Assembly: GCF_038593265.1 (NCBI RefSeq)
Contig: NZ_CP151979.1
Location: 558,001 to 622,000 of the forward strand
Source of the DNA: Ureibacillus sp. FSL W7-1570
GTDB lineage: Bacteria; Bacillota; Bacilli; Bacillales_A; Planococcaceae
Direction of reading: 5' to 3'
Length of the DNA: 64,000 nt
Part shown: positions 1 through 64,000 of the stretch, piece by piece
How positions within the stretch are numbered: position 1 is the stretch's first letter
How the letters are laid out: every line of letters begins with the position of its first letter
The notes under the pieces: generated by a model
The model's input: only the letters and a program-made list of their open reading frames with translations
Told to the model about the DNA's origin: nothing
Databases searched by the model: none
Position numbers and translations under genes: made by a program

Positions 1-20
1 TTCAACAATTGAATATTCCA

Positions 21-170
21 TACGGTGCTAATGAAAATTAGCTTAATAGGGAAACTAGTGAAAATCTAGTGCGGTCCCGCCACTGTGAAGAGGAGCTCAA
101 AATCAAATGCCACTGTGAAAATGGGAAGGCGATTTTGGAGCGATGAATCTAAGCCAGGAGACCTGCCGTA
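21..170 (+). promoter_or_regulatory. Cobalamin (B12) riboswitch aptamer
   Basis: The segment carries the cobalamin-aptamer landmarks in order: AATAGGGAA, a GTGAAAATC segment, the B12-box-like GCGGTCCCGCCACTGTGA, a second CCACTG, GGGAAGGC, and AAGCCAGGAGACCTGCC. The ends TACGG (21-25) and CCGTA (166-170) can pair as the closing helix. It lies upstream of cbiM and so should sense adenosylcobalamin and switch off the cobalt-uptake/B12 operon. The promoter is outside the window or in the first 20 bases. Confidence 0.96.
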
Positions 171-183
171 TGGAGTGGATGGT

Positions 184-285
184 AGTGTCCTACGAGGATA
201 GGTACACGAATAGGCATCATACTAGCATTATGCGTATCGTTATGCCTTATTGTGGGACACTGCTAATTTAGCAGTGTTTTTTTAT
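184..285 (+). terminator. Riboswitch expression platform: terminator with candidate antiterminator
   Basis: A hairpin with arms at 257-266 and 268-277 (ACACTGCTAA and its complement) followed by a T-run is a clear intrinsic terminator 30 bases before cbiM. The segment AGTGTCC at 184-190 is complementary to GGACACT at 255-261, which overlaps the 5' arm of the terminator. That gives a mutually exclusive antiterminator, as expected for a transcriptional off-switch. The hairpin is seen directly; the switching is inferred. Confidence 0.85.
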
Positions 286-314
286 TATTCATATATTTTT
301 TTAGGAGGGTTTTT

Positions 315-1064
315 ATGAACATTTCGTTTAAAAAGCCAATTTATTTTTTAGCATTATTGTTGTTGGTTCCTAAGCCTGCCTTTGCTATGCACATCATGGA
401 AGGTTTTTTGCCGGCAGAATGGGCTGTCTTTTGGTGGCTCGTAACATTACCTTTTCTAATAATAGGGTTAAAGAATATAAGCAATCTTATAAAGGTTCAT
501 TCTGAGACAAAATTATTGCTGGGTTTATCCGGAGCATTCGCATTCGTTTTATCCGCTTTAAAAATTCCTTCCGTTACAGGGAGTTGTTCTCATCCTACCG
601 GGGTGGGTTTAGGAACGATTTTATTTGGACCTTTTGTAATGAGTGTTCTAGGTAGTATTGTTTTGCTGTTTCAATCATTGCTATTGGCGCATGGGGGGTT
701 AACGACGCTTGGTGCCAATGCATTTTCTATGGCTGTTGCCGGTCCTTTTATTGCATATGGAGTATTTAAGGGGGCGCAAAAGATCGGTCTAACGTTTACA
801 TTTGCAGTCTTTTTGGCTGCCTCATTAGCTGATTTAGGCACTTACGTTATTACATCTATTCAACTTGCACTTGCTTTTCCCTCTGAAGTGGGTGGTATAT
901 TTGCTTCATTTGTCAAATTCGCTAGCGTCTTTGCAATTACTCAAATTCCTTTAGCGATTGTAGAAGGGTTGCTTTCAGTCATGGTGATGAATTTCTTGGT
1001 GAAATATAACGTAAATGAATTAAAGTTGCTTCAAGTGTTAAACAAAACTCAGGAGGCGAAATAG
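315..1064 (+). CDS. cbiM: Cobalt ECF transporter substrate-binding subunit CbiM
   Basis: Membrane S-component of the CbiMNQO energy-coupling-factor cobalt transporter. A cleavable signal peptide (about residues 1-24, ending PAFA) precedes MHIMEGFLP, the conserved mature N-terminus of CbiM whose amino group and second-position His help bind Co2+. A conserved SCSHPTGVG segment and several hydrophobic helices follow. The ATG has a good GGAGGG Shine-Dalgarno site. It abuts cbiN and is first in the riboswitch-controlled operon, which fits cobalt rather than nickel as substrate. Confidence 0.96.
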
Positions 1065-1358
1065 ATGTTAAAAAATAACGCATTTATCTTATTTATTACG
1101 ATAGCTTTGATTTGCATTCCGCTGATTTTCAATGGAAATGCAGAATACGGCGGTGCAGACGGGGAAGCGGAAGAATTGATCACAGAGCTGAACGAATCCT
1201 ATAAACCTTGGTTTTCTAGTATATGGGAACCTCCTAGTGGTGAAATCGAAAGTTTATTATTCGTCTTGCAAGGAGCTGCCGGTGCTGGGTTTATCGGTTA
1301 TTTTATAGGATATATGAGAGGCCGGAATAGGGGCGGAAATGCTGAGATACCGAAATGA
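1065..1358 (+). CDS. cbiN: Cobalt transporter auxiliary subunit CbiN
   Basis: A 97-residue protein with two membrane segments (about 5-25 and 64-84) flanking an extracytoplasmic loop that contains GADGEAEELI and KPWF, typical of CbiN. CbiN assists metal loading of CbiM. The start directly follows the cbiM stop, with an AGGAGGCG ribosome site inside the end of cbiM, and the 3' end overlaps cbiQ by 4 bases, so the four transporter genes are translationally coupled. Confidence 0.94.
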   Translation: MLKNNAFILFITIALICIPLIFNGNAEYGGADGEAEELITELNESYKPWFSSIWEPPSGEIESLLFVLQGAAGAGFIGYFIGYMRGRNRGGNAEIPK

Positions 1359-2137
1359 GAATGCTGGAATTTTACGCTTATCATTCACCATTAAGAAACA
1401 TACATCCGATTGAAAAAATAGTATTTGCATTGATTCCTTTAATACTTAATATCCTGTTTCAAAATATATACACGTCTTTATTCATATTTTTCATCATGGT
1501 TGTGATTACCATAATTTTTGGCAAAATTCCTGTTCGTATATATTGGAAGTTATTGTTAATTCCTGTCGCTTTTTTATTATCAAGTATACTGGTTATTTTA
1601 CTTAGCTTTACCGAAAGCCCTTTAGAAGGAGCAATTTTTCAATCCATCATTGGTCCCGTTGTTATTTCAATCATGAAGGAAAGTATTGAAAAGGCCTTGA
1701 CTTTATTTTCTGTTTCCTTATCGAGTATCAGTTGCTTGTACTTCTTAATCTTAACGACAACCATTCAGGATGTTCTGTTTGGTTTACAGTGCTTGAAAGT
1801 TCCGCAGGTTTTGTTGGATTTAATCGCATTAATCTATCGATTTATATTTTTATTTCTGGATTCAAGCAGGACAATATTTCTTGCACAAAAAGCAAGGTTG
1901 GGACATGGTTCATTTATCAAAACGATCAAGTCGATTGGACTTATTATTAGCGCTTTATTTGTTAAGGTATTCCATGAAATGAAAGATTTAAACAACGCAG
2001 TCAATGCAAGAAGTTTAAATGGTTATATGGCTGTTATTGCAAGAACAATTCCATTTTCAAGAAGCCGTTGGATATTCATTATGTTAATCAGTATATTAAT
2101 TATCGCTTTTAATTTCACCGTTGGGAGAGCTGGTTGA
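1355..2137 (+). CDS. cbiQ: Cobalt ECF transporter transmembrane subunit CbiQ
   Basis: 260-residue T-component of the ECF transporter, linking CbiM to the ATPase. It is strongly hydrophobic, with membrane segments around 25-75, 110-165 and 235-255. Two Ala-Arg-containing coupling-helix motifs (KARLGHG near 180 and NARSLNG near 220) match the ECF-T family. Starts in the ATGA overlap with cbiN and ends one base before cbiO. Confidence 0.94.
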   Translation: MRMLEFYAYHSPLRNIHPIEKIVFALIPLILNILFQNIYTSLFIFFIMVVITIIFGKIPVRIYWKLLLIPVAFLLSSILVILLSFTESPLEGAIFQSIIGPVVISIMKESIEKALTLFSVSLSSISCLYFLILTTTIQDVLFGLQCLKVPQVLLDLIALIYRFIFLFLDSSRTIFLAQKARLGHGSFIKTIKSIGLIISALFVKVFHEMKDLNNAVNARSLNGYMAVIARTIPFSRSRWIFIMLISILIIAFNFTVGRAG

Positions 2138-2992
2138 ATGAGTACTACTATTTTCGAACTGAGCGAAGTGTACTACCGTTATGAAGATGGGACTGAGGCT
2201 TTAAAAAATATCAATCTACGAATTGAACGAGGGAAAAAAATTGCTCTTTTAGGCAGCAATGGTGCAGGAAAGTCCACATTATTATTGCATTTAAATGGGT
2301 TGTTAAAACCAACATCCGGCACAATTTGCATCGATGGACAACCATTAACCTATTCGAGGAAAGAGTTGATCAATTTAAGACGTCGGGTAGGAATCGTTTT
2401 TCAAAATCCTGAAACCCAGTTGTTTAATGGGACGGTTCGAGATGACATATGTTATGGACCATATAATTTAAAGTTGCCGGAACGGGAACGAAAGACGTTA
2501 ATTGAGAAAGCAATTATTCTGACAGACGTAGGTGAGTTGTTAGATAAACCGATTCATTTTTTAAGCGGTGGACAAAAAAAGCGGGTTTCCATCGCAGGTG
2601 TGCTTGCTATGGATCCTGAAGTCATCCTTTTTGATGAACCAACTGCATCTTTGGATATTTATTACACAAAGAAAATAAGGAAACTATTAGATGAACTTCA
2701 TCGTGATGGGAGAACGCTTATTCTTTCTACTCACGATATTGATTTTGCCTATGAATGGGCTGACGAAGCAATTGTGATGCATCAAAGTGAAGTGTTATTT
2801 CAAGGTAATTTCTCTCAACTGTTTGAAGAACACAAAGATATTATTACTAAAGCAAATCTGGAAACATCAATAATATTCGAAATAGCGCAAATATTGAAAA
2901 ATGGAGGAGTGAATTTACATACAATTGATTACCGTTCAAAAGAACAATTATTGGAAATTCTTAAAGATTATTTATTGAAGGTAACAATATAA
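2138..2992 (+). CDS. cbiO: Cobalt ECF transporter ATPase CbiO
   Basis: ABC ATPase powering cobalt uptake. Walker A GSNGAGKST (about 39-47), Q-loop VFQNPETQLF, signature LSGGQKKR, Walker B VILFDEPTASLD and switch His STHDIDF are all present. The QNPETQLFNG-type Q-loop is characteristic of ECF ATPases. A single ATPase gene is present, so the transporter probably uses a CbiO homodimer. It follows cbiQ without a gap and precedes the corrin-ring genes. Confidence 0.95.
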   Translation: MSTTIFELSEVYYRYEDGTEALKNINLRIERGKKIALLGSNGAGKSTLLLHLNGLLKPTSGTICIDGQPLTYSRKELINLRRRVGIVFQNPETQLFNGTVRDDICYGPYNLKLPERERKTLIEKAIILTDVGELLDKPIHFLSGGQKKRVSIAGVLAMDPEVILFDEPTASLDIYYTKKIRKLLDELHRDGRTLILSTHDIDFAYEWADEAIVMHQSEVLFQGNFSQLFEEHKDIITKANLETSIIFEIAQILKNGGVNLHTIDYRSKEQLLEILKDYLLKVTI

Positions 2993-3006
2993 ATGGGGTG
3001 ATGTCT

Positions 3007-4596
3007 TTGAGAGGAAAGCTATACATTGTCGGTTTTGGTCCAGGGGACGCTAATCACATTACATTTCGGGCAGTGGAAGCGATAAAAGCAAGTGATTATA
3101 TCATTGGATACAAAACTTATGTGGAATTAATAAAAAATTTATTAAACGTCAAACAAAAAATTATAAGTACTGGGATGACGGAAGAAGTTTCACGTGCACA
3201 GGCTGCGGTAAAACTTGCGGAAGAAGGGCACCAGGTAGCGGTCATTTCTAGTGGAGATTCCGGTGTATATGGCATGGCCGGTCTCATTTATGAAGTACTC
3301 GTTGAACAAGGTTGGCATAAAGAGTCAGGGGTTGAAGTGGAAGTCATTCCTGGAATTTCTGCCATCAATTCTTGTAGTTCCCTACTCGGTGCCCCGATTA
3401 TGCATGATTCATGCACAATCAGCTTAAGTGATCATTTAACACCATGGACAATTATCGAAAAAAGGCTTGAAGCAGCGGCAGCAGCTGATTTTGTGATTGC
3501 TCTATACAATCCGAAAAGCGGAAGAAGAACAAAACAAATCGTGGAAGCAAGACGGATATTACTAAAATATCGGTCACCGAATACACCGGTTGGACTTGTA
3601 AAAAGTGCTTATCGCGAAAGACAATCGATTATGATTACGACGTTGGATAATATGCTGGAACACGAGATTGGTATGCTCACAACAGTGATTATTGGAAACA
3701 CCTCCACATTTGTATATGATGACTTAATGATTACGCCGAGGGGGTATCAACGAAAATATACGCTTGATCGCGAGGTACAACCATTGAAACCTCATGAACG
3801 ATTGAAAAAAGAAGCAGAACCTTGGTCTTTGGAAAATTTGGAATCGAAGAAAAGAGAGTCAAAAAAAACCCCTTTTCAACTAGCATGCGAAGCAATTGCA
3901 ATGCTGGACCGAAAGCCAAATTTCGTTGTTGAAAAAACAGACTATAAACCAGTTTTTGAGTTTGCCATAAGTCCTGGGGTGGCAAATAAACGATTCACCC
4001 CTGAGCAATTTAAGCTATTGGCTGAAGTTGTTGGTCATGAGGGAAGGATGGACTATTCAAGGGATCATCAGTTGCGGATAAGTATTCCAACTAATCATCC
4101 AGAACAAATTGTAGAACAATTATCAAATGTTGGTTTGCTGGTGATGCCTGTAGGAGATGTCATTACGGTGAAGGCTTGTGATTTTTGTGATGGTGAAAAA
4201 AAGGATTCGATACCGTACGCTGAAAAGCTGCAACAGAGATTTGGAGGAAAAGCTGTGCCGAAAGAATTAAAAATCGGCATTAATGGATGTGGGATGGCAT
4301 GTTACAACGCCGTTATGGAAGATATCGGAATCGTATATCGAAAAGGAAAATTTGATGTGTTTTTAGGTGCAAAACCGGTAGGACGCACCGCACATCCGGG
4401 TCAATTGATTGAAGAGGGGTTGGAAGCTGAAAAATTAGTCGAATTAATCGAAAAACTGATTGTTGAATATAAAGAAAATGCTCATCCAAATGAACGATTA
4501 TTTAAATATTTTAAACGGAAAAAAGTGCTGGCAGGGTACAAATATCAAGATAATGAGCCAAAGCTCAATTTGCAGCCGATCCCTTGTGCAGATTAG
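3007..4596 (+). CDS. cbiH60: CbiH60: precorrin-3B C17-methyltransferase with C-terminal Fe-S domain
   Basis: The N-terminal ~245 residues form a tetrapyrrole methylase (VGFGPGDANHITFRA, SSGDSGVYGMAG, VEVIPGISAINSCSSLLGAP), the cobalt-factor III C17-methylase/ring-contraction enzyme CbiH. The C-terminal part (about 320-525) is a nitrite/sulfite-reductase-like half domain with cysteines in ACDFCDG and NGCGMACYNA that can hold a 4Fe-4S cluster. The same fusion is known as CbiH60 in Bacillus megaterium. A TTG at 3007 has the best-spaced GGGGTGAT ribosome site; GTG 2998 and ATG 3001 lie within or too near it. Start choice is uncertain by three codons. Confidence 0.93.
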   Translation: MRGKLYIVGFGPGDANHITFRAVEAIKASDYIIGYKTYVELIKNLLNVKQKIISTGMTEEVSRAQAAVKLAEEGHQVAVISSGDSGVYGMAGLIYEVLVEQGWHKESGVEVEVIPGISAINSCSSLLGAPIMHDSCTISLSDHLTPWTIIEKRLEAAAAADFVIALYNPKSGRRTKQIVEARRILLKYRSPNTPVGLVKSAYRERQSIMITTLDNMLEHEIGMLTTVIIGNTSTFVYDDLMITPRGYQRKYTLDREVQPLKPHERLKKEAEPWSLENLESKKRESKKTPFQLACEAIAMLDRKPNFVVEKTDYKPVFEFAISPGVANKRFTPEQFKLLAEVVGHEGRMDYSRDHQLRISIPTNHPEQIVEQLSNVGLLVMPVGDVITVKACDFCDGEKKDSIPYAEKLQQRFGGKAVPKELKIGINGCGMACYNAVMEDIGIVYRKGKFDVFLGAKPVGRTAHPGQLIEEGLEAEKLVELIEKLIVEYKENAHPNERLFKYFKRKKVLAGYKYQDNEPKLNLQPIPCAD

Positions 4597-4605
4597 GAGG
4601 ATAAC

Positions 4606-5538
4606 ATGACGAAAGCTATTTTATTTGTAGGACATGGAAGTAAGCTTGAAGCAGGGAATGAAGAAGTAAGAGAATTTGTAAAGCAAACAAGAGAATTAAT
4701 TGATTCAAGTCTACTAGTAGAAACATGTTTTTTAGAATTTGCTGAACCAACGATTTCTCAAGGTATTAAGATTTGCATCGAAAAAGGTGCCAGTGAAATC
4801 TATGTAATGCCGATCATCTTGCTCCATGCAGGACATTCTAAAATTCATATTCCCGCAGAAATTGTAGAGGCGCAAGAAAAATATCCCCATGTGAAATTTA
4901 CTTATGGTGAAGTTGTGGGAATTCATGAAGATATTTTTCAAATTTTACTGGAACGTCTACAAGAAATCGGTTTTGATACCCAGGCAAAACATGAAGATAC
5001 AGCCATTTTATTAATTGCCCGGGGAGGAAGCGATGAATATGCCAATGGTGATTTTTTCAAGATTACAAGACTGCTATGGGAGAAGTTAAATGTTCAAGTA
5101 GTGGAAGGAGCTTTTATGGGAGTGACAGAACCATTGGTTGAAGAAGGGATTGAACGATGTATAAAGCTTGGTGCTAAAAAAATCATCATGCTTCCATATT
5201 TTCTATTTACGGGCATATTAATGGAGCGGATGAAATCCTATTGTGAACGCTTCAAAGAACAATATCCCGAAATAAACATTGAAATTGCCCATTATTTTGG
5301 ATACCATCCCCGATTAAAATCTGTCATTATTGAACGAATGGTACAAGCATTATCCGGGCATTCGAACGGTGATAAAGATATACAAAATGTTCAAAAGTTA
5401 ATGGAAAAGGGGCTCATTTCCCACCATCACCATCACCATGAGCATGAACATGAACATCACCATGGTCATAAACATCATCATCATGATTACAAAGGTTGTA
5501 ACGTCCAACTTGATGAAAAAATGGAAGTGAAACCATGA
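4606..5538 (+). CDS. cbiX: Sirohydrochlorin cobaltochelatase CbiX, long form with His-rich tail
   Basis: Inserts Co2+ into sirohydrochlorin (factor II), the entry step of the anaerobic B12 route. Two CbiX/SirB-like halves are visible, one starting LFVGHGSKLEAGNEEV and one starting AILLIARGGSDEYANGD, the usual double-domain CbiX-L arrangement. The C-terminus (about 270-300) is extremely histidine-rich with alternating Glu and Gly, plausibly a cobalt store. Unlike B. megaterium CbiX as I recall it, no MxCxxC iron-sulfur motif follows; the tail has a single Cys. Overlaps cbiJ by 4 bases. Confidence 0.94.
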   Translation: MTKAILFVGHGSKLEAGNEEVREFVKQTRELIDSSLLVETCFLEFAEPTISQGIKICIEKGASEIYVMPIILLHAGHSKIHIPAEIVEAQEKYPHVKFTYGEVVGIHEDIFQILLERLQEIGFDTQAKHEDTAILLIARGGSDEYANGDFFKITRLLWEKLNVQVVEGAFMGVTEPLVEEGIERCIKLGAKKIIMLPYFLFTGILMERMKSYCERFKEQYPEINIEIAHYFGYHPRLKSVIIERMVQALSGHSNGDKDIQNVQKLMEKGLISHHHHHHEHEHEHHHGHKHHHHDYKGCNVQLDEKMEVKP

Positions 5539-6311
5539 TTTTATTTCTTGCTGGGACAAGTGATGCACGTGAATTGGCTGTTTTGTTAAAAAAGGAAGGC
5601 TTCCCCCTAATGGCTACCGTAGTAACAGAATCTGCAGCCAAAAGTCTTGTTGATAAAGGCATAGAAGTAAAAGTTGGTAGATTAAATTATGAAAAAATGT
5701 ACGAATTTTCAAGGGAAATCGGGGTGACAATGATTGTAGATGCCAGTCATCCCTTTGCCGAAGAAGCACATAAAACGGCAAAATGGGTTGCCGAACAATT
5801 AAATATCCCCTATATCCGCTATGAGAGGGAAAAATTGCAGCTTGAACAGGATTTTATCAAATTTGTTTCATCCTATGAAGAGGCAGCGGAACTTGCAGCA
5901 AAGAAAAAAGGAGTTGTCATGCTCACAACAGGCAGTAAAACGCTGGAAATCTTCGCAAATAAATTATTGCCGCTGAATGATGTTCGCGTGATTTGCAGAA
6001 TGCTTCCCCGAATCGATAATATGCAAAAATGCGAGCAGCTCGGCTTCCCCCAAAAAAATATAGTGGCAATGCAAGGCCCTTTTTCAAAAGAGTTGAATAT
6101 TGCCTTATTTAAGCATTTCGGTGTGACACTCATGATTACAAAAGAAAGCGGCAAAGTTGGTGCGGTCGATGAAAAAATAGAAGCTGCAAAGGAACTTGGG
6201 ATTGAAACGATTGTCATTAAAAGGCCAATTATACAATTTGGTCATGTATTTAGTGAAATGGAGGAAATTGTAAATTGGATAAAAAATCAAAGAAATGAGG
6301 GTGCATTATGA
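5535..6311 (+). CDS. cbiJ: Cobalt-precorrin-6A reductase CbiJ
   Basis: 258-residue NAD(P)H-dependent reductase of the corrin macrocycle. The N-terminal ILFLAGTSDARELA nucleotide-binding motif, DASHPFAEEAHKTA, YIRYERE and MITKESGKVGAVDEKI are hallmark CobK/CbiJ segments. The length is typical. ATG overlaps the cbiX stop and the gene itself overlaps cbiC by 4 bases, consistent with translational coupling inside the operon. Confidence 0.94.
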   Translation: MILFLAGTSDARELAVLLKKEGFPLMATVVTESAAKSLVDKGIEVKVGRLNYEKMYEFSREIGVTMIVDASHPFAEEAHKTAKWVAEQLNIPYIRYEREKLQLEQDFIKFVSSYEEAAELAAKKKGVVMLTTGSKTLEIFANKLLPLNDVRVICRMLPRIDNMQKCEQLGFPQKNIVAMQGPFSKELNIALFKHFGVTLMITKESGKVGAVDEKIEAAKELGIETIVIKRPIIQFGHVFSEMEEIVNWIKNQRNEGAL

Positions 6312-6946
6312 ATTTTAAACCGATTACGGTAGATCCGGATAAGATTTATGATTATAGTTTTGCCATTATCGAAGAAGAAATGGGAGAACATCACTTTTCA
6401 GACATGGAATGGCAAGTTGTTCGCCGAATCATCCATGCTTCGGCTGACTTTGAATTAGGAAGAAGTGTTGTATTTTCACATGGTGCTGTTGAAGCGGGCG
6501 TTAAAGCAATCCGGGAAGGAAAACATGTAATTGCCGATGTCCAAATGATTGTCAGCGGCTCAGGACGGAAACGATTCCAAAAATATGGCGGAGATCTGCA
6601 TTGTTATATCAGTGATGAAGATGTGTCACAAGAAGCGAAAGAAGAGGGAGTTACTCGGGCTATTATGTCAATGAGAAAAGCCGCTCGTGAACATGAAGGA
6701 GGTATATATGTAATAGGCAATGCACCTACTGCATTGTTGGAATTAATTCGTCTTGTTAAGGAAGGCATTGCAAAACCTGACTTAATCATCGGGATGCCTG
6801 TTGGCTTTGTTTCAGCAGCTGAGTCGAAGGAGGAGCTGTTGAAACTCGAAGGGATTCCATATATTACGAATATCGGCCGTAAAGGCGGCAGCACTGTAAC
6901 CGTAGCTGCTTTAAATGCTATTTCAATATTAGCTGATCAGGTGTAA
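6308..6946 (+). CDS. cbiC: Cobalt-precorrin-8 methylmutase CbiC
   Basis: Moves the C11 methyl group to C12 to give cobyrinic acid. RRIIHASADFE holds the catalytic His at residue 43, the same position as in characterised CobH/CbiC enzymes. GNAPTALLEL and GMPVGFVSAAESKE are also family-typical. Length 212 is normal. A GAGG ribosome site lies in the end of cbiJ. Confidence 0.95.
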   Translation: MNFKPITVDPDKIYDYSFAIIEEEMGEHHFSDMEWQVVRRIIHASADFELGRSVVFSHGAVEAGVKAIREGKHVIADVQMIVSGSGRKRFQKYGGDLHCYISDEDVSQEAKEEGVTRAIMSMRKAAREHEGGIYVIGNAPTALLELIRLVKEGIAKPDLIIGMPVGFVSAAESKEELLKLEGIPYITNIGRKGGSTVTVAALNAISILADQV

Positions 6947-6951
6947 GGGAA

Positions 6952-8061
6952 ATGCAGAAAACAAAGAGAAAGAGTACATCTGAACTACGGGAAGGTTATA
7001 CAACGGGTTCTTGTGCAACAGCTTGTGCAAAAGCGGCACTAATTGCTTTAATCACAAAACAAGTACAAAAGAGGGTAATGATACATCTGCCAATTGGAAA
7101 AGATGTTGAATTTCTAATAGAAGATTGCAACATGGGAGACTTTGAAGTGACGTGTTCAACAATTAAAGACGGCGGGGACGATCCTGATGCAACCCATGGC
7201 GCTATTATTCAAGCAACAGTTTCTTGGAGAGAGGACAGGGAAATTTTTATCGATGGCGGCAAAGGAGTAGGCAGGGTCACAAAACCCGGATTGCCGATTA
7301 AAGTGGGACTTGCAGCCATTAATCCCGTTCCACGGAAAATGATTCAAACGGAAATTGAAAACGTATTAAAACATTTTGAGATTGAAAAAGGGGTAAATGT
7401 TATCATTTCTGTTCCCGATGGTGAAGAAATTGCCAAAAAAACATTAAATAGCCGTCTCGGAATCATTGGAGGAATTTCAATATTGGGAACAAGGGGAACG
7501 GTTGTTCCTTTTTCTAATGCTGCTTATATGGCAAGTATTGTACAAGCTATATCAGTGGCCAAAGCATCCGGTTGTGAGCATCTTGTTTTTACAACAGGTG
7601 GACGAAGCGAAAAATTTGCTATGAGCATGTTTTCCGATCTTCCTGAAGTTGCTTTTATTGAAATGGGCGATTTTGTGGGTTTTGCAATGAAACATTGCAA
7701 AAAAATCGGCATTCCAAAAGTTTCTTTGGTTGGAATGATGGGAAAATTTTCAAAACTTGCCCGAGGTTCGATGATGCTCCACTCAAAAGGTTCTCAAGTA
7801 AGTTTTGAATTTCTTGCTTCCATTGCTAAAGAATGTGGAGCTGCAAATGAAAGCATCGTAAAAATTCTTCAAGCGAACACAGCGAATGAAGTTGGGGAAA
7901 TCATGAGAGAACTAGGATGCAAGACCTTTTTTGACAAAATATCGGAACATTGCTGTAAAGAAGTAATTAAACATGTGGAAGGCGGATTGATTGTTTCGAC
8001 TGCGATTTATTCAATGAATGGAGAATTATTAGGAAAGGCGGAAAATATTGATGCCTATTAA
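6952..8061 (+). CDS. cbiD: Cobalt-precorrin-5B C1-methyltransferase CbiD
   Basis: 369-residue S-adenosylmethionine-dependent methylase specific to the anaerobic pathway. The N-terminal [18 protein letters not shown], the [11 protein letters not shown] segment, and [12 protein letters not shown] plus [16 protein letters not shown] are characteristic of CbiD. The presence of cbiD, cbiG and cbiX together fixes the route as oxygen-independent with early cobalt insertion. The 3' end overlaps cbiET by about 11 bases. Confidence 0.96.
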
Positions 8062-9259
8062 ATTGATTGGAATTGGAGACAACGGTGTACATGGACTTCA
8101 TCCCCAATTAATTGAGTGGATTGAAAATGCGGAAGTTCTTGTTGGAGGAGAAAGACTCTTATCATTTTTCCCAAATTTTAAAGGTGAAAAAATCGTATTA
8201 AAAACCAAAATAATGAGGATAGTTGAACAACTTGGAAAAAGGAATCAGAACATTGTGATTCTAGCTTCCGGAGATCCCTTGTTTTATGGCATAGGCGGAC
8301 TTTTATCAAAAAAAATCCCGGTTGAAATCTATCCCTATATCAGTTCAATACAACTTGCAGCGGCAAAATTTGGAATCAGTTGGCAAGATGCCTATTTTGT
8401 CAGCATACATGGACGCCCAATAAAAGGTCTTGCTCAAAAAATCGATGGAAAAAAGAAAGTGTTTATATTAACAGATGAAAATAATTCCCCAAATACTCTA
8501 GCAAAATATTTGCTAGAGTTTGGTATGACTGAGTATGAAGCTTATATTGCTGAAAACTTGCAAGGGGAAGAGGAGCGTTGCAGAAAAATGACGTTGGAAG
8601 AAATGGAGAAATCCAGTTTCTCTCCATTAAATGTTGTGATTTTAGTTCAAACTCAAGAAGCAAAAAAATGGCCGCTTGGCATTGAAGATGAAGAGTTTTA
8701 TCAACGAAAGCCGGAAAAAGGATTAATAACGAAAAAGGAAGTTCGTGTATTATCCGTTAGCGCTTTGAATTTAAACCCACAAAGCGTTGTGTGGGATATC
8801 GGGACATGCACCGGTTCTGTCGCGATTGAAGCTGGGAAAATTGCAAAAGAAGGAAAGATATATGCCATTGAAAAAAATGAAGAAGACATCGCAAACTGTC
8901 TCCGTAATCAAAAAAAATTTCGGGTGGATTTCACGGTAGTACACGGAAAAGCGCCGGGAGGCCTTGATGAGTTTCCCGATCCGGATGCCATTTTCATTGG
9001 TGGTACAGGCGGCAACATGGAGGAATTATTAACTGTATGTTGTCAAAGGTTGAAAAATGATGGACGCATCGTGTTAAATCTAGCAACAATCGAAAACTTA
9101 TATGAATCAATCAAGATATTAAACAGATTAGGATTCCATACAGAAGTTACCCAAGTACAAATCGCAAGAAGTAAACCGATTTTATCATTGACCCGGTTAG
9201 CTCCATTAAATCCCGTGTTTATTGTAAGTGCAAAACGAAAGGAAGATGGAAATGAATAA
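8051..9259 (+). CDS. cbiET: CbiET fusion: cobalt-precorrin-7 C5-methyltransferase / C15 methylase-decarboxylase
   Basis: Two enzymes in one chain, equivalent to aerobic CobL. The N-terminal ~200 residues form the CbiE methylase ([30 protein letters not shown]). The C-terminal ~190 form CbiT with the SAM motif [15 protein letters not shown] and [14 protein letters not shown] prefer ATG 8051 with the GGAAAGGCGG site; an in-frame TTG lies one codon upstream. Codons run into the cbiL start at the 3' end. Confidence 0.94.
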
Positions 9260-9956
9260 AGGGACTCTATACGGAATAGGTGTTGGACCTGGAGATCCTG
9301 AATTAATTACTTTAAAAGCTTTTCGCACACTTCAAGAATGTCCAGTCATTGCTTATCCAAAAAAAATGCGAGGTTCAAAAAGTTATGCATACAAAATTGC
9401 AGAAGTTTTTATACGGCCTGAAGAAAAGGAAATGTTGGGCCTAATATTTCCAATGACGAAAGATGAAGAAGTATTAAAAAGGGAATGGAATAAAGCCGTT
9501 GATGAAATCTATGGGAAAATTGCCAATGGAAAAGATGTGGCGTTTGTTACGGAAGGGGATCCGCTATTATATAGCACTTTTATTCATTTAATGAAGTTAA
9601 TGAGCGAAAAATATCCAGATGTCAAAATTCAAGCAGTTCCTGGCATTTCCTCTATTAACGGTGCAGCTTCCTGTCTAAACATTCCTCTGGCTGATGGTGA
9701 TGAACAAGTCGCGATTATACCTGCAAATGATGATGTCGATAAAATGAGAAAAGCGATTGAAACCCATGATGCTGTTGTATTTCTTAAAGTTGCAAAGGTC
9801 ATAGATTTGATGCTGGAAATTCTTCGGGATTTGGGCTTGGAAAACAAAGCGCACGTAGTGACAAAAGTAACATCTGAAGAAGAAATAATCTGGAGCATCG
9901 ATGAATTGGACGGTGCGGATTTAAATTATTTAACGTTAATGGTGGTGCGAAAATGA
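9252..9956 (+). CDS. cbiL: Cobalt-factor II C20-methyltransferase CbiL
   Basis: Tetrapyrrole methylase acting after cobalt insertion. Seen motifs: [43 protein letters not shown] and [24 protein letters not shown], matching CobI/CbiL. ATG 9252 has an AAAGGAAG ribosome site six bases upstream; an in-frame GTG at 9228 has none. Overlaps the cbiET stop by 8 bases and cbiF by 4. Confidence 0.94.
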
Positions 9957-10732
9957 AAAAAATATGGATTATTGGAGCTGGTCCGGGCGATCCCGATTTA
10001 ATCACGGTGAAGGGTTTACATATTTTGCAACAATCAGATTGTATTCTCTATACAGACTCTCTTGTGAATGAAGAGTTAATTGCCAAAGCAAAGAAAGAAG
10101 CAGAAATAATAAAAACGAGCGGAATGCATTTGGAAGAAATTGTATCAATCATTGTAGATCGGGTGGACCGTGGAAAAAAAGTTGCACGTGTTCATACCGG
10201 AGATTCATCGATGTATGGTGCTATTGCAGAACAAATCGCATTACTAAAAAAAGAAGGCATTGAAGTTGAAATCATTCCGGGTGTGAGTTCAGTTTTTGCT
10301 TCAGCAGCAGCAGTACAAGCAGAACTGACAATTCCCGAATTAACTCAAACCCTGATTTTAACCCGAGCAGAAGGACGAACGCCTGTGCCGGAAAAAGAAA
10401 AATTAAAAGATTTGGCAAGCCATCATTGTACAATCGCTCTTTTCCTCAGTGCCACTTTAACGAAAAAAATCATGAAGGAATTGAAAGAAGCAGGCTGGCA
10501 AGATGATACGCCTGTAGCAGTTATTCAAAAAGCTACTTGGCCAGATCAAAAAATCGTTCGAACGACACTTGCTCAACTTGATGAAGCAATGAAAGAAAAT
10601 GGCATTCGCAAACATGCCATGATATTGGCTGGATGGGCACTAGATCCAAACATTTATGAAAAGAATTCTTATCGTTCGAAACTTTACGATGCCGAGTTTA
10701 CCCACGGCTATAGGAAAGGAGTTTCAAAGTGA
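9953..10732 (+). CDS. cbiF: Cobalt-precorrin-4 C11-methyltransferase CbiF
   Basis: 259-residue methylase. WIIGAGPGDPDLITVKG, VARVHTGDSSMYGAIAEQ, IPGVSSVFASAAAVQAELT and TRAEGRTPVPEKEKL are classical CobM/CbiF motifs; the EGRTP segment separates it from the other methylases of the operon. Starts within the cbiL stop and overlaps cbiG by 4 bases. Confidence 0.95.
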   Translation: MKKIWIIGAGPGDPDLITVKGLHILQQSDCILYTDSLVNEELIAKAKKEAEIIKTSGMHLEEIVSIIVDRVDRGKKVARVHTGDSSMYGAIAEQIALLKKEGIEVEIIPGVSSVFASAAAVQAELTIPELTQTLILTRAEGRTPVPEKEKLKDLASHHCTIALFLSATLTKKIMKELKEAGWQDDTPVAVIQKATWPDQKIVRTTLAQLDEAMKENGIRKHAMILAGWALDPNIYEKNSYRSKLYDAEFTHGYRKGVSK

Positions 10733-11877
10733 TTCAACTAGCGGAGGAGGAAATTCCGAAAATCAATCAAAAGAATGATTATGCGATTGTAGCGATTACA
10801 AAACATAGCGCAGAAATTGCGAGAAAATTAAGAGGACTTTTTCCAAATGGCGACTTGTATTATCCGCATAAGTTTGCCAAAGGTGATGAAGAGGGTCTGG
10901 GAATTCAGTTATATGATGGCAATGTTCGGATTCTGCTTTCAGCCATTTTTTATAAATATAAAGGTCTCATTTTGTTTATTTCTCTTGGTGCAGTTGTTCG
11001 CATGATTGCACCACTATTAAAAGATAAAAAAATCGATCCGGCAGTCGTTGTCATCGATGATCGGGGTAAAAATGTAATCAGTGTGCTTTCAGGCCATTTA
11101 GGAGGTGCGAATGAATTAACGAGAGAAATCGCCGCATTGCTTCACGCAAATCCCGTTATTACCACAGCATCTGATGTTCAACAAACCATCGCCGTAGATT
11201 TATTTGGCTCCAGATTCGGATGGGTTTGGGATTCCGAAGAGCATTTGACCAAGGTAAGTGCGGCTGTCGTCAACGAAGAACCAGTTGCCATAGTGCAGGA
11301 AAGTGGAGAGCGTTCTTGGTGGTTATATGATCATCCATTACCGAAAAATATCATGTTATATCCGACAATTTTGGACGCAATCGATGCGAAGCCAAGCGGT
11401 GCTTTAATAATCACGCATCGCTTACTTGCCCCAGAAGAAAAATCAATATTGCAATGCGGTATTATTTTTAGACCAAAAGTGATCGTAATAGGCATCGGTT
11501 GTAATCGCGGAACAAGCGGGGAGGAGATTCAGTCAGTCATTGAAGAGACGTTGCTTGAGATGGGATTTTCTTCAAAAAGTATAAAAGCGATATGCACCAT
11601 TGACTTAAAGAAAGATGAAGAAGGTTTATTAAAAGTGGTGGAAGAACGAAAAGTGGAATTTTGTACGTATACAGCCAAGGAACTTAATGAAATGCATATC
11701 GAAGAACCATCAGAAACGGTTTATAAATATACAGGGGCATATTCCGTGAGTGAAGCAGCAGCGAAACGGTATTTACAATCGGATTCCCTTGTCCTTGTCA
11801 AAAAGAAAAGCGGCAATGTAACGATTTCTGTAGGGGTTCTAGAACATAAGGAGGATTATCCGTGGCAAAAAGAGTAA
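10729..11877 (+). CDS. cbiG: Cobalt-precorrin-5A hydrolase CbiG
   Basis: Opens the delta-lactone of cobalt-precorrin-5A and releases acetaldehyde, a step of the anaerobic route only. The chain shows the CbiG N-terminal part (AIVAITKHSAEIARKL, SLGAVVRMIAP, DDRGKNVISVLSGHLGGAN) and C-terminal part (VIGIGCNRGTSGEEI, YSVSEAAA). GTG start preceded by AAAGGAG. The 3' end overlaps cbiA by 16 bases. Confidence 0.94.
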   Translation: MIQLAEEEIPKINQKNDYAIVAITKHSAEIARKLRGLFPNGDLYYPHKFAKGDEEGLGIQLYDGNVRILLSAIFYKYKGLILFISLGAVVRMIAPLLKDKKIDPAVVVIDDRGKNVISVLSGHLGGANELTREIAALLHANPVITTASDVQQTIAVDLFGSRFGWVWDSEEHLTKVSAAVVNEEPVAIVQESGERSWWLYDHPLPKNIMLYPTILDAIDAKPSGALIITHRLLAPEEKSILQCGIIFRPKVIVIGIGCNRGTSGEEIQSVIEETLLEMGFSSKSIKAICTIDLKKDEEGLLKVVEERKVEFCTYTAKELNEMHIEEPSETVYKYTGAYSVSEAAAKRYLQSDSLVLVKKKSGNVTISVGVLEHKEDYPWQKE

Positions 11878-13238
11878 TGATTGCAGGTACATCGAGCGGT
11901 GTTGGAAAAACAACTTTAACAATCGGAATTATGGCTGCACTGAAAAAGAGAAATTTAGTCGTCCAAGGTTTTAAATGCGGTCCTGATTATATCGATCCAT
12001 CTTATCATACTGCCGTTACAAAACGAGTTTCCCGAAATATCGATAGCTGGATGTTAAGCCGCGAAGTAATCCGTGATATTGTAGAACGGTCTGGCCGCGA
12101 TGCAGATATTTCAATTATCGAAGGGGTGATGGGGTATTTTGATGGCAAAAGTCCATTGGAAAATACCGGATCCGCTGCTGAAATCGCTGTCATTACTGAA
12201 AGTCCAGTTCTGCTGGTGGTGGATTGCTCAAGCATGGCAAGAAGTGCAGCAGCAATTGTCAAAGGTTTTCAAACTCTGCATGAACCATCGCGAATCGTTG
12301 GTGTAATTGCCAACAGAGTTGGAAGCGAGGGCCATTTTAACATTGTAAAAACAGCCATTGAACAAGAATGTAAAATTCCGGTAATCGGCTATATGAAGAA
12401 AAACAATGATCTCCATTTGCCAAGCAGGCATCTCGGATTAATTCCGGCTATTGAAAGGGGAGAATTGGATTCTTATTTTGATTCGCTGGCACAAGAAGTA
12501 GAAAAAACCATTGATCTCAACCGGCTATTAAGCATTTCTGAAACGAACAATTTACAAGAAGTTGAAAATTCTATTTTTCACGAAGATCCAAAGGTAAATG
12601 TAATAATCGCCGTTGCAAAGGATGCGGCCTTTAATTTTTATTACGAAGAAAATATACAATTACTTAAATCGCGCGGGGCTGAAATTCAATATTTTTCCCC
12701 ATTAGCGAACGAACCGGTACCTGAAGATGCAGATGGATTATATATTGGCGGGGGCTTTCCCGAAGAATTCGCAGAACAGCTTGCAAATAATGAAGTTTCA
12801 AAACAATCCATTAAAGAACTGATTGAAAACGGGCTTCCAACAGTGGCTGAATGTGGAGGGTTCATGTACTTGACAAAATCCATCCAGTCAACTGAAGGTA
12901 TAAGCTATCCAATGGTTGGGATCATTGATGGAAACGTTATAATGCAACCTAAACTTGCAGCTCTTGGTTACCGGGAAATTGTTGGAGTAAACAACAATTT
13001 CCTCATGGGAGAAGGAGAGACGGCAAAAGGCCATGAATTCCATTATTCCACTTTTATACCAAATACAGAGCAGGTGCCGGCTTATGCATTGAAAAGTCGA
13101 TTTGGACAAAAACAGGATGGTTGTGTTGTCCATTCATTAATTGCAGGATATGTCCATTTCCATTTCGCATCCAATCCGAAGCTGATCGATAACTGGTTGA
13201 ATGCTTGTTTAAAATATCAACAACAGAAACGGAAATAA
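11862..13238 (+). CDS. cbiA: Cobyrinic acid a,c-diamide synthase CbiA
   Basis: ATP- and glutamine-dependent amidation of side chains a and c. N-terminal P-loop MIAGTSSGVGKTT, KCGPDYIDPSYH and IIEGVMGYFDG; C-terminal class I glutaminase-like domain with GGGFPEEFA and nucleophile Cys in VAECGGFMYL. GTG start with AAGGAGG nine bases upstream. A 68-base gap follows, the largest within the biosynthetic part of the operon. Confidence 0.95.
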   Translation: MAKRVMIAGTSSGVGKTTLTIGIMAALKKRNLVVQGFKCGPDYIDPSYHTAVTKRVSRNIDSWMLSREVIRDIVERSGRDADISIIEGVMGYFDGKSPLENTGSAAEIAVITESPVLLVVDCSSMARSAAAIVKGFQTLHEPSRIVGVIANRVGSEGHFNIVKTAIEQECKIPVIGYMKKNNDLHLPSRHLGLIPAIERGELDSYFDSLAQEVEKTIDLNRLLSISETNNLQEVENSIFHEDPKVNVIIAVAKDAAFNFYYEENIQLLKSRGAEIQYFSPLANEPVPEDADGLYIGGGFPEEFAEQLANNEVSKQSIKELIENGLPTVAECGGFMYLTKSIQSTEGISYPMVGIIDGNVIMQPKLAALGYREIVGVNNNFLMGEGETAKGHEFHYSTFIPNTEQVPAYALKSRFGQKQDGCVVHSLIAGYVHFHFASNPKLIDNWLNACLKYQQQKRK

Positions 13239-13306
13239 AACTATTATACTATTAAATAATTTTCAATTCAGTAAACAACAATGCAACTTTGTTCCGGGAG
13301 GGAAAT

Positions 13307-14089
13307 ATGAGCAAAGGAAAAGTATATTTAGTAGGAGCTGGACCTGGAGATGAAAAATTGATCACAGTCAAGGGGCTCGAATGCATACAGCAATCAGACT
13401 GCATTGTGTATGATCGGCTTATAAATCCATCATTGCTAGAGTATGCTCCCAAAAATGCAGAACGCATTTATTGCGGTAAATTGCCTGGAAAACATATGCT
13501 CATTCAAGAGGAAATTCATGAAATTCTTGTACAAAAAGCATTGGAAGGAAAGATTGTTACGAGATTAAAGGGAGGGGATCCCGGTATTTTTGGAAGAGTA
13601 GGAGAAGAAGCCAGTGTCCTCAAGCAGCATGGGATTCCCTTTGAAATTGTGCCTGGCGTTACTGCAAGTGTTGCAGCAGCCGAGTATGCCGGGATTCCAT
13701 TAACCCATCGCGAATATGCATCCAGTGTTGCCCTTGTTACAGGACACGGATGTAAAGAAAATGGTCCTGATCATTTAAATTGGAGAGCACTCTCTGGAAT
13801 CGATACGATTGCTTTTTATATGGGAGTTGGGAATTTACAGAATATTTGCCGTCAATTAATGCAAAATGGCAAAGCCCCCGGTACTCCGGTCGCGATTATC
13901 GAAAATGGTACGACGAAGGTACAACGAACCATTTCTGGAACATTAGATACGATTTCCCAATTGGCTGCGAGCGAAAAGATTACAAATCCTGCCATGATCA
14001 TTGTGGGTGAAGTTGTAAAGGTAAGAGAACAAGCAATGTGGTTTGAAGATACCTTATATAAAACAAAAAACAATACCAATACACAATAA
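13307..14089 (+). CDS. cobA: Uroporphyrinogen-III C-methyltransferase (SUMT)
   Basis: Makes precorrin-2 by methylating uroporphyrinogen III at C2 and C7, feeding B12 and siroheme. VYLVGAGPGDEKLITVKG, VYDRLINPSLLEYAP, VTRLKGGDPGIFGRVGEEA and VPGVTASVAAAEYAGIPLTHR are SUMT signatures. ATG 13307 follows a GGGAGGG site; an in-frame TTG at 13289 overlaps nothing useful. It is a stand-alone SUMT; the next enzyme SirC is encoded about 7.5 kb downstream. Confidence 0.94.
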   Translation: MSKGKVYLVGAGPGDEKLITVKGLECIQQSDCIVYDRLINPSLLEYAPKNAERIYCGKLPGKHMLIQEEIHEILVQKALEGKIVTRLKGGDPGIFGRVGEEASVLKQHGIPFEIVPGVTASVAAAEYAGIPLTHREYASSVALVTGHGCKENGPDHLNWRALSGIDTIAFYMGVGNLQNICRQLMQNGKAPGTPVAIIENGTTKVQRTISGTLDTISQLAASEKITNPAMIIVGEVVKVREQAMWFEDTLYKTKNNTNTQ

Positions 14090-14108
14090 TGGAAGGAGGA
14101 GAATGACA

Positions 14109-14705
14109 ATGAAACATAAAGGACTCACTTTAATATATACTGGTGATGGTAAAGGGAAAACGACTGCAGCGTTGGGACTAACATTGCGTGCAATTGGCCG
14201 TGGAATGAATGTCTGTTTTTTACAGTTCATTAAATCGAAACAACGTATTTACGGTGAAGCCATTGCCTTAGAAAAATTAGGAGTTGCAATGGAACAATTA
14301 GGCCTCGGTTGCATTAGCCAAGGCGAAGAAGGGAAAGGCTCCGTTAAGGTTGAACAATTAGGAATCGGATTTACATGGACGAAGACACCGGAAGAGCATC
14401 GGGAAGCTTTGAAAAAAGGGTGGGAAATTGCAAAACAAGCCCTCCAAGATCCAACGATTGATTTATTAGTGTTGGATGAACTAAACAATGCTCTCAGTAT
14501 TACAAACTTTCCGGTTGATGACGTAATTCCTCTTGATGAAGTGATCACAGCACTTCAAAATCGTCCAAAACATATGAATGTCGTGATTACAGGCCGTAAT
14601 GCGAAACAAGAATTGATCGACATTGCAGATTTGGTTTCGACTATCGATTGTACGAAACATTATTATAATGAAGGAATTTCGGCGGTAAAAGGCCTGGAAT
14701 TTTAA
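14109..14705 (+). CDS. cobO: Cob(I)yrinic acid a,c-diamide adenosyltransferase, CobO/BtuR type
   Basis: Attaches the 5'-deoxyadenosyl ligand to Co(I) corrinoid. IYTGDGKGKTTAALGLTLRA is the CobO-type P-loop; VCFLQFIKSK and LLVLDELNNAL also match. The family is distinct from PduO. ATG 14109 is eight bases from AAGGAGGAGA; an in-frame ATG at 14103 is too close. About 198 residues. It precedes cobyric acid synthase by 14 bases. Confidence 0.94.
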   Translation: MKHKGLTLIYTGDGKGKTTAALGLTLRAIGRGMNVCFLQFIKSKQRIYGEAIALEKLGVAMEQLGLGCISQGEEGKGSVKVEQLGIGFTWTKTPEEHREALKKGWEIAKQALQDPTIDLLVLDELNNALSITNFPVDDVIPLDEVITALQNRPKHMNVVITGRNAKQELIDIADLVSTIDCTKHYYNEGISAVKGLEF

Positions 14706-14719
14706 AGGAGAGAAAATAT

Positions 14720-16243
14720 TTGCGTGCAAGTTCAATTATGATACAAGGAACGTCTTCTGATGTGGGGAAAAGTGTTCTTTGTACGGCACTTTGCCGCATC
14801 TTCTCCAATGCAGGATACAAAGTTGCCCCTTTTAAGTCTCAAAATATGGCATTGAATTCCTATGTTACCCAGAATGGGGAAGAAATCGGCCGAGCTCAAG
14901 GGGTGCAGGCAGAAGCTGCCAGGATAATCCCTAATTCAAAAATGAATCCGATTTTGCTCAAACCGAAACAAGATATGGTTTCGGAAGTCATCGTTCATGG
15001 GAAGCATTTTATGGATATGGGTGCAACAAATTATCGAGAGAACTTTACGCTGCAAGCAATGCCAATTGTGGAAAAAGCCATCCATGACTTGGAACAATCC
15101 TACGATATTATTGTGGCAGAAGGTGCCGGCAGCCCTGCGGAGATTAATTTAAAAGACCGCGACATTGCGAATATGCGGGTAGCAAAAATGCTGGATGCCG
15201 ATGTGTTCCTCGTTGCAGACATCGACCGGGGCGGAGTTTTTGCTTCAATTGTCGGCACGCTTGCATTGTTGGATGAAGAAGAACGGAAACTTGTAAAAGG
15301 TATCATCATTAATAAATTTAGAGGGATGATTGAATTACTTCAGGATGGCATACAATGGCTTGAAAACTATACCGGAATTCCCGTTATTGGGGTTATCCCT
15401 TATTTAGACTGCCAGATTGAAGCTGAAGATTCTTTAGCCCTCGATACTTTAAAACTAAAAAACCCTAAAAAGAAATGCCCTATTGATGTGGCTTGTATTC
15501 AATTGCCGAGAATATCTAATTTTACAGACTTAGATCCGTTGTTTGAGGAGCCTGACGTAGGGGTACGCTTAGTTAGAGATGTGAAGGAGTTAGGAAATCC
15601 AGATTGCATCATCATACCTGGTACAAAAAATACAACGGGCGACTTAATGTGGTTAAAAGAAACGAAATTATTTGAAGCTATTCAACAATGTTATTCAAAG
15701 GGCAGCAGAGTTTTCGGAATTTGTGGCGGTTATCAAATATTAGGCGAGAAACTTCTCGATCCTGATGGTGTAGAAGGAAATTTGAAGGAAGTCTCAGGCC
15801 TTTCTCTACTGCCGATACAAACGATCTTTGAAAAAAATAAAAGAACGACCCAAACAAAAGGCAAAATTCATTCAACGCTTTTCCAAAAAGAAATTGAAGT
15901 GGAAGGATACGAGATTCATTTAGGCCAAACAAAGGTAAAGGAAAATGCATTACCTTTTTTACAATTAAATGATGGAACAACGGATGGTATTATTGTTCAT
16001 AATGGGAAAGCCATTGGCACATATTTACATGGCATCTTCCAAAATCGCTATTTTACAAGGGCGTATTTTAATGAAATAAGAAAAAGTAAGGGGTTGAATC
16101 CATTACCAATGGAAGTACAAACGGATAAAGAACGCCGTGAACAGGCATATGAAATACTGGCAGAACAAGTGCAAAGCTGTTTAAATATGGAATATATATA
16201 TGCTTTATTAGAAAAACAAAAATTAATGAAAAATGGGAAGTAA
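14720..16243 (+). CDS. cbiP: Adenosylcobyric acid synthase (CobQ/CbiP)
   Basis: 507-residue amidotransferase that amidates side chains b, d, e and g. N-terminal IQGTSSDVGKSVLCTALCR, PFKSQNMALNSYVT, EGAGSPAEINLKDRDIANM; C-terminal glutaminase Cys in VFGICGGYQILG and catalytic His in TYLHGIFQN. TTG start preceded by AAAGGAG at nine bases. It is the last gene of the operon; cbiB, cobU, cobS and cobT homologues are not visible in the window. Confidence 0.95.
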   Translation: MRASSIMIQGTSSDVGKSVLCTALCRIFSNAGYKVAPFKSQNMALNSYVTQNGEEIGRAQGVQAEAARIIPNSKMNPILLKPKQDMVSEVIVHGKHFMDMGATNYRENFTLQAMPIVEKAIHDLEQSYDIIVAEGAGSPAEINLKDRDIANMRVAKMLDADVFLVADIDRGGVFASIVGTLALLDEEERKLVKGIIINKFRGMIELLQDGIQWLENYTGIPVIGVIPYLDCQIEAEDSLALDTLKLKNPKKKCPIDVACIQLPRISNFTDLDPLFEEPDVGVRLVRDVKELGNPDCIIIPGTKNTTGDLMWLKETKLFEAIQQCYSKGSRVFGICGGYQILGEKLLDPDGVEGNLKEVSGLSLLPIQTIFEKNKRTTQTKGKIHSTLFQKEIEVEGYEIHLGQTKVKENALPFLQLNDGTTDGIIVHNGKAIGTYLHGIFQNRYFTRAYFNEIRKSKGLNPLPMEVQTDKERREQAYEILAEQVQSCLNMEYIYALLEKQKLMKNGK

Positions 16244-16260
16244 ATGTCGAATTACAAATA

Positions 16261-16300
16261 GCCTTCAATCCAAAGTATTTTTCGGATTGGGGGCAATTTT
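16261..16300 (+). terminator. Probable weak terminator of the cobalamin operon
   Basis: Arms at 16261-16271 (GCCTTCAATCC) and 16284-16294 (GGATTGGGGGC) pair over 11 positions with two G-U pairs, followed only by CAATTTTGC. The hairpin is good but the U-tract is short, so termination may be leaky. The remaining bases to 16523 show no convincing gene. Confidence 0.5.
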
Positions 16301-16523
16301 GCATTGCTTAGGATTCACCAATTTATGCTAGACTCCGCACTTATTTTCCTATCTGTGCTATAGAAACATCCCCTAACGCCATAATCAACAACACCCTTTC
16401 TGCTGGAAAATTAATAAGTTGAAAAGAAGAATTAACCTTTCAAACAATAAAACCTTTGTAATTGTATTCTGAAACAGTAAAGCGTAGAATGAGGATGAAT
16501 AGTGGAAAAAAGGGGTTTTGAAC

Positions 16524-17642
16524 ATGGAAAATAGTCGTTTAGTGAATGAATTTATCGAGTTAGTCCAAATTGATTCAGAAACAAAACATGAGGAAAAAAT
16601 AGCACCAATTCTTGTAAATAAATTGGAAGATTTAGGTTTTTCTGTTTATCAAGATGATGCTCATACACGCAATGGTCATGCGGCAGGAAATATTATTGCC
16701 ACTTTGGAAGGATCATTGGATGTTGAACCGATTTATTTTACCGTACATATGGATACGGTTGTTCCTGGGAAGGGCATTAAACCACAAATAAAAGAAGATG
16801 GCTATATATATTCTGACGGCACAACCATTTTAGGCGCCGATGATAAAGCTGGAATTGCTGCACTTTTGGAAATGGTTCGCCGTCTTAAAGAACAGTCCAT
16901 TGAACACGGTACAATACAATTCATTATTACAGCAGGCGAAGAAGATGGTCTTGCCGGCTCTAAGGAGTTGGATCGGGATAAAATTATTGCCAAGTACGGC
17001 TATGCGGTTGACAGCGATGGAAAAGTGGGAGGAATCGTTGTTGCGGCTCCTTATCAAGCAAAATTAAATGTAAAAATCTTTGGAAAAACAGCCCATGCAG
17101 GAGTGGAACCGGAAAAAGGGATTTCTGCTATTACATTGGCAGCGAAAGCCATTGCGGAAATGAAATTAGGGCGCATCGACCATGAAACAACAGCGAATAT
17201 TGGGCGTTTTGAAGGCGGCAAAGCGACAAATATCGTTTGTGATGAAGTATTCATCCTAGCAGAAGCCCGCTCCATCCAAAAAGAGAAATTAGATAAGCAA
17301 ACAGCTCATATGAAAGAAACTTTTGAAAAAGTGGCTGAAAAATTTGGAGGCCGCGCTGAAGTGGATGTACAGTTGATGTATCCGGGATTTTCAGTAGGTG
17401 AAACGGATAAAGTAGTACAAGTGGCAGTGGAAGCAGTAAAAAATGTTGGCAGAACACCTCAAATTGGGGTCTCTGGTGGGGGAAGCGACGCCAATGTCAT
17501 TTCAAGTTTTGGCATTCCTACAGTCAATTTGTCAGTAGGCTATGAAAATATTCATACAACAAATGAACGAATGCCTATTGAAGAACTAGAAAAATTAGCC
17601 GATTTATTAGTAGAAATCGTTAAATGCGCAAGCAAGAAATAG
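16524..17642 (+). CDS. M20 family peptidase, tripeptidase T-like (YqjE-like)
   Basis: Cytoplasmic zinc aminopeptidase of the PepT/M20 class. Metal-site motifs are visible: VHMDTVVPG (about 74), ILGADDKAGIAAL (about 107), ITAGEEDGLAGS (about 141) with catalytic Glu, and GVSGGGSDANV plus a C-terminal NIHTTNE His. TAHAGVEPEKGISA marks the dimerisation insert. ATG 16524 has AAAAGGGG eight bases upstream; the in-frame TTG at 16518 is too close to it. Overlaps or abuts the CheW-like gene downstream. Confidence 0.88.
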   Translation: MENSRLVNEFIELVQIDSETKHEEKIAPILVNKLEDLGFSVYQDDAHTRNGHAAGNIIATLEGSLDVEPIYFTVHMDTVVPGKGIKPQIKEDGYIYSDGTTILGADDKAGIAALLEMVRRLKEQSIEHGTIQFIITAGEEDGLAGSKELDRDKIIAKYGYAVDSDGKVGGIVVAAPYQAKLNVKIFGKTAHAGVEPEKGISAITLAAKAIAEMKLGRIDHETTANIGRFEGGKATNIVCDEVFILAEARSIQKEKLDKQTAHMKETFEKVAEKFGGRAEVDVQLMYPGFSVGETDKVVQVAVEAVKNVGRTPQIGVSGGGSDANVISSFGIPTVNLSVGYENIHTTNERMPIEELEKLADLLVEIVKCASKK

Positions 17643-17662
17643 TACAATTTGAGGTGATTTAT

Positions 17663-18139
17663 TTGAAATCAGTCATTTTTCGCTGTGAGAATGAAGAATA
17701 TGGAATCGCCATTGACCAAGTAGTTTCCATAGAAAAAATCGGCAAAATTACACCAATTCCCCATTTGCCCAAATATTTGATCGGTTTTACGCGCATTCGG
17801 GAAGAACTGATTCCGGTGCTTGATTTTAATATTATCTTATACAATAAACCAACTTCCGATCCGATGTCTCGAATAATTGTATTAAATACGGATATTGTGA
17901 ATTTTGGTTTAGTGGTAAGCGAAGCAAAAGAGATTTTAGATATACGAGAAGACGATATTCAACAAGTAGGACTTGTGAATTATTCTCAAACGAAATATTT
18001 TACAGCAGTAGCGAATCTCGATAATCGGATGATTACCATTGTCAGTCCGAAAGTTTTAGTGAATTCGCTGGAAGGGATTCGGGAAATTATCGATTATTTA
18101 CATCAATTGCTGGCGGAAGAAAAAGAAAGCAATGCTTGA
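17663..18139 (+). CDS. CheW-domain chemotaxis adaptor protein
   Basis: A ~158-residue stand-alone CheW domain: VIFRCENEEYGIAIDQVVSIEKI, TPIPHLPKYLIGFTRIREELIPVLDF and MITIVSP are the usual CheW core. It should couple chemoreceptors to the kinase CheA at the inner membrane face; a receptor is encoded at 58.8-60.8 kb. The TTG at 17663 has a well-spaced GAGGTGAT site, so I reject upstream in-frame starts inside the peptidase gene. Isolated from other che genes, so it may be an accessory adaptor. Confidence 0.85.
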   Translation: MKSVIFRCENEEYGIAIDQVVSIEKIGKITPIPHLPKYLIGFTRIREELIPVLDFNIILYNKPTSDPMSRIIVLNTDIVNFGLVVSEAKEILDIREDDIQQVGLVNYSQTKYFTAVANLDNRMITIVSPKVLVNSLEGIREIIDYLHQLLAEEKESNA

Positions 18140-18150
18140 CAGACTTTATG

Positions 18151-18190
18151 GCTAGAAAAAGGTGTAGACCCTTTTCTAGCTTCATTTTTA
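18151..18190 (+). terminator. Intrinsic terminator after the CheW-like gene
   Basis: GCTAGAAAAAGG at 18151-18162 pairs almost perfectly with CCTTTTCTAGC at 18170-18180 across a short loop; the following T-rich run (TTCATTTTTA) is moderate. Confidence 0.75.
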
Positions 18191-18211
18191 TAAAAGGTGG
18201 GATGAGGAGAA

Positions 18212-18715
18212 ATGAAATATCCATATCGGCCAATACTGCGCATTCCGAAAACGAAAACCGAAAAAATCTTTGACATCATCGGCATTGGCTGTTTTCTTGT
18301 ATCGATTCTTTATATCGTTCTTCAATGGAACCATCTCCCTGATCAAATTCCGGGTCATTTTAATGGAAAAGGAGAAGTGGACCGTTGGGGGTCAAAATAT
18401 GAACTATTTATTTTGCCTGTTATTGGTTTGTTTATTCTGTTGTTGAACACCGCTTTTGAAAAAGCGCCCCACATGCATAATTATCCAAAGCGGCTGAATG
18501 AATCGAATGTGGAAGCGTTTTATTTGAACAGCCGAAAAATGCTCAATGCGATGAAAAATTTATGCATGGTGTTCTTTGCCTATTTGAATTTTGAAATGGT
18601 TCAAATCGGATTGAAGCAGAAAGAATCCCTCGATCCATGGTTTATACCGGCATTTATCGTCATCGTTTTCATACCATTGGCCATCGGTATCTATAAACAA
18701 TCGAAAATCAAATAA
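18212..18715 (+). CDS. DUF1648-containing membrane protein
   Basis: 167 residues with four hydrophobic segments (about 21-41, 65-83, 110-125, 142-160). The segment HLPDQIPGHFNGKGEVDRWGSK is the DUF1648 signature, found in SdpI-like immunity/signalling proteins and many small membrane proteins of Bacillales. SdpI-type C-terminal domain is absent, so no immunity role can be claimed. Followed after 19 bases by the DNA alkylation repair gene. Confidence 0.75.
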   Translation: MKYPYRPILRIPKTKTEKIFDIIGIGCFLVSILYIVLQWNHLPDQIPGHFNGKGEVDRWGSKYELFILPVIGLFILLLNTAFEKAPHMHNYPKRLNESNVEAFYLNSRKMLNAMKNLCMVFFAYLNFEMVQIGLKQKESLDPWFIPAFIVIVFIPLAIGIYKQSKIK

Positions 18716-18734
18716 TCCCCCATGGAGTGATATA

Positions 18735-19412
18735 ATGAACGTCCGTCAAAAACTCATGGAATTGTCTGAAGAAAAATACCGGCTTTTTCAAAAAACATTA
18801 ATTCCAAATCATGAAAACATTTTAGGGGTGCGTCTTCCGATTTTAAGAACGTTGGCAAAAGAGATTTCGGAAGAGGATTGGGAAGGTTTTCTGCGGAATG
18901 GGAAAGAGGAATTTTTTGAAGAAATCATGCTGAAAGGGATGGTCATCGGGCAGGTGAAACTGCCCTTGAAAGAAAGGCTGGATTGGATTCGATGGTTTGT
19001 GCCGAAAATCGATAATTGGGCTGTCTGTGACAGTTTTTGCAGCGGTTTGAAGTTTGCAAAAAAGCATCCGGATGAAGTTTGGCAATTTATTCTGCCATAT
19101 TTTCGTTCCGACAAAGAATTCGAAATCCGCTTTGCGGTGGTCATGTGTTTGAGCTATTTTATTGAAGAATCTTATCTTCAAGAAATTTTCCGAATATTCA
19201 ATGGAATTCATCATGACGGCTATTATGTAAAGATGGCCACAGCCTGGGCGATTTGTGAAGCCTATTTGAAATATCCGGAAGAAACAACAAACTTTCTTCG
19301 TTCGAATTCATTGGACGATTTTACACATAATAAAGCGCTGCAAAAAATCACAGAATCCCGTCGCATCAGCAAAGAAGAGAAAGAAATGATCCGGAAGTGG
19401 AAACGATCATGA
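18735..19412 (+). CDS. DNA alkylation repair protein, AlkD-like HEAT-repeat family
   Basis: 225 residues resembling AlkD DNA glycosylases: LGVRLPILRTLAKEI, DNWAVCDSFCSGLK (the WxxCD segment that forms part of the DNA-damage pocket) and YYVKMATAWAICEAYLKYPEET. AlkD removes alkylated bases (3-methyladenine, 7-methylguanine). Its 3' end overlaps the convergent ogt gene by 6 bases, pairing two alkylation-repair functions. Confidence 0.85.
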   Translation: MNVRQKLMELSEEKYRLFQKTLIPNHENILGVRLPILRTLAKEISEEDWEGFLRNGKEEFFEEIMLKGMVIGQVKLPLKERLDWIRWFVPKIDNWAVCDSFCSGLKFAKKHPDEVWQFILPYFRSDKEFEIRFAVVMCLSYFIEESYLQEIFRIFNGIHHDGYYVKMATAWAICEAYLKYPEETTNFLRSNSLDDFTHNKALQKITESRRISKEEKEMIRKWKRS

Positions 19413-19928
19413 CATTAATAGGGAAATCCCTTCCAAGTCCAACAAACGTTTTTTCACATCCAGCCCTCCGCTATATCCCGTAAGGCTTCCATTTTTTCCA
19501 ATGACCCGATGGCAAGGGATGACGATCGATAACGGATTGCTACCAATGGCGCCCCCGACGGCTCGGACGGCTTTAGGATTTCCGATTTGTCTGGCCACTT
19601 CACCATAAGTTGTCGTCTTCCCGTATGGAATATCGCATAACGCTTTCCATACTTCTTGTTGAAAAGGGGTGCCATGAAGATCGAAAGGCAATGAAAATTC
19701 TTTGCGTTGCCCGTTTAAATATTCAATGAGCTGTGAAATATACGGTTTCATAAATGATCCTTCTTCAATCACTTCACAATGGGGAAATCGTCTTCGGCAA
19801 TATTGGGTCAATTCCTCCATGGAAGAATGGTCTGTGCCAACAAAAACCAACCCCTTTTCGGAAGAAGCGATATATAAGTGCATATATGGATGTTTGACAT
19901 GTGCGGCATAAATGACTTTCTTTTCCAA
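19407..19928 (-). CDS. ogt: Methylated-DNA-protein cysteine methyltransferase
   Basis: Direct reversal of O6-alkylguanine by transfer to a cysteine. The active-site motif IVIPCHRVIG carries the acceptor Cys at residue 139; TPFQQEVWKAL, IPYGKTTTYGEVA and GNPKAVRAVGGA are the DNA-binding winged-helix part. 173 residues is normal for Ogt. The ATG has GGGGGGATC-type ribosome sequence upstream on the minus strand. Confidence 0.93.
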   Translation of the reverse strand: MEKKVIYAAHVKHPYMHLYIASSEKGLVFVGTDHSSMEELTQYCRRRFPHCEVIEEGSFMKPYISQLIEYLNGQRKEFSLPFDLHGTPFQQEVWKALCDIPYGKTTTYGEVARQIGNPKAVRAVGGAIGSNPLSIVIPCHRVIGKNGSLTGYSGGLDVKKRLLDLEGISLLMS

Positions 19929-20089
19929 TCTGATCCCCCCGATTCATGCAATCCCTATTTGCTTTATGATAACGTAAAACTCATTTTTTATGGATATTTG
20001 TTCTATTCTAATTTTTATCACTTTTCTCAAAAAAACGATTTATTGTAATATTATATTATTATATATCATGGTAAGATGGGGGAAGAAAG

Positions 20090-20863
20090 TTGATACACTT
20101 AAAAGATGTAACGGTCATTCGGAATGGTAAATATCTATTAAAAGGGATCAATTGGGATGTAAATAAAGGTGAACATTGGGCCATTCTGGGATTGAACGGC
20201 TCCGGCAAAACTTCATTGTTGAACGTCATTAACGGATATTTATACCCGACTTCAGGAAAGGTTGAGGTGTTGGACCAGGAATTTGGGAAAACAAACATTC
20301 CGGAATTGCGGAAAGAGATCGGTTTTATCAGTTCTTCATTAAAGCAGCAATTAAAAGATTATGATATCGTGTTGAGCGTTGTGCTCAGCGGAATATTTGC
20401 ATCCATTGGCTTGTATGAAGCGGTTGAGAAAAAAGATGTGGAAATGGCCCGCACACTCATGGAACAATTGGGAATTGAACATTTGGAAAATACCCGATAC
20501 GGTATATTATCTGAAGGCGAGAAGCAACGGGTGCTGATTGCAAGGGCGCTTATGGCCAAACCGAAAATATTGATTTTGGACGAGCCTTGCAACGGATTGG
20601 ATTTGATCGCCCGTGAAGAGTTCCTGGAATTTATCGATCGGCTAGCCAAACAAGAGTTTTGCCCAACATTGATTTACGTTACCCATCACGTGGAAGAAAT
20701 TTTGCCTTGTTTTTCCCATGTTCTGTTAATGAAAGATGGGGAAGTATATGAAAAAGGATTGGCAAGTGATTTATTGACAGAGGAAACATTGACCCGGTTC
20801 TTCGGCCGCGAAGTATCCGTACAAGAACAGCAAAACCGTACTTGGATTGCAATCAAATCATGA
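20090..20863 (+). CDS. ABC transporter ATP-binding protein, YlmA-like
   Basis: 257-residue stand-alone ATPase. Walker A GLNGSGKTS (about 38-46), signature LSEGEKQRVLIARAL, Walker B KILILDEPCNGLD and switch His VTHHVEEI. The signature has EGE in place of GGQ, as in the YlmA/ModF-like branch. No permease gene is adjacent, so the substrate is unknown and it may work with proteins encoded elsewhere. TTG start with a GGGGGAAG site. Followed after 31 bases by a signal peptidase gene. Confidence 0.85.
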   Translation: MIHLKDVTVIRNGKYLLKGINWDVNKGEHWAILGLNGSGKTSLLNVINGYLYPTSGKVEVLDQEFGKTNIPELRKEIGFISSSLKQQLKDYDIVLSVVLSGIFASIGLYEAVEKKDVEMARTLMEQLGIEHLENTRYGILSEGEKQRVLIARALMAKPKILILDEPCNGLDLIAREEFLEFIDRLAKQEFCPTLIYVTHHVEEILPCFSHVLLMKDGEVYEKGLASDLLTEETLTRFFGREVSVQEQQNRTWIAIKS

Positions 20864-20894
20864 AATACCCATTTCAATTAGAGGAGCAATGCGG

Positions 20895-21449
20895 ATGAAA
20901 GAAAACAAAATCGTGAAAGAACTTGCATCTTGGTTTTTGGTAATTTTGATGGGGTATGCTATTGCATTCATATGCAGAGAGTATATCTTTTCCCCCGTCG
21001 TGGTGGATGGTGCCTCGATGTCTCCGACTTACGAAAATGAGGATATCATTCTGGTAAGCAAAATAAGCAAAATAGAACGATTTGATCATATTGTTTTTAA
21101 AGCTCCTTATGAAGACGAATATTATATTAAAAGGGTCATTGGCTTGCCCGGAGATATGATTGAAATGAAAGACGATGTTTTGATCATCAATGGAAAAGAG
21201 TATGAAGAGCCCTATGTGAATCGCAATTCAGTCTCGCAAATGCGCACGACGGAAAACTTTACTCTGGAAGAATTGACAGGGGAAAAGACTGTTCCGGAGG
21301 GCTATATTTTTGTATTGGGCGATAATCGTTTGAGAAGTTACGATAGCCGGCATTTTGGATTGATTCCATTGGATGATGTGTACGGAGAATCAAAAATGCG
21401 GATTTATCCATTGAAGAACATGAAAATTTTTTATAAACCTGTTGAGTGA
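20895..21449 (+). CDS. Signal peptidase I (SipS-like)
   Basis: Membrane serine protease that removes signal peptides from secreted proteins. One N-terminal anchor (about 10-30), then VDGASMSPTYENED with nucleophile Ser41 and YYIKRVIGLPGD with general-base Lys79; box E is FVLGDNRLRSYDSRHFG, where LR replaces the more usual N-SxDS spacing only slightly. 184 residues, typical of Bacillus type I P-class enzymes. ATG 20895 is eight bases from AGAGGAG; ATG 20889 is too close. Confidence 0.93.
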   Translation: MKENKIVKELASWFLVILMGYAIAFICREYIFSPVVVDGASMSPTYENEDIILVSKISKIERFDHIVFKAPYEDEYYIKRVIGLPGDMIEMKDDVLIINGKEYEEPYVNRNSVSQMRTTENFTLEELTGEKTVPEGYIFVLGDNRLRSYDSRHFGLIPLDDVYGESKMRIYPLKNMKIFYKPVE

Positions 21450-21504
21450 CACTTTTGAATGGATATTGGTACATATAAAAATTGTCATTTTGGGATTCCT
21501 GGGA

Positions 21505-21541
21505 ACACCATTTTTCAATCGGGAAAAATGGTGTATTTTTT
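21505..21541 (+). terminator. Intrinsic terminator between signal peptidase and sirC
   Basis: Perfect 12-bp inverted repeat ACACCATTTTTC / GAAAAATGGTGT (21505-21516 and 21523-21534) with a 3' T-run. Confidence 0.88.
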
Positions 21542-21592
21542 TATTAAGTTTTTTGTATTCACATCTAAAGCTTATCGAAGAAGGTGTTTGGC

Positions 21593-22243
21593 ATGTATTA
21601 TCCTATGATGATGAAATTGGAAGGAAAAAAGGTTGTCATCATTGGCGGCGGACGGGTTGCTTTTCAAAAACTGAAGGGGCTCGAAAATACGAAGGCGAAG
21701 ATTACGGTTGTGAGTCCAACCATCATTCCGGAAATGGAAGAATGGCTGAACGAGCATGATGCCATATGGATTCAAAAGGAGTTTGAACCATCGGATATCG
21801 AACAGGCTGATCTCATTTTTGCAACAACAAATGATCCGAAAGTAAATCAAGCAATAGGGCTGCATAAAAAAGGGCATCAATTATTGCTTCGTGCGGATCA
21901 TCCAAAGGAAAGCGATTTTATTACTCCAGCCGTGGTCCAGAGAGGAAAACTTACCATTTCGATTTCTACGGATGGGGCGAGTCCGGGTTTATCCAAAAAA
22001 ATTAAAAAAGAGTTGGAACAACAATTTGATGAAAATTTTGGGGAATATGTGCAATTTCTGGAAGATGCAAGAAGGGTTGTTTTGAAACAAATCGGTGATG
22101 CATCCTTGAGAAAATCCATTTTGACCCGTTTATTGGATCCTGTTTTTTATGAGTTGACAATGGAAAGGAAATTGAAAAAAAGGGATCATTTGTTGATGGA
22201 TTTGATAAAGTCGGCCATTAACGACGATAAAAATATTATGTAA
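21593..22243 (+). CDS. sirC: Precorrin-2 dehydrogenase SirC (YlnF-like)
   Basis: NAD-dependent oxidation of precorrin-2 to sirohydrochlorin, the substrate of CbiX and of siroheme ferrochelatase. KVVIIGGGRVAFQKLKGLE is the Rossmann motif; LIFATTNDPKVNQAIG and GKLTISISTDGASPGLSKKIKKEL are typical of the Met8/SirC family. Length about 216. ATG 21593 has AAGGTGTT six bases upstream. It has no cys or sir neighbours here and supplies the step missing between cobA and cbiX in the large operon. Confidence 0.92.
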   Translation: MYYPMMMKLEGKKVVIIGGGRVAFQKLKGLENTKAKITVVSPTIIPEMEEWLNEHDAIWIQKEFEPSDIEQADLIFATTNDPKVNQAIGLHKKGHQLLLRADHPKESDFITPAVVQRGKLTISISTDGASPGLSKKIKKELEQQFDENFGEYVQFLEDARRVVLKQIGDASLRKSILTRLLDPVFYELTMERKLKKRDHLLMDLIKSAINDDKNIM

Positions 22244-22412
22244 ACAAAAATGGTTGATTTGATCAATGTTTGTATCACAGATTTTAATTTTCCGGATGAA
22301 TGGGAGTTCAGGCGGATATAAATGGGCTTGCTATAAATAAAAAAGGGGATGCCGCCCACACAGCCAATTGTAAACAAGTTTGCATACAATGCAGTAAGGA
22401 AGGGGGCAGACA

Positions 22413-22628
22413 ATGTTTGAAAAAATCAAATATTTAATTGGAAAGCCCATTGGTGTTTATCTGAAAAACGGATTAAGCGTTTCCGGTGTATTGTGTGATG
22501 CAAACGAACACGAAATTTCCATCATGGAATATTTATACCAGGAAAAATTTGTACAGCGTCATTACGATTTTCATATGATTCAAGGTATTTATATGTTTCC
22601 AAGCTGCTCGGATGAATATTTAAACTGA
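22413..22628 (+). CDS. Small conserved-looking protein with Sm/LSm-like pattern
   Basis: 71 residues, good AAGGGGG ribosome site. I do not recognise a named family. The pattern GVYLKNGLSVSGVLCDANEH resembles the Sm1 motif (hydrophobic-x-L-x-N-G-x4-G-x-L-x2-hD) and FHMIQGIYMFP resembles the Sm2 strand, so a single small beta-barrel of the Sm type is plausible. Hfq-type residues are not obviously present. It sits alone between two terminated units downstream of sirC. Function unknown. Confidence 0.6.
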   Translation: MFEKIKYLIGKPIGVYLKNGLSVSGVLCDANEHEISIMEYLYQEKFVQRHYDFHMIQGIYMFPSCSDEYLN

Positions 22629-22702
22629 CGTCCTCTGGATTATATTCTGGAGGATTTATTTTGTTTCCCATTTTTGAATGAAATGAATCGGTTGAAAAAG
22701 GG

Positions 22703-22740
22703 AAATGTAGCGGTGTCTCAGTGCATCGCTACATTTTTTA
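22703..22740 (+). terminator. Intrinsic terminator
   Basis: AAATGTAGCG at 22703 onward pairs with CGCTACATTT ending near 22737; T-run follows. It closes the 71-residue gene. A weaker hairpin TCCTC/GAGGA lies at 22631-22654. Confidence 0.85.
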
Positions 22741-22864
22741 TTACTAGTTTATAAGGTGGATTAATTAATTTTATAAAAATATGAATAATAAATGAAACAT
22801 TTGGGCATTACTTAGTACGAATTGACATTCAATAAGCAAGTTTGTTTGTTAAGGAGGACTAAGT

Positions 22865-23620
22865 ATGCTAAGGAAAATCAGTTTATTATTATTATTGGCA
22901 ATGACATTGTTTACTACATCGTTGACATATGCGGAAGAATTATCATTGGAAGAGTCTAGAATTGGAATATTAAAGAATCTGTTGGGAAACAGAGTGGTGG
23001 AAGATGCCATCACCCGTCAATTGGCTTTTGAAAAAGAAGATGAAGACTATATCATATACACTGTGAAAGAAGGGGACAACTTATTCCGGATTGCATATAA
23101 TCATAGCGTCCCATTGGATTTGTTGATGGAATGGAATGACTTGGATGATACTTTGATCCATCCGGGAAAAGAATTGATCATTAAAACCGATGGAAAGTAC
23201 AAAAAAGAATATAAACCGATTTCCGTTGTGGCTGACGCCACTCAACAAATCGCTCCAAAAAAAGAAAAAAATACAGCCAATCATGACGCTGCACAACAGG
23301 TTGTTGCCAGCGTTGAACCGGCATCTTCCGGGAAAGAATTGATGGTTACTGCGACAGCTTACACTGCATATTGCAAAGGTTGCTCGGGAACGACGGCCTA
23401 TGGAATTAATTTACGTGAAAATCCCCATTTAAAAGTGATTGCCGTTGATCCGAACGTCATTCCACTTGGCACAAGAGTATGGGTGGAAGGATATGGGTAT
23501 GCCATTGCCGGCGATACAGGCGGGGCCATCAAAGGAAATAAAATCGATGTTTTCATTCCTTCCTATGATGAAGCAATGCAATGGGGAGTAAAAAAGGTAA
23601 AAGTGAAAATCCTGGATTAA
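22865..23620 (+). CDS. Secreted LysM-3D domain cell-wall protein (YocH-like)
   Basis: Signal peptide (1-23, TYAEE cleavage region), a LysM peptidoglycan-binding motif YTVKEGDNLFRIAYNHSV (about 60-105), a Lys/Ala-rich linker, and a C-terminal 3D domain with the three key Asp in VIAVDPNVIPLGT, IAGDTGGAIKG and NKIDVF. 3D domains resemble lytic transglycosylase folds (Sps/Rpf/YocH group). Expected to act in the wall as a muralytic or remodelling enzyme. AAGGAGG ribosome site; own terminator follows. Confidence 0.92.
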   Translation: MLRKISLLLLLAMTLFTTSLTYAEELSLEESRIGILKNLLGNRVVEDAITRQLAFEKEDEDYIIYTVKEGDNLFRIAYNHSVPLDLLMEWNDLDDTLIHPGKELIIKTDGKYKKEYKPISVVADATQQIAPKKEKNTANHDAAQQVVASVEPASSGKELMVTATAYTAYCKGCSGTTAYGINLRENPHLKVIAVDPNVIPLGTRVWVEGYGYAIAGDTGGAIKGNKIDVFIPSYDEAMQWGVKKVKVKILD

Positions 23621-23646
23621 TGAACTGAAAAATTGGTGCTAAATAT

Positions 23647-23686
23647 CACTTCATTTTCAATCCCTTGAAAATGAAGTGTTTTTTTA
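23647..23686 (+). terminator. Strong intrinsic terminator
   Basis: Perfect 14-bp inverted repeat CACTTCATTTTCAA / TTGAAAATGAAGTG (23647-23660, 23665-23678) followed by seven T. Confidence 0.93.
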
Positions 23687-23868
23687 TTGAAAGGGTTTCC
23701 GAATGAAAGAATCAATTTTCAAACAGATATTACCACATAATGTAAACTGACTTGGAAAACACTTCTTTTGATTTTTGCAGTTATTTCAGATATATTTAAA
23801 AAAGCAACTATAATTCCTATTAAAAACATAGGATTTTTTTATAGATTCGTTGAATTTAGGTGATGAAA

Positions 23869-24612
23869 ATGAAAAACTTGTTAATGAATAAAAACGATAT
23901 TTTGCTGAAAAAAATGCAATTGATTCCATATAAAGATCATGAACAAATTTGCCTCGTCGGTCCTGTGAAATTGCCTGTGAAACAGGGGGATTTCGAGGCC
24001 ACATTCCAATGGTATACGTGGTTGAAATTGGATCAACCCATCTCGACAAAAGAACAAGTGCTGGATTATATTTTAAGTGCAAACTTGCAAGAGTCCCAGC
24101 AATCTTCCGTATTGATTTACGGGGACTTCCAAAATGAAAAGGAAGCCCTGATTCGCATGCATAGCATCTGCCATACAGGAGATATTTTCGGCAGCCAGCG
24201 CTGTGATTGCGGCTATCAACTGCATGAATCCATGAAAATGATTGTGGAACATGGATGTGGGGCGATTTTTTACTTGGCCAATCACGAAGGGCGTGGAATC
24301 GGGTTATTTTCCAAATCGTTGGCCTACCTGTTGCAGGAAGAAGGCTACGACACGGTGGAAGCCAATCATGCATTAGGTTTTGAAGATGATTCGAGATCTT
24401 ACGAAGAAGCGATTAAAGTGCTCGAAACATTGCGGGATAAACCGGTAACATTGATTACGAATAATCCAAGAAAACTGGAAGCCCTCAAACGCCATGGATT
24501 GCTTGCGGATAAACATATTCCAATATGGGGTGGATTAACGGAAACAAACCGGCGCTATTTGGAAACGAAAATCAAGAAGGCAGGACATATCCCGGAAAAG
24601 CAATTGTTTTAG
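23869..24612 (+). CDS. GTP cyclohydrolase II-like protein (RibA domain only)
   Basis: GTP cyclohydrolase II opens GTP to a diaminopyrimidinone ribonucleotide, the first step to flavins and related pterin-like compounds. Zinc cysteines are intact in HSICHTGDIFGSQRCDCG, and EGRGIGLFSK, YDTVEANHALGF, TNNPRKLEAL plus the C-terminal IPIWGGLTETNRRYLETK match RibA. There is an extra ~50-residue N-terminal region and no DHBP synthase (RibB) domain. Canonical RQEGRGIGL reads NHEGRGIGL. ATG 23869 follows AGGTGAT. Twelve bases before ribD; no FMN riboswitch precedes it. Confidence 0.85.
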   Translation: MKNLLMNKNDILLKKMQLIPYKDHEQICLVGPVKLPVKQGDFEATFQWYTWLKLDQPISTKEQVLDYILSANLQESQQSSVLIYGDFQNEKEALIRMHSICHTGDIFGSQRCDCGYQLHESMKMIVEHGCGAIFYLANHEGRGIGLFSKSLAYLLQEEGYDTVEANHALGFEDDSRSYEEAIKVLETLRDKPVTLITNNPRKLEALKRHGLLADKHIPIWGGLTETNRRYLETKIKKAGHIPEKQLF

Positions 24613-24623
24613 GAGGGGTCAAC

Positions 24624-25739
24624 GTGTTCACAGATCGGGATTTTATGGAATTGGCATTAACTATGGCGAAAACTGCAAAGGGAAAAACGAACCCCAATCC
24701 GCTTGTCGGAGCGGTGATTGTGAAAGACGGGGTGATTGTTGGAACCGGAGTCCATCGGAAAGCGGGGGAACCCCATGCGGAAGTCCATGCATTTAACATG
24801 GCCGGTGAACATGCAAAAGGGGCCACTTTATATGTAACCCTCGAGCCATGTTCCCATTACGGCAAAACCCCTCCTTGCGCAGATTTGGTAAAAAATTCTG
24901 GTGTTCAAAGGGTGGTGGTCGCAACCCTCGATCCAAATCCTAAAGTCTCTGGAAGAGGTGTTCAAATTCTTCGGGAAGCCGGCATTGAAGTTGAAGTAGG
25001 TTTATTGGAAAAAGAAGCTCAAAAGCTGAATGAACGCTTCTTCCATAATATGATCGCAAACCGCCCTTTTGTGACGTTAAAATATGCCATGACTTTGGAC
25101 GGGAAAATAGCCACTCATTCAGGACATTCAAAATGGATTTCCGGAGAAGAATCAAGGTTGCAAGTTCATCAACTCCGCAACGAATCCGATGCGATTCTGG
25201 TTGGAATCGGTACGGTCTTAAAAGATAATCCTTTATTGACAACAAGACTTCCAAATCAGAAAGGGAAAAATCCGGTTCGTGTCGTTTTGGACAGCCGTTT
25301 GCAGATTCCGTTGGATGCGAATGTATTAAATGATGAAGCGAAAACGATCATTGTTACGACAACCGACGCCAATCCAAAGAAAATCGCGGAACTGGAAAAG
25401 AAAAATGTCACTTTTATCTATTGTTCAAAAGTTCAAAACGGCATCAATCTGGAAGAAATGTTGGAGCAATTATATAAACATGGAATAACCGATCTAATAG
25501 TGGAAGGCGGAGGAGAAGTGAATGCCTCCTTTGTTAGGGCGGGACTTGTCAATAAATATATTCTTTATATTGCGCCTAAAATTTTAGGAGGCCGAAATTC
25601 CATTTCCCCGGTTTCCGGTGAGGATGTGGATACGATGGATATGGCATCGAAAGTTGAAATTGACTCCATTGAACGGATCGGTGAAGATTTATGCATCATT
25701 GCCTATCCAAAGCCAGGTGAACTTCATGCCCAGTACTGA
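24624..25739 (+). CDS. ribD: Riboflavin-type bifunctional deaminase/reductase RibD
   Basis: N-terminal zinc deaminase (NPLVGAVIVKDG, PHAEVHAF with catalytic Glu, EPCSHYGKTPPCADL cysteines) and C-terminal NADPH reductase (FVTLKYAMTLDGKIAT, SDAILVGIGTVLKDNPLLTTR, LIVEGGGEVNASF, YIAPKILGG). Both halves look complete in ~371 residues. GTG start with AGGAGGGG. It would convert the RibA product to the ribitylamino-uracil phosphate. ribE (synthase) and ribH are absent here. Overlaps the next gene by 14 bases. Confidence 0.92.
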   Translation: MFTDRDFMELALTMAKTAKGKTNPNPLVGAVIVKDGVIVGTGVHRKAGEPHAEVHAFNMAGEHAKGATLYVTLEPCSHYGKTPPCADLVKNSGVQRVVVATLDPNPKVSGRGVQILREAGIEVEVGLLEKEAQKLNERFFHNMIANRPFVTLKYAMTLDGKIATHSGHSKWISGEESRLQVHQLRNESDAILVGIGTVLKDNPLLTTRLPNQKGKNPVRVVLDSRLQIPLDANVLNDEAKTIIVTTTDANPKKIAELEKKNVTFIYCSKVQNGINLEEMLEQLYKHGITDLIVEGGGEVNASFVRAGLVNKYILYIAPKILGGRNSISPVSGEDVDTMDMASKVEIDSIERIGEDLCIIAYPKPGELHAQY

Positions 25740-26805
25740 TGTTTTGATTGTGGGAGCAGGTCCGGCAGGCTCCCTTCTTTCACTTCTGCTCGCCAAAAAG
25801 GGTGTTTCAGTCATTCTCATCGAACAACATAAAGACATTGCCAAAGAATTCCGGGGAGAACATTTGAATGAAGAGGGGGAAAAAGTCCTCAGAAAACACA
25901 ATCTATATTCAAAAATTGAAAAACTCGGCTTATTAAAAATGGAAGTCGTTGAATATTGGAAAAATGGGAAACTTTTCAAAATGATTCAGCCGGAAGAAAA
26001 AATTGGGCATTTGGGCATCCATGTGCCACAAGCCCATTTATTATCAGTGATCATTGACGAAGCCGGTAAATATGAAAATTTTTCGTTAATGACAAGCACG
26101 AAAGTCATCGATTTATTGAAAGATGAGGATGGACATTTTATCGGAATTAAAGCGAAGAAACACGGAGAAGAAATGAATATTTATAGCTCAATCATTATTG
26201 GAGCGGATGGAAGATATTCCATTGTCCGGAAAAAAGCGGGCATTGAAACGGCGATAAGGAAACACGGCTATGATTTGCTTTGGGCAAAAGTCCCTGCACC
26301 CCATGATTGGAAGCCTTCCATTAAAATGGCGGAAATCGATGGTTATCAATTGGCATTGTTTACCCAAACAAAAGGTTTTGTCCAAATTGGATGGAATATA
26401 GAACAAGGTTCATTTCCGAAAATTCGCAAACAGCCCTTAGAGGAGTTTTTGCTCAAATTCATTCAGGCGTTTCCAGAATTGGAAGAAACGGTTCGAAAAC
26501 ATATTACGTCCTGGGAAGATTTTGTTTTGCTCGATGTACATAGCAATTTTACGGAAGTTTGGAAAAAGGACAATGTACTGTTGATTGGGGATGCATGCCA
26601 CACCATGACGCCGACCGGGGCCTTTGGGTTGAACAGTGCATTGGTGGATGCGGATCGGTTGGCGGAATGCATTGAACCGGGCAATATCAATGAATCAAAG
26701 TTAATACAATGTGAAAAGCAAAGAAAAGAGGAAGTAAAAAAACTGCTCGATTTACAAATCGAGAAGGAAAAAAACTTCGCAAATCAATTTATTATCATAG
26801 AATAG
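25726..26805 (+). CDS. FAD-dependent monooxygenase, UbiH/PHBH-like
   Basis: Class A flavoprotein hydroxylase fold: GXGXXG motif DVLIVGAGPAGSLLSLLLAKKG (shown across residues 5-26), DG motif IIGADGRYSIVRKKAG near 165-180, and GD motif NVLLIGDACHTMTPTGAFGLN near 290. About 359 residues. The substrate cannot be read from sequence. Its ATG lies inside the end of ribD with AGGTGA upstream, so it is translationally coupled to the flavin-precursor genes, which suggests a modifying enzyme for their product. Confidence 0.82.
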   Translation: MPSTDVLIVGAGPAGSLLSLLLAKKGVSVILIEQHKDIAKEFRGEHLNEEGEKVLRKHNLYSKIEKLGLLKMEVVEYWKNGKLFKMIQPEEKIGHLGIHVPQAHLLSVIIDEAGKYENFSLMTSTKVIDLLKDEDGHFIGIKAKKHGEEMNIYSSIIIGADGRYSIVRKKAGIETAIRKHGYDLLWAKVPAPHDWKPSIKMAEIDGYQLALFTQTKGFVQIGWNIEQGSFPKIRKQPLEEFLLKFIQAFPELEETVRKHITSWEDFVLLDVHSNFTEVWKKDNVLLIGDACHTMTPTGAFGLNSALVDADRLAECIEPGNINESKLIQCEKQRKEEVKKLLDLQIEKEKNFANQFIIIE

Positions 26806-26820
26806 ACAGAAAGTGGGTTT

Positions 26821-27378
26821 ATGGTGAATATCGGATTTGATATTGATGATACGTTAATCAATCTGAGGGAACACGCTTTCCATATATATAATACAAAATT
26901 GGGAAAACAGGTGGATATCGCCCTTTTTCATCAGTTAAAAAGGGTTGAAATCCATGAACTTTTTGGGTTGAACGATGAACAGGGGCATCATTTGTGGAAT
27001 TCCTTGGTGGAAGAAATTTATTTTTCCGATTGCCCTGCTTTCGAGGGGGCGATTGAATTTGTCAACCGGCTCGAAAGGGAAGGGCATGCCATTTTTTATA
27101 TCACATCGAGACCGAAACAGTATTGTCAAAAAACGAGAAATTGGTTGAAAGAAAAAGGCTTTCCGGTCGTTGATCGACAATTTTATTGCGGAATGAAAGA
27201 TCATGAGAAAGTGGAAATCATTAAGAAATTGGAATTGGATGTTTATTTTGATGATAAGCCCGCCGTTCTTGAAACGTTAAAAAGTTCGAACATTCATGTG
27301 TATGTGAAAAATCAATCCTATAATGAGCAAGTGCTTTTCCCGAGGGTTTATGAATGGAACAATTTCCAATTATTTTAA
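26821..27378 (+). CDS. HAD-family 5'(3')-deoxyribonucleotidase-like phosphatase (YqfW-like)
   Basis: 185 residues. HAD motif I is NIGFDIDDTLINL with nucleophile and acid Asp; motif II FYITSRPKQ (Ser/Thr); motif III Lys in MKDHEKVEII; motif IV VYFDDKPAVL. The DxDxT with a following 5' nucleotidase type C-like layout points to a nucleotidase dephosphorylating a (deoxy)nucleotide or similar phosphate ester. ATG follows a GAAAGTGGG site 16 bases after the monooxygenase, so it is probably the last gene of the ribA-like operon and could dephosphorylate the RibD product. That last link is inference. Confidence 0.78.
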   Translation: MVNIGFDIDDTLINLREHAFHIYNTKLGKQVDIALFHQLKRVEIHELFGLNDEQGHHLWNSLVEEIYFSDCPAFEGAIEFVNRLEREGHAIFYITSRPKQYCQKTRNWLKEKGFPVVDRQFYCGMKDHEKVEIIKKLELDVYFDDKPAVLETLKSSNIHVYVKNQSYNEQVLFPRVYEWNNFQLF

Positions 27379-27385
27379 GGATGTA

Positions 27386-27428
27386 CGAAAAAACCGAATG
27401 GCCGAAATAAATGGCCATTCGGTTTTCG
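27386..27428 (+). terminator. Intrinsic terminator, target of the group II intron
   Basis: CGAAAAAACCGAATGGCC and GGCCATTCGGTTTTCG form a long hairpin around GAAATAAAT. The T-tract is only TTTT and is interrupted 5-6 bases later by the intron, whose GTGCG starts at 27431. This is the known target type of group IIC introns. Confidence 0.85.
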
Positions 27429-27430
27429 TA

Positions 27431-28070
27431 GTGCGCCTGGCATGGGTGTAATCTATAGGGTGTAAGTCCCGAACTGTGAAGGCAGAAGTAACAGTTAGCT
27501 TAACGCAAGGGTGTCCGTGGTGACGCGGAATCTGAAGGAAGCGAGCGGCAAACTTCCGGTCTGAGGAACACGAACTTCATATAAGGCTAGGTATCATTGG
27601 ATGAGTTTGCTAAACAAAACAAAGTCCTTTCTGCCAAAGGTGGTACAGAGTAAATGAAGCAGATAGATGGAAGGAAAGATTACATTCTTACCCGGGGAGG
27701 TCTGGCGGATATGTGAAGTACGCTTCATAACCTACTTAGTGATAAGTAGCTGAACCGTCAGAAGTCAGCAGAGGTCATAGTATTAGTTGGTTTAGAACTA
27801 CTAAGAAGGACCGAACAATTAAGAGAGAATAGCCCTTGGCATTCAGTGAGTCATGATGAACACAGAAAACGTAGTACCTCACTTGAGGAAGGAAGCGGTG
27901 AATCCCGTGGGAGACCTCTTGGAGGGTGGAGTGACCACTGGCATAAAGAGAACAGCTATTCACGGAGGTTATAAAAACTTGCGTCAATTATCTTAATTGA
28001 ACCGCCGTATACGGAACCGTACGTACGGTGGTGTGAGAGGACGGGAGTTAATCGCTCCCTCCTACTCGAT
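27431..28070 (+). mobile_element. ORF-less group IIC intron
   Basis: A ~640-base group II intron on the plus strand. The 5' end GTGCGCCTGGCATGGGTG and the long conserved domain I-III text (for example GTAACAGTTAGC, GGTGTCCGTGG, AAGGCTAGGTATCATTGG) recall the Geobacillus GsI-IIC type. Domain V is at 28001-28032: ACCGCCGTATACG, GAAC tetraloop, CGTACGTACGGTGGT. Domain VI follows and the 3' end is CTACTCGAT at 28070. No reverse transcriptase/maturase frame exists; domain IV holds only about 200 bases. It sits directly after a terminator hairpin, the class C target. The RNA could still be spliced or moved by a maturase acting in trans. Confidence 0.93.
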
Positions 28071-28114
28071 TGGATAGAAGGGGTATCTATTCATAAGCTT
28101 AATAAATAAGCAAA

Positions 28115-28663
28115 TTAAACGTATTTTAATAAATTTGCGCTCAATAATCGTTGTCTTACAAGAATTCCTGCCCAAGCGGCGATGACACCTTTGATGATTT
28201 CCAATAGGATGAACGGTGCCGCACCGGCCATGAATGCCGCAAGAAATGACATGTCTGCGACCACTTTGAGCCAAAGGGTGCCAAAGGCCAGTGTCAGCAT
28301 CATTCCTGCCACATTGGCGATCAATCCATGAAGATAAGTATAACCGAATTTATTTAAATACCAGCCCATGAATAATGCGGTAGGAATAAAGCCGATAATA
28401 TAGCCGCCAGTTGGCCCGACAATAATGGAAAGTCCGCCAGACATTCCTGTAAATACCGGTAAACCGATCGCTCCAAGCAAACAATAAACAAGCACGCTTA
28501 AAGTGCCGTATTTTAAACCTAAAATAGTAACAATAAGTCCGATGGCGAGTGTTTGTCCGGTAATCGGAATGAGCGGAAGCGGGATTGTTATTTGAGCTAA
28601 AACGGAAATAATCGCTGCTCCAAATGCAATCAATACAAGTCCATATGTTTTTGAAGACGTCAC
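28115..28663 (-). CDS. bioY: Biotin ECF transporter substrate-binding protein BioY
   Basis: 182-residue membrane S-component for biotin uptake with about six hydrophobic helices. LPLIPITGQTLAIGL, YCLLGAIGLPVFTGMSGGLSIIVGPTGGYIIGF (spanning residues 60-92) is the BioY hallmark. GTG start preceded by GGGGG. No ATPase/T-component is adjacent, so it uses a shared ECF module. A BirA-type operator lies just upstream. Confidence 0.94.
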   Translation of the reverse strand: MTSSKTYGLVLIAFGAAIISVLAQITIPLPLIPITGQTLAIGLIVTILGLKYGTLSVLVYCLLGAIGLPVFTGMSGGLSIIVGPTGGYIIGFIPTALFMGWYLNKFGYTYLHGLIANVAGMMLTLAFGTLWLKVVADMSFLAAFMAGAAPFILLEIIKGVIAAWAGILVRQRLLSANLLKYV

Positions 28664-28678
28664 AATTCTTATCCCCCT

Positions 28679-28709
28679 TTGTTAACCTTTCTCTATATTT
28701 GGTTTACAA
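28679..28709 (-). promoter_or_regulatory. Putative BirA operator upstream of bioY
   Basis: TTGTTAACC (28679-28687) and GGTTTACAA (28701-28709) form an inverted repeat with a 13-base spacer, close to the bacterial BirA consensus TTGTAAACC-N14/15-GGTTTACAA. Its place 16 bases before the bioY start is right for biotin-dependent repression. Confidence 0.75.
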
Positions 28710-28856
28710 AAAGGATATCGAACATTTTTTTAAAAGTCAATATGATGTTGATAGTAAATTTGAATCATCATGGGTTTTTTACAGGGCGAATCGAAAAAGG
28801 TGGTTTTTTTCGGTTTATGATAAAATAATGTGTAAAGAAACCGGGGAGGAAAAGAG

Positions 28857-30092
28857 ATGGCAAGGGTCATTTTTCATGTCGACATGAACAGTTTCTATGC
28901 TTCTGTGGAACAGGCCTATCATCCCGAATTGAAAGGGAAGCCGATCGCGATTGCCGGAAATCCGAAAGAACGCCGCGGCATCATCGTCACAAGTTCCTAT
29001 GAAGCAAGGGCAAAAGGCGTTTATACGACGATGATTGTTCAAGAAGCATTGAAAAAATGTCCGGAATTGATCCTCCTTCCTCCCGATTTTCAAAAGTACC
29101 GTGAAGCCTCAAAAGCGATGTTTACCATTTTGAGAAGCTATACCAAACTGGTTGAACCGGTATCCATAGACGAAGGTTATATGGATGTGACCGAAGTGGC
29201 CAAAGAGCGCCATCCTTTGGAACTTGCAAAAGAAATACAGCTTAGAATCTACAATGAATTGGATTTGCCATGTTCCATCGGCATTGCCCCCAACAAATTT
29301 TTGGCAAAAACGGCCTCTGACATGAAAAAACCGATGGGCATCACTGTGCTCAGAAAGAGGGAAGTGCCGGAAAAACTGTGGCCACTCCCGGTGATAAAAA
29401 TGCATGGAGTCGGAGAGAGCACCGCTAAAAAACTGGAATCTTTAGGTATTTATACCATCGGCGATTTGGCCAATGCCCATGAAGGACTATTAAAAGAAGC
29501 CTTTGGAAAAATCGGGGTCCGGCTAAAAAGGAGAGCCAACGGAATTGATTCAAGGGAAGTGGATCCGGAATCCATTTACGAAACGAAAAGCGTCGGAAAT
29601 TCCACCACCCTTCCCTATGACATAACAGAAATGAAGGACATTGAAAGCACGTTTTTAAAACTATCCGGAAAAGTGGCGGAAAGGCTGGAGGCTAAAAATT
29701 TATGCGGTTCCACCATCACGATCCAAATCCGGGATTGCCATTGGAATAACCATACGAAAAGCAAAACGGTGCAAAATCCGATTTATTTGAAAAAGGATCT
29801 TTATCATGAGGCCATGGAATTATTTTCTAAGGCATGGGATGGTACGCCGATCCGGCTTTTGGGTGTCACCGTTTCCAATGTGATGGATAAAAAACATCTG
29901 GCCGAACAACTTACGATTTTCAACTATGAGCAATTTGCAAAAGAAGAACCGATTTATGAAATCATTTATGAAATGGAAAAGAAGTTTGGTAAAGGAATCA
30001 TTCAAAAAGGAATCGATGTAAAGAAAAAGAGCTATGCATCAAAAACAAGTTTTAGTAAAGACTTCCTGGAAGATTTAAAAGAAGAATTGTAA
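28857..30092 (+). CDS. dinB: DNA polymerase IV (Y-family)
   Basis: Translesion polymerase. IFHVDMNSFYASVEQA carries the first metal ligands and EPVSIDEGYMDVT the catalytic Asp-Glu pair; CSIGIAPNKFLAKTASDMKKP and the HhH segment MHGVGESTAKKLESLG follow, then the little-finger domain. 411 residues, typical. No C-terminal QL(S/D)LF-type clamp-binding motif is obvious at the very end. ATG with GAGGAAAAGAG upstream; 15 bases before rnz, the same neighbourhood as B. subtilis yqjH. Confidence 0.94.
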   Translation: MARVIFHVDMNSFYASVEQAYHPELKGKPIAIAGNPKERRGIIVTSSYEARAKGVYTTMIVQEALKKCPELILLPPDFQKYREASKAMFTILRSYTKLVEPVSIDEGYMDVTEVAKERHPLELAKEIQLRIYNELDLPCSIGIAPNKFLAKTASDMKKPMGITVLRKREVPEKLWPLPVIKMHGVGESTAKKLESLGIYTIGDLANAHEGLLKEAFGKIGVRLKRRANGIDSREVDPESIYETKSVGNSTTLPYDITEMKDIESTFLKLSGKVAERLEAKNLCGSTITIQIRDCHWNNHTKSKTVQNPIYLKKDLYHEAMELFSKAWDGTPIRLLGVTVSNVMDKKHLAEQLTIFNYEQFAKEEPIYEIIYEMEKKFGKGIIQKGIDVKKKSYASKTSFSKDFLEDLKEEL

Positions 30093-30107
30093 GAATGGAG
30101 ATTCAAC

Positions 30108-31058
30108 ATGGAACTGGAATTTTTAGGCACAGGAGCAGGAATGCCTTCAAAAGAACGAAATACAAGTTCCCTTGCAATGAAATTGTATGAGGAAAGGGGA
30201 ACGATTTGGCTATTTGACTGTGGGGAGGCGGCCCAGCATCAAATTTTGCATACCGCCATCAAACCGAGAAAAATAGAAAAAGTGTTTATCACCCATTTAC
30301 ATGGTGACCATATTTTCGGCCTCCCTGGACTGCTCAGCTCCCGTTCTTTTTTGGGCGGAGAGGAGCAAACGCCACTGACCCTTTACGGTCCTTCCGGATT
30401 AAAGGAATGGGTTCAATTCACATTGGAACTGACAAAAACCCATTTAAACTATCCGATCCAATATGTAGATGTAAAAGAAGGGGTCATCTTTGAAGACGAT
30501 CAATTCATTGTCACCGCAAAAGAGCTGGAACATGTGATTCCTTGCTACGGTTACCGGATTGAACAAAAGCCCCTTCCCGGCGAATTGTATATCGAAAAGG
30601 CAATGAAACTGGGGGTTCCAAAAGGGCCATTACTGGGAAAACTGAAAAATGGGGAAGATGTGGAGCTTGATGATGGAACGATAGTTTATAGCAAAGAGGT
30701 GACGGGCCCCCCAAAAAAAGGATTTGTCATAACCGTATTGGGAGATACCCGATATTGCAAGCAATCCATTGAATTGAGCCAAAATGCCGATATTGTCATT
30801 CATGAAGCAACATTCGACCATGCAACATCCCATCTTGCAAAAGATTACGGACACTCAACGAATGTGGAAGCCGCAAAGGTGGCAAAAGAAGCCAATGCCA
30901 AACATTTGATCCTCAACCATATCAGTGCACGGTTTTTGCCCCATGAAACCGGCAAGCTGATCAAAGAAGCAAAAACTATTTTCCCCAACATTTTTGTGGC
31001 CAATGATTTTTCTGCGTTCCAGTGGAAAAATGGAAAGTTGAATGAACTTCATCCATAA
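30108..31058 (+). CDS. rnz: Ribonuclease Z (tRNA 3' endonuclease)
   Basis: Metallo-beta-lactamase RNase that trims tRNA 3' trailers. N-terminal ELEFLGTGAGMPSKERNTSS, metal motif THLHGDHIFGLPGLL, a flexible-arm region around 155-185 (GPLLGKLKNGEDV), ITVLGDTRY and LILNHISAR are RNase Z type. 316 residues is the usual short bacterial form. Separated from dinB by 15 bases. Confidence 0.95.
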   Translation: MELEFLGTGAGMPSKERNTSSLAMKLYEERGTIWLFDCGEAAQHQILHTAIKPRKIEKVFITHLHGDHIFGLPGLLSSRSFLGGEEQTPLTLYGPSGLKEWVQFTLELTKTHLNYPIQYVDVKEGVIFEDDQFIVTAKELEHVIPCYGYRIEQKPLPGELYIEKAMKLGVPKGPLLGKLKNGEDVELDDGTIVYSKEVTGPPKKGFVITVLGDTRYCKQSIELSQNADIVIHEATFDHATSHLAKDYGHSTNVEAAKVAKEANAKHLILNHISARFLPHETGKLIKEAKTIFPNIFVANDFSAFQWKNGKLNELHP

Positions 31059-31150
31059 ATAGCCTATTATATAGGAAAGGATACAGAAAACAGAAAATAA
31101 TGGAATATCCGATTGATTTTATTGTATGATAGGGGTGGGGAGGGGAAAAT

Positions 31151-31381
31151 ATGAATCAACCGAAATTGAATCCTGGATTATTGCGATTATTTGTCGTGTT
31201 TCCCAATATAATGGCCTGGTGTTTAATGATTGGGATTATATTTTTTGTCGTAACAAATTATGCAGAATTAAAAGCGGCCGATGCTTTGACATTTTGGATT
31301 GTTCTATTGGTCATTTTCATACCGCTTACCCTGTATACGACCATTTCCATCATCAAAAGGATCAGAAACGGTACATTATAA
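31151..31381 (+). CDS. Small two-helix membrane protein, unknown
   Basis: 76 residues with membrane segments at about 17-36 and 46-66 and a basic C-terminal tail (KRIRNG). Strong GGGGAGGGG ribosome site and its own terminator make it a real gene. I do not recognise the family; position next to rnz recalls the small B. subtilis gene yqzJ but I could not compare sequences. Confidence 0.7.
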   Translation: MNQPKLNPGLLRLFVVFPNIMAWCLMIGIIFFVVTNYAELKAADALTFWIVLLVIFIPLTLYTTISIIKRIRNGTL

Positions 31382-31389
31382 AAAGTTCG

Positions 31390-31429
31390 GCTATCCAGAA
31401 AGCGGAGGACTTTCCGGATAGCTTTTTTT
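31390..31429 (+). terminator. Intrinsic terminator
   Basis: GCTATCCAGAAAG / CTTTCCGGATAGC hairpin (31390-31402, 31410-31422) with seven T. Confidence 0.92.
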
Positions 31430-31753
31430 CTGGTCAAATTTTTGATTATAAACCGGGTAAGGTTGCCATTAGATATATAAACGGCTACAAAATCCTCAAC
31501 AAATAGTCAAAAACGCGCCTTTCGACAGCAAAAAATAGCAAAAAATTACATTTCCTAGGAAATAATTGAAATAATGATAATTTCAAATTTTCCGATAAAT
31601 GAAAAATGCTCCTTATCCGGAGCTTTTCCATCAGGGTGTTTGATGCAATTGATTTTGACTTTCTTCTGTGGAATAGGAAATAAAGGCGGGAAATTGATAC
31701 AATTTCCAATGCATGAAAGTTTCCTTCATTTCGACAATTGCATCGGGAAGGAT
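31430..31753. other. Convergent intergenic region with proC terminator
   Basis: No gene is supported here. On the minus strand a hairpin GCTCC/GGAGC (31608-31612, 31619-31623) followed by ATTTTT (complement of 31602-31607) is a likely terminator about 130 bases beyond the proC stop. The remainder is AT-rich and featureless. Confidence 0.5.
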
Positions 31754-32560
31754 TTACTCACCTTTTGCAAGTTCACGGGATCTTGCTTCCGCACTTTTAA
31801 TACAAGCAAAAATGGCTTCGGTGAACCGGTAGTTTTCCAATGCTCTGATGCCCGCTTCCGTAGTTCCCCCAGGGCTTGTGACTTTTTTGCGGAGCACTTC
31901 CGGTTCTTCTTTGATTTGTTGGAGCATCATGGCGGAACCTGCAATGGTTTGAACCATCAATTTTCTTACGGTTTCTTTGGATAAACCAAATTCCGTCCCG
32001 ATTTTTTCCCATGCTTCCAGCAAATAATAGAGATAAGCTGGCCCGCTTCCGGAAAGGGCGGTGATGGCATGGAGTTTATCTTCTTCCACTTCGATGACAA
32101 TGCCGATCGCTTCCAACAATTGCAAGTAAATCTTTTTCTGGCTTTCTGTCACCTGTTCATTAAATGAAATGCCGCTTGCTGCCATGCCGATTGCAGCGGA
32201 AGTGTTTGGCATGACTCTGGCGATTGGACGGGCGCCCAAAGCCTTCTCGATCGTTTCAATGCTTATTCCGGCCAAAACGGAGAGGATGGCCGTTTTTTCG
32301 GAAAGATAAGGCGCGATTGCTCTAAAAGCGTCTTTCGCATCCTTTGGTTTCATGGCCAAAATCACCAAATCGGCATCTCTCAGCTCTTCCAAGTTTTCAA
32401 GTATATGAACTCCAAACCGTTCGTTCAATTCTTTCAATCTTTGAACATTGGAACGATTTTTCACATAAATATGGTCTGCAGGTACAACTTCATTTTTGAT
32501 CCATCCATGAATCAATGCTTCAGCAATGGATCCTGCTCCTAAAAATACAAGTTTTTGCAA
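31754..32560 (-). CDS. proC: Pyrroline-5-carboxylate reductase
   Basis: Last step of proline synthesis, NAD(P)H reduction of pyrroline-5-carboxylate. VFLGAGSIAEALIHGWI is the dinucleotide motif (Ser replacing Met of the usual GxGxMA), VILAMKPKD, RVMPNTSAAIG, ALSGSGPAYLYYLLEA and VTSPGGTTEAGI are P5CR signatures. 268 residues. Preceded by a proline T-box leader, so it is induced when tRNA-Pro is uncharged; equivalent to B. subtilis proI. Confidence 0.95.
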   Translation of the reverse strand: MQKLVFLGAGSIAEALIHGWIKNEVVPADHIYVKNRSNVQRLKELNERFGVHILENLEELRDADLVILAMKPKDAKDAFRAIAPYLSEKTAILSVLAGISIETIEKALGARPIARVMPNTSAAIGMAASGISFNEQVTESQKKIYLQLLEAIGIVIEVEEDKLHAITALSGSGPAYLYYLLEAWEKIGTEFGLSKETVRKLMVQTIAGSAMMLQQIKEEPEVLRKKVTSPGGTTEAGIRALENYRFTEAIFACIKSAEARSRELAKGE

Positions 32561-32596
32561 AACTTTTCCCTCCTGTCAATTCGATCTTTTATCAAT

Positions 32597-32846
32597 AAAA
32601 AATGCGTTTTCATCCTTTAAAGAAAGGACGAAAACGCATGTTTCCGCGGTACCACCTTTGTTTGCTTATAAAAGCACACCTCAGGCCCTTATTATCGCTA
32701 AGGGAAACGGTCATGTTTGCATGACTGCTCAGAAGTAGGTTCAATGAATTGAGAGGACTGTGCTGCTCCCACCAAATGCAGCACTCTCTGGAGTCGTCAA
32801 TCCATTTACTTGGCTTCGTCATCGCGAACCGTTATGTTCAATTATT
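32597..32846 (-). promoter_or_regulatory. T-box riboswitch leader (proline) of proC
   Basis: Reading the minus strand: Stem I with AGAGAG and a GCTGC...GCAGC distal hairpin, a specifier loop TGAACCTAC with codon CCT (Pro) at 32737-32739, the T-box AAGGTGGTACCGCGG at about 32643-32658, then a terminator AATGCGTTTTCGTCC...GGATGAAAACGCATT with T-run (32597-32640). Uncharged tRNA-Pro should stabilise the antiterminator and turn on proC. Confidence 0.95.
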
Positions 32847-32852
32847 ACAGAA

Positions 32853-32881
32853 ATTATATTCATTTCATAAAAATCTGTCAA
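32853..32881 (-). promoter_or_regulatory. SigA-type promoter of proC
   Basis: On the minus strand TTGACA (32876-32881) and TATAAT (32853-32858) are separated by exactly 17 bases, a consensus vegetative promoter. Transcription would start near 32846, at the 5' end of the T-box leader. Confidence 0.9.
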
Positions 32882-32970
32882 CTCAGTGACGTGACGAATT
32901 GGAAAAAAAGCAGTAAAATGAAATGAATGAAGATTCATTTGGTAGATATAGAGAACAAGGGGGAACAAGT

Positions 32971-33912
32971 ATGGAAATTGTGAAAATTGTGATGCCTACT
33001 CCCTATGATGTAGGAGATGTGAATGCATTCTTAATAAAAGGGGACGCATTATCCATTGTTGATGTTGGACCGAAGACAAAAGAAGCATACGAGGCCCTTG
33101 AGTTTGGAATAAAACGAGCAGGGTACCGTTTCAATGATATCGAGCAAGTCATCTTGACCCATCATCATCCGGATCATGCCGGTTGGGTGGATGCATTCCC
33201 GAATGCTGAAATACTGGGCCATGAATACATCGATCATTGGATGAAAAAAACGGAAGAGTTTTTAAACTACCGTGAAGAATTTTATAAAATGTATTTAATA
33301 AAACAGGCTGTTCCAGAAGGGTATATTCAAAAAATTCTCCGTATCCGCAGAGATATGGAATTATACGGAAGTACCCCGTTGACAAAATACATCAAGGACG
33401 GAGACGAAGTACCGGGGCATCCCGGGTTAATGGTTTATTATACACCCGGCCATGCCCAAAGCCATTTCATTTTCCATCATCAACGTACGAAGGAAGTGAT
33501 CGGAGGGGATATTTTGTTGGAAAAAATCGCTTCCAATCCCCTTATTGAACCGCCTGTGGATTTATCGTTCGATCGGCCAAAAAGCCTTGTCCAATATCAG
33601 GAATCTTTGCAATTTTTGACCACATTGGAGATTTCAAAGCTTTATACAGGTCATGGAAATGAAATTGTGAATGTAAAAGAGCTGGTGGACATGAGATTGG
33701 AAAAAGATTCGCAAAGAACAAACCAAGTATATGAAATCTTGTCTGAACCAAAAACCGTTTATGAAGTAACGAAAGAATTGTATCCGGCCGTTTATGAAAG
33801 CCAATTGGGGTTAACATTATCCAAAACGCAAGGGTACCTGGATGTTTTGGTTAAAGAGGAAAGAATACGTTTCGAACTCGTAGGCGGTCATGAAATTTAT
33901 TCGAGAATTTAA
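32971..33912 (+). CDS. MBL-fold metallo-hydrolase, YqjP-like
   Basis: About 313 residues. Metal motif QVILTHHHPDHAGW, further ligands in YYTPGHAQSHFIF, GGDILL and YTGHGNEI match the glyoxalase-II-like branch. A C-terminal helical domain (about 245-313) with a winged-helix look, common in YqjP/LACTB2-like proteins, follows. Substrate unknown. ATG 32971 follows GGGGGAAC; the in-frame ATG at 32923 has no ribosome site. Next to proC as in B. subtilis. Confidence 0.82.
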   Translation: MEIVKIVMPTPYDVGDVNAFLIKGDALSIVDVGPKTKEAYEALEFGIKRAGYRFNDIEQVILTHHHPDHAGWVDAFPNAEILGHEYIDHWMKKTEEFLNYREEFYKMYLIKQAVPEGYIQKILRIRRDMELYGSTPLTKYIKDGDEVPGHPGLMVYYTPGHAQSHFIFHHQRTKEVIGGDILLEKIASNPLIEPPVDLSFDRPKSLVQYQESLQFLTTLEISKLYTGHGNEIVNVKELVDMRLEKDSQRTNQVYEILSEPKTVYEVTKELYPAVYESQLGLTLSKTQGYLDVLVKEERIRFELVGGHEIYSRI

Positions 33913-33926
33913 TGGTTTGATAACAA

Positions 33927-33968
33927 AAAATCCCACAATAGAAGGTTTCGCCTTTATTGTGGGATTTT
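33927..33968. terminator. Bidirectional terminator
   Basis: AAATCCCACAATA / TATTGTGGGATTT hairpin with T-runs on both sides (six on the minus side), serving the yqjP-like gene and convergent hmp. Confidence 0.88.
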
Positions 33969-34016
33969 GCATGAATCGGTTATGTTCTTAGGGAGGTCAG
34001 TGTACGAGTGAATCGA

Positions 34017-35174
34017 TTATGCTTTAAAGGATAGACCAGGTCCGAAGAATTCAAAGTGGATTCGTTCATCCGGCACACCAAGTTCCCTGATTGTCGGAAT
34101 AAGCGCTTCCATAAATGCTTCTGGTCCGCAAATATAAACTTCCGTGTTTTCTTGGATGAATTTTGACAGGTCTTCTTTTGTAAGATGGCCTTCCGTATCG
34201 GAATATTTCACAAGATAAGTGCCGTTTAATTCATTGATTTTCTTTTGGATTTGTTCCTGGAATACGGCCAATTTTTCGTTGCGTACAGATTGAATAAACG
34301 CGGCTTCACGTCCCGGTTCCATTGAATCAAGCATTGCATAAAGAGGAGTTACACCGATTCCCCCTCCAATAAACAATACAGGGATGCTGTTTTGTTGCAA
34401 TGTGAATAGACCGGCCGGAGCACTAACTTCAACAGTGCTGCCTTCTTCCACAAAATCATGCAAATAATTGGATACGACACCTTTTGGATTATTTTCCGCT
34501 TCACGTTTTACAGAAATACGGTAAACATTTCCGTTAGGCGCATGTGATATAGTGTAATGACGCAAAGCGGTATATTCTTCACCAGGAGCTTTCACTTTCA
34601 CAGTGATGTATTGGCCCGGTTGATAAGGTGGAAGCGCTTTCCCGTCTTCCGGCGCTAAGTAAAATGATGTTACAAGATCGTTTTCCTGTTCTTTTTTAAC
34701 GACTTTAAACGGCTTAAATAACCGCCAGCCCCCGTTAGCTTCCGCTTGTTGATAAAGTTCTTCCTCCACTTGGATAAAGACGTCGGCAATTACTCCGTAA
34801 GCATCCGCCCAAGCTTCGATGATTTCATCCGTTGCCGCATCTCCCAATACTTCTTTGATTGCCGCAAGCAAGTTTTCTCCAACGATCGGATAATGTTCAG
34901 GCAAAATGCCAAGGGCTCTATGTTTATGGGCGATTAAATGCACCACCGGCAAGATGGATTCCAAATGGTCGATGTTTGCAGCAGCGGCATAAACAGAGGC
35001 GGCCAATGCCTGTGGTTGTCTGCCTTCCCGTTGATTTGTCTGGTTGAATATGTTTTTTAGTTCGGGATGATTTGTAAACATTCTTTTATAGAAATGTTTT
35101 GTGATATCCACCCCGTGTTTTTCCAATACAGGAACTGTTGATTTAACGATGTCGATTGTTTTTTGTGATAACAT
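34017..35174 (-). CDS. hmp: Flavohemoglobin, nitric oxide dioxygenase
   Basis: Detoxifies NO to nitrate. N-terminal globin (about 1-138) with proximal His in [11 protein letters not shown] and distal-side Tyr/Gln region [11 protein letters not shown] domain with [12 protein letters not shown] (RxYS-type) and [12 protein letters not shown] domain with [15 protein letters not shown] and [13 protein letters not shown]. About 385 residues, normal. ATG 35174 fits AAAGGA at nine bases; an in-frame GTG nine bases upstream is too close. Divergent from the NO-sensing regulator nsrR. Confidence 0.96.
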
Positions 35175-35212
35175 TTCTGTCACGTCCTTTCAAAAACACT
35201 ATAAACATTGTG

Positions 35213-35241
35213 GATATATAAAGCAATATTTTATATACATC
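35213..35241. promoter_or_regulatory. Candidate NsrR operator between hmp and nsrR
   Basis: GATATATAAA-N6-TTTTATATACATC is an imperfect AT-rich dyad 39 bases upstream of the hmp start. Its shape fits NsrR sites (AT-rich 8-1-8-like palindromes), but match quality cannot be scored here. A TATAAT at about 35332-35337 may be the nsrR -10. Confidence 0.4.
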
Positions 35242-35376
35242 TTTAACATTTTTGCCACAATTGATGCATAAAAAATACTACTTTTTAAATTGAATATTTT
35301 GTGTAATCATCTACTTGAATATTGAAAAATGATATAATAAATACAGATTAAAAAGGATAAAGCGTGGTGGAGGACT

Positions 35377-35823
35377 TTGCGATTAACTTTATATACGGAT
35401 TATTCCTTAAGGGTTTTAATATATTTAGGTCTCAAAGGAGACAATCAGTTATCAACCATCCAGGAAATTGCCGATCGATATCATATATCGAAAAATCATT
35501 TAATGAAAGTGACCTATGATTTGGCTCAAATCGGTTTAATCGAAACGGTCCGTGGCCGTGGCGGAGGAATACGCCTGAAAGTGGAGCCGAAAGATATCAA
35601 TATTGGAAAATTGGTAAGGCATACGGAAGAAGATTTTCATATCGTCGAGTGTTTTGATCGAAATAATAATCATTGTAAAATATCTCCCTCATGTCAATTG
35701 AGACATGTATTGTATGAAGCCTTGCAAGCGTTCCTGCAAGTTTTGGACCAATACACGCTGGCAGATTTTCTCCACTCGAAAGAAGATATGGCGGAACTGC
35801 TTCAAATGAAAATTGAGTATTAG
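35377..35823 (+). CDS. nsrR: Rrf2-family NO-sensing repressor NsrR
   Basis: 148 residues. N-terminal winged helix (LYTDYSLRVLIYLGLKG, ISKNHLMKVTYDLAQIGLIETVRGRGGGIRL) and three Fe-S ligands in VECFDRNNNHCKISPSC, spacing Cx7Cx5C. This is the NsrR pattern, with the cluster reacting with NO. TTG start with GGTGGAGG. Divergent from hmp, its classical target. Confidence 0.93.
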   Translation: MRLTLYTDYSLRVLIYLGLKGDNQLSTIQEIADRYHISKNHLMKVTYDLAQIGLIETVRGRGGGIRLKVEPKDINIGKLVRHTEEDFHIVECFDRNNNHCKISPSCQLRHVLYEALQAFLQVLDQYTLADFLHSKEDMAELLQMKIEY

Positions 35824-35893
35824 GGATGTTCCATTCTACGGATATCCCTTTTTGTTTTGCATAATCATTGGATGGGGAAGGATAATAAATAGA

Positions 35894-36643
35894 ATGAACC
35901 GGAAGAGAATTTTTATTACTGGAGCTACAAGCGGAATCGGAAAAATTATCGCGGAATTGAGTTTAAAAAGAGGATATGAAGTTTTTGCAACGGGTAGGAA
36001 TGAGGAAGCGCTGCTTTCTCTTTCAAAACTCGGGGCAAAAGTGATGCAAGGGGATTTATGCCAAAAAGCGGATATACATCGATTATGCAATGAACTTCCT
36101 GAAATTGATGTGGCGATCATCAACGCGGGTGTTGGTGCGTTTGATAATGCCTTTGACCTCTCGGAAGAGGAAATCGATCGGATGATCGACGTGAATATTC
36201 GAGCGCCGATTTATATGGCAAAATATTTGGCTCCCAACATGATTCAAAAACGTTCAGGCCATTTTATTTTCATCGGTTCCCAAGCGGGTAAGGTGGCAAC
36301 AAAAAAGGCCAGTGTCTATGCCGCGTCGAAACATGCCATCACCGGATTTGTCAACGGTTTGAGATTGGAGCTGGCCCCATACAATATTAAAGTGTCAGCC
36401 GTATATCCCGGACCGATTGATACGCCTTTTTTGGATAAAGCGGATTCGACTTCCTCATACAGAAATTCTGTGAAAGGCGTTCTGCTTCAGCCTGAAAAAG
36501 TCGCAATGGAAGTCATCCGCCTGATCGATCATCCAAAAAGGGAGATCAATTTGCCGCGCATCATGGGTGCCACGAGCAAGATTTATGCAGCAGCTCCCGC
36601 TTTGGTTGAGAAATTGGGGAAAAGGTTTTTTACTAAAAAATAA
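35894..36643 (+). CDS. Short-chain dehydrogenase/reductase, YqjQ-like
   Basis: About 249 residues. Cofactor motif FITGATSGIGKIIAEL, NAG motif AIINAGVGAF, catalytic Ser in FIGSQAGKVA and YxxxK in SVYAASKHAITG; PGPIDTPF follows. Substrate unknown; membership of the classical SDR branch is clear. ATG 35894 is chosen because residues before it do not belong to the fold; its ribosome site GGGGAAGG is a little far. Sits near nsrR but probably reads from its own promoter. Confidence 0.85.
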   Translation: MNRKRIFITGATSGIGKIIAELSLKRGYEVFATGRNEEALLSLSKLGAKVMQGDLCQKADIHRLCNELPEIDVAIINAGVGAFDNAFDLSEEEIDRMIDVNIRAPIYMAKYLAPNMIQKRSGHFIFIGSQAGKVATKKASVYAASKHAITGFVNGLRLELAPYNIKVSAVYPGPIDTPFLDKADSTSSYRNSVKGVLLQPEKVAMEVIRLIDHPKREINLPRIMGATSKIYAAAPALVEKLGKRFFTKK

Positions 36644-36696
36644 TGCAAAAATGGAATCAACAATGAATGCGCAATTTTTATAAAAAATCTTTCAAT

Positions 36697-36781
36697 TACT
36701 TATAAAAATACACTTGTATTTATTTTTATAATCTGTTAACATTCATGTATAAACTTTTAATGAATTGTATAAAAATACATT
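36697..36781 (+). promoter_or_regulatory. Putative ArgR/AhrC boxes upstream of argG
   Basis: TGTATAAAAATACA at 36766-36779 is a perfect match to the ARG-box core TGNATNNNNATNCA. A second, weaker copy CTTATAAAAATACA lies at 36699-36712 and an inverted AT-rich relative at 36715-36731. A TATAAT occurs at 36727-36732. Arginine-dependent repression of argGH is expected. Confidence 0.65.
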
Positions 36782-36809
36782 CCATTTCATCGAAGGAGTA
36801 CATGTAATT

Positions 36810-38018
36810 ATGGCAAACAAAAAAGTGGTTTTAGCATATTCTGGCGGTCTTGACACATCTGTTGCGATTCCTTGGTTAAAAGAACAAGGGTACGACGTTG
36901 TAGCGGTTTGTTTGGACGTCGGTGAAGGAAAAGACCTTGATTTTATTCAAAAGAAAGCTCTTCAAGTAGGAGCTGTTGAATCATATATCGTTGATGCAAA
37001 AGATGAATTTGCGGAAGAATATGCCCTTGTGGCGCTTCAAGCACATACTTGGTATGAACAAAAATATCCATTGGTGTCTGCTTTATCCCGTCCATTAATT
37101 TCGAAAAAATTGGTGGAAATTGCAAACAAAACAAACGCAGATGCCGTAGCCCACGGTTGTACGGGTAAAGGAAACGACCAAGTGCGTTTTGAAGTATCCA
37201 TCAAAGCGTTAAATCCGAATTTGGAAGTGTTGGCGCCAGTGCGTGAATGGGCTTGGAGCCGCGATGAAGAAATCGAATACGCGAAAAAACATAATGTTCC
37301 AGTACCTGCAACTATCGATTCCCCATTCTCCATCGACCAAAATCTTTGGGGACGTGCCAATGAAGCAGGGGTAATGGAAGATCCGTGGGTGGCTCCACCG
37401 GAAGAAGCTTACGGTTTAACAGTATCCATTGAAAATGCGCCAGACACTCCAGAATACGTGGAAATTGAATTCGTGGAAGGTAAACCGGTCGCATTAAACG
37501 GCAAAGAAATGAAACTTGCTGATTTGATTCTTGAATTAAATCAAATCGCTGGCCGCCACGGTGTTGGACGCATCGACCACGTGGAAAACCGCCTGGTTGG
37601 TATTAAGTCCCGTGAAGTATATGAAATTCCAGGAGCGAAAGTTCTTTTAACTGCCCATAAAGAACTTGAAGATATTACGCTTGTGAAAGAACTCGCACAC
37701 TTCAAACCAATCGTGGAACAAAAACTTTCCGAAGTGATTTATGATGGTTTATGGTTCAACCCGATTCGGGAAGCGCTTTATGCCTTCATCAAAGAAACGC
37801 AAAAATATGTGAACGGAACGGTTCGCGTCAAATTGTTCAAAGGCCATGCCATTGTGGAAGGAAGAAAATCTCCAAACTCTTTATACAATGAAAAATTGGC
37901 GACTTACTCAAAAGAAGACGCATTTAACCATGCATCCGCAGTTGGATTCATCGAACTTTGGGGTCTTCCAACTGTTGTTGCTTCACAAGTGAACAATAAA
38001 TCAATCAACACAAAATAA
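36810..38018 (+). CDS. argG: Argininosuccinate synthase
   Basis: Joins citrulline and aspartate using [21 protein letters not shown] is the PP-loop motif; [19 protein letters not shown] and [13 protein letters not shown] are family signatures. About 402 residues. ATG 36810 follows GAAGGAG; a candidate ARG box lies 30 bases upstream. argH follows after a 170-base structured spacer. Confidence 0.96.
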
Positions 38019-38029
38019 TGAATTTGAGT

Positions 38030-38140
38030 GCGAAGAGGTCTAGGGAAGATTATTTTAAGACAGGATGAGGAGGAGAATAGCTTGTTCTTAAAATAATGCG
38101 CTTGGGAAGGGGAGTTTCCCGAGCACTTAGACTCCTTCGC
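38030..38140 (+). other. Structured intergenic element (three-way junction) between argG and argH
   Basis: Three nested helices are visible: an outer helix 38030-38042 with 38128-38140 (12 of 13 pairs, one G-U), an 11-bp AT helix 38050-38060 with 38086-38096, and a 9-bp helix 38100-38108 with 38116-38124. They fold into a compact three-way junction. The loop of the second helix contains AGGAGGAG. It is not followed by a T-run, so it is not a simple terminator. It may be a regulatory RNA domain, a processing site or a small palindromic repeat element. Confidence 0.6.
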
Positions 38141-38188
38141 TATTCTTATGCATTGGAAACAATATTGTTATAAGGATAGGTGGAAACA

Positions 38189-39562
38189 ATGACAAAATTA
38201 TGGGGAGGACGTTTCCAAAAATCAGCGGAAAGCTGGGTGGATGAATTCGGAGCGTCCATTGGTTTCGATCAGCAATTGGTCATGGAAGATATTGAAGGAA
38301 GCCTTGCCCATGTCACAATGCTAGGGGCGCAGGGCATTTTGCCGGAAGAAGATGTGGAAAAAATTAAATGGGGCCTTCAGGAGTTAAAGAAAAAAACAGA
38401 AAATGGCGAACTTGAATATAAAGTGGAAAATGAAGACATTCATTTGAATATTGAAAAAATGCTCATAGATTTAATTGGACCAGTCGGTGGGAAATTACAT
38501 ACTGGCCGTAGTCGGAATGACCAAGTGGCGACAGATGTTCACTTATTCTTAAAGAAACGGGTGAAAGAAGTCATCGAATTAATTGTGGCGTTCCAAAAAA
38601 CGATTTTGGAAAAAGCGGAGCAGCATATTGAAACGATTGCTCCTGGCTATACGCATATGCAGCGGGCGCAGCCGATTAGCTTTGCCCATCATTTAATGGC
38701 TTATTTTTGGATGCTCGAACGGGATAAAGAACGTTTTACGGAATCTTTAAAACGAATTGACATTTCTCCATTAGGTGCCGGCGCGATGGCAGGGACAACA
38801 TTTCCAATCGACCGGGAAATGACAGCAAAATTATTAGGATTTTCCAAAATTTATGAAAATTCCATGGATGCCGTAAGCGACCGTGATTTTATCGTGGAGT
38901 TTTTATCCAACTCTTCATTGCTCATGACCCATTTATCCCGCTTTGCCGAAGAAATTATTCTTTGGTCAACGGATGAGTTTAAATTTATTGAACTGGACGA
39001 TTCCTTCTCTACAGGTTCATCCATTATGCCGCAAAAGAAAAATCCGGATATGGCGGAACTCATCCGCGGGAAAACAGGACGTGTTTACGGAAATTTAATT
39101 GGTCTGCTTACGGTATTGAAAGGCACGCCGCTTACTTATAATAAAGATATGCAGGAAGATAAAGAAGGCATGTTTGACACCCTTCAAACGATTGTAGGTT
39201 CTTTGAAAATCTTTGAAGGTATGGTCCGCACGATGACCGTCAATACGGAGCGTTTAAATCAGGCTGTGCATAGCGACTTCTCCAATGCAACAGAACTGGC
39301 CGATTATCTTGCCACAAAAGGCATGCCGTTTAGAAAAGCCCATGAAGTGACAGGAAAATTGGTGTTTAAATGCATTCAAAAAGGCATCTTCCTGCAAGAT
39401 TTAACATTGGATGAAATGAAAGAAGAAAGCGAATTGATCGAAGAAGATGTGTATGCTGTGTTGAAACCTGAAAACGCGGTGGCCCGTCGTCTTTCCCAAG
39501 GCGGCACGGGATTTGAACAAGTGAAAAAACAAATTGAAAAAGCAAAAGCTTGCTTGCAATAA
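38189..39562 (+). CDS. argH: Argininosuccinate lyase
   Basis: Final step to arginine, releasing fumarate. [34 protein letters not shown] and the catalytic loop [17 protein letters not shown] are fumarase/ASL superfamily signatures. About 457 residues. ATG 38189 has GGATAGGTGG upstream; an in-frame GTG lies three codons earlier. Confidence 0.96.
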
Positions 39563-39571
39563 ACTTGACAT

Positions 39572-39602
39572 GGAACTGCCAAATGACGGCAGTTCTTTTT
39601 TG
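39572..39602 (+). terminator. Intrinsic terminator of argGH
   Basis: GGAACTGCC / GGCAGTTC hairpin (39572-39580, 39588-39595) with seven T. Confidence 0.92.
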
Positions 39603-39655
39603 TTGGAATAACCTCCTTTCCATTGAAAAAACTAAATTGAAAGGAGGTTGCGACA

Positions 39656-39991
39656 TTGAGATTATTTGTGTCCTTTGTTTTAATTGCTTCCACGATTTTT
39701 ATTGGAACTTTCATGTCTGATGCTTCGGAATCCCGCGCCCAACAGCAATCGGCCCCTGCCTATGCCAAATGGGGAAGAATCGCCATGGAGAAGGTGAAAG
39801 AGAGATATCAAACCGCGGATATTATTGATTATCTCCATATCGGAAGAAGTGTGGGAAACAAAACTTCCACGGAAAAATTCAAACTTTGGCTGAAGGAAGG
39901 GAATCGCGAATTCGGCGTTTTTGTGGACATTACGTTTGATAATGAAACAGAAGAAATTGTGAATATCGAATTTAAGGAAACAGACCGTTAA
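39656..39991 (+). CDS. Secreted DUF3889 family protein (YqzG/YhdC-like)
   Basis: 111 residues. Signal peptide about 1-24, then YAKWGRIAMEKVKERY, IIDYLHIGR, TEKFKLWLKEG and EFGVFVDITFDNETE, the conserved core of DUF3889 proteins of Bacillales, exported proteins of unknown role with a PepSY-like look. TTG start with AAAGGAGG. It stands between argH and the convergent proBA. Confidence 0.85.
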   Translation: MRLFVSFVLIASTIFIGTFMSDASESRAQQQSAPAYAKWGRIAMEKVKERYQTADIIDYLHIGRSVGNKTSTEKFKLWLKEGNREFGVFVDITFDNETEEIVNIEFKETDR

Positions 39992-40080
39992 GAATCCAGG
40001 AAATGTGGCTGGAAAAGCCTTGGGATGGTGAGCGAGCATTCGGACATGCAGGGAAGGGATCAGTTTGAATGATCGGCATT

Positions 40081-40124
40081 AAAAAACCTATCAATACTTT
40101 TTTCTGTATTGATAGGTTTTTTTA
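40081..40124. terminator. Bidirectional terminator, proBA end
   Basis: AAAACCTATCAATAC / GTATTGATAGGTTTT with A-run before and T-run after; ends proBA on the minus strand and could stop plus-strand transcription. Confidence 0.93.
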
Positions 40125-40130
40125 CTATTA

Positions 40131-41396
40131 TTACCCTCTGATTTGGCCATTCCCGCGGATGTAGTATTTCGTCGATGTTAATGCAGGGAGTCCCATTGGA
40201 CCTCTTGCATGAAGTTTTTGTGTGCTGATGCCGATTTCGGCCCCATAGCCAAACTCAAAACCATCCGTAAAACGGGTGGAAGCATTCACATAGACGCTTG
40301 TCGCATCGACACGATTTAAAAATTTCTCCGCATTCCGCTCATCATTGGTAATGATGGCTTCTGAATGTTTCGTGCCAAAATGATTGATATGGTCAATCGC
40401 TTCATCTACATCTTTTACGATTTTCACGCTGATTGTCAAACTTAAAAATTCCGTTGCATAATCTTCTTCTGTTGCAGGAGAAGCGCCTGGAAGCACTTTG
40501 CAAACCTTTTCGTCCCCAATGATTTTGACCCCTGCGTCTTGTAAACTTTCCAATAACTTTTTCCCATGTTCATTGAACCAATCTTCCTGGATCAATAAGC
40601 TTTCAGCCGCATTGCATACGGATGGTCTTTGGGTTTTTGCATTGATGACCACTTTATCAGCAATATCATAGTCTGCAGATTGGTCGACATAGACGTGGCA
40701 GTTTCCTGCTCCCGTTTCAAGTACCGGAACAGAAGCTTCCCGTACGACCAAATCGATCAATTTTTTTCCACCCCGAGGAATCAATACGTCAATATATTCT
40801 TTTAGATGAAATAGTTCGGATGCTGTTTCATGGCTTGTGTCTTCTATCAGCTGTACCGCATCGACAGGCAATGAAGTCTTTTCCAGTGCCCGGTGGATAC
40901 AGGAAACAAGGGCAATATTGGATTCTTTTGCCGATGAGCTTCCGCGTAAGATCACCGCATTACCGGTTTTTAAACAGAGGGTGGCGGCATCAACTGTCAC
41001 ATTTGGGCGGGCTTCATAAATCATGCATACTACACCGAGCGGTACACGTCTTTTTTCGATTTGTAAACCATTTTCTTTCGTAAAGCTTTCAAGCACCTCT
41101 CCAACTGGATCCGGCAGTTCTATCAATTGATGAATGGCATCCACCATCGCTTGGATGCGTTGTTCGTTCAACATGATCCGGTCAAGGATTGCATCCGATA
41201 AGCCTTGTTTTTTCCCGTTTTCCAAATCTTTTTTATTTGCTTCGATGATCGCTTCCTTTTCGAGAAGCAGCTGTTCTGCAATTTTTGCCAGTGCTTCGTT
41301 CTTTTCTTCCGTTGTCTTCAAATTCATTAAATAGCTTGAGAACTTGGCCAATTTTCCTTTTGTTTGCACTTCTGAGCCGGCAATATGTTGTTTCAT
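40131..41396 (-). CDS. proA: Gamma-glutamyl phosphate reductase
   Basis: Second step of proline synthesis, giving glutamate semialdehyde. [50 protein letters not shown] and catalytic Cys in [12 protein letters not shown] are ProA signatures. 421 residues. Located 28 bases downstream of proB in one T-box-controlled unit. Confidence 0.96.
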
Positions 41397-41424
41397 AAGA
41401 ATACCTCCTGCTATGAAATAGAAT

Positions 41425-42510
41425 TTATATTTTCACCCATTTATCCCGGTGGATGACCTCGATAAAACCGTCATGGAGCTCATCGGTTTTTTTCCCGCAG
41501 GCATAAGCGATTTCGTCACTGGAGTATAGCACTTCTCCCCGACCGATGAGGCCGGATTCCCCGTATACTTCAACCACATCTCCCCGTTCAAAAACGCCTT
41601 CCACTTTATAAATCCCTGCAGGCAACAAGCTTTTGCCTCTCCGCAGCAATGCATCTTCCGCCCCTTTATCAATGAACAATTTCCCTTTGGCTTCCGTAAA
41701 GGAAATCCATTGTTTTTGGCTTGGGAGCACCGGCAGTTCGTCACGTTCAATATAAGTTCCATCACCCCGGCCTTCCAAAATGTCCATGAGTTTTTCCGGT
41801 CCGCTGCCTTTTCCGATGAACACTTTTACCCCGGCTTTTAATGCTGTGCGGGCGGCAAGGAGCTTCGATTGCATTCCGCCGGTGCCGACTTTTGAACCTG
41901 CGCCTTGTGCCAGCTGGAGCATGTCATCGGTGATTTCCGTTAAACGGCTAATCCGCTTGGCGTTCGGATTTTTCTGAGGATTATCATCATAGAAGCCGTT
42001 GATATCCGTTAAAATGATCAGCTGGTCTGCATGCACCAATCCGCTGACTAGTGCGGAAAGCATGTCATTGTCGCCAAAGGTGAGTTCTGTCACTGAGACG
42101 GTGTCATTTTCATTGATGATTGGCAAAATGGAGCGTTCCAGCAATTCGCTGAAAGTGGCAAAGGCATTTTTATAGCGCTCTTTGTTGGAGAAATCGGTAC
42201 GGGTTAACAGCACTTGGGCTGTAGTGATGTTGTATTTGGCAAATTGTTCCGCGTACAATTGAATGAGCAGGCTTTGACCGACAGCAGCAGCAGCTTGTTT
42301 TCCTTTCAATGTGACCGGGCGGGTAGGGTAGCCGAGTTTCCGGAATCCCGCCGCCACAGCGCCGGAAGAAACAAGCAGCACCTCATGTCCTTGTTCCACG
42401 ACTTTCGCAATGGCTTCCACATGATCCTGCAATTTTTCAAAATCGATTTCGCCTTTTGAATTTGTTAGTGAACTTGAACCAATTTTAACGACAATTCGTT
42501 TCTTCTCCAT
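41425..42510 (-). CDS. proB: Glutamate 5-kinase
   Basis: First step of proline synthesis. Amino-acid kinase domain with [40 protein letters not shown] and [13 protein letters not shown]-terminal PUA domain from about 275 ([19 protein letters not shown]). 361 residues, the full PUA-containing form. Reads with proA behind a proline T-box. Confidence 0.96.
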
Positions 42511-42540
42511 CGATAACCATCCTTAAACGTTGTTTATAAA

Positions 42541-42795
42541 AAAAAACCTTTTCCACCCTGGTTTTAGGGCGAAAAAGGTTTCCGCGGTACCACCTAAATT
42601 GGATTAATTATAATCCCACTTTATCCCAATAACGCTTGGGATGCGTCCAGTTTTGGCTGGAAGCTGACGAAGCAGGTTCAGCAGCTCTTGTTTGTACGAT
42701 GTCTTTCAGCCCATGGACATCGCTCTCTTTCCAACAGTGTGCCGCTTACTGGTCTTCGCTGCGCCGATGTCGATATGTCCGACACTTGTTCTATC
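42541..42795 (-). promoter_or_regulatory. T-box riboswitch leader (proline) of proBA
   Basis: Minus strand: specifier loop CTGAACCTGC with codon CCT at 42674-42676, the T-box AGGTGGTACCGCGG (42582-42595), and a terminator AACCTTTTTCGCCCT...AGGGTGGAAAAGGTT with a long T-run (42541-42580). The arrangement mirrors the proC leader and predicts antitermination by uncharged tRNA-Pro. Confidence 0.95.
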
Positions 42796-42802
42796 AATTA
42801 AA

Positions 42803-42831
42803 AATATGCATGATATTTTGAAAAGTGTCAA
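42803..42831 (-). promoter_or_regulatory. Promoter of proBA
   Basis: TTGACA (complement of 42826-42831) and CATATT with a TG extension (complement of 42803-42808), spacer 17 bases, immediately before the T-box leader. Confidence 0.8.
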
Positions 42832-42932
42832 CAATTCGGCATGAATTAATAATCAGTAAACTCTGGTGAATAAGGTGTATGTTTAGCTCTATAATATAAA
42901 ATAGTTTAGAAAAAATAAAGGGGTATATAATC

Positions 42933-43706
42933 ATGTTCATAAATATAGACAAAGGAGTAGACATAGTAGGAGATATACATGCCTGTTTCGATGAATGGCT
43001 CGAAATGCTCGATCGATTGGGTTATCAAAAAAATGAACAGGGGTTTTATGTGCATCCGAAGGGGAGAAAAATGGTTTCTCTTGGGGATGTGATGAGCCGG
43101 GGGCCAAAATCCATTGAAACGATGGTATTTTTTTTAAAACATCGGCATTTAATGTATATGATCGATAGCAATCATGGCTGGAAAATTGCCCGATGGCTTG
43201 ATGGAAGAAATGTTCAGCTGAAACACGGGGATGAAAAAGTGGAGGAAGAATTTATTGAATTCGAAAGGAAAAATGGAAAAGAAAAAACCGTACAGTTAAA
43301 AAAAGAATTGAGAGACATGTTGATTAATTTACCCTCCCACTATATACTTTCTGAAAAAGGGCAGCCGAAGCTTGTTTGCGTTCATGCGGGAATCCGTGAA
43401 GAATTTATTGGCAAAGAATCGGAAAGAATCAAAAATTTTTGCCGCTATGGCGATGTAGCAGGGGTTGATCAACAGGGAAAGCCGATACGCCGGGACTGGT
43501 ATAAGCAATATAAAGGCGATTTGCTTGTTGTATGGGGACACGATCCAAAGCCGGAGCCGCTGATGGTGAATAATACCATCAACATTGACCAGGGGGTTGT
43601 ATTTGGAGGGAAACTGACGGCCTACCGTTATCCGGAAAACGAATTCGTATTTGTGGACGCAAAAAAAGATTATGCGGGAGTGAAAGATAATCCGTTGAAA
43701 AGATAA
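42933..43706 (+). CDS. prpE: PrpE-like metallophosphatase
   Basis: 257 residues. Calcineurin-like phosphoesterase motifs: DIVGDIHACFDEW, VSLGDVMSRGP, and the GNH(D/E) block reads DSNHGWK with Ser in place of Gly; later His in CVHAGIRE and VWGHDP. B. subtilis PrpE is a protein phosphatase/Ap4A hydrolase linked to spore germination. Length and motif spacing agree; exact substrate is open. Own promoter region likely lies in 42840-42920. Confidence 0.85.
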   Translation: MFINIDKGVDIVGDIHACFDEWLEMLDRLGYQKNEQGFYVHPKGRKMVSLGDVMSRGPKSIETMVFFLKHRHLMYMIDSNHGWKIARWLDGRNVQLKHGDEKVEEEFIEFERKNGKEKTVQLKKELRDMLINLPSHYILSEKGQPKLVCVHAGIREEFIGKESERIKNFCRYGDVAGVDQQGKPIRRDWYKQYKGDLLVVWGHDPKPEPLMVNNTINIDQGVVFGGKLTAYRYPENEFVFVDAKKDYAGVKDNPLKR

Positions 43707-43709
43707 AAA

Positions 43710-43755
43710 AATAATACCCGTCAAACCTTGTGCCACAAGGTTTTGAGGGTATTTC
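43710..43755. terminator. Intrinsic terminator
   Basis: ATACCC plus TCAAACCTTGTG pair with CACAAGGTTTTGA plus GGGTAT, forming a long hairpin between prpE and the convergent Spo0E-like gene; A-run before gives a T-run on the minus strand. Confidence 0.8.
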
Positions 43756-43798
43756 ATCCAACCATTTCAGGAAAAGATCAGGAGATCGATTGGCAGAG

Positions 43799-43963
43799 TT
43801 ATGCCGCTTCTTTAGTATATTTATTGAGCAGATGGTCCAACTGTTGGCTGCAATTTACAACTTCCGGATGTGTGAAACCAAGTTCTTGTGCTTTCCGGTA
43901 CATATCTTTTCTTTTTATTTCTATCACAACTTTTAACACTTTTTTGTATAGTGTGTTAAACAT
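43799..43963 (-). CDS. Spo0E-like aspartyl-phosphate phosphatase
   Basis: About 54 residues. Helix-turn-helix hairpin with IEIKRKDMYRKAQELG and NCSQQLDHLLNKY; SQQLD is the Spo0E-family SQELD signature that contacts Spo0A~P. These proteins dephosphorylate Spo0A and delay sporulation. ATG 43963 follows GGAGGAG well spaced; an in-frame ATG nine codons upstream has no such site. Confidence 0.82.
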   Translation of the reverse strand: MFNTLYKKVLKVVIEIKRKDMYRKAQELGFTHPEVVNCSQQLDHLLNKYTKEAA

Positions 43964-43990
43964 TTTTACTCCTCCAGTAAATTTGTTCAT

Positions 43991-44221
43991 GATATTTTTT
44001 GTTTATTGCTGTAGAAGCTCCTTCATTGTATACCATTTTTTTTGAAAAAAATGTCGGATTGTGGAGGAAACTATATATTTTCACAAATTTGTCACAATTT
44101 AATAGGATTAATTAATAGAAAAAATGGGTATATATTTTTGTTGTTTGTAAATAATAGGGCAAAATCAGTTGATAGAATAGAAAAAATAAAGCATTTCGAG
44201 AAGAAAAAAACGAGAGGGTAA
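43991..44221. other. AT-rich intergenic stretch
   Basis: No gene is supported between the Spo0E-like gene and the 20-codon frame at 44222. The stretch is AT-rich, with poly-A/T tracts and possible promoter fragments but no clean -35/-10 pair that I would defend. Confidence 0.4.
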
Positions 44222-44284
44222 ATGGAATGTAAGCGCTTTGAAAATGGCGGTTGCATAGCTGATTCCAATACAATATCGGGGTAA
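44222..44284 (+). CDS. Possible 20-residue peptide gene, unknown
   Basis: ATG 44222 follows GAGAGGG with a short three-base gap and opens a 20-codon frame with two cysteines (MECKRFENGGC then nine more residues). A terminator hairpin begins 12 bases after the stop. A near-perfect cre-like sequence TGTAAGCGCTTTGA lies at 44228-44241 within the frame. Chance is a real alternative; I list it because gene-like signals line up. Confidence 0.3.
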   Translation: MECKRFENGGCIADSNTISG

Positions 44285-44293
44285 AAGTTTAAA

Positions 44294-44332
44294 AAAAATT
44301 ATCATCCAAGGCCGGATGATAATTTTTTTATG
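44294..44332. terminator. Bidirectional terminator
   Basis: ATTATCATCC / GGATGATAAT hairpin around AAGGCC with T-run on plus and eight T on minus. It ends the microprotein pair on the minus strand. Confidence 0.9.
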
Positions 44333-44353
44333 GATGGGGAACAAGCGGTACTC

Positions 44354-44476
44354 TTATTTTGTGAAAGATAAGATGGCATTGTTTTTGTAAGTTTGCAACG
44401 CACGGACAGCTTCTTCTTTTGTATCGTATTCAAAGCAGCGGAAAGTGCCCGTTTCAAAAACTGTAACAACCCACAT
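44354..44476 (-). CDS. Microprotein of the MWV-T-VFE family, copy 1
   Basis: 40 residues starting MWVVTVFETGTFRCFEYDT and ending NNAILSFTK. Excellent AAGGAGGAATT ribosome site. It is paralogous to the proteins at 44546-44668 and 45714-45851: shared MWV(L/V)TVF, F/Y-R-x-(F/Y)-E, an acidic-basic helix (KEEAVRALQ) and a final (A)-(I/F)-L-S-(F/Y)-T. A strand-strand-helix-strand fold is likely. It reads about 70 bases downstream of copy 2 and probably in the same transcript. Function unknown; one extra Cys at 14. Confidence 0.8.
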   Translation of the reverse strand: MWVVTVFETGTFRCFEYDTKEEAVRALQTYKNNAILSFTK

Positions 44477-44545
44477 TCAGAATTCCTCCTTCATGTTTTT
44501 TTCACCGAAAACTTTTATATCTATCGCCACTGTTTTTCATTTCAA

Positions 44546-44668
44546 TTATTTTGTAAAGGACAAAAATGCGGATTTACCGAATTTTTGAAGTGCCATTGTA
44601 GCTTCGCTTTTTTCCACAAATTCAAAGATTCGATAAGAATTTTTTTCAAATACAGTAAGTACCCACAT
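44546..44668 (-). CDS. Microprotein of the MWV-T-VFE family, copy 2
   Basis: 40 residues starting MWVLTVFEKNSYRIFEF and ending KSAFLSFTK, with GAAGGAG upstream. First gene of a two-gene unit with copy 1. Its upstream DNA (44697-44811) is strongly conserved with that of copy 3: two palindromes, a TACAAT -10 and a TGTGA-N6-TCACT box. Family not recognised by name; similar short proteins are familiar as uncharacterised in Bacillaceae. Confidence 0.82.
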   Translation of the reverse strand: MWVLTVFEKNSYRIFEFVEKSEATMALQKFGKSAFLSFTK

Positions 44669-44696
44669 CGAGGGATCAAACTCCTTCAATATAATT

Positions 44697-44811
44697 TTGT
44701 TATATAACAATTCCTTTGGTTTTTGTTATCCAAGAAATTGTTATATATCAATTTCAAGTTCATTGTACACCCTGAAAACCAAAAAGAAAATAGTTAGTGA
44801 AACTTTTCACA
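44697..44811 (-). promoter_or_regulatory. Duplicated regulatory cassette, copy at microprotein 2
   Basis: In minus-strand order: TGTGAAAAGTTTCACT (44796-44811), 28 bases, TACAAT -10 (44762-44767), imperfect palindrome TTGATATATAACAA (44738-44751) and perfect palindrome TTGTTATATAACAA (44697-44710). Palindrome starts are 41 bases apart, close to four helical turns. The first box fits both Fnr (TGTGA-N6-TCACT) and Rex-like (TTGTGAA-N4-TTCACAA) sites; the palindromes would bind an unidentified repressor. Confidence 0.7.
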
Positions 44812-44895
44812 TTTTGTTCAAGATGATTGCGTTTTCAAATTCAACAAATCTTCACAACTGTTTTTTATTATTTTTATAAAATATATATAAAGGGG

Positions 44896-44935
44896 AAAAT
44901 CCAGCGAAAAAATTTGTTTTCGCTGGATTTTTCGT
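44896..44935 (-). terminator. Intrinsic terminator of the helical-repeat protein gene
   Basis: AATCCAGCGAAAA / TTTTCGCTGGATT hairpin directly after the stop; T-run on the minus strand is short (TTTTCCCC). Confidence 0.7.
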
Positions 44936-45541
44936 TTATTCGATTAAATGTTTATAATGATGTTTTGGAAATTCGATTCCGATTTGTTCAAATTCTTTTT
45001 CCGCTTCTTCAAGGAGTTGCTTCACTTTTTCTTTCGTTTCATCATTTAATTCTTGTCTCTTTGGCAATTCGATCCCCAATTCTTTGAATTTTTCATCGGC
45101 TTTTTCCCGGGTGATGGCACCACTTTTCAGTTCTTTCATAATTTCTTTTGCCTTTTCTTTTGTTTCATCATCAAGATTTTCAAAGATTTTACAATTTTCT
45201 TTTTTAGGCAGCACCCCTAATTGTTCGAGTTTTTTATCCGCTTCTTCTGATGTGATTTTGCCTTCATCCAAATCTTTGATAATGGCTTTGACCTGTTGTT
45301 GTGTCTCTTCATCTAACCTTGAAATGATTTCATGAACATTCGGATGATCAATTTTTACTCCCAATTTTTCAAGTTCTTCATGTAAATGATTTAAAATTTG
45401 ATCCACTTGTTGTTTCTTTTCATCATCCAACTGTTCGTATTCTTTAATAAAGGATGAATGATAGTGCGCTTCGATTTCGGAAGGCACAAGGACAAATCCA
45501 AAGGCGAATAAGCATATGAAAAAGGAGAACAGTTTTTTCAT
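44936..45541 (-). CDS. Secreted helical-repeat protein, unknown
   Basis: About 201 residues. Signal peptide 1-25 (MKKLFSFFICLFAFGF, then SEIEAHY). The mature part is four degenerate ~38-residue repeats, each L(D/N)(D/E)E(T/K)...K..(I/L).....(E/D)......A(D/E)..(F/L)..(L/I)G(V/I).(L/I/F)PK, highly charged and helical. A single Cys lies in repeat 2/3 (ENCKIF). ATG 45541 follows GAGGTGAT; the upstream in-frame start lacks a site. No enzyme motif is visible, so a binding, metal-buffering or wall-associated role is only guesswork. Confidence 0.72.
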   Translation of the reverse strand: MKKLFSFFICLFAFGFVLVPSEIEAHYHSSFIKEYEQLDDEKKQQVDQILNHLHEELEKLGVKIDHPNVHEIISRLDEETQQQVKAIIKDLDEGKITSEEADKKLEQLGVLPKKENCKIFENLDDETKEKAKEIMKELKSGAITREKADEKFKELGIELPKRQELNDETKEKVKQLLEEAEKEFEQIGIEFPKHHYKHLIE

Positions 45542-45648
45542 CAATATCACCTCATCCAATGTGTTTTTCACTAATTCTTATACTTCCCAAAAATCACGAA
45601 GAAAAAAGTGAAGAATATTGGCAGTTCCGACAGAAAAATCTAGTGAAA

Positions 45649-45682
45649 TCAAAAAAAATAAGGAGCAATAAATGCTCCTTGA
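45649..45682 (-). terminator. Intrinsic terminator after microprotein 3
   Basis: AAGGAGCA / TGCTCCTT hairpin (45660-45680) followed on the minus strand by ATTTTTTTT. Confidence 0.9.
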
Positions 45683-45713
45683 ATGTATGGCCAAAAGTCT
45701 GTTTGAAAGGGGG

Positions 45714-45851
45714 TTAAGCAACCAAAGTCAAGTTTGTGTAAGAAAGGATGGCTGGCAGTTGGATTTCTTCCATTACTTTCATTGCTTCTTCTTTCGTTTC
45801 GAACTCATAAATCCGGAATGTTTCGCCATCAAAAACTGTTAGCACCCACAT
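45714..45851 (-). CDS. Microprotein of the MWV-T-VFE family, copy 3
   Basis: 45 residues starting MWVLTVFDGETFRIYEFET, helix KEEAMKVMEEI, then PAILSYTN and a five-residue extension absent in the other copies. TAGGAGGCG ribosome site at good distance. It is a single-gene transcription unit with its own terminator and the same promoter cassette as copy 2. Conservation of regulation as well as protein argues that it is functional. Confidence 0.82.
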   Translation of the reverse strand: MWVLTVFDGETFRIYEFETKEEAMKVMEEIQLPAILSYTNLTLVA

Positions 45852-45877
45852 GGTTTACGCCTCCTAATTCCATAAAT

Positions 45878-45986
45878 TTGTTATATAACACCGCAATCGG
45901 TCATTTCTATTGTTATATATCAATCTTTTCAATTACATTGTACGCTTAATGTTGAAAAAAAGAAAGAGTTAGTGAATTTTTTCACA
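45878..45986 (-). promoter_or_regulatory. Duplicated regulatory cassette, copy at microprotein 3
   Basis: Minus-strand order: TGTGAAAAAATTCACT (45971-45986), 28 bases, TACAAT -10 (45937-45942), TTGATATATAACAA (45910-45923), GTGTTATATAACAA (45878-45891). The box-to--10 distance is identical to copy 2, while the palindromes are 32 bases apart, about three helical turns. Weak -35 sequence suggests activator dependence. Confidence 0.7.
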
Positions 45987-46036
45987 TTTTATTCAAAAAC
46001 TTTTTTGCAAAAAGTTTATAGAAATGTCACGGAAAG

Positions 46037-46189
46037 TTATTTTTTAAAACGATCAATGGGTATGACCTTATCCGAAACAGGTTGCGCTGTTTCAAGTTCT
46101 TTAAAAAAATCTTGATCTCCTTTGTTGCCGATGTACATATTAAAATTTTTGTGGGTGCGGTTCAGAAAAATGACTTGTTTTTTATTCAT
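46037..46189 (-). CDS. Small hypothetical protein (50 residues)
   Basis: Starts MNKKQVIFLNRTHKNFNMYI with GGAGGTAA upstream, ends PIDRFKK. Basic N-terminal half, no membrane segment or Cys. An upstream in-frame ATG lacks a ribosome site. Family not recognised. It follows the 68-residue gene on the same strand by about 40 bases, so the two may be co-transcribed. Confidence 0.55.
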   Translation of the reverse strand: MNKKQVIFLNRTHKNFNMYIGNKGDQDFFKELETAQPVSDKVIPIDRFKK

Positions 46190-46227
46190 TGGATTACCTC
46201 CAAAAAAACGGGGATTCAATGAAAAGG

Positions 46228-46434
46228 TTAAGCATCCTTGTTGGATTTTTGGTTTTTATCATGATTCGTTTTATTGTTCTTGTTTTTTACTTTTGAATCA
46301 AACTCCTCCGAAATTTCCGCGGTATTGTCTTCCGGATTATTCTTGTTGCTTGTCGTATTTTGGTGCAAATGTTTATATGTTTCAAATGGGTTGTGGGTAC
46401 GTTCATTCAAAGTTTTCTTATTATTTTTGCTCAT
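46228..46434 (-). CDS. Asn/Lys-rich hydrophilic small protein
   Basis: 68 residues starting MSKNNKKTLNERTHNPFETY, ATG 46434 after GGAGGTGAGAATT. Composition is dominated by Asn, Lys, Glu and Thr with no hydrophobic core, so intrinsically disordered. Such proteins in sporeformers are sometimes spore-associated; nothing here proves that. Confidence 0.55.
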   Translation of the reverse strand: MSKNNKKTLNERTHNPFETYKHLHQNTTSNKNNPEDNTAEISEEFDSKVKNKNNKTNHDKNQKSNKDA

Positions 46435-46750
46435 AATTCTCACCTCCTGCCTCCATGTGCACTTATTATTCTCAAAAGCCTTCCGCAAATTACGTAAAAA
46501 AACAGCCAAATATATAAATGGACGCTCATTTCATCCACCAAAGGAAGAAATGAACTTTTATATATCCGGGCATAAAAACAGCTGAAAGGAAAATACCTAA
46601 GGTGATGAAGAATAACCATTTTTCATTTTTTCTCTTCGCTTTTCATTTTTAGTTTGCGAAAAGAAGGGTTTTTTATCCGACAGGAAACATTCGGATCTTC
46701 ATAGGATTCCGCTTTTTGGACAATCTAAAATGAAAAGGGGGGAGAGAACC
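46435..46750. other. Divergent intergenic region
   Basis: About 316 bases between the small minus-strand genes and yqhH. I see AT-rich sequence and short hydrophobic reading frames without ribosome sites. Presumably holds divergent promoters; no clear consensus pair could be assigned. Confidence 0.4.
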
Positions 46751-48361
46751 ATGATGATTGAAAAATCCTCCGGCTGGAAGGAAGAATTTGCGCGACGATT
46801 AAATGAAGGCGGTCCATGGGATGATTGGACATTATACAAAATGGCCTATGATGTCGTGAAAGACCAATTGATTACCGATTTTTCAGGATTGCAGGCGCCA
46901 AAGTTTTTGACTAATATTCAATTTCTTGACCATCAAATTGACGCTGCCCGGACGGTCATTGAAAAAATGAACGGAAAGGCGATTTTGGCGGATGAAGTGG
47001 GTCTCGGTAAAACCATTGAAGCCGGTTTGATTTTGAAGGAATACATTTTAAGGGGGCTTGTAAAAAAGGCATTAATATTGGTGCCGGCATCTTTGCTTAC
47101 CCAGTGGGTCGATGAATTGAACGGGAAATTTTCCATTCCTGCCATTGGATGCCGGAAAAAGAACGTGCCTTTTGAACAATATGATTTTGTCGTGATGAGC
47201 ATGGATATGGCAAAACGCAGTCCATATCGGGAAAAAATTTATGAACAGGATTATGATATGATTATTATTGATGAGGCCCATAAATTAAAAAACAACAAAA
47301 CCCAAACGTACCAATTTGTACAGGGATTAAAAAAGAAGTTTTGCCTGCTGTTGACGGCAACCCCAATTCAAAATAATATTTTCGAGATTTTCTATCTTGT
47401 ATCCTTGTTAAAACCTGGGCATTTAGGAAACATCGAAAGTTTCCAGGCCTATTTTAGAAAAGGGAAAAACGGTTTACAGGAAGACGAATATTTAAAAGAA
47501 CTGGTGAATCAGGTGATGATCCGGAACCGCAGACAAGATACGGGCATTGAATGGGTGGGCAGACATGTCGAAACGATTCCGATTCAATTGACGGAAGAGG
47601 AACAAGAGGTCTACGGAATGATCGAGCATCTAAAAGAACGGATAAATCTATACAGCAATTCCTTTGTCATGACCACCTTATTAAAAGAAATGTGTTCCAG
47701 CAAAGAAGCGGCTTATTTAACATTGATCAAACTGAAAGAAAAAGTGCAGTCGCGGGAAGAAAGGGAATATATTGATGAAATCATAGAGAAAATGTCCCAA
47801 TTGGATGTCAATTCAAAGGCGGAAAAAACTTACGAAATCATTCAAAAAGCAAAAGAGAAGGTCATTATCTTCACCGAATATCGTGCCACCCAACTTTATT
47901 TGCAATGGTATTTATATCAAAAAGGGATCAAAAGTGTCCTGTTTAATGGAAAATTCAGCAAAAATAAGCGGGATTGGATGAGAAAATTGTTCCAGGATTA
48001 TGCGGATGTGCTCATCGCAACGGAATCAGGCGGGGAAGGGATCAACCTGCAATTTTGCCATCATGTCATCAATTTTGATTTGCCATGGAATCCGATGAAA
48101 ATTGAGCAGCGAATCGGCCGTGTGCACCGATTTGGCCAACAATCGGATGTATATATTTATAATCTTGCCATTCAAAACACGATAGAAGACCGGATCATCG
48201 ATTTATTGACGAACAAAATCGATGTATTTGAAAAAATTGTAGGGGACTTGGACGATATTTTAACGAACAAAGTGGAAGAACGAATATACAATTCTCCTAA
48301 CTTTGTATCAAATTTCCATTTCGAGGATTATGGCTTGGAAGACCAGCTCGGATTCACCTGA
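46751..48361 (+). CDS. yqhH: SNF2/RapA-like helicase, YqhH-like
   Basis: About 536 residues. Walker A ILADEVGLGKTIEAGL, Walker B IIIDEAHKLKN, motif III LLTATPIQNN, C-terminal VLIATESGGEGINLQ and IEQRIGRVHRFGQ. It lacks the long N-terminal domains of RapA, matching the short YqhH type in Bacillus. Probably an ATP-driven translocase acting on DNA or RNA polymerase. ATG 46751 follows GGGGGGAGAG. Upstream of yqhG by 26 bases. Confidence 0.88.
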   Translation: MMIEKSSGWKEEFARRLNEGGPWDDWTLYKMAYDVVKDQLITDFSGLQAPKFLTNIQFLDHQIDAARTVIEKMNGKAILADEVGLGKTIEAGLILKEYILRGLVKKALILVPASLLTQWVDELNGKFSIPAIGCRKKNVPFEQYDFVVMSMDMAKRSPYREKIYEQDYDMIIIDEAHKLKNNKTQTYQFVQGLKKKFCLLLTATPIQNNIFEIFYLVSLLKPGHLGNIESFQAYFRKGKNGLQEDEYLKELVNQVMIRNRRQDTGIEWVGRHVETIPIQLTEEEQEVYGMIEHLKERINLYSNSFVMTTLLKEMCSSKEAAYLTLIKLKEKVQSREEREYIDEIIEKMSQLDVNSKAEKTYEIIQKAKEKVIIFTEYRATQLYLQWYLYQKGIKSVLFNGKFSKNKRDWMRKLFQDYADVLIATESGGEGINLQFCHHVINFDLPWNPMKIEQRIGRVHRFGQQSDVYIYNLAIQNTIEDRIIDLLTNKIDVFEKIVGDLDDILTNKVEERIYNSPNFVSNFHFEDYGLEDQLGFT

Positions 48362-48387
48362 ACCATCATCTTGAAAGGGGCTGAAAG

Positions 48388-49152
48388 ATGTTAGCAGAGC
48401 AAATCCATGACTATTTGCGGACTTTTTTTAGTGTAACAGATTGCGAAATTTTGGAGGATACACCCAATCATCTGACGGTACAGTTAACCTCCGACATCGA
48501 TAAGCGAATCATGAATCGCCCTTTTTATTGGCAATTTGTTGAAAGCACAAAGGCACAACCCAACCCTTTAAAGGTGACCTTCATAACGAAAAGGCCGGAA
48601 AATCAAGAGATCCGTGGCGAATATATTCATTATGGTTCGACGAGGATGTATCAAATATTTCAGGCGACAAAAGATTTGGGTTCCTTTGTCCAACTGTATG
48701 AAAATGAAGAAGGGGCCAGCTTGTTTCCATGGATTGGCGCGAATTTTAAAGTTTCTTATCATACGGATCAGACAAAGGAAATGCTATTTTCTTTGGGGAT
48801 CAATTTGATTCATGGAAGCGTCAAAAGCAATTTTCAAGACTTATTGATTGGACTGAAGTTGACGAATGAACTCCCGAGAAACGCCTATTGCCTTCCTTAT
48901 ATCGTTTCGCCGATGAGAGCGATTGAAAGATTGGAGACAGCCATTGAAAACTATATTGCCAATGATGATATGACGTGGGCGGATGAGGCGAAAAAACGAT
49001 GGGAAAGGGAACAAGAAATTTTGGATCACTTTTATGTCGGTGTTGAAGAAAAACCTGAAATTTATGAGATTGAGAAAAAAGCGTTGGAAGAACGGTTTCA
49101 GCCGAGAATCAAAATTGAAATCGTCAGCGGGGGGCTGTTTTATCTGAAATAG
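48388..49152 (+). CDS. yqhG: YqhG family protein
   Basis: 254 residues. IHDYLRTFFSVTDCEI, LTVQLTSDIDKRIMNRPFYWQ, GEYIHYGSTRMYQIF and WADEAKKRWEREQEIL resemble YqhG, conserved next to yqhH in Bacillales and without known function. No membrane segments. C-terminal part is charged and helical. Co-transcribed with yqhH and closed by a terminator. Confidence 0.82.
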   Translation: MLAEQIHDYLRTFFSVTDCEILEDTPNHLTVQLTSDIDKRIMNRPFYWQFVESTKAQPNPLKVTFITKRPENQEIRGEYIHYGSTRMYQIFQATKDLGSFVQLYENEEGASLFPWIGANFKVSYHTDQTKEMLFSLGINLIHGSVKSNFQDLLIGLKLTNELPRNAYCLPYIVSPMRAIERLETAIENYIANDDMTWADEAKKRWEREQEILDHFYVGVEEKPEIYEIEKKALEERFQPRIKIEIVSGGLFYLK

Positions 49153-49179
49153 TCGTATCAATATAGATACGGCTTTTTT
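49152..49179 (+). terminator. Intrinsic terminator of yqhHG
   Basis: GTCGTATC / GATACGGC hairpin with six T directly after the yqhG stop. Confidence 0.85.
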
Positions 49180-49296
49180 ATTGATAAATTTTTTCAATAC
49201 TTGATAAAATATATAGATTGTTGTACGGTAAAATATAGTGCAATACAATAAATGTTACCTATTGGTCAGTGGTTGGGAAAGAGGAGATGCACAAGG

Positions 49297-50619
49297 GTGA
49301 AGGATAGAACATTAGGGAAATTGGGAACGCGTTTGTTGCATTCCATCATTGTAACAGCAAGCATTATTTTTATTATTATATTACTGGCGATTATCTCGAT
49401 TCGCCTGTTTTTAAATGAAAATATTAAAGGGCAACGTTCATTGGATGCGATCGATGAAACCGCCACTCAAATTTATCAGGCAGTCAATGATCAAATCATC
49501 GGGCAAAGGGGATATTGTATAACGGGCGACACATATTATTTGGATACATATGATCTTGGAGTGGAAAAATATAAAAAGAATGCGGAAGACATTCGGATGC
49601 AAACGAAGATTTTTCCTCTATTGGTACATAAAACGGATGAATTCGTGGAAAAGGGACAATACATACAAGATGAGCTGATCGCCCCGCTCATTTTTTTGAC
49701 TGATAAAGATCAAGGGGTCAACACGGCATTGCTGCAACAAAGCGAAAAAGCATTGGAAGAATTTCGGCAAATGTACAGCGAGTATTATTGGTTGGTGGAA
49801 GAACAAAGAACCATTGTAAGAAACACAATGAGAAGAAAGATCAATACAATCCTGATTTCCGTCGTCATTGCCGTTTTCTTCACCATTGTTGTTGCTGTCA
49901 TCATCGAAATTATAATATTAAAAAAGGTCATCCAACCGATCATTCAATTAAGCAACAGTGTGAAAGCTTATACGGAGCATGATTTTACAAAAAATGTCCC
50001 CGCATATAAAAAACGGGATGAATTATCCGAATTAATTGGAAACATTGATATTATGCGCAGCCAACTGGCCAATAACATACAATCTTTGGAATATATAGCC
50101 AATATGGATGCATTAACGGGACTATATAACAGGAGATACTTCAATCAACATATAGAGGAGCAATGGAAAAGGGCGATAGCGCGTTCAGAGCCGATTTCCC
50201 TTATTCTCTTGGATATTGACCATTACAAAAAGTTTAATGATACATATGGTCATGTCAAGGGGGATGAATGCTTGCAAAAAATAGCCGACTGTTTGAAACA
50301 GCATAATCAGTTTCCGGATAAAATTGTATGCAGATATGGAGGAGAGGAATTTTGTCTGCTCTTGAATTCCTCCAATGAACATGAAGCGGAAAAACTTTCG
50401 GAGGAAATTCGGAAGGATGTTCTCGGATTAAAGCTGCCCCATGAATCATCTCCTACCCATGAATTTGTTACGGTGAGTGTCGGTGTAGCCACTGTCGTAC
50501 CGAAGAAAGGATCCAATCCAAACGATCTCATTTTAATGGCGGATGAAGCATTGTATCATTCAAAAAATAATGGACGAAATCAAGTCACTTTATATAAAAA
50601 CGAAGGTGTTGGTGAGTAA
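49297..50619 (+). CDS. Membrane diguanylate cyclase (CHASE3-HAMP-GGDEF)
   Basis: About 440 residues. Membrane segment near 15-37, extracytoplasmic helical CHASE3-like domain containing QIIGQRGYCITGD, second membrane segment near 183-205, HAMP-like linker, and GGDEF domain from about 270 (NMDALTGLYNRRYFNQHIEE) with signature RYGGEEF and ILLDIDHYKKFNDTYGH. The active site looks intact, so c-di-GMP synthesis is expected. No RxxD inhibitory site is seen before GGEEF. GTG 49297 with GAGGAG ten bases upstream is my start choice. Confidence 0.88.
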   Translation: MKDRTLGKLGTRLLHSIIVTASIIFIIILLAIISIRLFLNENIKGQRSLDAIDETATQIYQAVNDQIIGQRGYCITGDTYYLDTYDLGVEKYKKNAEDIRMQTKIFPLLVHKTDEFVEKGQYIQDELIAPLIFLTDKDQGVNTALLQQSEKALEEFRQMYSEYYWLVEEQRTIVRNTMRRKINTILISVVIAVFFTIVVAVIIEIIILKKVIQPIIQLSNSVKAYTEHDFTKNVPAYKKRDELSELIGNIDIMRSQLANNIQSLEYIANMDALTGLYNRRYFNQHIEEQWKRAIARSEPISLILLDIDHYKKFNDTYGHVKGDECLQKIADCLKQHNQFPDKIVCRYGGEEFCLLLNSSNEHEAEKLSEEIRKDVLGLKLPHESSPTHEFVTVSVGVATVVPKKGSNPNDLILMADEALYHSKNNGRNQVTLYKNEGVGE

Positions 50620-50634
50620 ACCAGCACTTTTTTA
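50606..50634 (+). terminator. Intrinsic terminator overlapping the GGDEF gene end
   Basis: GTGTTGGT / ACCAGCAC with six T; the 5' arm lies in the last codons of the gene. Confidence 0.85.
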
Positions 50635-50713
50635 TTGAAAAGTAAAAGGTTGGAAGTATAAAAAAGGAAAGATTCTGGTTAAGTTAAATAACAAAAAATG
50701 AAAGGAAATCCCG

Positions 50714-51505
50714 ATGAAAATCAGACATTTAATCCTCCTTTTGACGTTCTTTTCATTTTTAAGCGCAACGGCGTATTTTTCTCATCAAATGACGTCGCCA
50801 AAACAACTGACTGGAAACCATGAAGAAACAATCACCAAAAAGGAAGTATCCTATTTCGAAGATGAAACGGTATACGCTGAGGAAAAAGCCTGTGAAAAGG
50901 GGACGATGCAATCGCCAATCCAAATTGAATCGGCTGATGTCGTCCGCAAACAAGCTCCAAGCATCCGATTTTCTTATGGCGAGGAACAGCTGGGGCTGGT
51001 AAAACAAAAGCATACGTTGGAAGCTGTTTCAAAATCCAATTTGAATTTTATTACGATCGACAACGAGCAATACAAATTCGAATCATTCCATTTCCACCAG
51101 CCAAGCGAGCATCAGATAGAAGGTCAAAGCCATGACATGGAATTGCATCTAGTCCATAAAAATGAAAAAGGGGAACTGGCAGTCGTAGCGGTTTTTATTC
51201 AATCGGGCAAAGAAAACGATATGATAAAAGAAGTATGGAAATTTTTAAAGGATGAAACATTGAAAGAAAAAGAATATGAAGCCTTCAATCTTTTGCAATT
51301 CATCCCCGAAGAAAAAACAGCTTATTATTATGAGGGGTCATTGACGACTCCGCCATGTACAGAGGGGGTCCGGTGGATTATATTTGAAAATCCTATTGAA
51401 TTTTCCAAGGATCAGATCGCCTTATTCAGCAAATTTTATGGCAATAATAACCGCCCGCTACAACCGGCAAATGGCAGGGAGATTATCAAGATTTCTGTAA
51501 AGTGA
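50714..51505 (+). CDS. Secreted alpha-type carbonic anhydrase
   Basis: 263 residues with a signal peptide (about 1-23). QSPIQIES, zinc ligands in FHFHQPSEH and MELHLVH, and YYYEGSLTTPPCTEGVRWIIF with PLQPANGR are alpha-CA signatures. The usual N-terminal strand with GP-W motif before the Cys is missing or replaced by a charged stretch (VSYFEDETVYAEEKACEKG), though the two Cys for the disulfide are present. Converts CO2 and bicarbonate outside the membrane. Confidence 0.9.
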   Translation: MKIRHLILLLTFFSFLSATAYFSHQMTSPKQLTGNHEETITKKEVSYFEDETVYAEEKACEKGTMQSPIQIESADVVRKQAPSIRFSYGEEQLGLVKQKHTLEAVSKSNLNFITIDNEQYKFESFHFHQPSEHQIEGQSHDMELHLVHKNEKGELAVVAVFIQSGKENDMIKEVWKFLKDETLKEKEYEAFNLLQFIPEEKTAYYYEGSLTTPPCTEGVRWIIFENPIEFSKDQIALFSKFYGNNNRPLQPANGREIIKISVK

Positions 51506-51540
51506 TATATACACGAACTTCATCCGTTCAATTCCAAAAT

Positions 51541-51584
51541 GAAAAAGCTTGAGCCTGAAATGTCTCTCAGGCCCAAGCTTTTTC
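51541..51584. terminator. Bidirectional terminator
   Basis: GAAAAAGCTTGAGCCTGA / TCAGGCCCAAGCTTTTTC long hairpin with A- and T-runs, between the convergent carbonic anhydrase and NodB-like genes. Confidence 0.9.
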
Positions 51585-53099
51585 TTATTGCAAATTGACA
51601 ATTTTTAGATTTTGTTGTTTTAAATAATCGATAATGGTTGGTAACGCCTCAACGACTTGTGCCGATTCATGAAAAGTAATAATCGAAGAGGATGTCGGTT
51701 CACTTTTTATCTTTTCCACAATTTCTTCCGCTTTTTCCGATTCCCAATCCCTTGGATCAAGATTCCATAAAATGATTTGGGTTTGTTCTTTTTCCGCCGC
51801 CGCTTGGGTCGTTTCGTTGATTAAACCGTTTGGCGGTCTGAAAAATTTTACCGGCTGGCCGATGATTTCTTCTATGACTTTTTTGGATTCGCTGATTTCA
51901 TATTGTTGTTCCTCCAACGTTTGCTCATTCATGGCTGCGTGAGTCATTGAATGGCTGCCGATGGAAAACCCGTTGGTATGAACATACTCAACAATGTCCG
52001 GATGTTTTTGGACATTGTAACCAATGAAGAAAAATGTTCCGCCCACTTCTTTTTCCTTTAATACATCCACAATCGCCTGTGTATATTTAGTTGGACCGTC
52101 GTTAAACGTCAATGCAACATTACCATCCGGAATACTGAAAGTCAAAAAGTCATCAATCTGAAGTGAAGGTATGCCACCCTCTGATGGATCGGTACTTTCA
52201 TCGGCGGTACTTGAATTGTCTTCGCTAATTGTGGATGAAGAATCGGCATTTTCAACGGTTTTGGATTTTGGACTGGATAAAACGTCAAAAATAATAATAA
52301 AAACAATCAATAAGATCGCGCATATTAATGAAGCGGTCAATAGATGTTGGGGGAATCCTTTATTGGAACGGAATCGCCTTTTCAATTGCGGCAGCTTCGA
52401 AAATATGTATGTATGGGCAACAGAATCAGACTTCTGTTCTTTTGCCGGTTCATTCACCGAATCCTTTTCAGGTATGTTATCTTGAACACCGGAATCTTCA
52501 ATCTTTTCTTCCGGATCGACTGAAATTTTTTCCTCTTCTTCCGTAAGAATTTCCGATTCAACCGTTTCCTCTTTGATTTCGGTTTCATTCTGAATATCAT
52601 TTGAATCAGCGATTGCTTCGATTGTTTCCTCAACAAGGGCAGTTTCCTCAACATCGGAGGCAGTCCCGGTTGAATCATGGATATCCTCTTCGACATTTTC
52701 CAGCACATTGAGGGTTTCTTCCTTCGGCAAATTCGGGAATAAAAAATCAAAAGACAATAAACTTGTAATACTTTGGCAATTTTTTATTCTTTCCAGCTGC
52801 CGATGGAACTTGGCTGAACAGTGGAAGTTCATTTTTTGGCTCGAATCGCGGTAGGTTTTTGTCACAAAACTGGTATACCGTTGCGTTTGGGCATTGAAAG
52901 AGGTCTGCAAAGATAAACGGTAGCGCTCGGCACCACGGAATTTGCAAATCTCTTGCAAGGCATTGCCGGTTTCATGATCGATAAGCCAGTAAAGTTCCAT
53001 TTGATCTTTGAAAGAAAAGACTTTCAATTTAAGCAAGCTATATCCGTTAACTTCATGAATCGACAACAATTCGAGAATTTTAACATTATGGACAGACAT
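51585..53099 (-). CDS. Membrane-anchored NodB-like polysaccharide deacetylase with altered catalytic Asp
   Basis: 504 residues in four parts: a cytoplasmic N-terminal domain (1-115) of unknown type, a very acidic linker (about 120-230), one membrane segment (about 255-277), and an extracellular NodB domain (about 325-500). NodB motif 1 reads LTFNDGP where the family has TFDDGP, so the catalytic-base Asp is Asn. Motif 2 HSMTH, motif 3 FFRPPNG and motif 5 ITFHES are present. It may bind or act weakly on peptidoglycan or another glycan. Expressed with the coiled-coil gene upstream. Confidence 0.82.
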   Translation of the reverse strand: MSVHNVKILELLSIHEVNGYSLLKLKVFSFKDQMELYWLIDHETGNALQEICKFRGAERYRLSLQTSFNAQTQRYTSFVTKTYRDSSQKMNFHCSAKFHRQLERIKNCQSITSLLSFDFLFPNLPKEETLNVLENVEEDIHDSTGTASDVEETALVEETIEAIADSNDIQNETEIKEETVESEILTEEEEKISVDPEEKIEDSGVQDNIPEKDSVNEPAKEQKSDSVAHTYIFSKLPQLKRRFRSNKGFPQHLLTASLICAILLIVFIIIFDVLSSPKSKTVENADSSSTISEDNSSTADESTDPSEGGIPSLQIDDFLTFSIPDGNVALTFNDGPTKYTQAIVDVLKEKEVGGTFFFIGYNVQKHPDIVEYVHTNGFSIGSHSMTHAAMNEQTLEEQQYEISESKKVIEEIIGQPVKFFRPPNGLINETTQAAAEKEQTQIILWNLDPRDWESEKAEEIVEKIKSEPTSSSIITFHESAQVVEALPTIIDYLKQQNLKIVNLQ

Positions 53100-53138
53100 T
53101 CCTTACTCCTTTCTCCTGGGAAAAAGTAAATAGGGCAT

Positions 53139-53870
53139 TTAATCGTTTTGTTTTGGTGAAAAGGAGAAAGACATTCTTTCTGTAAAATCTGAGATTGTTT
53201 TCATTAGTTGCGCCTTTTCTTCAACAATTTTTTCATATTGTTCCAAATATCTTTGATTTTCAATCTCTAGTGTACGGATGCGCTCTTCCAGTTCATTAAT
53301 TTTTTGTACTTGTTGTGATTGGATTCTTGCAGATTCTTCAAAGAGTTTATTGTATTTCGCTTTTTCGGTTTCCAGCTGGTTCGTCAATTTGTCATATTCC
53401 AAATTGTGTTTCAGCTGATATTCTTTATAGTCTTCAAGCAATTGATCATAGCTCATTTGCTTATTGGTCAAGCTGATTTCCAAGTCCCGAATTTCCTTTG
53501 TTTTTTCCTGGATGATTTGATCTTTTTTCAATTGATCGCGCTTTAGGCGATTGATGATTTGGTTCGCATTTTCCAATTGTTCTACCAGCGCATTATATTT
53601 ATAGGAAAGCAATTGGCGGTCTTTAATGATATTTTCAATTGAAACAATGACATCCATTGCCACTTTGTCTTGCTGATCCCTTGAAAAAATGAAAGACTCT
53701 TCTTCAGCTTTAATCGGTTGAACCGTTTCTTGTTCTTCCACTTTTTCATTTTCTGCAGGCAAATCTTCTACAACCATTTCGGGAGATTCTTCCCGTTGTT
53801 CCATCTCACTCTGATTCGATAAAGGATTTTTAAACCATCCCAATCTCTTTTTTTCCATTTCATTAGCCAA
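53139..53870 (-). CDS. Coiled-coil cytoplasmic protein, unknown
   Basis: 243 residues with no signal or membrane segment. An acidic, disordered N-terminal part (about 20-58) precedes continuous heptad-like helices from 70 to 230, rich in Glu, Lys and Gln. TTG start with AGGAGATGAT. It is 40 bases upstream of the NodB-like membrane protein, whose cytoplasmic domain and acidic linker could be its partner; that is inference. No known family recognised. Confidence 0.7.
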   Translation of the reverse strand: MANEMEKKRLGWFKNPLSNQSEMEQREESPEMVVEDLPAENEKVEEQETVQPIKAEEESFIFSRDQQDKVAMDVIVSIENIIKDRQLLSYKYNALVEQLENANQIINRLKRDQLKKDQIIQEKTKEIRDLEISLTNKQMSYDQLLEDYKEYQLKHNLEYDKLTNQLETEKAKYNKLFEESARIQSQQVQKINELEERIRTLEIENQRYLEQYEKIVEEKAQLMKTISDFTERMSFSFSPKQND

Positions 53871-54094
53871 AATATCATCTCCTAATATCTTGTAAAAAAA
53901 AATAAACGAAATTTCCTATAAATATAGAAAAAGGGTTACAATTATATACAAATTCCTACTTTCATTTTATATCTAAGTCGAAGAATGTCAATAACTCGTT
54001 GGTGAACATATGAAGGCGGGGAAAGGATATTTCGTATCTTTGTCGTCCAATTGAAAATACTATTGTAGAAAATAGGGAAAAGGGAGGGGTCTTT

Positions 54095-54748
54095 TTGAAA
54101 ATCACAATCGAATGGACGTATCACCACAAGGGTGTGGAAACGGTTTTTCGTTCGGAAGAAATGCCTCCAGCCCACGCACTTTCCGTCGCGGAAGAGCTGA
54201 TGAAAACCGGAAGAACAAAAAACATTCTTTTTTTGGATGAACATGATTCGACTTGGACATTGAAAGAAATAAAAAAATATATAAAAGAGATGGAAACGGA
54301 ACCTTCGAATGTGACGGTTTATTTTGATGGCGGATTTAATCTTGAAAGCCGCATATCCGGGTTGGGTTGTGTCATTTATTTTGAGCAAAACGGAAAGAAA
54401 TATCGGTTGCGGAAAAATTTGACTTTGGATGGTCTTTCTTCCAATAATGAAGCGGAATACGCAGCGCTTCATTTTTCTGTCCAAGAATTGGAGTCTCTTG
54501 GCGTCCATCACCAAACGGTCCGATTTATCGGCGATTCGCAAGTGGTGATCAATCAAATGAGCGGTGAATGGCCGGTTTATGAAAAAGAGTTGATGAATTG
54601 GGCGGATCGAATTGATGAATATTTGAACCGGCTTGGCATCAAACCCGAATTTGAACCGGTTTCCCGAAAAGAAAATGAAGAAGCGGACCGGTTGGCAAAC
54701 CAAGCTTTGGATGATATCGAAATAGACGGGAAAATCGAACTGCAATGA
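54095..54748 (+). CDS. RNase H-like protein, YpeP-type
   Basis: 217 residues. The C-terminal ~130 form an RNase HI-like domain: VTVYFDGGFN (first Asp), NNEAEYAALHFSVQEL (Glu), FIGDSQVVINQMSGEW (Asp) and ENEEADRLANQAL (last Asp). The DEDD set is intact. A ~70-residue N-terminal extension (FRSEEMPPAHALSVAEELMKTGR) is typical of Bacillus YpeP-like proteins. TTG start after AGGGAGGGG. Likely RNA/DNA hybrid cleavage, activity unproven. Confidence 0.83.
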   Translation: MKITIEWTYHHKGVETVFRSEEMPPAHALSVAEELMKTGRTKNILFLDEHDSTWTLKEIKKYIKEMETEPSNVTVYFDGGFNLESRISGLGCVIYFEQNGKKYRLRKNLTLDGLSSNNEAEYAALHFSVQELESLGVHHQTVRFIGDSQVVINQMSGEWPVYEKELMNWADRIDEYLNRLGIKPEFEPVSRKENEEADRLANQALDDIEIDGKIELQ

Positions 54749-54852
54749 ATAAATGAATCGAAATAACCAAGTTTGTTAGTTTTATAAAATCATGTAAAAT
54801 TGAAAAATCCATATGGTATAATGTAGGAAACAACAGAATTATTATGTTTTTT

Positions 54853-54934
54853 TGCAGGGGTGGCCGAGTGCCTGAGAAGGTGAAAACACCTAACCCTTTG
54901 AACCGGATGCAGCCAGTACTGCCGTAGGGAGCAA
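54853..54934 (+). promoter_or_regulatory. TPP riboswitch, first of a tandem pair
   Basis: GCAGGGGTGGCC, GCCTGAGAAGG, ACACCTAACCCTTTGAACC and CCGTAGGGAGCAA are the thi-box landmarks. It carries GAACCGGAT where the consensus and the second copy have GAACCTGAT. An extended -10 promoter TGGTATAAT lies at 54814-54822. Its own terminator GCTCTCCAA / TTGGAGAGC with T-run is at 54968-54996. Confidence 0.95.
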
Positions 54935-54967
54935 TACATGAATTCATAGATGGATATTGTGTATTTT

Positions 54968-54997
54968 TGCTCTCCAATATTTGGAGAGCTTTTTAAT
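54968..54997 (+). terminator. Terminator of the first TPP riboswitch
   Basis: GCTCTCCAA (54969-54977) pairs with TTGGAGAGC, followed by TTTTT, 35 bases after the first aptamer. Confidence 0.92.
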
Positions 54998-55018
54998 TAC
55001 ATAGGGAATTTTGGAAAT

Positions 55019-55100
55019 TGCAGGGGTGGCCTGGTGCCTGAGAAGGTGGAAACACCTAACCCTTTGAACCTGATGCAGTTAGCACTGCCGTAGGGAGCAA
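55019..55100 (+). promoter_or_regulatory. TPP riboswitch, second of a tandem pair
   Basis: Same length as the first copy with about seven substitutions and the consensus GAACCTGAT. It is followed by its own terminator at 55124-55158 (ATGCTCTTTTGC / GCAAAAGAGCAT, T-run) and then thiM. Two complete aptamer-terminator units in series give a sharper, more digital response to thiamine pyrophosphate. Confidence 0.96.
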
Positions 55101-55121
55101 TTGAAGATACTTGCAGTCTTT

Positions 55122-55159
55122 TCAATGCTCTTTTGCGCCGTGCAAAAGAGCATTTTTAA
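55122..55159 (+). terminator. Terminator of the second TPP riboswitch
   Basis: AATGCTCTTTTGC and GCAAAAGAGCATT form a 13-bp stem with a short loop and five T, 38 bases before thiM. Confidence 0.93.
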
Positions 55160-55197
55160 GTTTCAAAAGATTAATCCGGATTGAAAGGAGAAAACAA

Positions 55198-55947
55198 ATG
55201 AGCTTATACAAAATCAGACAAAAGAATCCATTGATTCATTGCATTACCAATACCGTGGTGACAAATTTTACGGCAAACGGCTTGCTTGCCATCGGCGCTT
55301 CACCTGTCATGTCGGATGAGCCATTGGATGTTGAAGATATGACATCGATTGCCGATGCATTGTTAATCAATATTGGCACATTGAATAAAAATTCAGTGGA
55401 AGCCATGTTTTTAGCCGGAAAAAAAGCGAATGAATTGAATATTCCGGTTGTATTGGATCCGGTGGGGGCAGGTGCCACGAAATATCGTAAAGAGGTGTCT
55501 GAAAATCTGTTGAGAGAAATCAAGTTTGATTTAATCCGTTGCAATGCCGGTGAATTGGCTGCAATCGCCGGAATCGATTGGCAGGCAAAAGGTGTGGACA
55601 GCGGAGAAGGGGAGATGGATATTGTCCTTGTGGCAAAGGATACGGCCAAGAAATTTGGAACAATGGTTGCGGTTTCAGGAAAAGAAGATGTTGTAACGGA
55701 TGGGGAATGGATTCTTTTTGTCCGCGGCGGCCATGAGTGGATGACGCAGGTGACGGGGACGGGCTGTTTATTGAGCGCCATTTGCGCGGGAGCATTATGT
55801 TTGGAAGGGGACAGACTCGAAAATATCCGGAACGTGTTGGCCGATTATAAAAAAGTGGCCGAATTTGCTTCGAAAGAAAAATACCTTGGTTCATTCCAAG
55901 TGGAAATCATAAACGGTCTACATCAAATTTCAAGAGGTGAATTATAA
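55198..55947 (+). CDS. thiM: Hydroxyethylthiazole kinase
   Basis: Thiazole salvage kinase. LIHCITNTVVTNFTANGLLA, GASPVMSDEP, VLDPVGAGATKYR and VTGTGCLLSA are ThiM signatures. About 249 residues; ATG 55198 with GAAAGGAG. Overlaps thiD by one base; first gene after the tandem TPP riboswitches. Confidence 0.96.
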   Translation: MSLYKIRQKNPLIHCITNTVVTNFTANGLLAIGASPVMSDEPLDVEDMTSIADALLINIGTLNKNSVEAMFLAGKKANELNIPVVLDPVGAGATKYRKEVSENLLREIKFDLIRCNAGELAAIAGIDWQAKGVDSGEGEMDIVLVAKDTAKKFGTMVAVSGKEDVVTDGEWILFVRGGHEWMTQVTGTGCLLSAICAGALCLEGDRLENIRNVLADYKKVAEFASKEKYLGSFQVEIINGLHQISRGEL

Positions 55948-56762
55948 TGAATATCGTTATGACGATTGCAGGCTCGGACAGCGGTGGAGGCGCCGGCATT
56001 CAGGCGGATTTGAAAACATTCCAGGAGCTGAAGGTTTTTGGCACATCCGTCATTACGGCATTGACAGCCCAAAATACGTTGGGGGTGGAAGGGATTTATC
56101 CAACAACTCCTGATTTTGTCGAACTTCAAATGAAGGCGGTTTTCGAAGATTTTGATGTAAAAGCCTTGAAAACGGGAATGTTGTTTTCTGCGGATATTAT
56201 TCAAAGAATCGCGAAAAGCTTGAGGGATCAAGAAGTTCAAATCGTTGTCGATCCGGTTATGATTGCGAAGGGCGGACAAGCGTTGCTGCAAGAAGATGCC
56301 GTGCGGGCCATGAAAAAGGAATTGCTGCCGATTGCGAACATTGTCACCCCAAACATCCCGGAAGCGGAAACCATCACCGGCATGAACATTCATACTGCGG
56401 AAGAGATCCGGGAAGCGGCGGAGAAGATTTTGCAGCTTGGAGTTGATTGCGTCGTCATGAAAGGGGGGCATTTGGACGGGCCATCCGCGGTTGATACGGT
56501 GTTTTTCAAAGACGGGTCTTCATTCAAAATGAGATCAAAAAGAATCAATACGAAACATACCCATGGGACAGGATGCACTTTTTCGGCAGCCATTACCGCC
56601 CATTTGGGAAGAGGGCTGTCTTTGAAGGAAGCCATTATTGAAGCGAAAAAATTTGTCCAAGGGGCAATCGAAAATCCGCTCAATATCGGCCATGGCCATG
56701 GACCGACGAATCACTTTGCCCATCGGTTGGGATATGAAGCGGAGGTGGAAATCATTGAATAG
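55947..56762 (+). CDS. thiD: Hydroxymethylpyrimidine (phosphate) kinase
   Basis: Phosphorylates HMP and HMP-P. MTIAGSDSGGGAGIQADLKTF, VDPVMIAKGGQALL, TPNIPEAE and HGTGCTFSAAI are ThiD motifs. 271 residues. AGAGGTG upstream within thiM end; overlaps thiE by 8 bases. Confidence 0.96.
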   Translation: MNIVMTIAGSDSGGGAGIQADLKTFQELKVFGTSVITALTAQNTLGVEGIYPTTPDFVELQMKAVFEDFDVKALKTGMLFSADIIQRIAKSLRDQEVQIVVDPVMIAKGGQALLQEDAVRAMKKELLPIANIVTPNIPEAETITGMNIHTAEEIREAAEKILQLGVDCVVMKGGHLDGPSAVDTVFFKDGSSFKMRSKRINTKHTHGTGCTFSAAITAHLGRGLSLKEAIIEAKKFVQGAIENPLNIGHGHGPTNHFAHRLGYEAEVEIIE

Positions 56763-57381
56763 AAAAGAGTTGGCGGTTTATTTCATTATGGGAACGGAAA
56801 ATTGCAAGAGCGAACATCCCCTTGAAGTATTGAAAGATGCATTGCAAGCGGGAATTACTTTTTTTCAACTGAGAGAAAAAGGGAAACAACCGTTAACCGG
56901 TGGGGAGCTTGAACAATTTGCCAGGGAATGCCAATCCTTATGCAAACAGTATCAGGTGCCTTTTATCATTAACGATGATGTGGAACTTGCGTTAAAAATT
57001 GATGCCGATGGTGTTCATGTGGGACAAGACGATACACCGATCCAAGAAATTCGGGAAAAGTTTCAAAATAAAGTTATCGGTGTTTCCGTCCACAATGAAG
57101 AAGAATTGGTGAAAGCCGTCCAAAGCGGCGCCGATTATGTGGGCATCGGTCCAATCTATGAAACGAAATCAAAGCCGGATGCAAAAAAGCCTGCGGGAGT
57201 GACATTTTTAAGGAAGGCTCGTGAAATGTATCCGAATTTCCCCATTGTGGCAATTGGCGGCATCACACCAGCGAACGCACAAAAAGTGAAAGAAGCCGGA
57301 GCGGATGGGGTGGCGGTGATTTCCTCCATTTGCGAAAGCGATGATCGGCATAAAACCGTGCAATTATTAAAAGGGAAATAA
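56755..57381 (+). CDS. thiE: Thiamine-phosphate synthase
   Basis: Condenses HMP-PP and thiazole phosphate. GITFFQLREKG, FIINDDVELAL, DGVHVGQDD, GVSVHNEEE, DYVGIGPIYETKSKPDA and VAIGGITPAN are ThiE signatures. About 208 residues; TTG start with GGAGGTGG, overlapping the thiD stop. With thiM and thiD it makes a salvage pathway; thiC and thiG are not here. Confidence 0.96.
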   Translation: MNRKELAVYFIMGTENCKSEHPLEVLKDALQAGITFFQLREKGKQPLTGGELEQFARECQSLCKQYQVPFIINDDVELALKIDADGVHVGQDDTPIQEIREKFQNKVIGVSVHNEEELVKAVQSGADYVGIGPIYETKSKPDAKKPAGVTFLRKAREMYPNFPIVAIGGITPANAQKVKEAGADGVAVISSICESDDRHKTVQLLKGK

Positions 57382-57411
57382 AGGAATTTTAAATAAACTG
57401 AAAAAAAGGAA

Positions 57412-57511
57412 TTTACACAATAATAAAATTCGATTATAATTGAATTCGTAATTAAATAGGGAGCGGAAACATGGTGGAGTCTGTCAACAGGGCTCCACCA
57501 TGTCTTTTTTT
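57412..57511 (+). promoter_or_regulatory. Promoter plus leader terminator before the antiporter gene
   Basis: TTTACA (57412-57417) and TATAAT (57435-57440) with a 17-base spacer form a good promoter. About 25 bases downstream an 11-bp hairpin ACATGGTGGAG / CTCCACCATGT (57469-57479, 57493-57503) with seven T is an intrinsic terminator, still 40 bases before the gene. No known riboswitch fits so short a leader. It is either an attenuator for the antiporter or the end of a ~65-base RNA and of the thi operon. Confidence 0.7.
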
Positions 57512-57552
57512 GGCTTCCTTTCATAGAAAATTGACAACAGGGGGTTACAAAG

Positions 57553-58716
57553 GTGGATGTTTTTGACTTTATTTTACAGATTGTTCTCGTGCTGCTTGTT
57601 GCCAAAATAGCGGGTCAAATCAGCCTTCGCTTTGGTCAACCGTCCGTCCTCGGAAAAATCATTGCCGGGATTATCCTGGGTCCAGCTGTTCTCGGTTGGA
57701 TTGAGCAAACGGAACTGATTCATGTTTTCAGTGAAATCGGCGTTTTATTATTGATGTTCCTCGCCGGACTTGAAACGGATTTGGAGAGTTTGAACAAAAA
57801 TATGAAGGCGGCAACCCTTGTAGCCGTTTTAGGGGTGGTTATGCCGATCATCATGGGATGGGCTGCATCTCCTCTATTCCATATCCCTACATCCGAGGGT
57901 GTATTCTTAGGGTTATTGCTCGCTGCAACTAGCGTAAGTATATCCGTTCAAACATTGCGGGAAATCGGCTGGTTGAACAGCAGGGAAGGTGCGACTCTGC
58001 TTGGGGCAGCGGTATTGGATGATGTCATCGTTGTCATTCTCATCGCGGTTGCCATCGGCTTCTTTATGGGGACGGATACAAATATCGCATGGGTCGTTGC
58101 CCAACAAATTATTTTCTTTATCATCATTTACATTGTTGGAAAATATATTGTTCCAAAATTCATGCATCTGTTTGGAGGCATGCAGATTACAGAACCGGTT
58201 GTTACAGCCGGATTGATTTTATTATTCGCTGCGGCGTATTTCGCTGATTTCCTCGGTGTATCAGGAATCATTGGTACATATTTCATGGGGGTTGCCATCA
58301 GCAGAACAAAATATGCAAAAGAAATTGAACACGGGATTTCCCCGATTGCCTATGGCATATTTGTTCCGTTCTTCTTTATCAACATCGGATTGCCAATGAG
58401 CTTTGATGGTATAGGGGATCAAATCGTATTTATCATTGTCTTCTCATTGATTGCTGTGCTTTCCAAATTTATTGGCTGCGGACTTGGGGCAAAAGTTTGC
58501 GGATTTGGATGGAAATCCTCTGCGGGCATTGGCGCAGGAATGATTTCCCGCGGGGAAGTGGCGTTAATTTTGGCTTCCATCGGACTGTCTGGCGGCATAT
58601 TATCCCATGAGTTCTATGGAGCCATGATTGTCGTCATCATCATTACTACTTTGGTTACTCCGCCGTTATTGAAGCTGATCTTCGGCAAACGCTTGGAAAC
58701 TCAAGAAGATGCATAA
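57553..58716 (+). CDS. CPA2 monovalent cation:proton antiporter (GerN/NapA-like)
   Basis: 387 residues with about 12 hydrophobic segments. LGKIIAGIILGPAVLG, LLMFLAGLETDLE, and LGAAVLDDVIVVIL with the paired Asp of CPA2 ion exchangers; GMISRGEVALILASIG at the end. Length equals GerN, the Na+/H+-K+ antiporter of Bacillus spore germination, and it lacks RCK/TrkA domains. GTG start with AGGGGG. Cation specificity cannot be read. Confidence 0.87.
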   Translation: MDVFDFILQIVLVLLVAKIAGQISLRFGQPSVLGKIIAGIILGPAVLGWIEQTELIHVFSEIGVLLLMFLAGLETDLESLNKNMKAATLVAVLGVVMPIIMGWAASPLFHIPTSEGVFLGLLLAATSVSISVQTLREIGWLNSREGATLLGAAVLDDVIVVILIAVAIGFFMGTDTNIAWVVAQQIIFFIIIYIVGKYIVPKFMHLFGGMQITEPVVTAGLILLFAAAYFADFLGVSGIIGTYFMGVAISRTKYAKEIEHGISPIAYGIFVPFFFINIGLPMSFDGIGDQIVFIIVFSLIAVLSKFIGCGLGAKVCGFGWKSSAGIGAGMISRGEVALILASIGLSGGILSHEFYGAMIVVIIITTLVTPPLLKLIFGKRLETQEDA

Positions 58717-58734
58717 ATGATTTGGAAACAATGA

Positions 58735-58771
58735 ATGGGCCGACTGGATTCCAGTCAGCCCATTTTTTTGA
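58735..58771. terminator. Intrinsic terminator
   Basis: ATGGGCCGACTGGA / TCCAGTCAGCCCAT hairpin with seven T, between the antiporter and the convergent chemoreceptor. Confidence 0.9.
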
Positions 58772-60763
58772 TTAAATTTTAAATTTGCTTACGGTTTCCG
58801 ATAACTCTTTGCTTAAATGGTTCAGTTCTTCGGAAGCTTCAGCCACTGAATGGATGGCATTTAGCTGCTCGTCGCTTGCCGCGCTTACTTCTTCGCAAGC
58901 TGCAGCCGTTGATTGAGCCGTCATGGACATTTCTTCAATCGTTTGAACGACACGGTCTTTGTATTTGATAATGCCGTCTATTTCTTCAATCACGTTTTTG
59001 AATGTATTTTCCATATTTTGAATCAACGTTGAAAGGTTCTGGAATAGGTTTCCTGTATCTTCAACCACTTTTTCCTGATCTTTGAAAGTCTCTTGCATTT
59101 CATTCATTTCATCGACAACCGTATTTGCTTCCTGTTGCAATTGTTGGATGGTCGATTTGACGTGTTCTGTCGCTTTTGCGGATTGTTCCGCAAGTTTCCG
59201 GACTTCATCGGCCACAACGGCAAATCCTTTACCGTGTTCCCCGGCACGGGCCGCCTCAATGCTCGCATTTAAAGCGAGAAGATTTGTTTGTTCAGAGATT
59301 TCAGAGATGGTATCCATAATCGATTCAATGGCTTCGATTTTTCCCTCAAGGGAAGTTACGGCGCGGGCCATATTCTCCAATTCCGCTTTCGAGTTTTCAA
59401 AGGAATTCAATAAGCTATACATTTTATCTTGCCCTTCTTGATTCAGATCGTTGGCTTCATTTGTAATTCCTTTGAGCGCTTTTGATTGTTCCGTCATTTG
59501 GTTGATTTTTTCTCCCAATTTTGCTGAGGATACTGTAACTTGATCCGCATTTTCACTTGATTGAGTTGCTCCGATGGCAATGTCTCTTACCGCTTTTGTC
59601 ACTTCAACACTGGATGCATTCGTTTCTTCCGCAAGGGCGCTCAAATGATGGGAACGGTCTTCGACTTGCCGGGATGATTCTTGAACAACCCCGATGATTT
59701 TTTTCATTTCTTTTAGCATTTTATTGAAATGCTGGGCTAATTGGCCGATTTCATCATTTCTTTTCGTATCGATATGTACAGTTAAATCGCCTTGTGCAAC
59801 CTTTTCCATGGAAGAGCTCAATGTATGTAGCGGTTTAATCGTTTTTGTGATTGTGAAATACAGAATGATCGCAGTTGCCACAAGTATCATCAAAGCAAAC
59901 AAAATAATCATATGCTGTATGCTTTTGGCGGTGTTATGCAATTGGTCCACATTATAAACGGCGCCGACAGTCCAGCCTAATGAAGGAATTTTTTCATAAA
60001 CGACAACAGATTGTTGATCTCCTATTTTCGTTTTTATTGCGTCTTTTTGTTTTTCATCCTTCAGAATTTCTTCCACATATCCCACAGAACTCAAATCATC
60101 GCCTGTTTGTGTCGGGTGGACGATTGCCATGCCGGAAGAATCCAACACAATCGGATATCCTTCAAACCCCAAATCTATTTTTGAAATTTCCTCTGTTAAA
60201 CTGGATAATAATATGTCAACTCCCAAAACGCCGATGACTTCATTTCCTTCTTTCACCGCTTTTGACCCGGCAATGGCATATTCTCCCGATTGGGCATCCA
60301 CATACGGTGGTGACCATAACACTTCATCCGGATTTTTTCTTGCTTCCGTATACCATGCGCGGGAATTCACATCCAAATCAAAAATTTCGTCAAAATGAGG
60401 CTCCGTAATAATTTTATTGCCATCAGTAAAGTAAATGTTTGCGGCGGAATCATAAATGTCCAAATATTTTTTCAATTGTTGACGGAATACCTGATCCCCT
60501 TCATCATTATAGGTTGTTGAATGATGATAGTAATCTTTGACATCCTGGTCTGAAGTGATTTTTAAAATGCTTTTTTCATAACCATCAATAAAATTTGAGA
60601 TTGAATTGGTCAACTCACTGACAAGGTTCTCACTTTGATCAATGACCGTTTCTTCTGTTTTCGATGAAATTAGGATGGAACTGGCGGTGGATAGGGCACC
60701 AAGTCCTATCATGATAATCAGGAGCACTACCACAATAATTTTCCATCGTATGGAAACTTTCAT
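58772..60763 (-). CDS. Methyl-accepting chemotaxis protein, dCache type
   Basis: 663 residues. Membrane segments near 9-31 and 283-305 flank an extracellular double-Cache domain with [21 protein letters not shown] and GVLGVDILL, resembling amino-acid-binding dCache receptors. HAMP (about 305-360) and a long signalling helix bundle with the tip [29 protein letters not shown] (spread over residues ~497-525) follow. Directs chemotaxis through CheA/CheW. Ligand class is inference. Confidence 0.93.
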
Positions 60764-61119
60764 TTTGCAACCTCCATTTTATTATTTTCAACAAACTTAA
60801 TATTAGTAAAAAAAGGGGAGGTTGTCTAATTTCTCAGTAAACTTTGAGTATTAATAAAAGAATGGATTTTAGGATTTTTGAAATATTTTTTCCGAATTAT
60901 TTTCTATCATAATAGATGGATTATGGAAGGAGATATCAAAAAAATATCAATTTTCGATTGATTTATAATAATTTTTTTTGAGAAATTTATTACATTACTC
61001 TATTTTTTTTGAAAATTCTTTCGGGTTATATCCCTTATTATTTATGGGATATGACCTTCATTAGGAGCATTTGCCGCAAATATCAACGGAACAATTATAT
61101 GTAAATTTTTATATAGGAA
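60764..61119. other. AT-rich intergenic region upstream of proS leader
   Basis: Divergent gap between the chemoreceptor and proS. Long A/T runs; a short hairpin TTATCCC-like repeat (GGGTTATATCCC...GGGATATGACC near 61022-61054) is visible. No gene is supported. Confidence 0.4.
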
Positions 61120-61343
61120 TTGTATTTATTGCTTGAATTTGGTACATTATATTAGAAATAGATATTCGTATACAAAACAATCCAAAGTGTGAATGGAATA
61201 AATAGCATTCGCTGAGAGCTATATCGCCACCGGGAACCATGAATATTAATTGATGGTCAAAATGATTCCATATGTCTTTTGGTGGTTACACGACTATTCA
61301 GCGTAAAGGCGTCCAAAGGCGGGCATCTTTACGCTATTTTGTT
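61120..61343 (+). promoter_or_regulatory. T-box-like attenuator upstream of proS
   Basis: A promoter TTGTAT-N17-TACATT lies at 61120-61148. The leader has GGGAACCATGAA with a candidate proline specifier CCA (61237-61239), a T-box-like GGTGGTTACACG (61281-61292) and a terminator AGCGTAAAG / CTTTACGCT (61300-61308, 61327-61335) containing GTCC like other T-box terminators. Stem I is much shorter than in the proC and proBA leaders. A proline T-box of unusual short form is the best reading. Confidence 0.55.
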
Positions 61344-61358
61344 GCGAGGAGGATGACT

Positions 61359-62795
61359 ATGTCACAACAAACGAATGATTTTACAAAGTGGTATATTGAC
61401 ACAATTCAAAAAGCGGATTTGATGGATTACACGCCAGTGCGCGGCTGTATCGCATTCAAACCGGATGGATATGAAATTTGGGAACATATTCAGTCGGAAA
61501 TGGACCGGCGTTTCAAGGAAACAGGGCATCGCAATGCATATTTCCCAATGCTGATTCCTGAGTCTTTCTTCCAAAAAGAAAAAGAACACGTGGAAGGATT
61601 TTCTCCGGAGCTTCCATGGGTGACGGAAGCGGCAGGGGAAAAATTGGAAGAACGTTTGGCGCTCCGTCCTACTTCCGAAACAATGATTGGTTATTTATAT
61701 TCCAACTGGATCAAATCTTATCGTGATCTCCCTGTACTGATCAACCAGTGGGCAAACGTATTCCGTTGGGAAAAGAAAACTCTTCCATTTATCCGCACTT
61801 CCGAGTTTTTGTGGCAAGAAGGGCACACAGCTCATGAAAATGAAGAAGATGCACGAAAAGAAACGATGCAAATGCTCAATATCTATAAAGATGTGGTAGA
61901 AAACGTATTGGCGATTCCGGTGTATGATGGACAAAAAACGCCATCTGAACGCTTCGCCGGCGCTGTGGATACTTACTCCATCGAAGCGATGATGAAAGAC
62001 GGAAAAGCCGTACAAGCCGGGACAAGCCACTATTTAGGTACAAAATTCGCAGAAGCGTTCAACATTAAATATTTGAACCGTGAAAACAAACACGTTCATG
62101 TTCATACAACTTCATGGGGTACGTCAACACGTTTGATCGGTTCGGTCATTATGGTGCATGGGGATGAAAAAGGATTGGTTCTTCCTCCAAAAATTGCACC
62201 GACACAAGTGATCTTAATTCCTGTCGGCCCATGGAAAAAAACGCCTGCCATCATCGAAAAATTGGAAGAAATCCAAAAAGCTTTAAAAGAAAAAGGAATT
62301 CGTGTACGCATCGACGATTCAGACCAATCTCCAGGATTTAAATTCAATGAATGGGAATTAAAAGGAGTGCCAGTCCGTATTGAACTTGGACCTCGCGATT
62401 TGGAAAACAATCAAGTCATCTTGAAAGCCCGCGATGAAGATGAAAAAATCACTGTTTCCATTGAATCCGTTGTGGAAGCGGTGGAAAAAGAATTGGAAAC
62501 AATGCAACAACGTCTATATGAAAAAGCAAAAGCATTCCGCGATGCAAACTCTCATACAGATATTGATACATTAGACCAATTAAAAGAACATATCACAAAT
62601 TGTGAGAAAAACGGTACGATCCCAGGTTGGATTCTTGGCGGTTGGTGCGGCGACGATGCATGTGAAGCGAAAGTGAAGGAAGAAACGAAATTCACATCGC
62701 GCAATATTCCGTTTAATCCGCCAACAACGAAACATACTTGCATCACATGCGGAAAAGAAGCAAAACATACTGTTTGGTTCGGTAGAGCTTATTAA
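61359..62795 (+). CDS. proS: Prolyl-tRNA synthetase, archaeal/eukaryal type
   Basis: About 478 residues. Class II motifs: motif 1 region HRNAYFPMLIPESFF, motif 2 FRWEKKTLPFIRTSEFLWQEGHTAH, motif 3 GSVIMVHGDEKGLVLPP. There is no editing INS domain, and the C-terminus has four Cys (WCGDDACEAKV, CITCGKEA) of a zinc-binding domain ending WFGRAY, as in archaeal-like ProS (ProS2 of B. cereus). ATG 61359 is eight bases from GAGGAGG; upstream in-frame ATGs lie in the leader. Possibly a second, proline-starvation-induced synthetase. Confidence 0.94.
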   Translation: MSQQTNDFTKWYIDTIQKADLMDYTPVRGCIAFKPDGYEIWEHIQSEMDRRFKETGHRNAYFPMLIPESFFQKEKEHVEGFSPELPWVTEAAGEKLEERLALRPTSETMIGYLYSNWIKSYRDLPVLINQWANVFRWEKKTLPFIRTSEFLWQEGHTAHENEEDARKETMQMLNIYKDVVENVLAIPVYDGQKTPSERFAGAVDTYSIEAMMKDGKAVQAGTSHYLGTKFAEAFNIKYLNRENKHVHVHTTSWGTSTRLIGSVIMVHGDEKGLVLPPKIAPTQVILIPVGPWKKTPAIIEKLEEIQKALKEKGIRVRIDDSDQSPGFKFNEWELKGVPVRIELGPRDLENNQVILKARDEDEKITVSIESVVEAVEKELETMQQRLYEKAKAFRDANSHTDIDTLDQLKEHITNCEKNGTIPGWILGGWCGDDACEAKVKEETKFTSRNIPFNPPTTKHTCITCGKEAKHTVWFGRAY

Positions 62796-62820
62796 TTAAT
62801 CTAACAAACTTCATCAAAGA

Positions 62821-62856
62821 AAAGACTGTTGGAAAATATATCCAACAGTCTTTTTC
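62821..62856 (+). terminator. Intrinsic terminator of proS
   Basis: AAAGACTGTTGGA / TCCAACAGTCTTT hairpin with T-run. Confidence 0.92.
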
Positions 62857-62918
62857 ATTTTTCATCTTATTATGAAGGATTCATAAAGCGCACTTGCATG
62901 TGAATTTTCACAAATACT

Positions 62919-62980
62919 TTGCAAAATTTATTTGTCTATTATATATTCTAATTAAACATGGTTCTAATTAAACCATCTTG
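62919..62980 (+). promoter_or_regulatory. Ter-like direct repeat overlapping the rtp promoter
   Basis: TTGCAA (62919-62924) and TATATT (62942-62947) with a 17-base spacer form a promoter. Overlapping its -10 is a 16-base-period direct repeat: TTCTAATTAAAC at 62946-62957 and again at 62962-62973. Overlapping half-sites like this recall B. subtilis Ter sites (ACTAATT... CTATGTACTAAAT) bound by Rtp dimers, and there too the rtp promoter overlaps Ter. Autorepression is likely; replication-fork arrest is possible. Confidence 0.65.
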
Positions 62981-63056
62981 GACAAAAAATTCTCGCGCCA
63001 TGTATTTTCATAAAAACCTATCAATCCACGTACAGCACTTAAGGAGTTGTAAATGA

Positions 63057-63425
63057 ATGAGGAAGAATACCTTCATCATAAAACAGCGGGCTTTTTTGAA
63101 ACTGTACATGCTTCATGAAGCAGAGAAGGGAAGGCTGTATGGTCTTCAAATTCTTGAAAATCTGCAAAATTATTTTAAAGATCTTGGTTATAAACCGACC
63201 AAATCGGAAGTGTATAAATCCCTTCATGAGTTGCTGAAAGATGGATATGTCACGAGGGAACCGATAATTAAAGAAGGTGCAGAGATGCAAACATTGTATA
63301 TCTATCGAATTGGTGACCGGGAGAAAGTGAAAGCTTATAAAGATACGGTGAAAGCGGATCTTGACCGTTCGATTGCATTGCTTCAGCGAGCCCTTAAAGA
63401 TAACTATTCCCAAAAGAGGGGATAA
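63057..63425 (+). CDS. rtp: Replication terminator protein Rtp homologue
   Basis: 122 residues, the same length as B. subtilis Rtp. IKQRAFLKLYMLHEAEKGRLYGLQ (residues 8-31), KPTKSEVYKSLHELLKDGYV and KADLDRSIALLQRALKDNYS align by eye with Rtp; the fold is a winged helix with a long C-terminal dimerisation helix. In B. subtilis, Rtp bound to Ter blocks DnaB helicase in a polar manner. ATG 63057 has AAGGAG ten bases upstream; a nearer ATG at 63053 is out of frame. Confidence 0.85.
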   Translation: MRKNTFIIKQRAFLKLYMLHEAEKGRLYGLQILENLQNYFKDLGYKPTKSEVYKSLHELLKDGYVTREPIIKEGAEMQTLYIYRIGDREKVKAYKDTVKADLDRSIALLQRALKDNYSQKRG

Positions 63426-63476
63426 AATTTTCTTTTTTTAACATTTCAGGTTCTGATTGGTTTGCCGATTCGATAA

Positions 63477-63507
63477 AAAAAGAGGCATCAATCATTGATG
63501 CCCCTTT
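63477..63507 (-). terminator. Intrinsic terminator of serC
   Basis: GGGGCATCAAT / ATTGATGCCTC hairpin followed on the minus strand by seven T. Confidence 0.92.
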
Positions 63508-63516
63508 GTCATTCTT

Positions 63517-64000
63517 TTATTGATGTTTCTTTTGGAAATCGTACATGAAATCTCTTAAAGCGATGCAAGCTTCCACAGGCACAGCGTTGTAAGTTGAAGC
63601 ACGGCATCCTCCAACGGAACGGTGGCCGTTTAGTCCTACGAAACCAGCCGCTTTTGCTTCAGCCAGGAATTGTTTTTCCAATTCTTCATCAGCCAAACGG
63701 AATGTGATGTTCATAAGTGAACGGCTGTTTGGTTCTGCATGTCCTTTGTAGAATCCGTTGCTTTCATCGATCACATCATAAATATATTTCGCTTTCTCCA
63801 CATTGCGTTGTTGAATGGCTTCAAGGCCGCCTTGTTCTTCAACCCAACGCAACACTTCGCCCAACATATAAATGCCGAATGTTGGAGGAGTATTGTATAA
63901 AGAGTTTTTATCTGCATGTGTTTTATATTTTAACATTGTCGGAATATCTGTATTTGCTTTTTCAATCAAGTCTTTGCGGATAATGACTACAGTAACCCCG
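63517..64000 (-). CDS. serC: Phosphoserine aminotransferase, C-terminal part (runs off the window)
   Basis: About 161 C-terminal residues; the frame stays open to the window end (GVTVVIIRKDLIEKA at the edge). YNTPPTFGIYMLGEVLRWV, RSLMNITFRL and GHRSVGGCRASTYNAVP are SerC signatures; the last is the conserved substrate-phosphate/dimer region. PLP-dependent transamination of 3-phosphohydroxypyruvate in serine synthesis. The N-terminal two-thirds, with the PLP lysine, lie outside. Confidence 0.92.
   Translation of the reverse strand, partial: GVTVVIIRKDLIEKANTDIPTMLKYKTHADKNSLYNTPPTFGIYMLGEVLRWVEEQGGLEAIQQRNVEKAKYIYDVIDESNGFYKGHAEPNSRSLMNITFRLADEELEKQFLAEAKAAGFVGLNGHRSVGGCRASTYNAVPVEACIALRDFMYDFQKKHQ

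Follow-up and report, generated by a model that had tools for sequence, protein, structure and literature searches.

Three paralogous genes and their arrangement

What role is played by three very short paralogous genes lying on the minus strand of the window, the 64,000-nucleotide stretch of Ureibacillus sp. FSL W7-1570 that was analysed? In the preliminary description, they were read as three paralogues of 40-45 residues, each with a strong ribosome site. The paralogy stands, with products of 40, 40 and 45 residues, and a Shine-Dalgarno-like run precedes each gene; the AAGGAG of P2 lies about 12 nt from the ATG, longer than usual.

44291-44329, minus strand: terminator-like hairpin 3' of P1
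44354-44476, minus strand: P1, encoding a 40-residue microprotein, placed second in the presumed P2-P1 unit
44483-44492, minus strand: Shine-Dalgarno region of P1
44546-44668, minus strand: P2, encoding a 40-residue microprotein, placed first in the presumed P2-P1 unit
44678-44689, minus strand: Shine-Dalgarno region of P2
45651-45680, minus strand: terminator-like hairpin 3' of P3
45714-45851, minus strand: P3, 45-residue microprotein gene with C-terminal LTLVA and its own promoter
45858-45867, minus strand: Shine-Dalgarno region of P3

The translations run MWVVTVFE..AILSFTK (P1), MWVLTVFE..AFLSFTK (P2) and MWVLTVFD..AILSYTNLTLVA (P3), agreeing with the common start MWV(L/V)TVF noticed earlier; the common end (A/S)(I/F)LS(F/Y)T does not close P3, in which a further tail NLTLVA extends past LS(F/Y)T. 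P1 shares 50% identity with P3 and P2 shares 45%, and 15 columns are invariant among the three. P2 and P1, separated by 69 nt, look like one unit ending in the terminator-like hairpin 3' of P1, and P3 is a predicted separate unit with its own hairpin. Searching the 3.28-Mb genome with P3 at E ≤ 10 returned P1-P3 only, and a profile search of the same genome counted a fourth, weak match beyond them.

A conserved family under purifying selection

Within the taxonomic family, 261 genomes were searched with the family profile, which matched 143 of them at E ≤ 0.1 and 137 at E ≤ 0.001 (the order-level and family-level searches covered the identical 261 genomes), with 1-6 matches per genome; in a phylum-wide sample of 398 genomes it matched only 2. 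The family is concentrated in Lysinibacillus, Ureibacillus, Sporosarcina and relatives, and is not Bacillales-wide. Many genera have orthologues in which the frame is conserved, and synonymous substitutions are far more numerous than non-synonymous ones, supporting the selected function that had been argued for: dN/dS was 0.08-0.20 with the frame kept in all six orthologue comparisons (0.15 and 0.08 for P1 against L054 and L055, 0.13 and 0.20 for P2, 0.09 and 0.15 for P3), and pN/pS was 0.10, 0.14 and 0.17 over 120, 91 and 28 pairs from three Lysinibacillus sites, the sums omitting L092 from the bio site and L120 (123 nt) from site C. Judged by these sequences, P1-P3 belong to a real, conserved family of 40-45-residue proteins.

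The family is apparently unnamed so far, and the earlier remark that such proteins are uncharacterised is matched by the libraries tried, none of which names it. For 79 members, comprising the three window proteins and 76 of the 95 distinct listed members (19 were omitted to shorten the list), no score reached the curated cut-off, or E ≤ 0.001 where a cut-off is absent, in Pfam, NCBIfam, PHROGs or PADLOC, the best E being 0.015, 0.092 and 0.0033 in the first three and PADLOC giving none. A sequence search of the PDB found nothing significant for the microproteins, and no account of the family was found among the publications listed for its peptide starts or for Lysinibacillus small proteins. 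The suggestion that these genes escape gene callers is borne out in part by one annotated plasmid record, where no listed gene covers the copy, in a gene table that is incomplete by design. Gene-neighbour clustering across 79 loci revealed a few stable sites and no common partner; the stable Lysinibacillus positions, beside the bio genes, at cggR-gapA and at a third site, differ in their neighbours, and the surroundings name no partner.

Fold, C-terminal tails and affiliation

The strand-strand-helix-strand order that had been predicted from the residue pattern is the same as in the AlphaFold2 model of P2 (pLDDT 93.1), and Foldseek against PDB and viral models retrieved nothing significant. 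The highest 19-residue hydropathy over the 79 members is 1.08, which is not membrane-like, and cysteine occurs in 10 of the 79 members with none conserved. C-termini of the -LAA or -LVA type are marks of ClpXP substrates. All 15 of the 45-residue members in the alignment have a free C-terminal end of this kind, with -LVA (10), -LIA (2), -LAA (2) or -FVA (1) resembling ssrA tags in sequence, these tails, like the upstream regions, being related sequences and not independent.

Two other affiliations were considered for the proteins. It is highly improbable that they are a toxin or defence component of selfish or phage-derived origin, with copy number reflecting mobility. Their small size, the 1-6 matches per genome, a simple fold common to many small phage proteins at weak scores (best E 0.17) and weak matches to phrog_3627 in 11 of the 79 members (best E 0.0045) would fit such an origin, whereas the microproteins have no PADLOC or phage-record match and no membrane-like segment, occupy stable positions in Lysinibacillus (bio genes, cggR-gapA and the third site), and combine strong purifying selection with a metabolic-type control region. 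Very unlikely as well is distant membership of the YhzD-like family (PF14120), which is uncharacterised in turn. One of the 79 members matches PF14120 at E 0.097, and the YhzD of the same genome gives a 21-column profile match with a pairwise E of 0.0043; against this, the PF14120 match lies far below the gathering score of 27 bits, which none of the 79 members reached, the hhalign probability is 8%, and YhzD is encoded in the same genome as a separate 61-residue gene.

A redox-type operator at a fixed distance from the -10 box

The regulatory cassette that two copies had been said to have in common was recovered, preceding P2 and P3 and not P1, and the control region is a new element beyond that earlier observation.

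44762-44767, minus strand: putative -10 box TACAAT of P2, 44 nt past the TGTGA start
44795-44812, minus strand: redox-type operator ATGTGAA-N4-TTCACTA of P2 (Rex/ResD/Fnr class)
44824-44837, minus strand: cre-like site TGAAAACGCAATCA upstream of P2 (CcpA class)
45937-45942, minus strand: putative -10 box TACAAT of P3, 44 nt past the TGTGA start
45970-45987, minus strand: redox-type operator ATGTGAA-N4-TTCACTA of P3

From 119 family hits, 92 promoters were retained, each belonging to a first gene that starts with ATG and has 220 nt or more of upstream sequence, giving 74 without near-copies, and all promoter shuffles were single-base. The operator of the Rex regulon, TTGTGAA-N4-TTCACAA, was found near the promoter with at most two mismatches in 58 of the 74 non-redundant promoters versus 0.1 per shuffled set, the consensus at family promoters being [TA]TGTGAA-N4-TTCAC[AT][AT]. 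As the first conservation counts round the site were partly circular, the same consensus having picked the sites, they were redone with the shorter core TGTGA-N6-TCAC; among sites picked by this core alone, the flanking A was kept in 62/62 and the flanking T in 52/62. The distance from the TGTGA start to the -10 box in the 62 non-redundant core-site promoters was 44 nt in 58 and 45 nt in three, with no -10 box found in one, and such a fixed distance suits an activator better than the repressor Rex.

The cre consensus WTGNAARCGNWWWCAW was found with at most one mismatch anywhere in 220 nt in 34 of the 74 promoters versus 0.5 expected; within the window this holds for P2 only, no cre-like site being evident at P3 by inspection. 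The control region common to the genes suggests a response to oxygen supply and carbon source, and carbon/redox control of the family is strongly implied by these putative operators.

Paired palindromes in the leaders

Downstream of the -10 box, the P2 and P3 leaders carry two palindromes each.

44697-44710, minus strand: TTGTTATATAACAA, second palindrome in the P2 leader (spacing to the first 41 nt)
44738-44751, minus strand: first palindrome TTGATATATAACAA of the P2 leader
45878-45891, minus strand: GTGTTATATAACAA, second palindrome in the P3 leader (spacing to the first 32 nt)
45910-45923, minus strand: first palindrome TTGATATATAACAA of the P3 leader

With an allowed spacing of 20-60 nt, pairs of TTGTTATATAACAA-like or TGTTATNNAACA-like palindromes were found in 72 of 115 upstream regions, 69 of the 72 being spaced by 30-32 nt (14) or 40-43 nt (55); shuffled regions contained 12 pairs in 595. 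The pair is absent in the other 43 regions, which include second genes of units. In a genus-group scan of 25 genomes, 37 of 38 pattern hits had spacings of 30-32 or 41-43 nt by hand count, versus 13 hits for the reversed-pattern control. By eye, the pair is absent from the examined Sporosarcina leaders and from Psychrobacillus L083, and in the published literature the palindrome was found only in an unrelated virus paper. Spacings of 30-32 and 40-43 nt correspond to three and four helical turns, and palindromes paired in phase in this way occur across many genera.

Palindrome pairs at metabolic genes: a candidate regulon

Pairs of TGTTATNNAACA-like sites with a spacing of 30-32 or 40-43 nt would be the signature of a paired-palindrome regulon. 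Metabolic genes have them too, with pairs upstream of cstA in three genomes, of a second cstA in six, of dctA in two, of aceA in three genomes of group g12 and of malate synthase G in one of those. Upstream of aceA, CTGTTATATA/CTGTTATGNAACAG at 30 or 31 nt was present in all 10 genomes having aceA among 11 chosen. Compared with TTGTTATATAACAA, the aceA sites have 6-8 mismatches over 28 positions, so that a common regulator is something we infer. Two further pairs were left out of the evidence: that of G031 (spacing 38) is flanked by a two-component system and a transporter, and that of G257 (spacing 28) is located inside a gene.

In both regions read, the gene facing aceA encodes a LytTR protein, which has a match at E ≤ 1e-20 in 245 of 261 genomes. 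Groups g11 and g12 have no close orthologue of this protein (best E about 1e-27 to 1e-32), though pairs occur there, in g11 at a microprotein gene (G065, L280) of a genome without aceA, so another protein would have to bind the pairs in these groups. Among the publications listed on LytTR regulators with isocitrate lyase, CstA or acetate/glyoxylate, and on isocitrate lyase operators, nothing on the microprotein family was found.

The pair of a microprotein gene is flanked by the -10 box and the Shine-Dalgarno region, a position at which a bound protein would block, whereas at cstA, dctA and most copies of aceA a promoter could still fit downstream of the pair; control of the two sets may therefore be opposite. 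This positional contrast is broken by g12, where the distance from the end of the pair to the gene is about 26 nt for aceA and 17 nt for malate synthase G.

Other readings of the control region

Both parts of the control region admit another reading. Binding of the redox operator by a Crp/Fnr-type activator, not by Rex or ResD, is conceivable and somewhat doubtful: TGTGA-N6-TCACA with no or one mismatch occurs in 61 of the 74 promoters versus 0.6 expected, the fixed 44-45 nt to the -10 box suggests an activator, and the Ureibacillus genome has three Crp-type HTH matches. The usual position of a class II activator is -41.5, whereas the operator centre lies near -48.5 by our own count, and the A and T flanking the Crp/Fnr core are conserved beyond it. 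Moreover, with 21 candidates scored per genome, at least 10 microprotein-bearing genomes are without a Crp-type HTH match at E ≤ 1e-6, and G169, G177 and G208 keep the redox site yet have no HTH_Crp_2 match at the same threshold.

For the palindromes, the leader would instead be chiefly an RNA device, its arms pairing as a 5'-UTR hairpin that tunes mRNA stability or translation, with no protein bound. This is unlikely, even if the folding energy is -18.3 kcal/mol for the leader of P2 (z -6.9), -9.5 for that of P3 (z -3.2) and -15 for that of L054 (z -4.5), and the full elements have a mean z of -2.5 over 51 non-redundant cases against single-base shuffles; the leader folding carries little weight where pieces ended short of the full second arm, as did three of seven (L057, L065 and L076). 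The loops alone resemble shuffles (mean z -0.24), and their lengths are 16-18 or 26-30 with none of 51 at 19-25, a gap that helical phasing requires and a hairpin does not. Similar pairs upstream of cstA, dctA and aceA also speak against an RNA device, and the cstA element folds no better than shuffles (z 0.44).

Proposed role

The reading favoured here, with a probability of roughly 0.47, is that P1-P3 belong to a lineage-specific family whose proteins are soluble, have 40-45 residues and adopt a beta-beta-alpha-beta fold, with a promoter reading carbon and redox state and palindromes served by a regulator of pyruvate, C4 and acetate use, and that they act as reversible enzyme modulators. The palindromes would be putative sites of a regulator that also controls the use of pyruvate, C4-dicarboxylates and acetate/glyoxylate, and the microproteins may be controlled in the sense opposite to cstA, dctA and aceA. 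In what is the weakest step, the protein would reversibly modulate an enzyme of central metabolism or respiration by binding to it, and flux would be adjusted at the protein level upon changes of carbon source or oxygen. Owing to its -LVA/-LAA-like end, the 45-residue form would have a short lifetime; the 40-residue forms would be stable. A further-reaching version, quite unlikely as a whole, is a switch of central carbon metabolism built from stable 40-residue and self-destructing 45-residue forms of one fold, with expression driven by a redox site together with a cre and by an acetate-regulon operator whose sign is opposite to that at the glyoxylate shunt; the enzyme would be clamped while preferred carbon lasts, and the microprotein would be cleared quickly on acetate, pyruvate or C4 acids.

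A conserved multi-copy small-protein family, nameless in the libraries searched, has here been placed under a rigidly organised promoter, which tells when to look for it, namely under oxygen limitation, carbon shifts and acetate or pyruvate use, making an anonymous family testable. Through the paired palindrome, cstA, dctA, aceA and malate synthase G can be grouped as a candidate regulon for the use of non-sugar carbon in Lysinibacillus and its relatives, for which the LytTR protein is a candidate regulator.

Comparison with known systems

SR1P and similar small proteins of Bacillus have about 40 residues, are under carbon-linked control and bind a central enzyme. The microproteins are like them, by description only, in length and putative carbon-linked control, and have no conserved cysteine. 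YhzD (PF14120) is likewise a short protein with a TxFE..EF..EA-like stretch in common, and differs in having 61 residues, its own separate gene and no significant match.

In E. coli, BtsT is under LytTR-type control. The CstA/BtsT pyruvate transporters of E. coli (PMC7730263) offer a parallel, in that paired palindromes stand at the CstA-type genes described here and aceA is faced by a LytTR gene, whereas both the organism and the operator are different. In operator sequence there is a likeness to the Rex-repressed genes of Staphylococcus aureus, with operators of TTGTGAAW4TTCACAA (PMC2883068), from which the family sites differ by at most two mismatches in 58 of 74 promoters. The microprotein promoters depart from these genes in that the site is fixed 44-45 nt before the -10 box, a better fit to activation.

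Microprotein genes and transcription units

Three minus-strand microprotein ORFs had been claimed in the preliminary description, and this was borne out by the translations of all three intervals, which agree; the three genes are real.

44354-44476, minus strand, ORF of P1 (40 aa), translation
44546-44668, minus strand, ORF of P2 (40 aa), translation
45714-45851, minus strand, ORF of P3 (45 aa), translation
44291-44329, hairpin with a run of T, end of the P2-P1 unit
45651-45680, terminator-like hairpin of P3

Fifteen columns are invariant in the alignment of P1, P2 and P3, and a search of their own complete genome (3.28 Mb) with P3 gave no match at E ≤ 10 beyond these three. P2 and P1 seem to be transcribed together, as a unit ended by the hairpin with its T run, and P3 stands by itself with the terminator-like hairpin behind it. 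Between P3 and P2 is encoded a protein of 201 aa that looks secreted and contains repeated helical units (44936-45541, minus strand), for which the Pfam scan gave no family above the cut-off, and a Spo0E-like protein (PF09388, E 1.2e-16; 43799-43990, minus strand) adjoins the microprotein genes. The window also carries a tandem pair of TPP riboswitches separated by 64 nt (54846-54947 and 55012-55113, plus strand), and group II intron parts with D1-D4 and Intron_gpII matches (27514-28070, plus strand).

Comparison of the window genes with orthologues from two Ureibacillus species gave dN/dS of 0.08-0.20 in 6/6 cases, and pN/pS at three Lysinibacillus sites was 0.10, 0.14 and 0.17 over 120, 91 and 28 pairs, respectively; among the paralogues P1, P2 and P3, synonymous sites were saturated or nearly so. 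P1, P2, P3 and their orthologues are protein genes.

Distribution of the family

By its named matches the window falls among Ureibacillus and Lysinibacillus, with Ureibacillus terrenus (91% identity) the closest to P3 among the matches listed. Within the taxonomic family (261 genomes, 19 genera), a three-row profile (P1-P3) matched 143 genomes in 15 genera at E ≤ 0.1 and 137 genomes in 13 genera at E ≤ 0.001, with 1-6 matches per matching genome, and only two of 398 genomes in a phylum-wide sample matched at E ≤ 0.001, one being the own genome. A named scan relying on one peptide pattern revealed, among at most 80 matches listed, Ureibacillus, Lysinibacillus, Sporosarcina, Psychrobacillus, Metasolibacillus, Metalysinibacillus and Caryophanon, together with one locus each under the labels Bacillus ndiopicus, Peribacillus asahii and Arthrobacter. 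In the Arthrobacter beigongshangensis record (L131) the copy has the promoter type usual for the family, and the label is possibly wrong. Four plasmid records matched P3, and the phage records searched with P3 gave no match. In one annotated Lysinibacillus plasmid the microprotein copy is covered by no listed gene, and a plasmid record labelled Stenotrophomonas rhizophila (L271, CP065518.1) holds a copy 40% identical to P3; this may reflect a wrong label, contamination of the record or transfer of the gene. Five closely similar tandem copies in Caryophanon latum (L127:3256-4123) form the largest array among the loci read.

A shared promoter with a redox-type operator

One promoter layout was common to microprotein genes of many genera in the upstream regions read. 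Among 74 non-redundant promoters, reduced from 92 first genes, TTGTGAA-N4-TTCACAA with ≤2 mismatches occurred in 58 (0.1 per shuffled set), and a CcpA-class cre site with ≤1 mismatch in 34 (0.5 in shuffles). When sites were re-picked non-circularly with TGTGA-N6-TCAC as the sole criterion, 62/74 promoters had one, the A following TGTGA was conserved in 62/62 and the T preceding the second half-site in 52/62. ResD half-sites are of the TTTGTGAA type. The Rex consensus as quoted in PMC2883068 is TTGTGAAW4TTCACAA. The distance from TGTGA to the start of the first -10 hexamer was 44 nt in 58 sites and 45 nt in three, no -10 being found in one; this constancy favours an activator and so counts against a plain Rex-repressor reading. 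Three genomes (G169, G177 and G208) keep the redox site with no Crp-type HTH match among the 21 candidates scored in each.

Paired palindromes in the leaders

Of 115 distinct upstream regions, 72 had a pair, defined as two sites 20-60 nt apart, each with ≤4 mismatches to TTGTTATATAACAA, with spacings of 30-32 in 14, 40-43 in 55 and other values in three; the shuffled control gave 12 pairs in 595, three of them at 32, 42 or 43. An exact pattern permitting spacings of 26-44 had 38 matches in 25 genomes, 37 of them at 30-32 or 41-43 by hand count, versus 13 for the reversed control pattern. As three turns of DNA measure 31.5 bp and four turns 42 bp, we read these pairs as two putative protein sites on the same DNA face. 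Leader RNA folding was strong (z -6.9 for P2, -4.5 for locus L054, -3.2 for P3), but the loops between palindrome arms folded no better than chance, and loop lengths of 19-25 were avoided in 51/51 elements. The pair ended 27-32 nt before the microprotein gene in nearly all loci checked, and 55 and 58 nt before it in two.

Pairs at uptake and glyoxylate genes

Of the 38 exact-pattern matches, those outside microprotein genes lay upstream of cstA in G000, G252 and G253, of a second cstA-type gene in G234, G235, G236, G237, G247 and G255, and of dctA in G252, with one case inside a gene (G257). At the second cstA-type gene the pair ended 70-72 nt before the ATG in five script-matched genomes, G247 being read by eye. 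Convincing pairs in the own genome precede P2, P3, cstA and dctA, the last with 4 mismatches in one arm. A second pattern found pairs in 37 of the 261 genomes; 29 of 30 matches with a stored locus precede a microprotein gene. Those without one include pairs upstream of isocitrate lyase (aceA) in G070, G072 and G074 and also of malate synthase G in G074, where gene names were assigned by eye. Pfam confirmed the G070 enzymes and the dicarboxylate symporter, as well as two CstA proteins. Of 11 chosen genomes, ten have aceA, all with CTGTTATATA..CTGTTATGNAACAG upstream (30 nt in seven, 31 nt in three).

A LytTR protein is encoded divergently from aceA in both fully read regions and is a candidate acetate/glyoxylate regulator. 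These regulators (L247, G000:C1:2535500-2543500, and L248) have 223-235 aa and an N-terminal part of no assigned family, and a conserved palindrome pair lies between their genes and aceA. A paralogue adjoins an acetyl-CoA hydrolase/CoA-transferase-like gene named by eye, and relatives occur in 245/261 genomes at E ≤ 1e-20. Since genome groups g11 and g12 carry pairs but have only distant LytTR relatives, and G065 of g11 is without aceA, LytTR stays a candidate for the regulator acting at the pairs.

Proposed mechanism, fold and relatives

At cstA, dctA and aceA with CTGTTATATA..CTGTTATGNAACAG there is space for a promoter downstream of the pair, whereas in microprotein genes the pair follows the -10 and precedes the Shine-Dalgarno, and a protein bound there would act as a block. 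The difference in position suggests control of opposite sign for the microproteins and for the uptake and glyoxylate genes; contrary to such a reading, the gap between the end of the pair and the gene in g12 is about 26 nt at aceA and 17 nt at malate synthase G. The simplest role for the microprotein, which is very small and not membrane-like, would be binding a metabolic or respiratory enzyme. In the 45-aa subfamily, 15/15 members of the family alignment end in -LVA, -LIA, -LAA or -FVA, resembling ssrA tags, and degradation through such an end would shorten the life of this form.

AlphaFold2 with 79 sequences (the window proteins and 76 of 95 distinct listed relatives) predicted strands at 2-8 and 11-17, a helix at 20-33 and a strand at 34-38 (pLDDT 93.1, pTM 0.65). 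M1, T5, F7 and A23 never vary in these members, and W2, V3, R13, F15, E16, E22, A34, L36 and T39 are conserved in >90%. No significant relative was found in any library searched, including PHROGs and Foldseek; the strongest weak matches were two unnamed PHROGs, with a best E of 0.0033 for one and 0.0045 for the other (matched by 11/79 members), and, in Foldseek, a topoisomerase IV fragment (E 0.36). YhzD also matches the family weakly and is a distinct gene in the own genome, apart from the microproteins.
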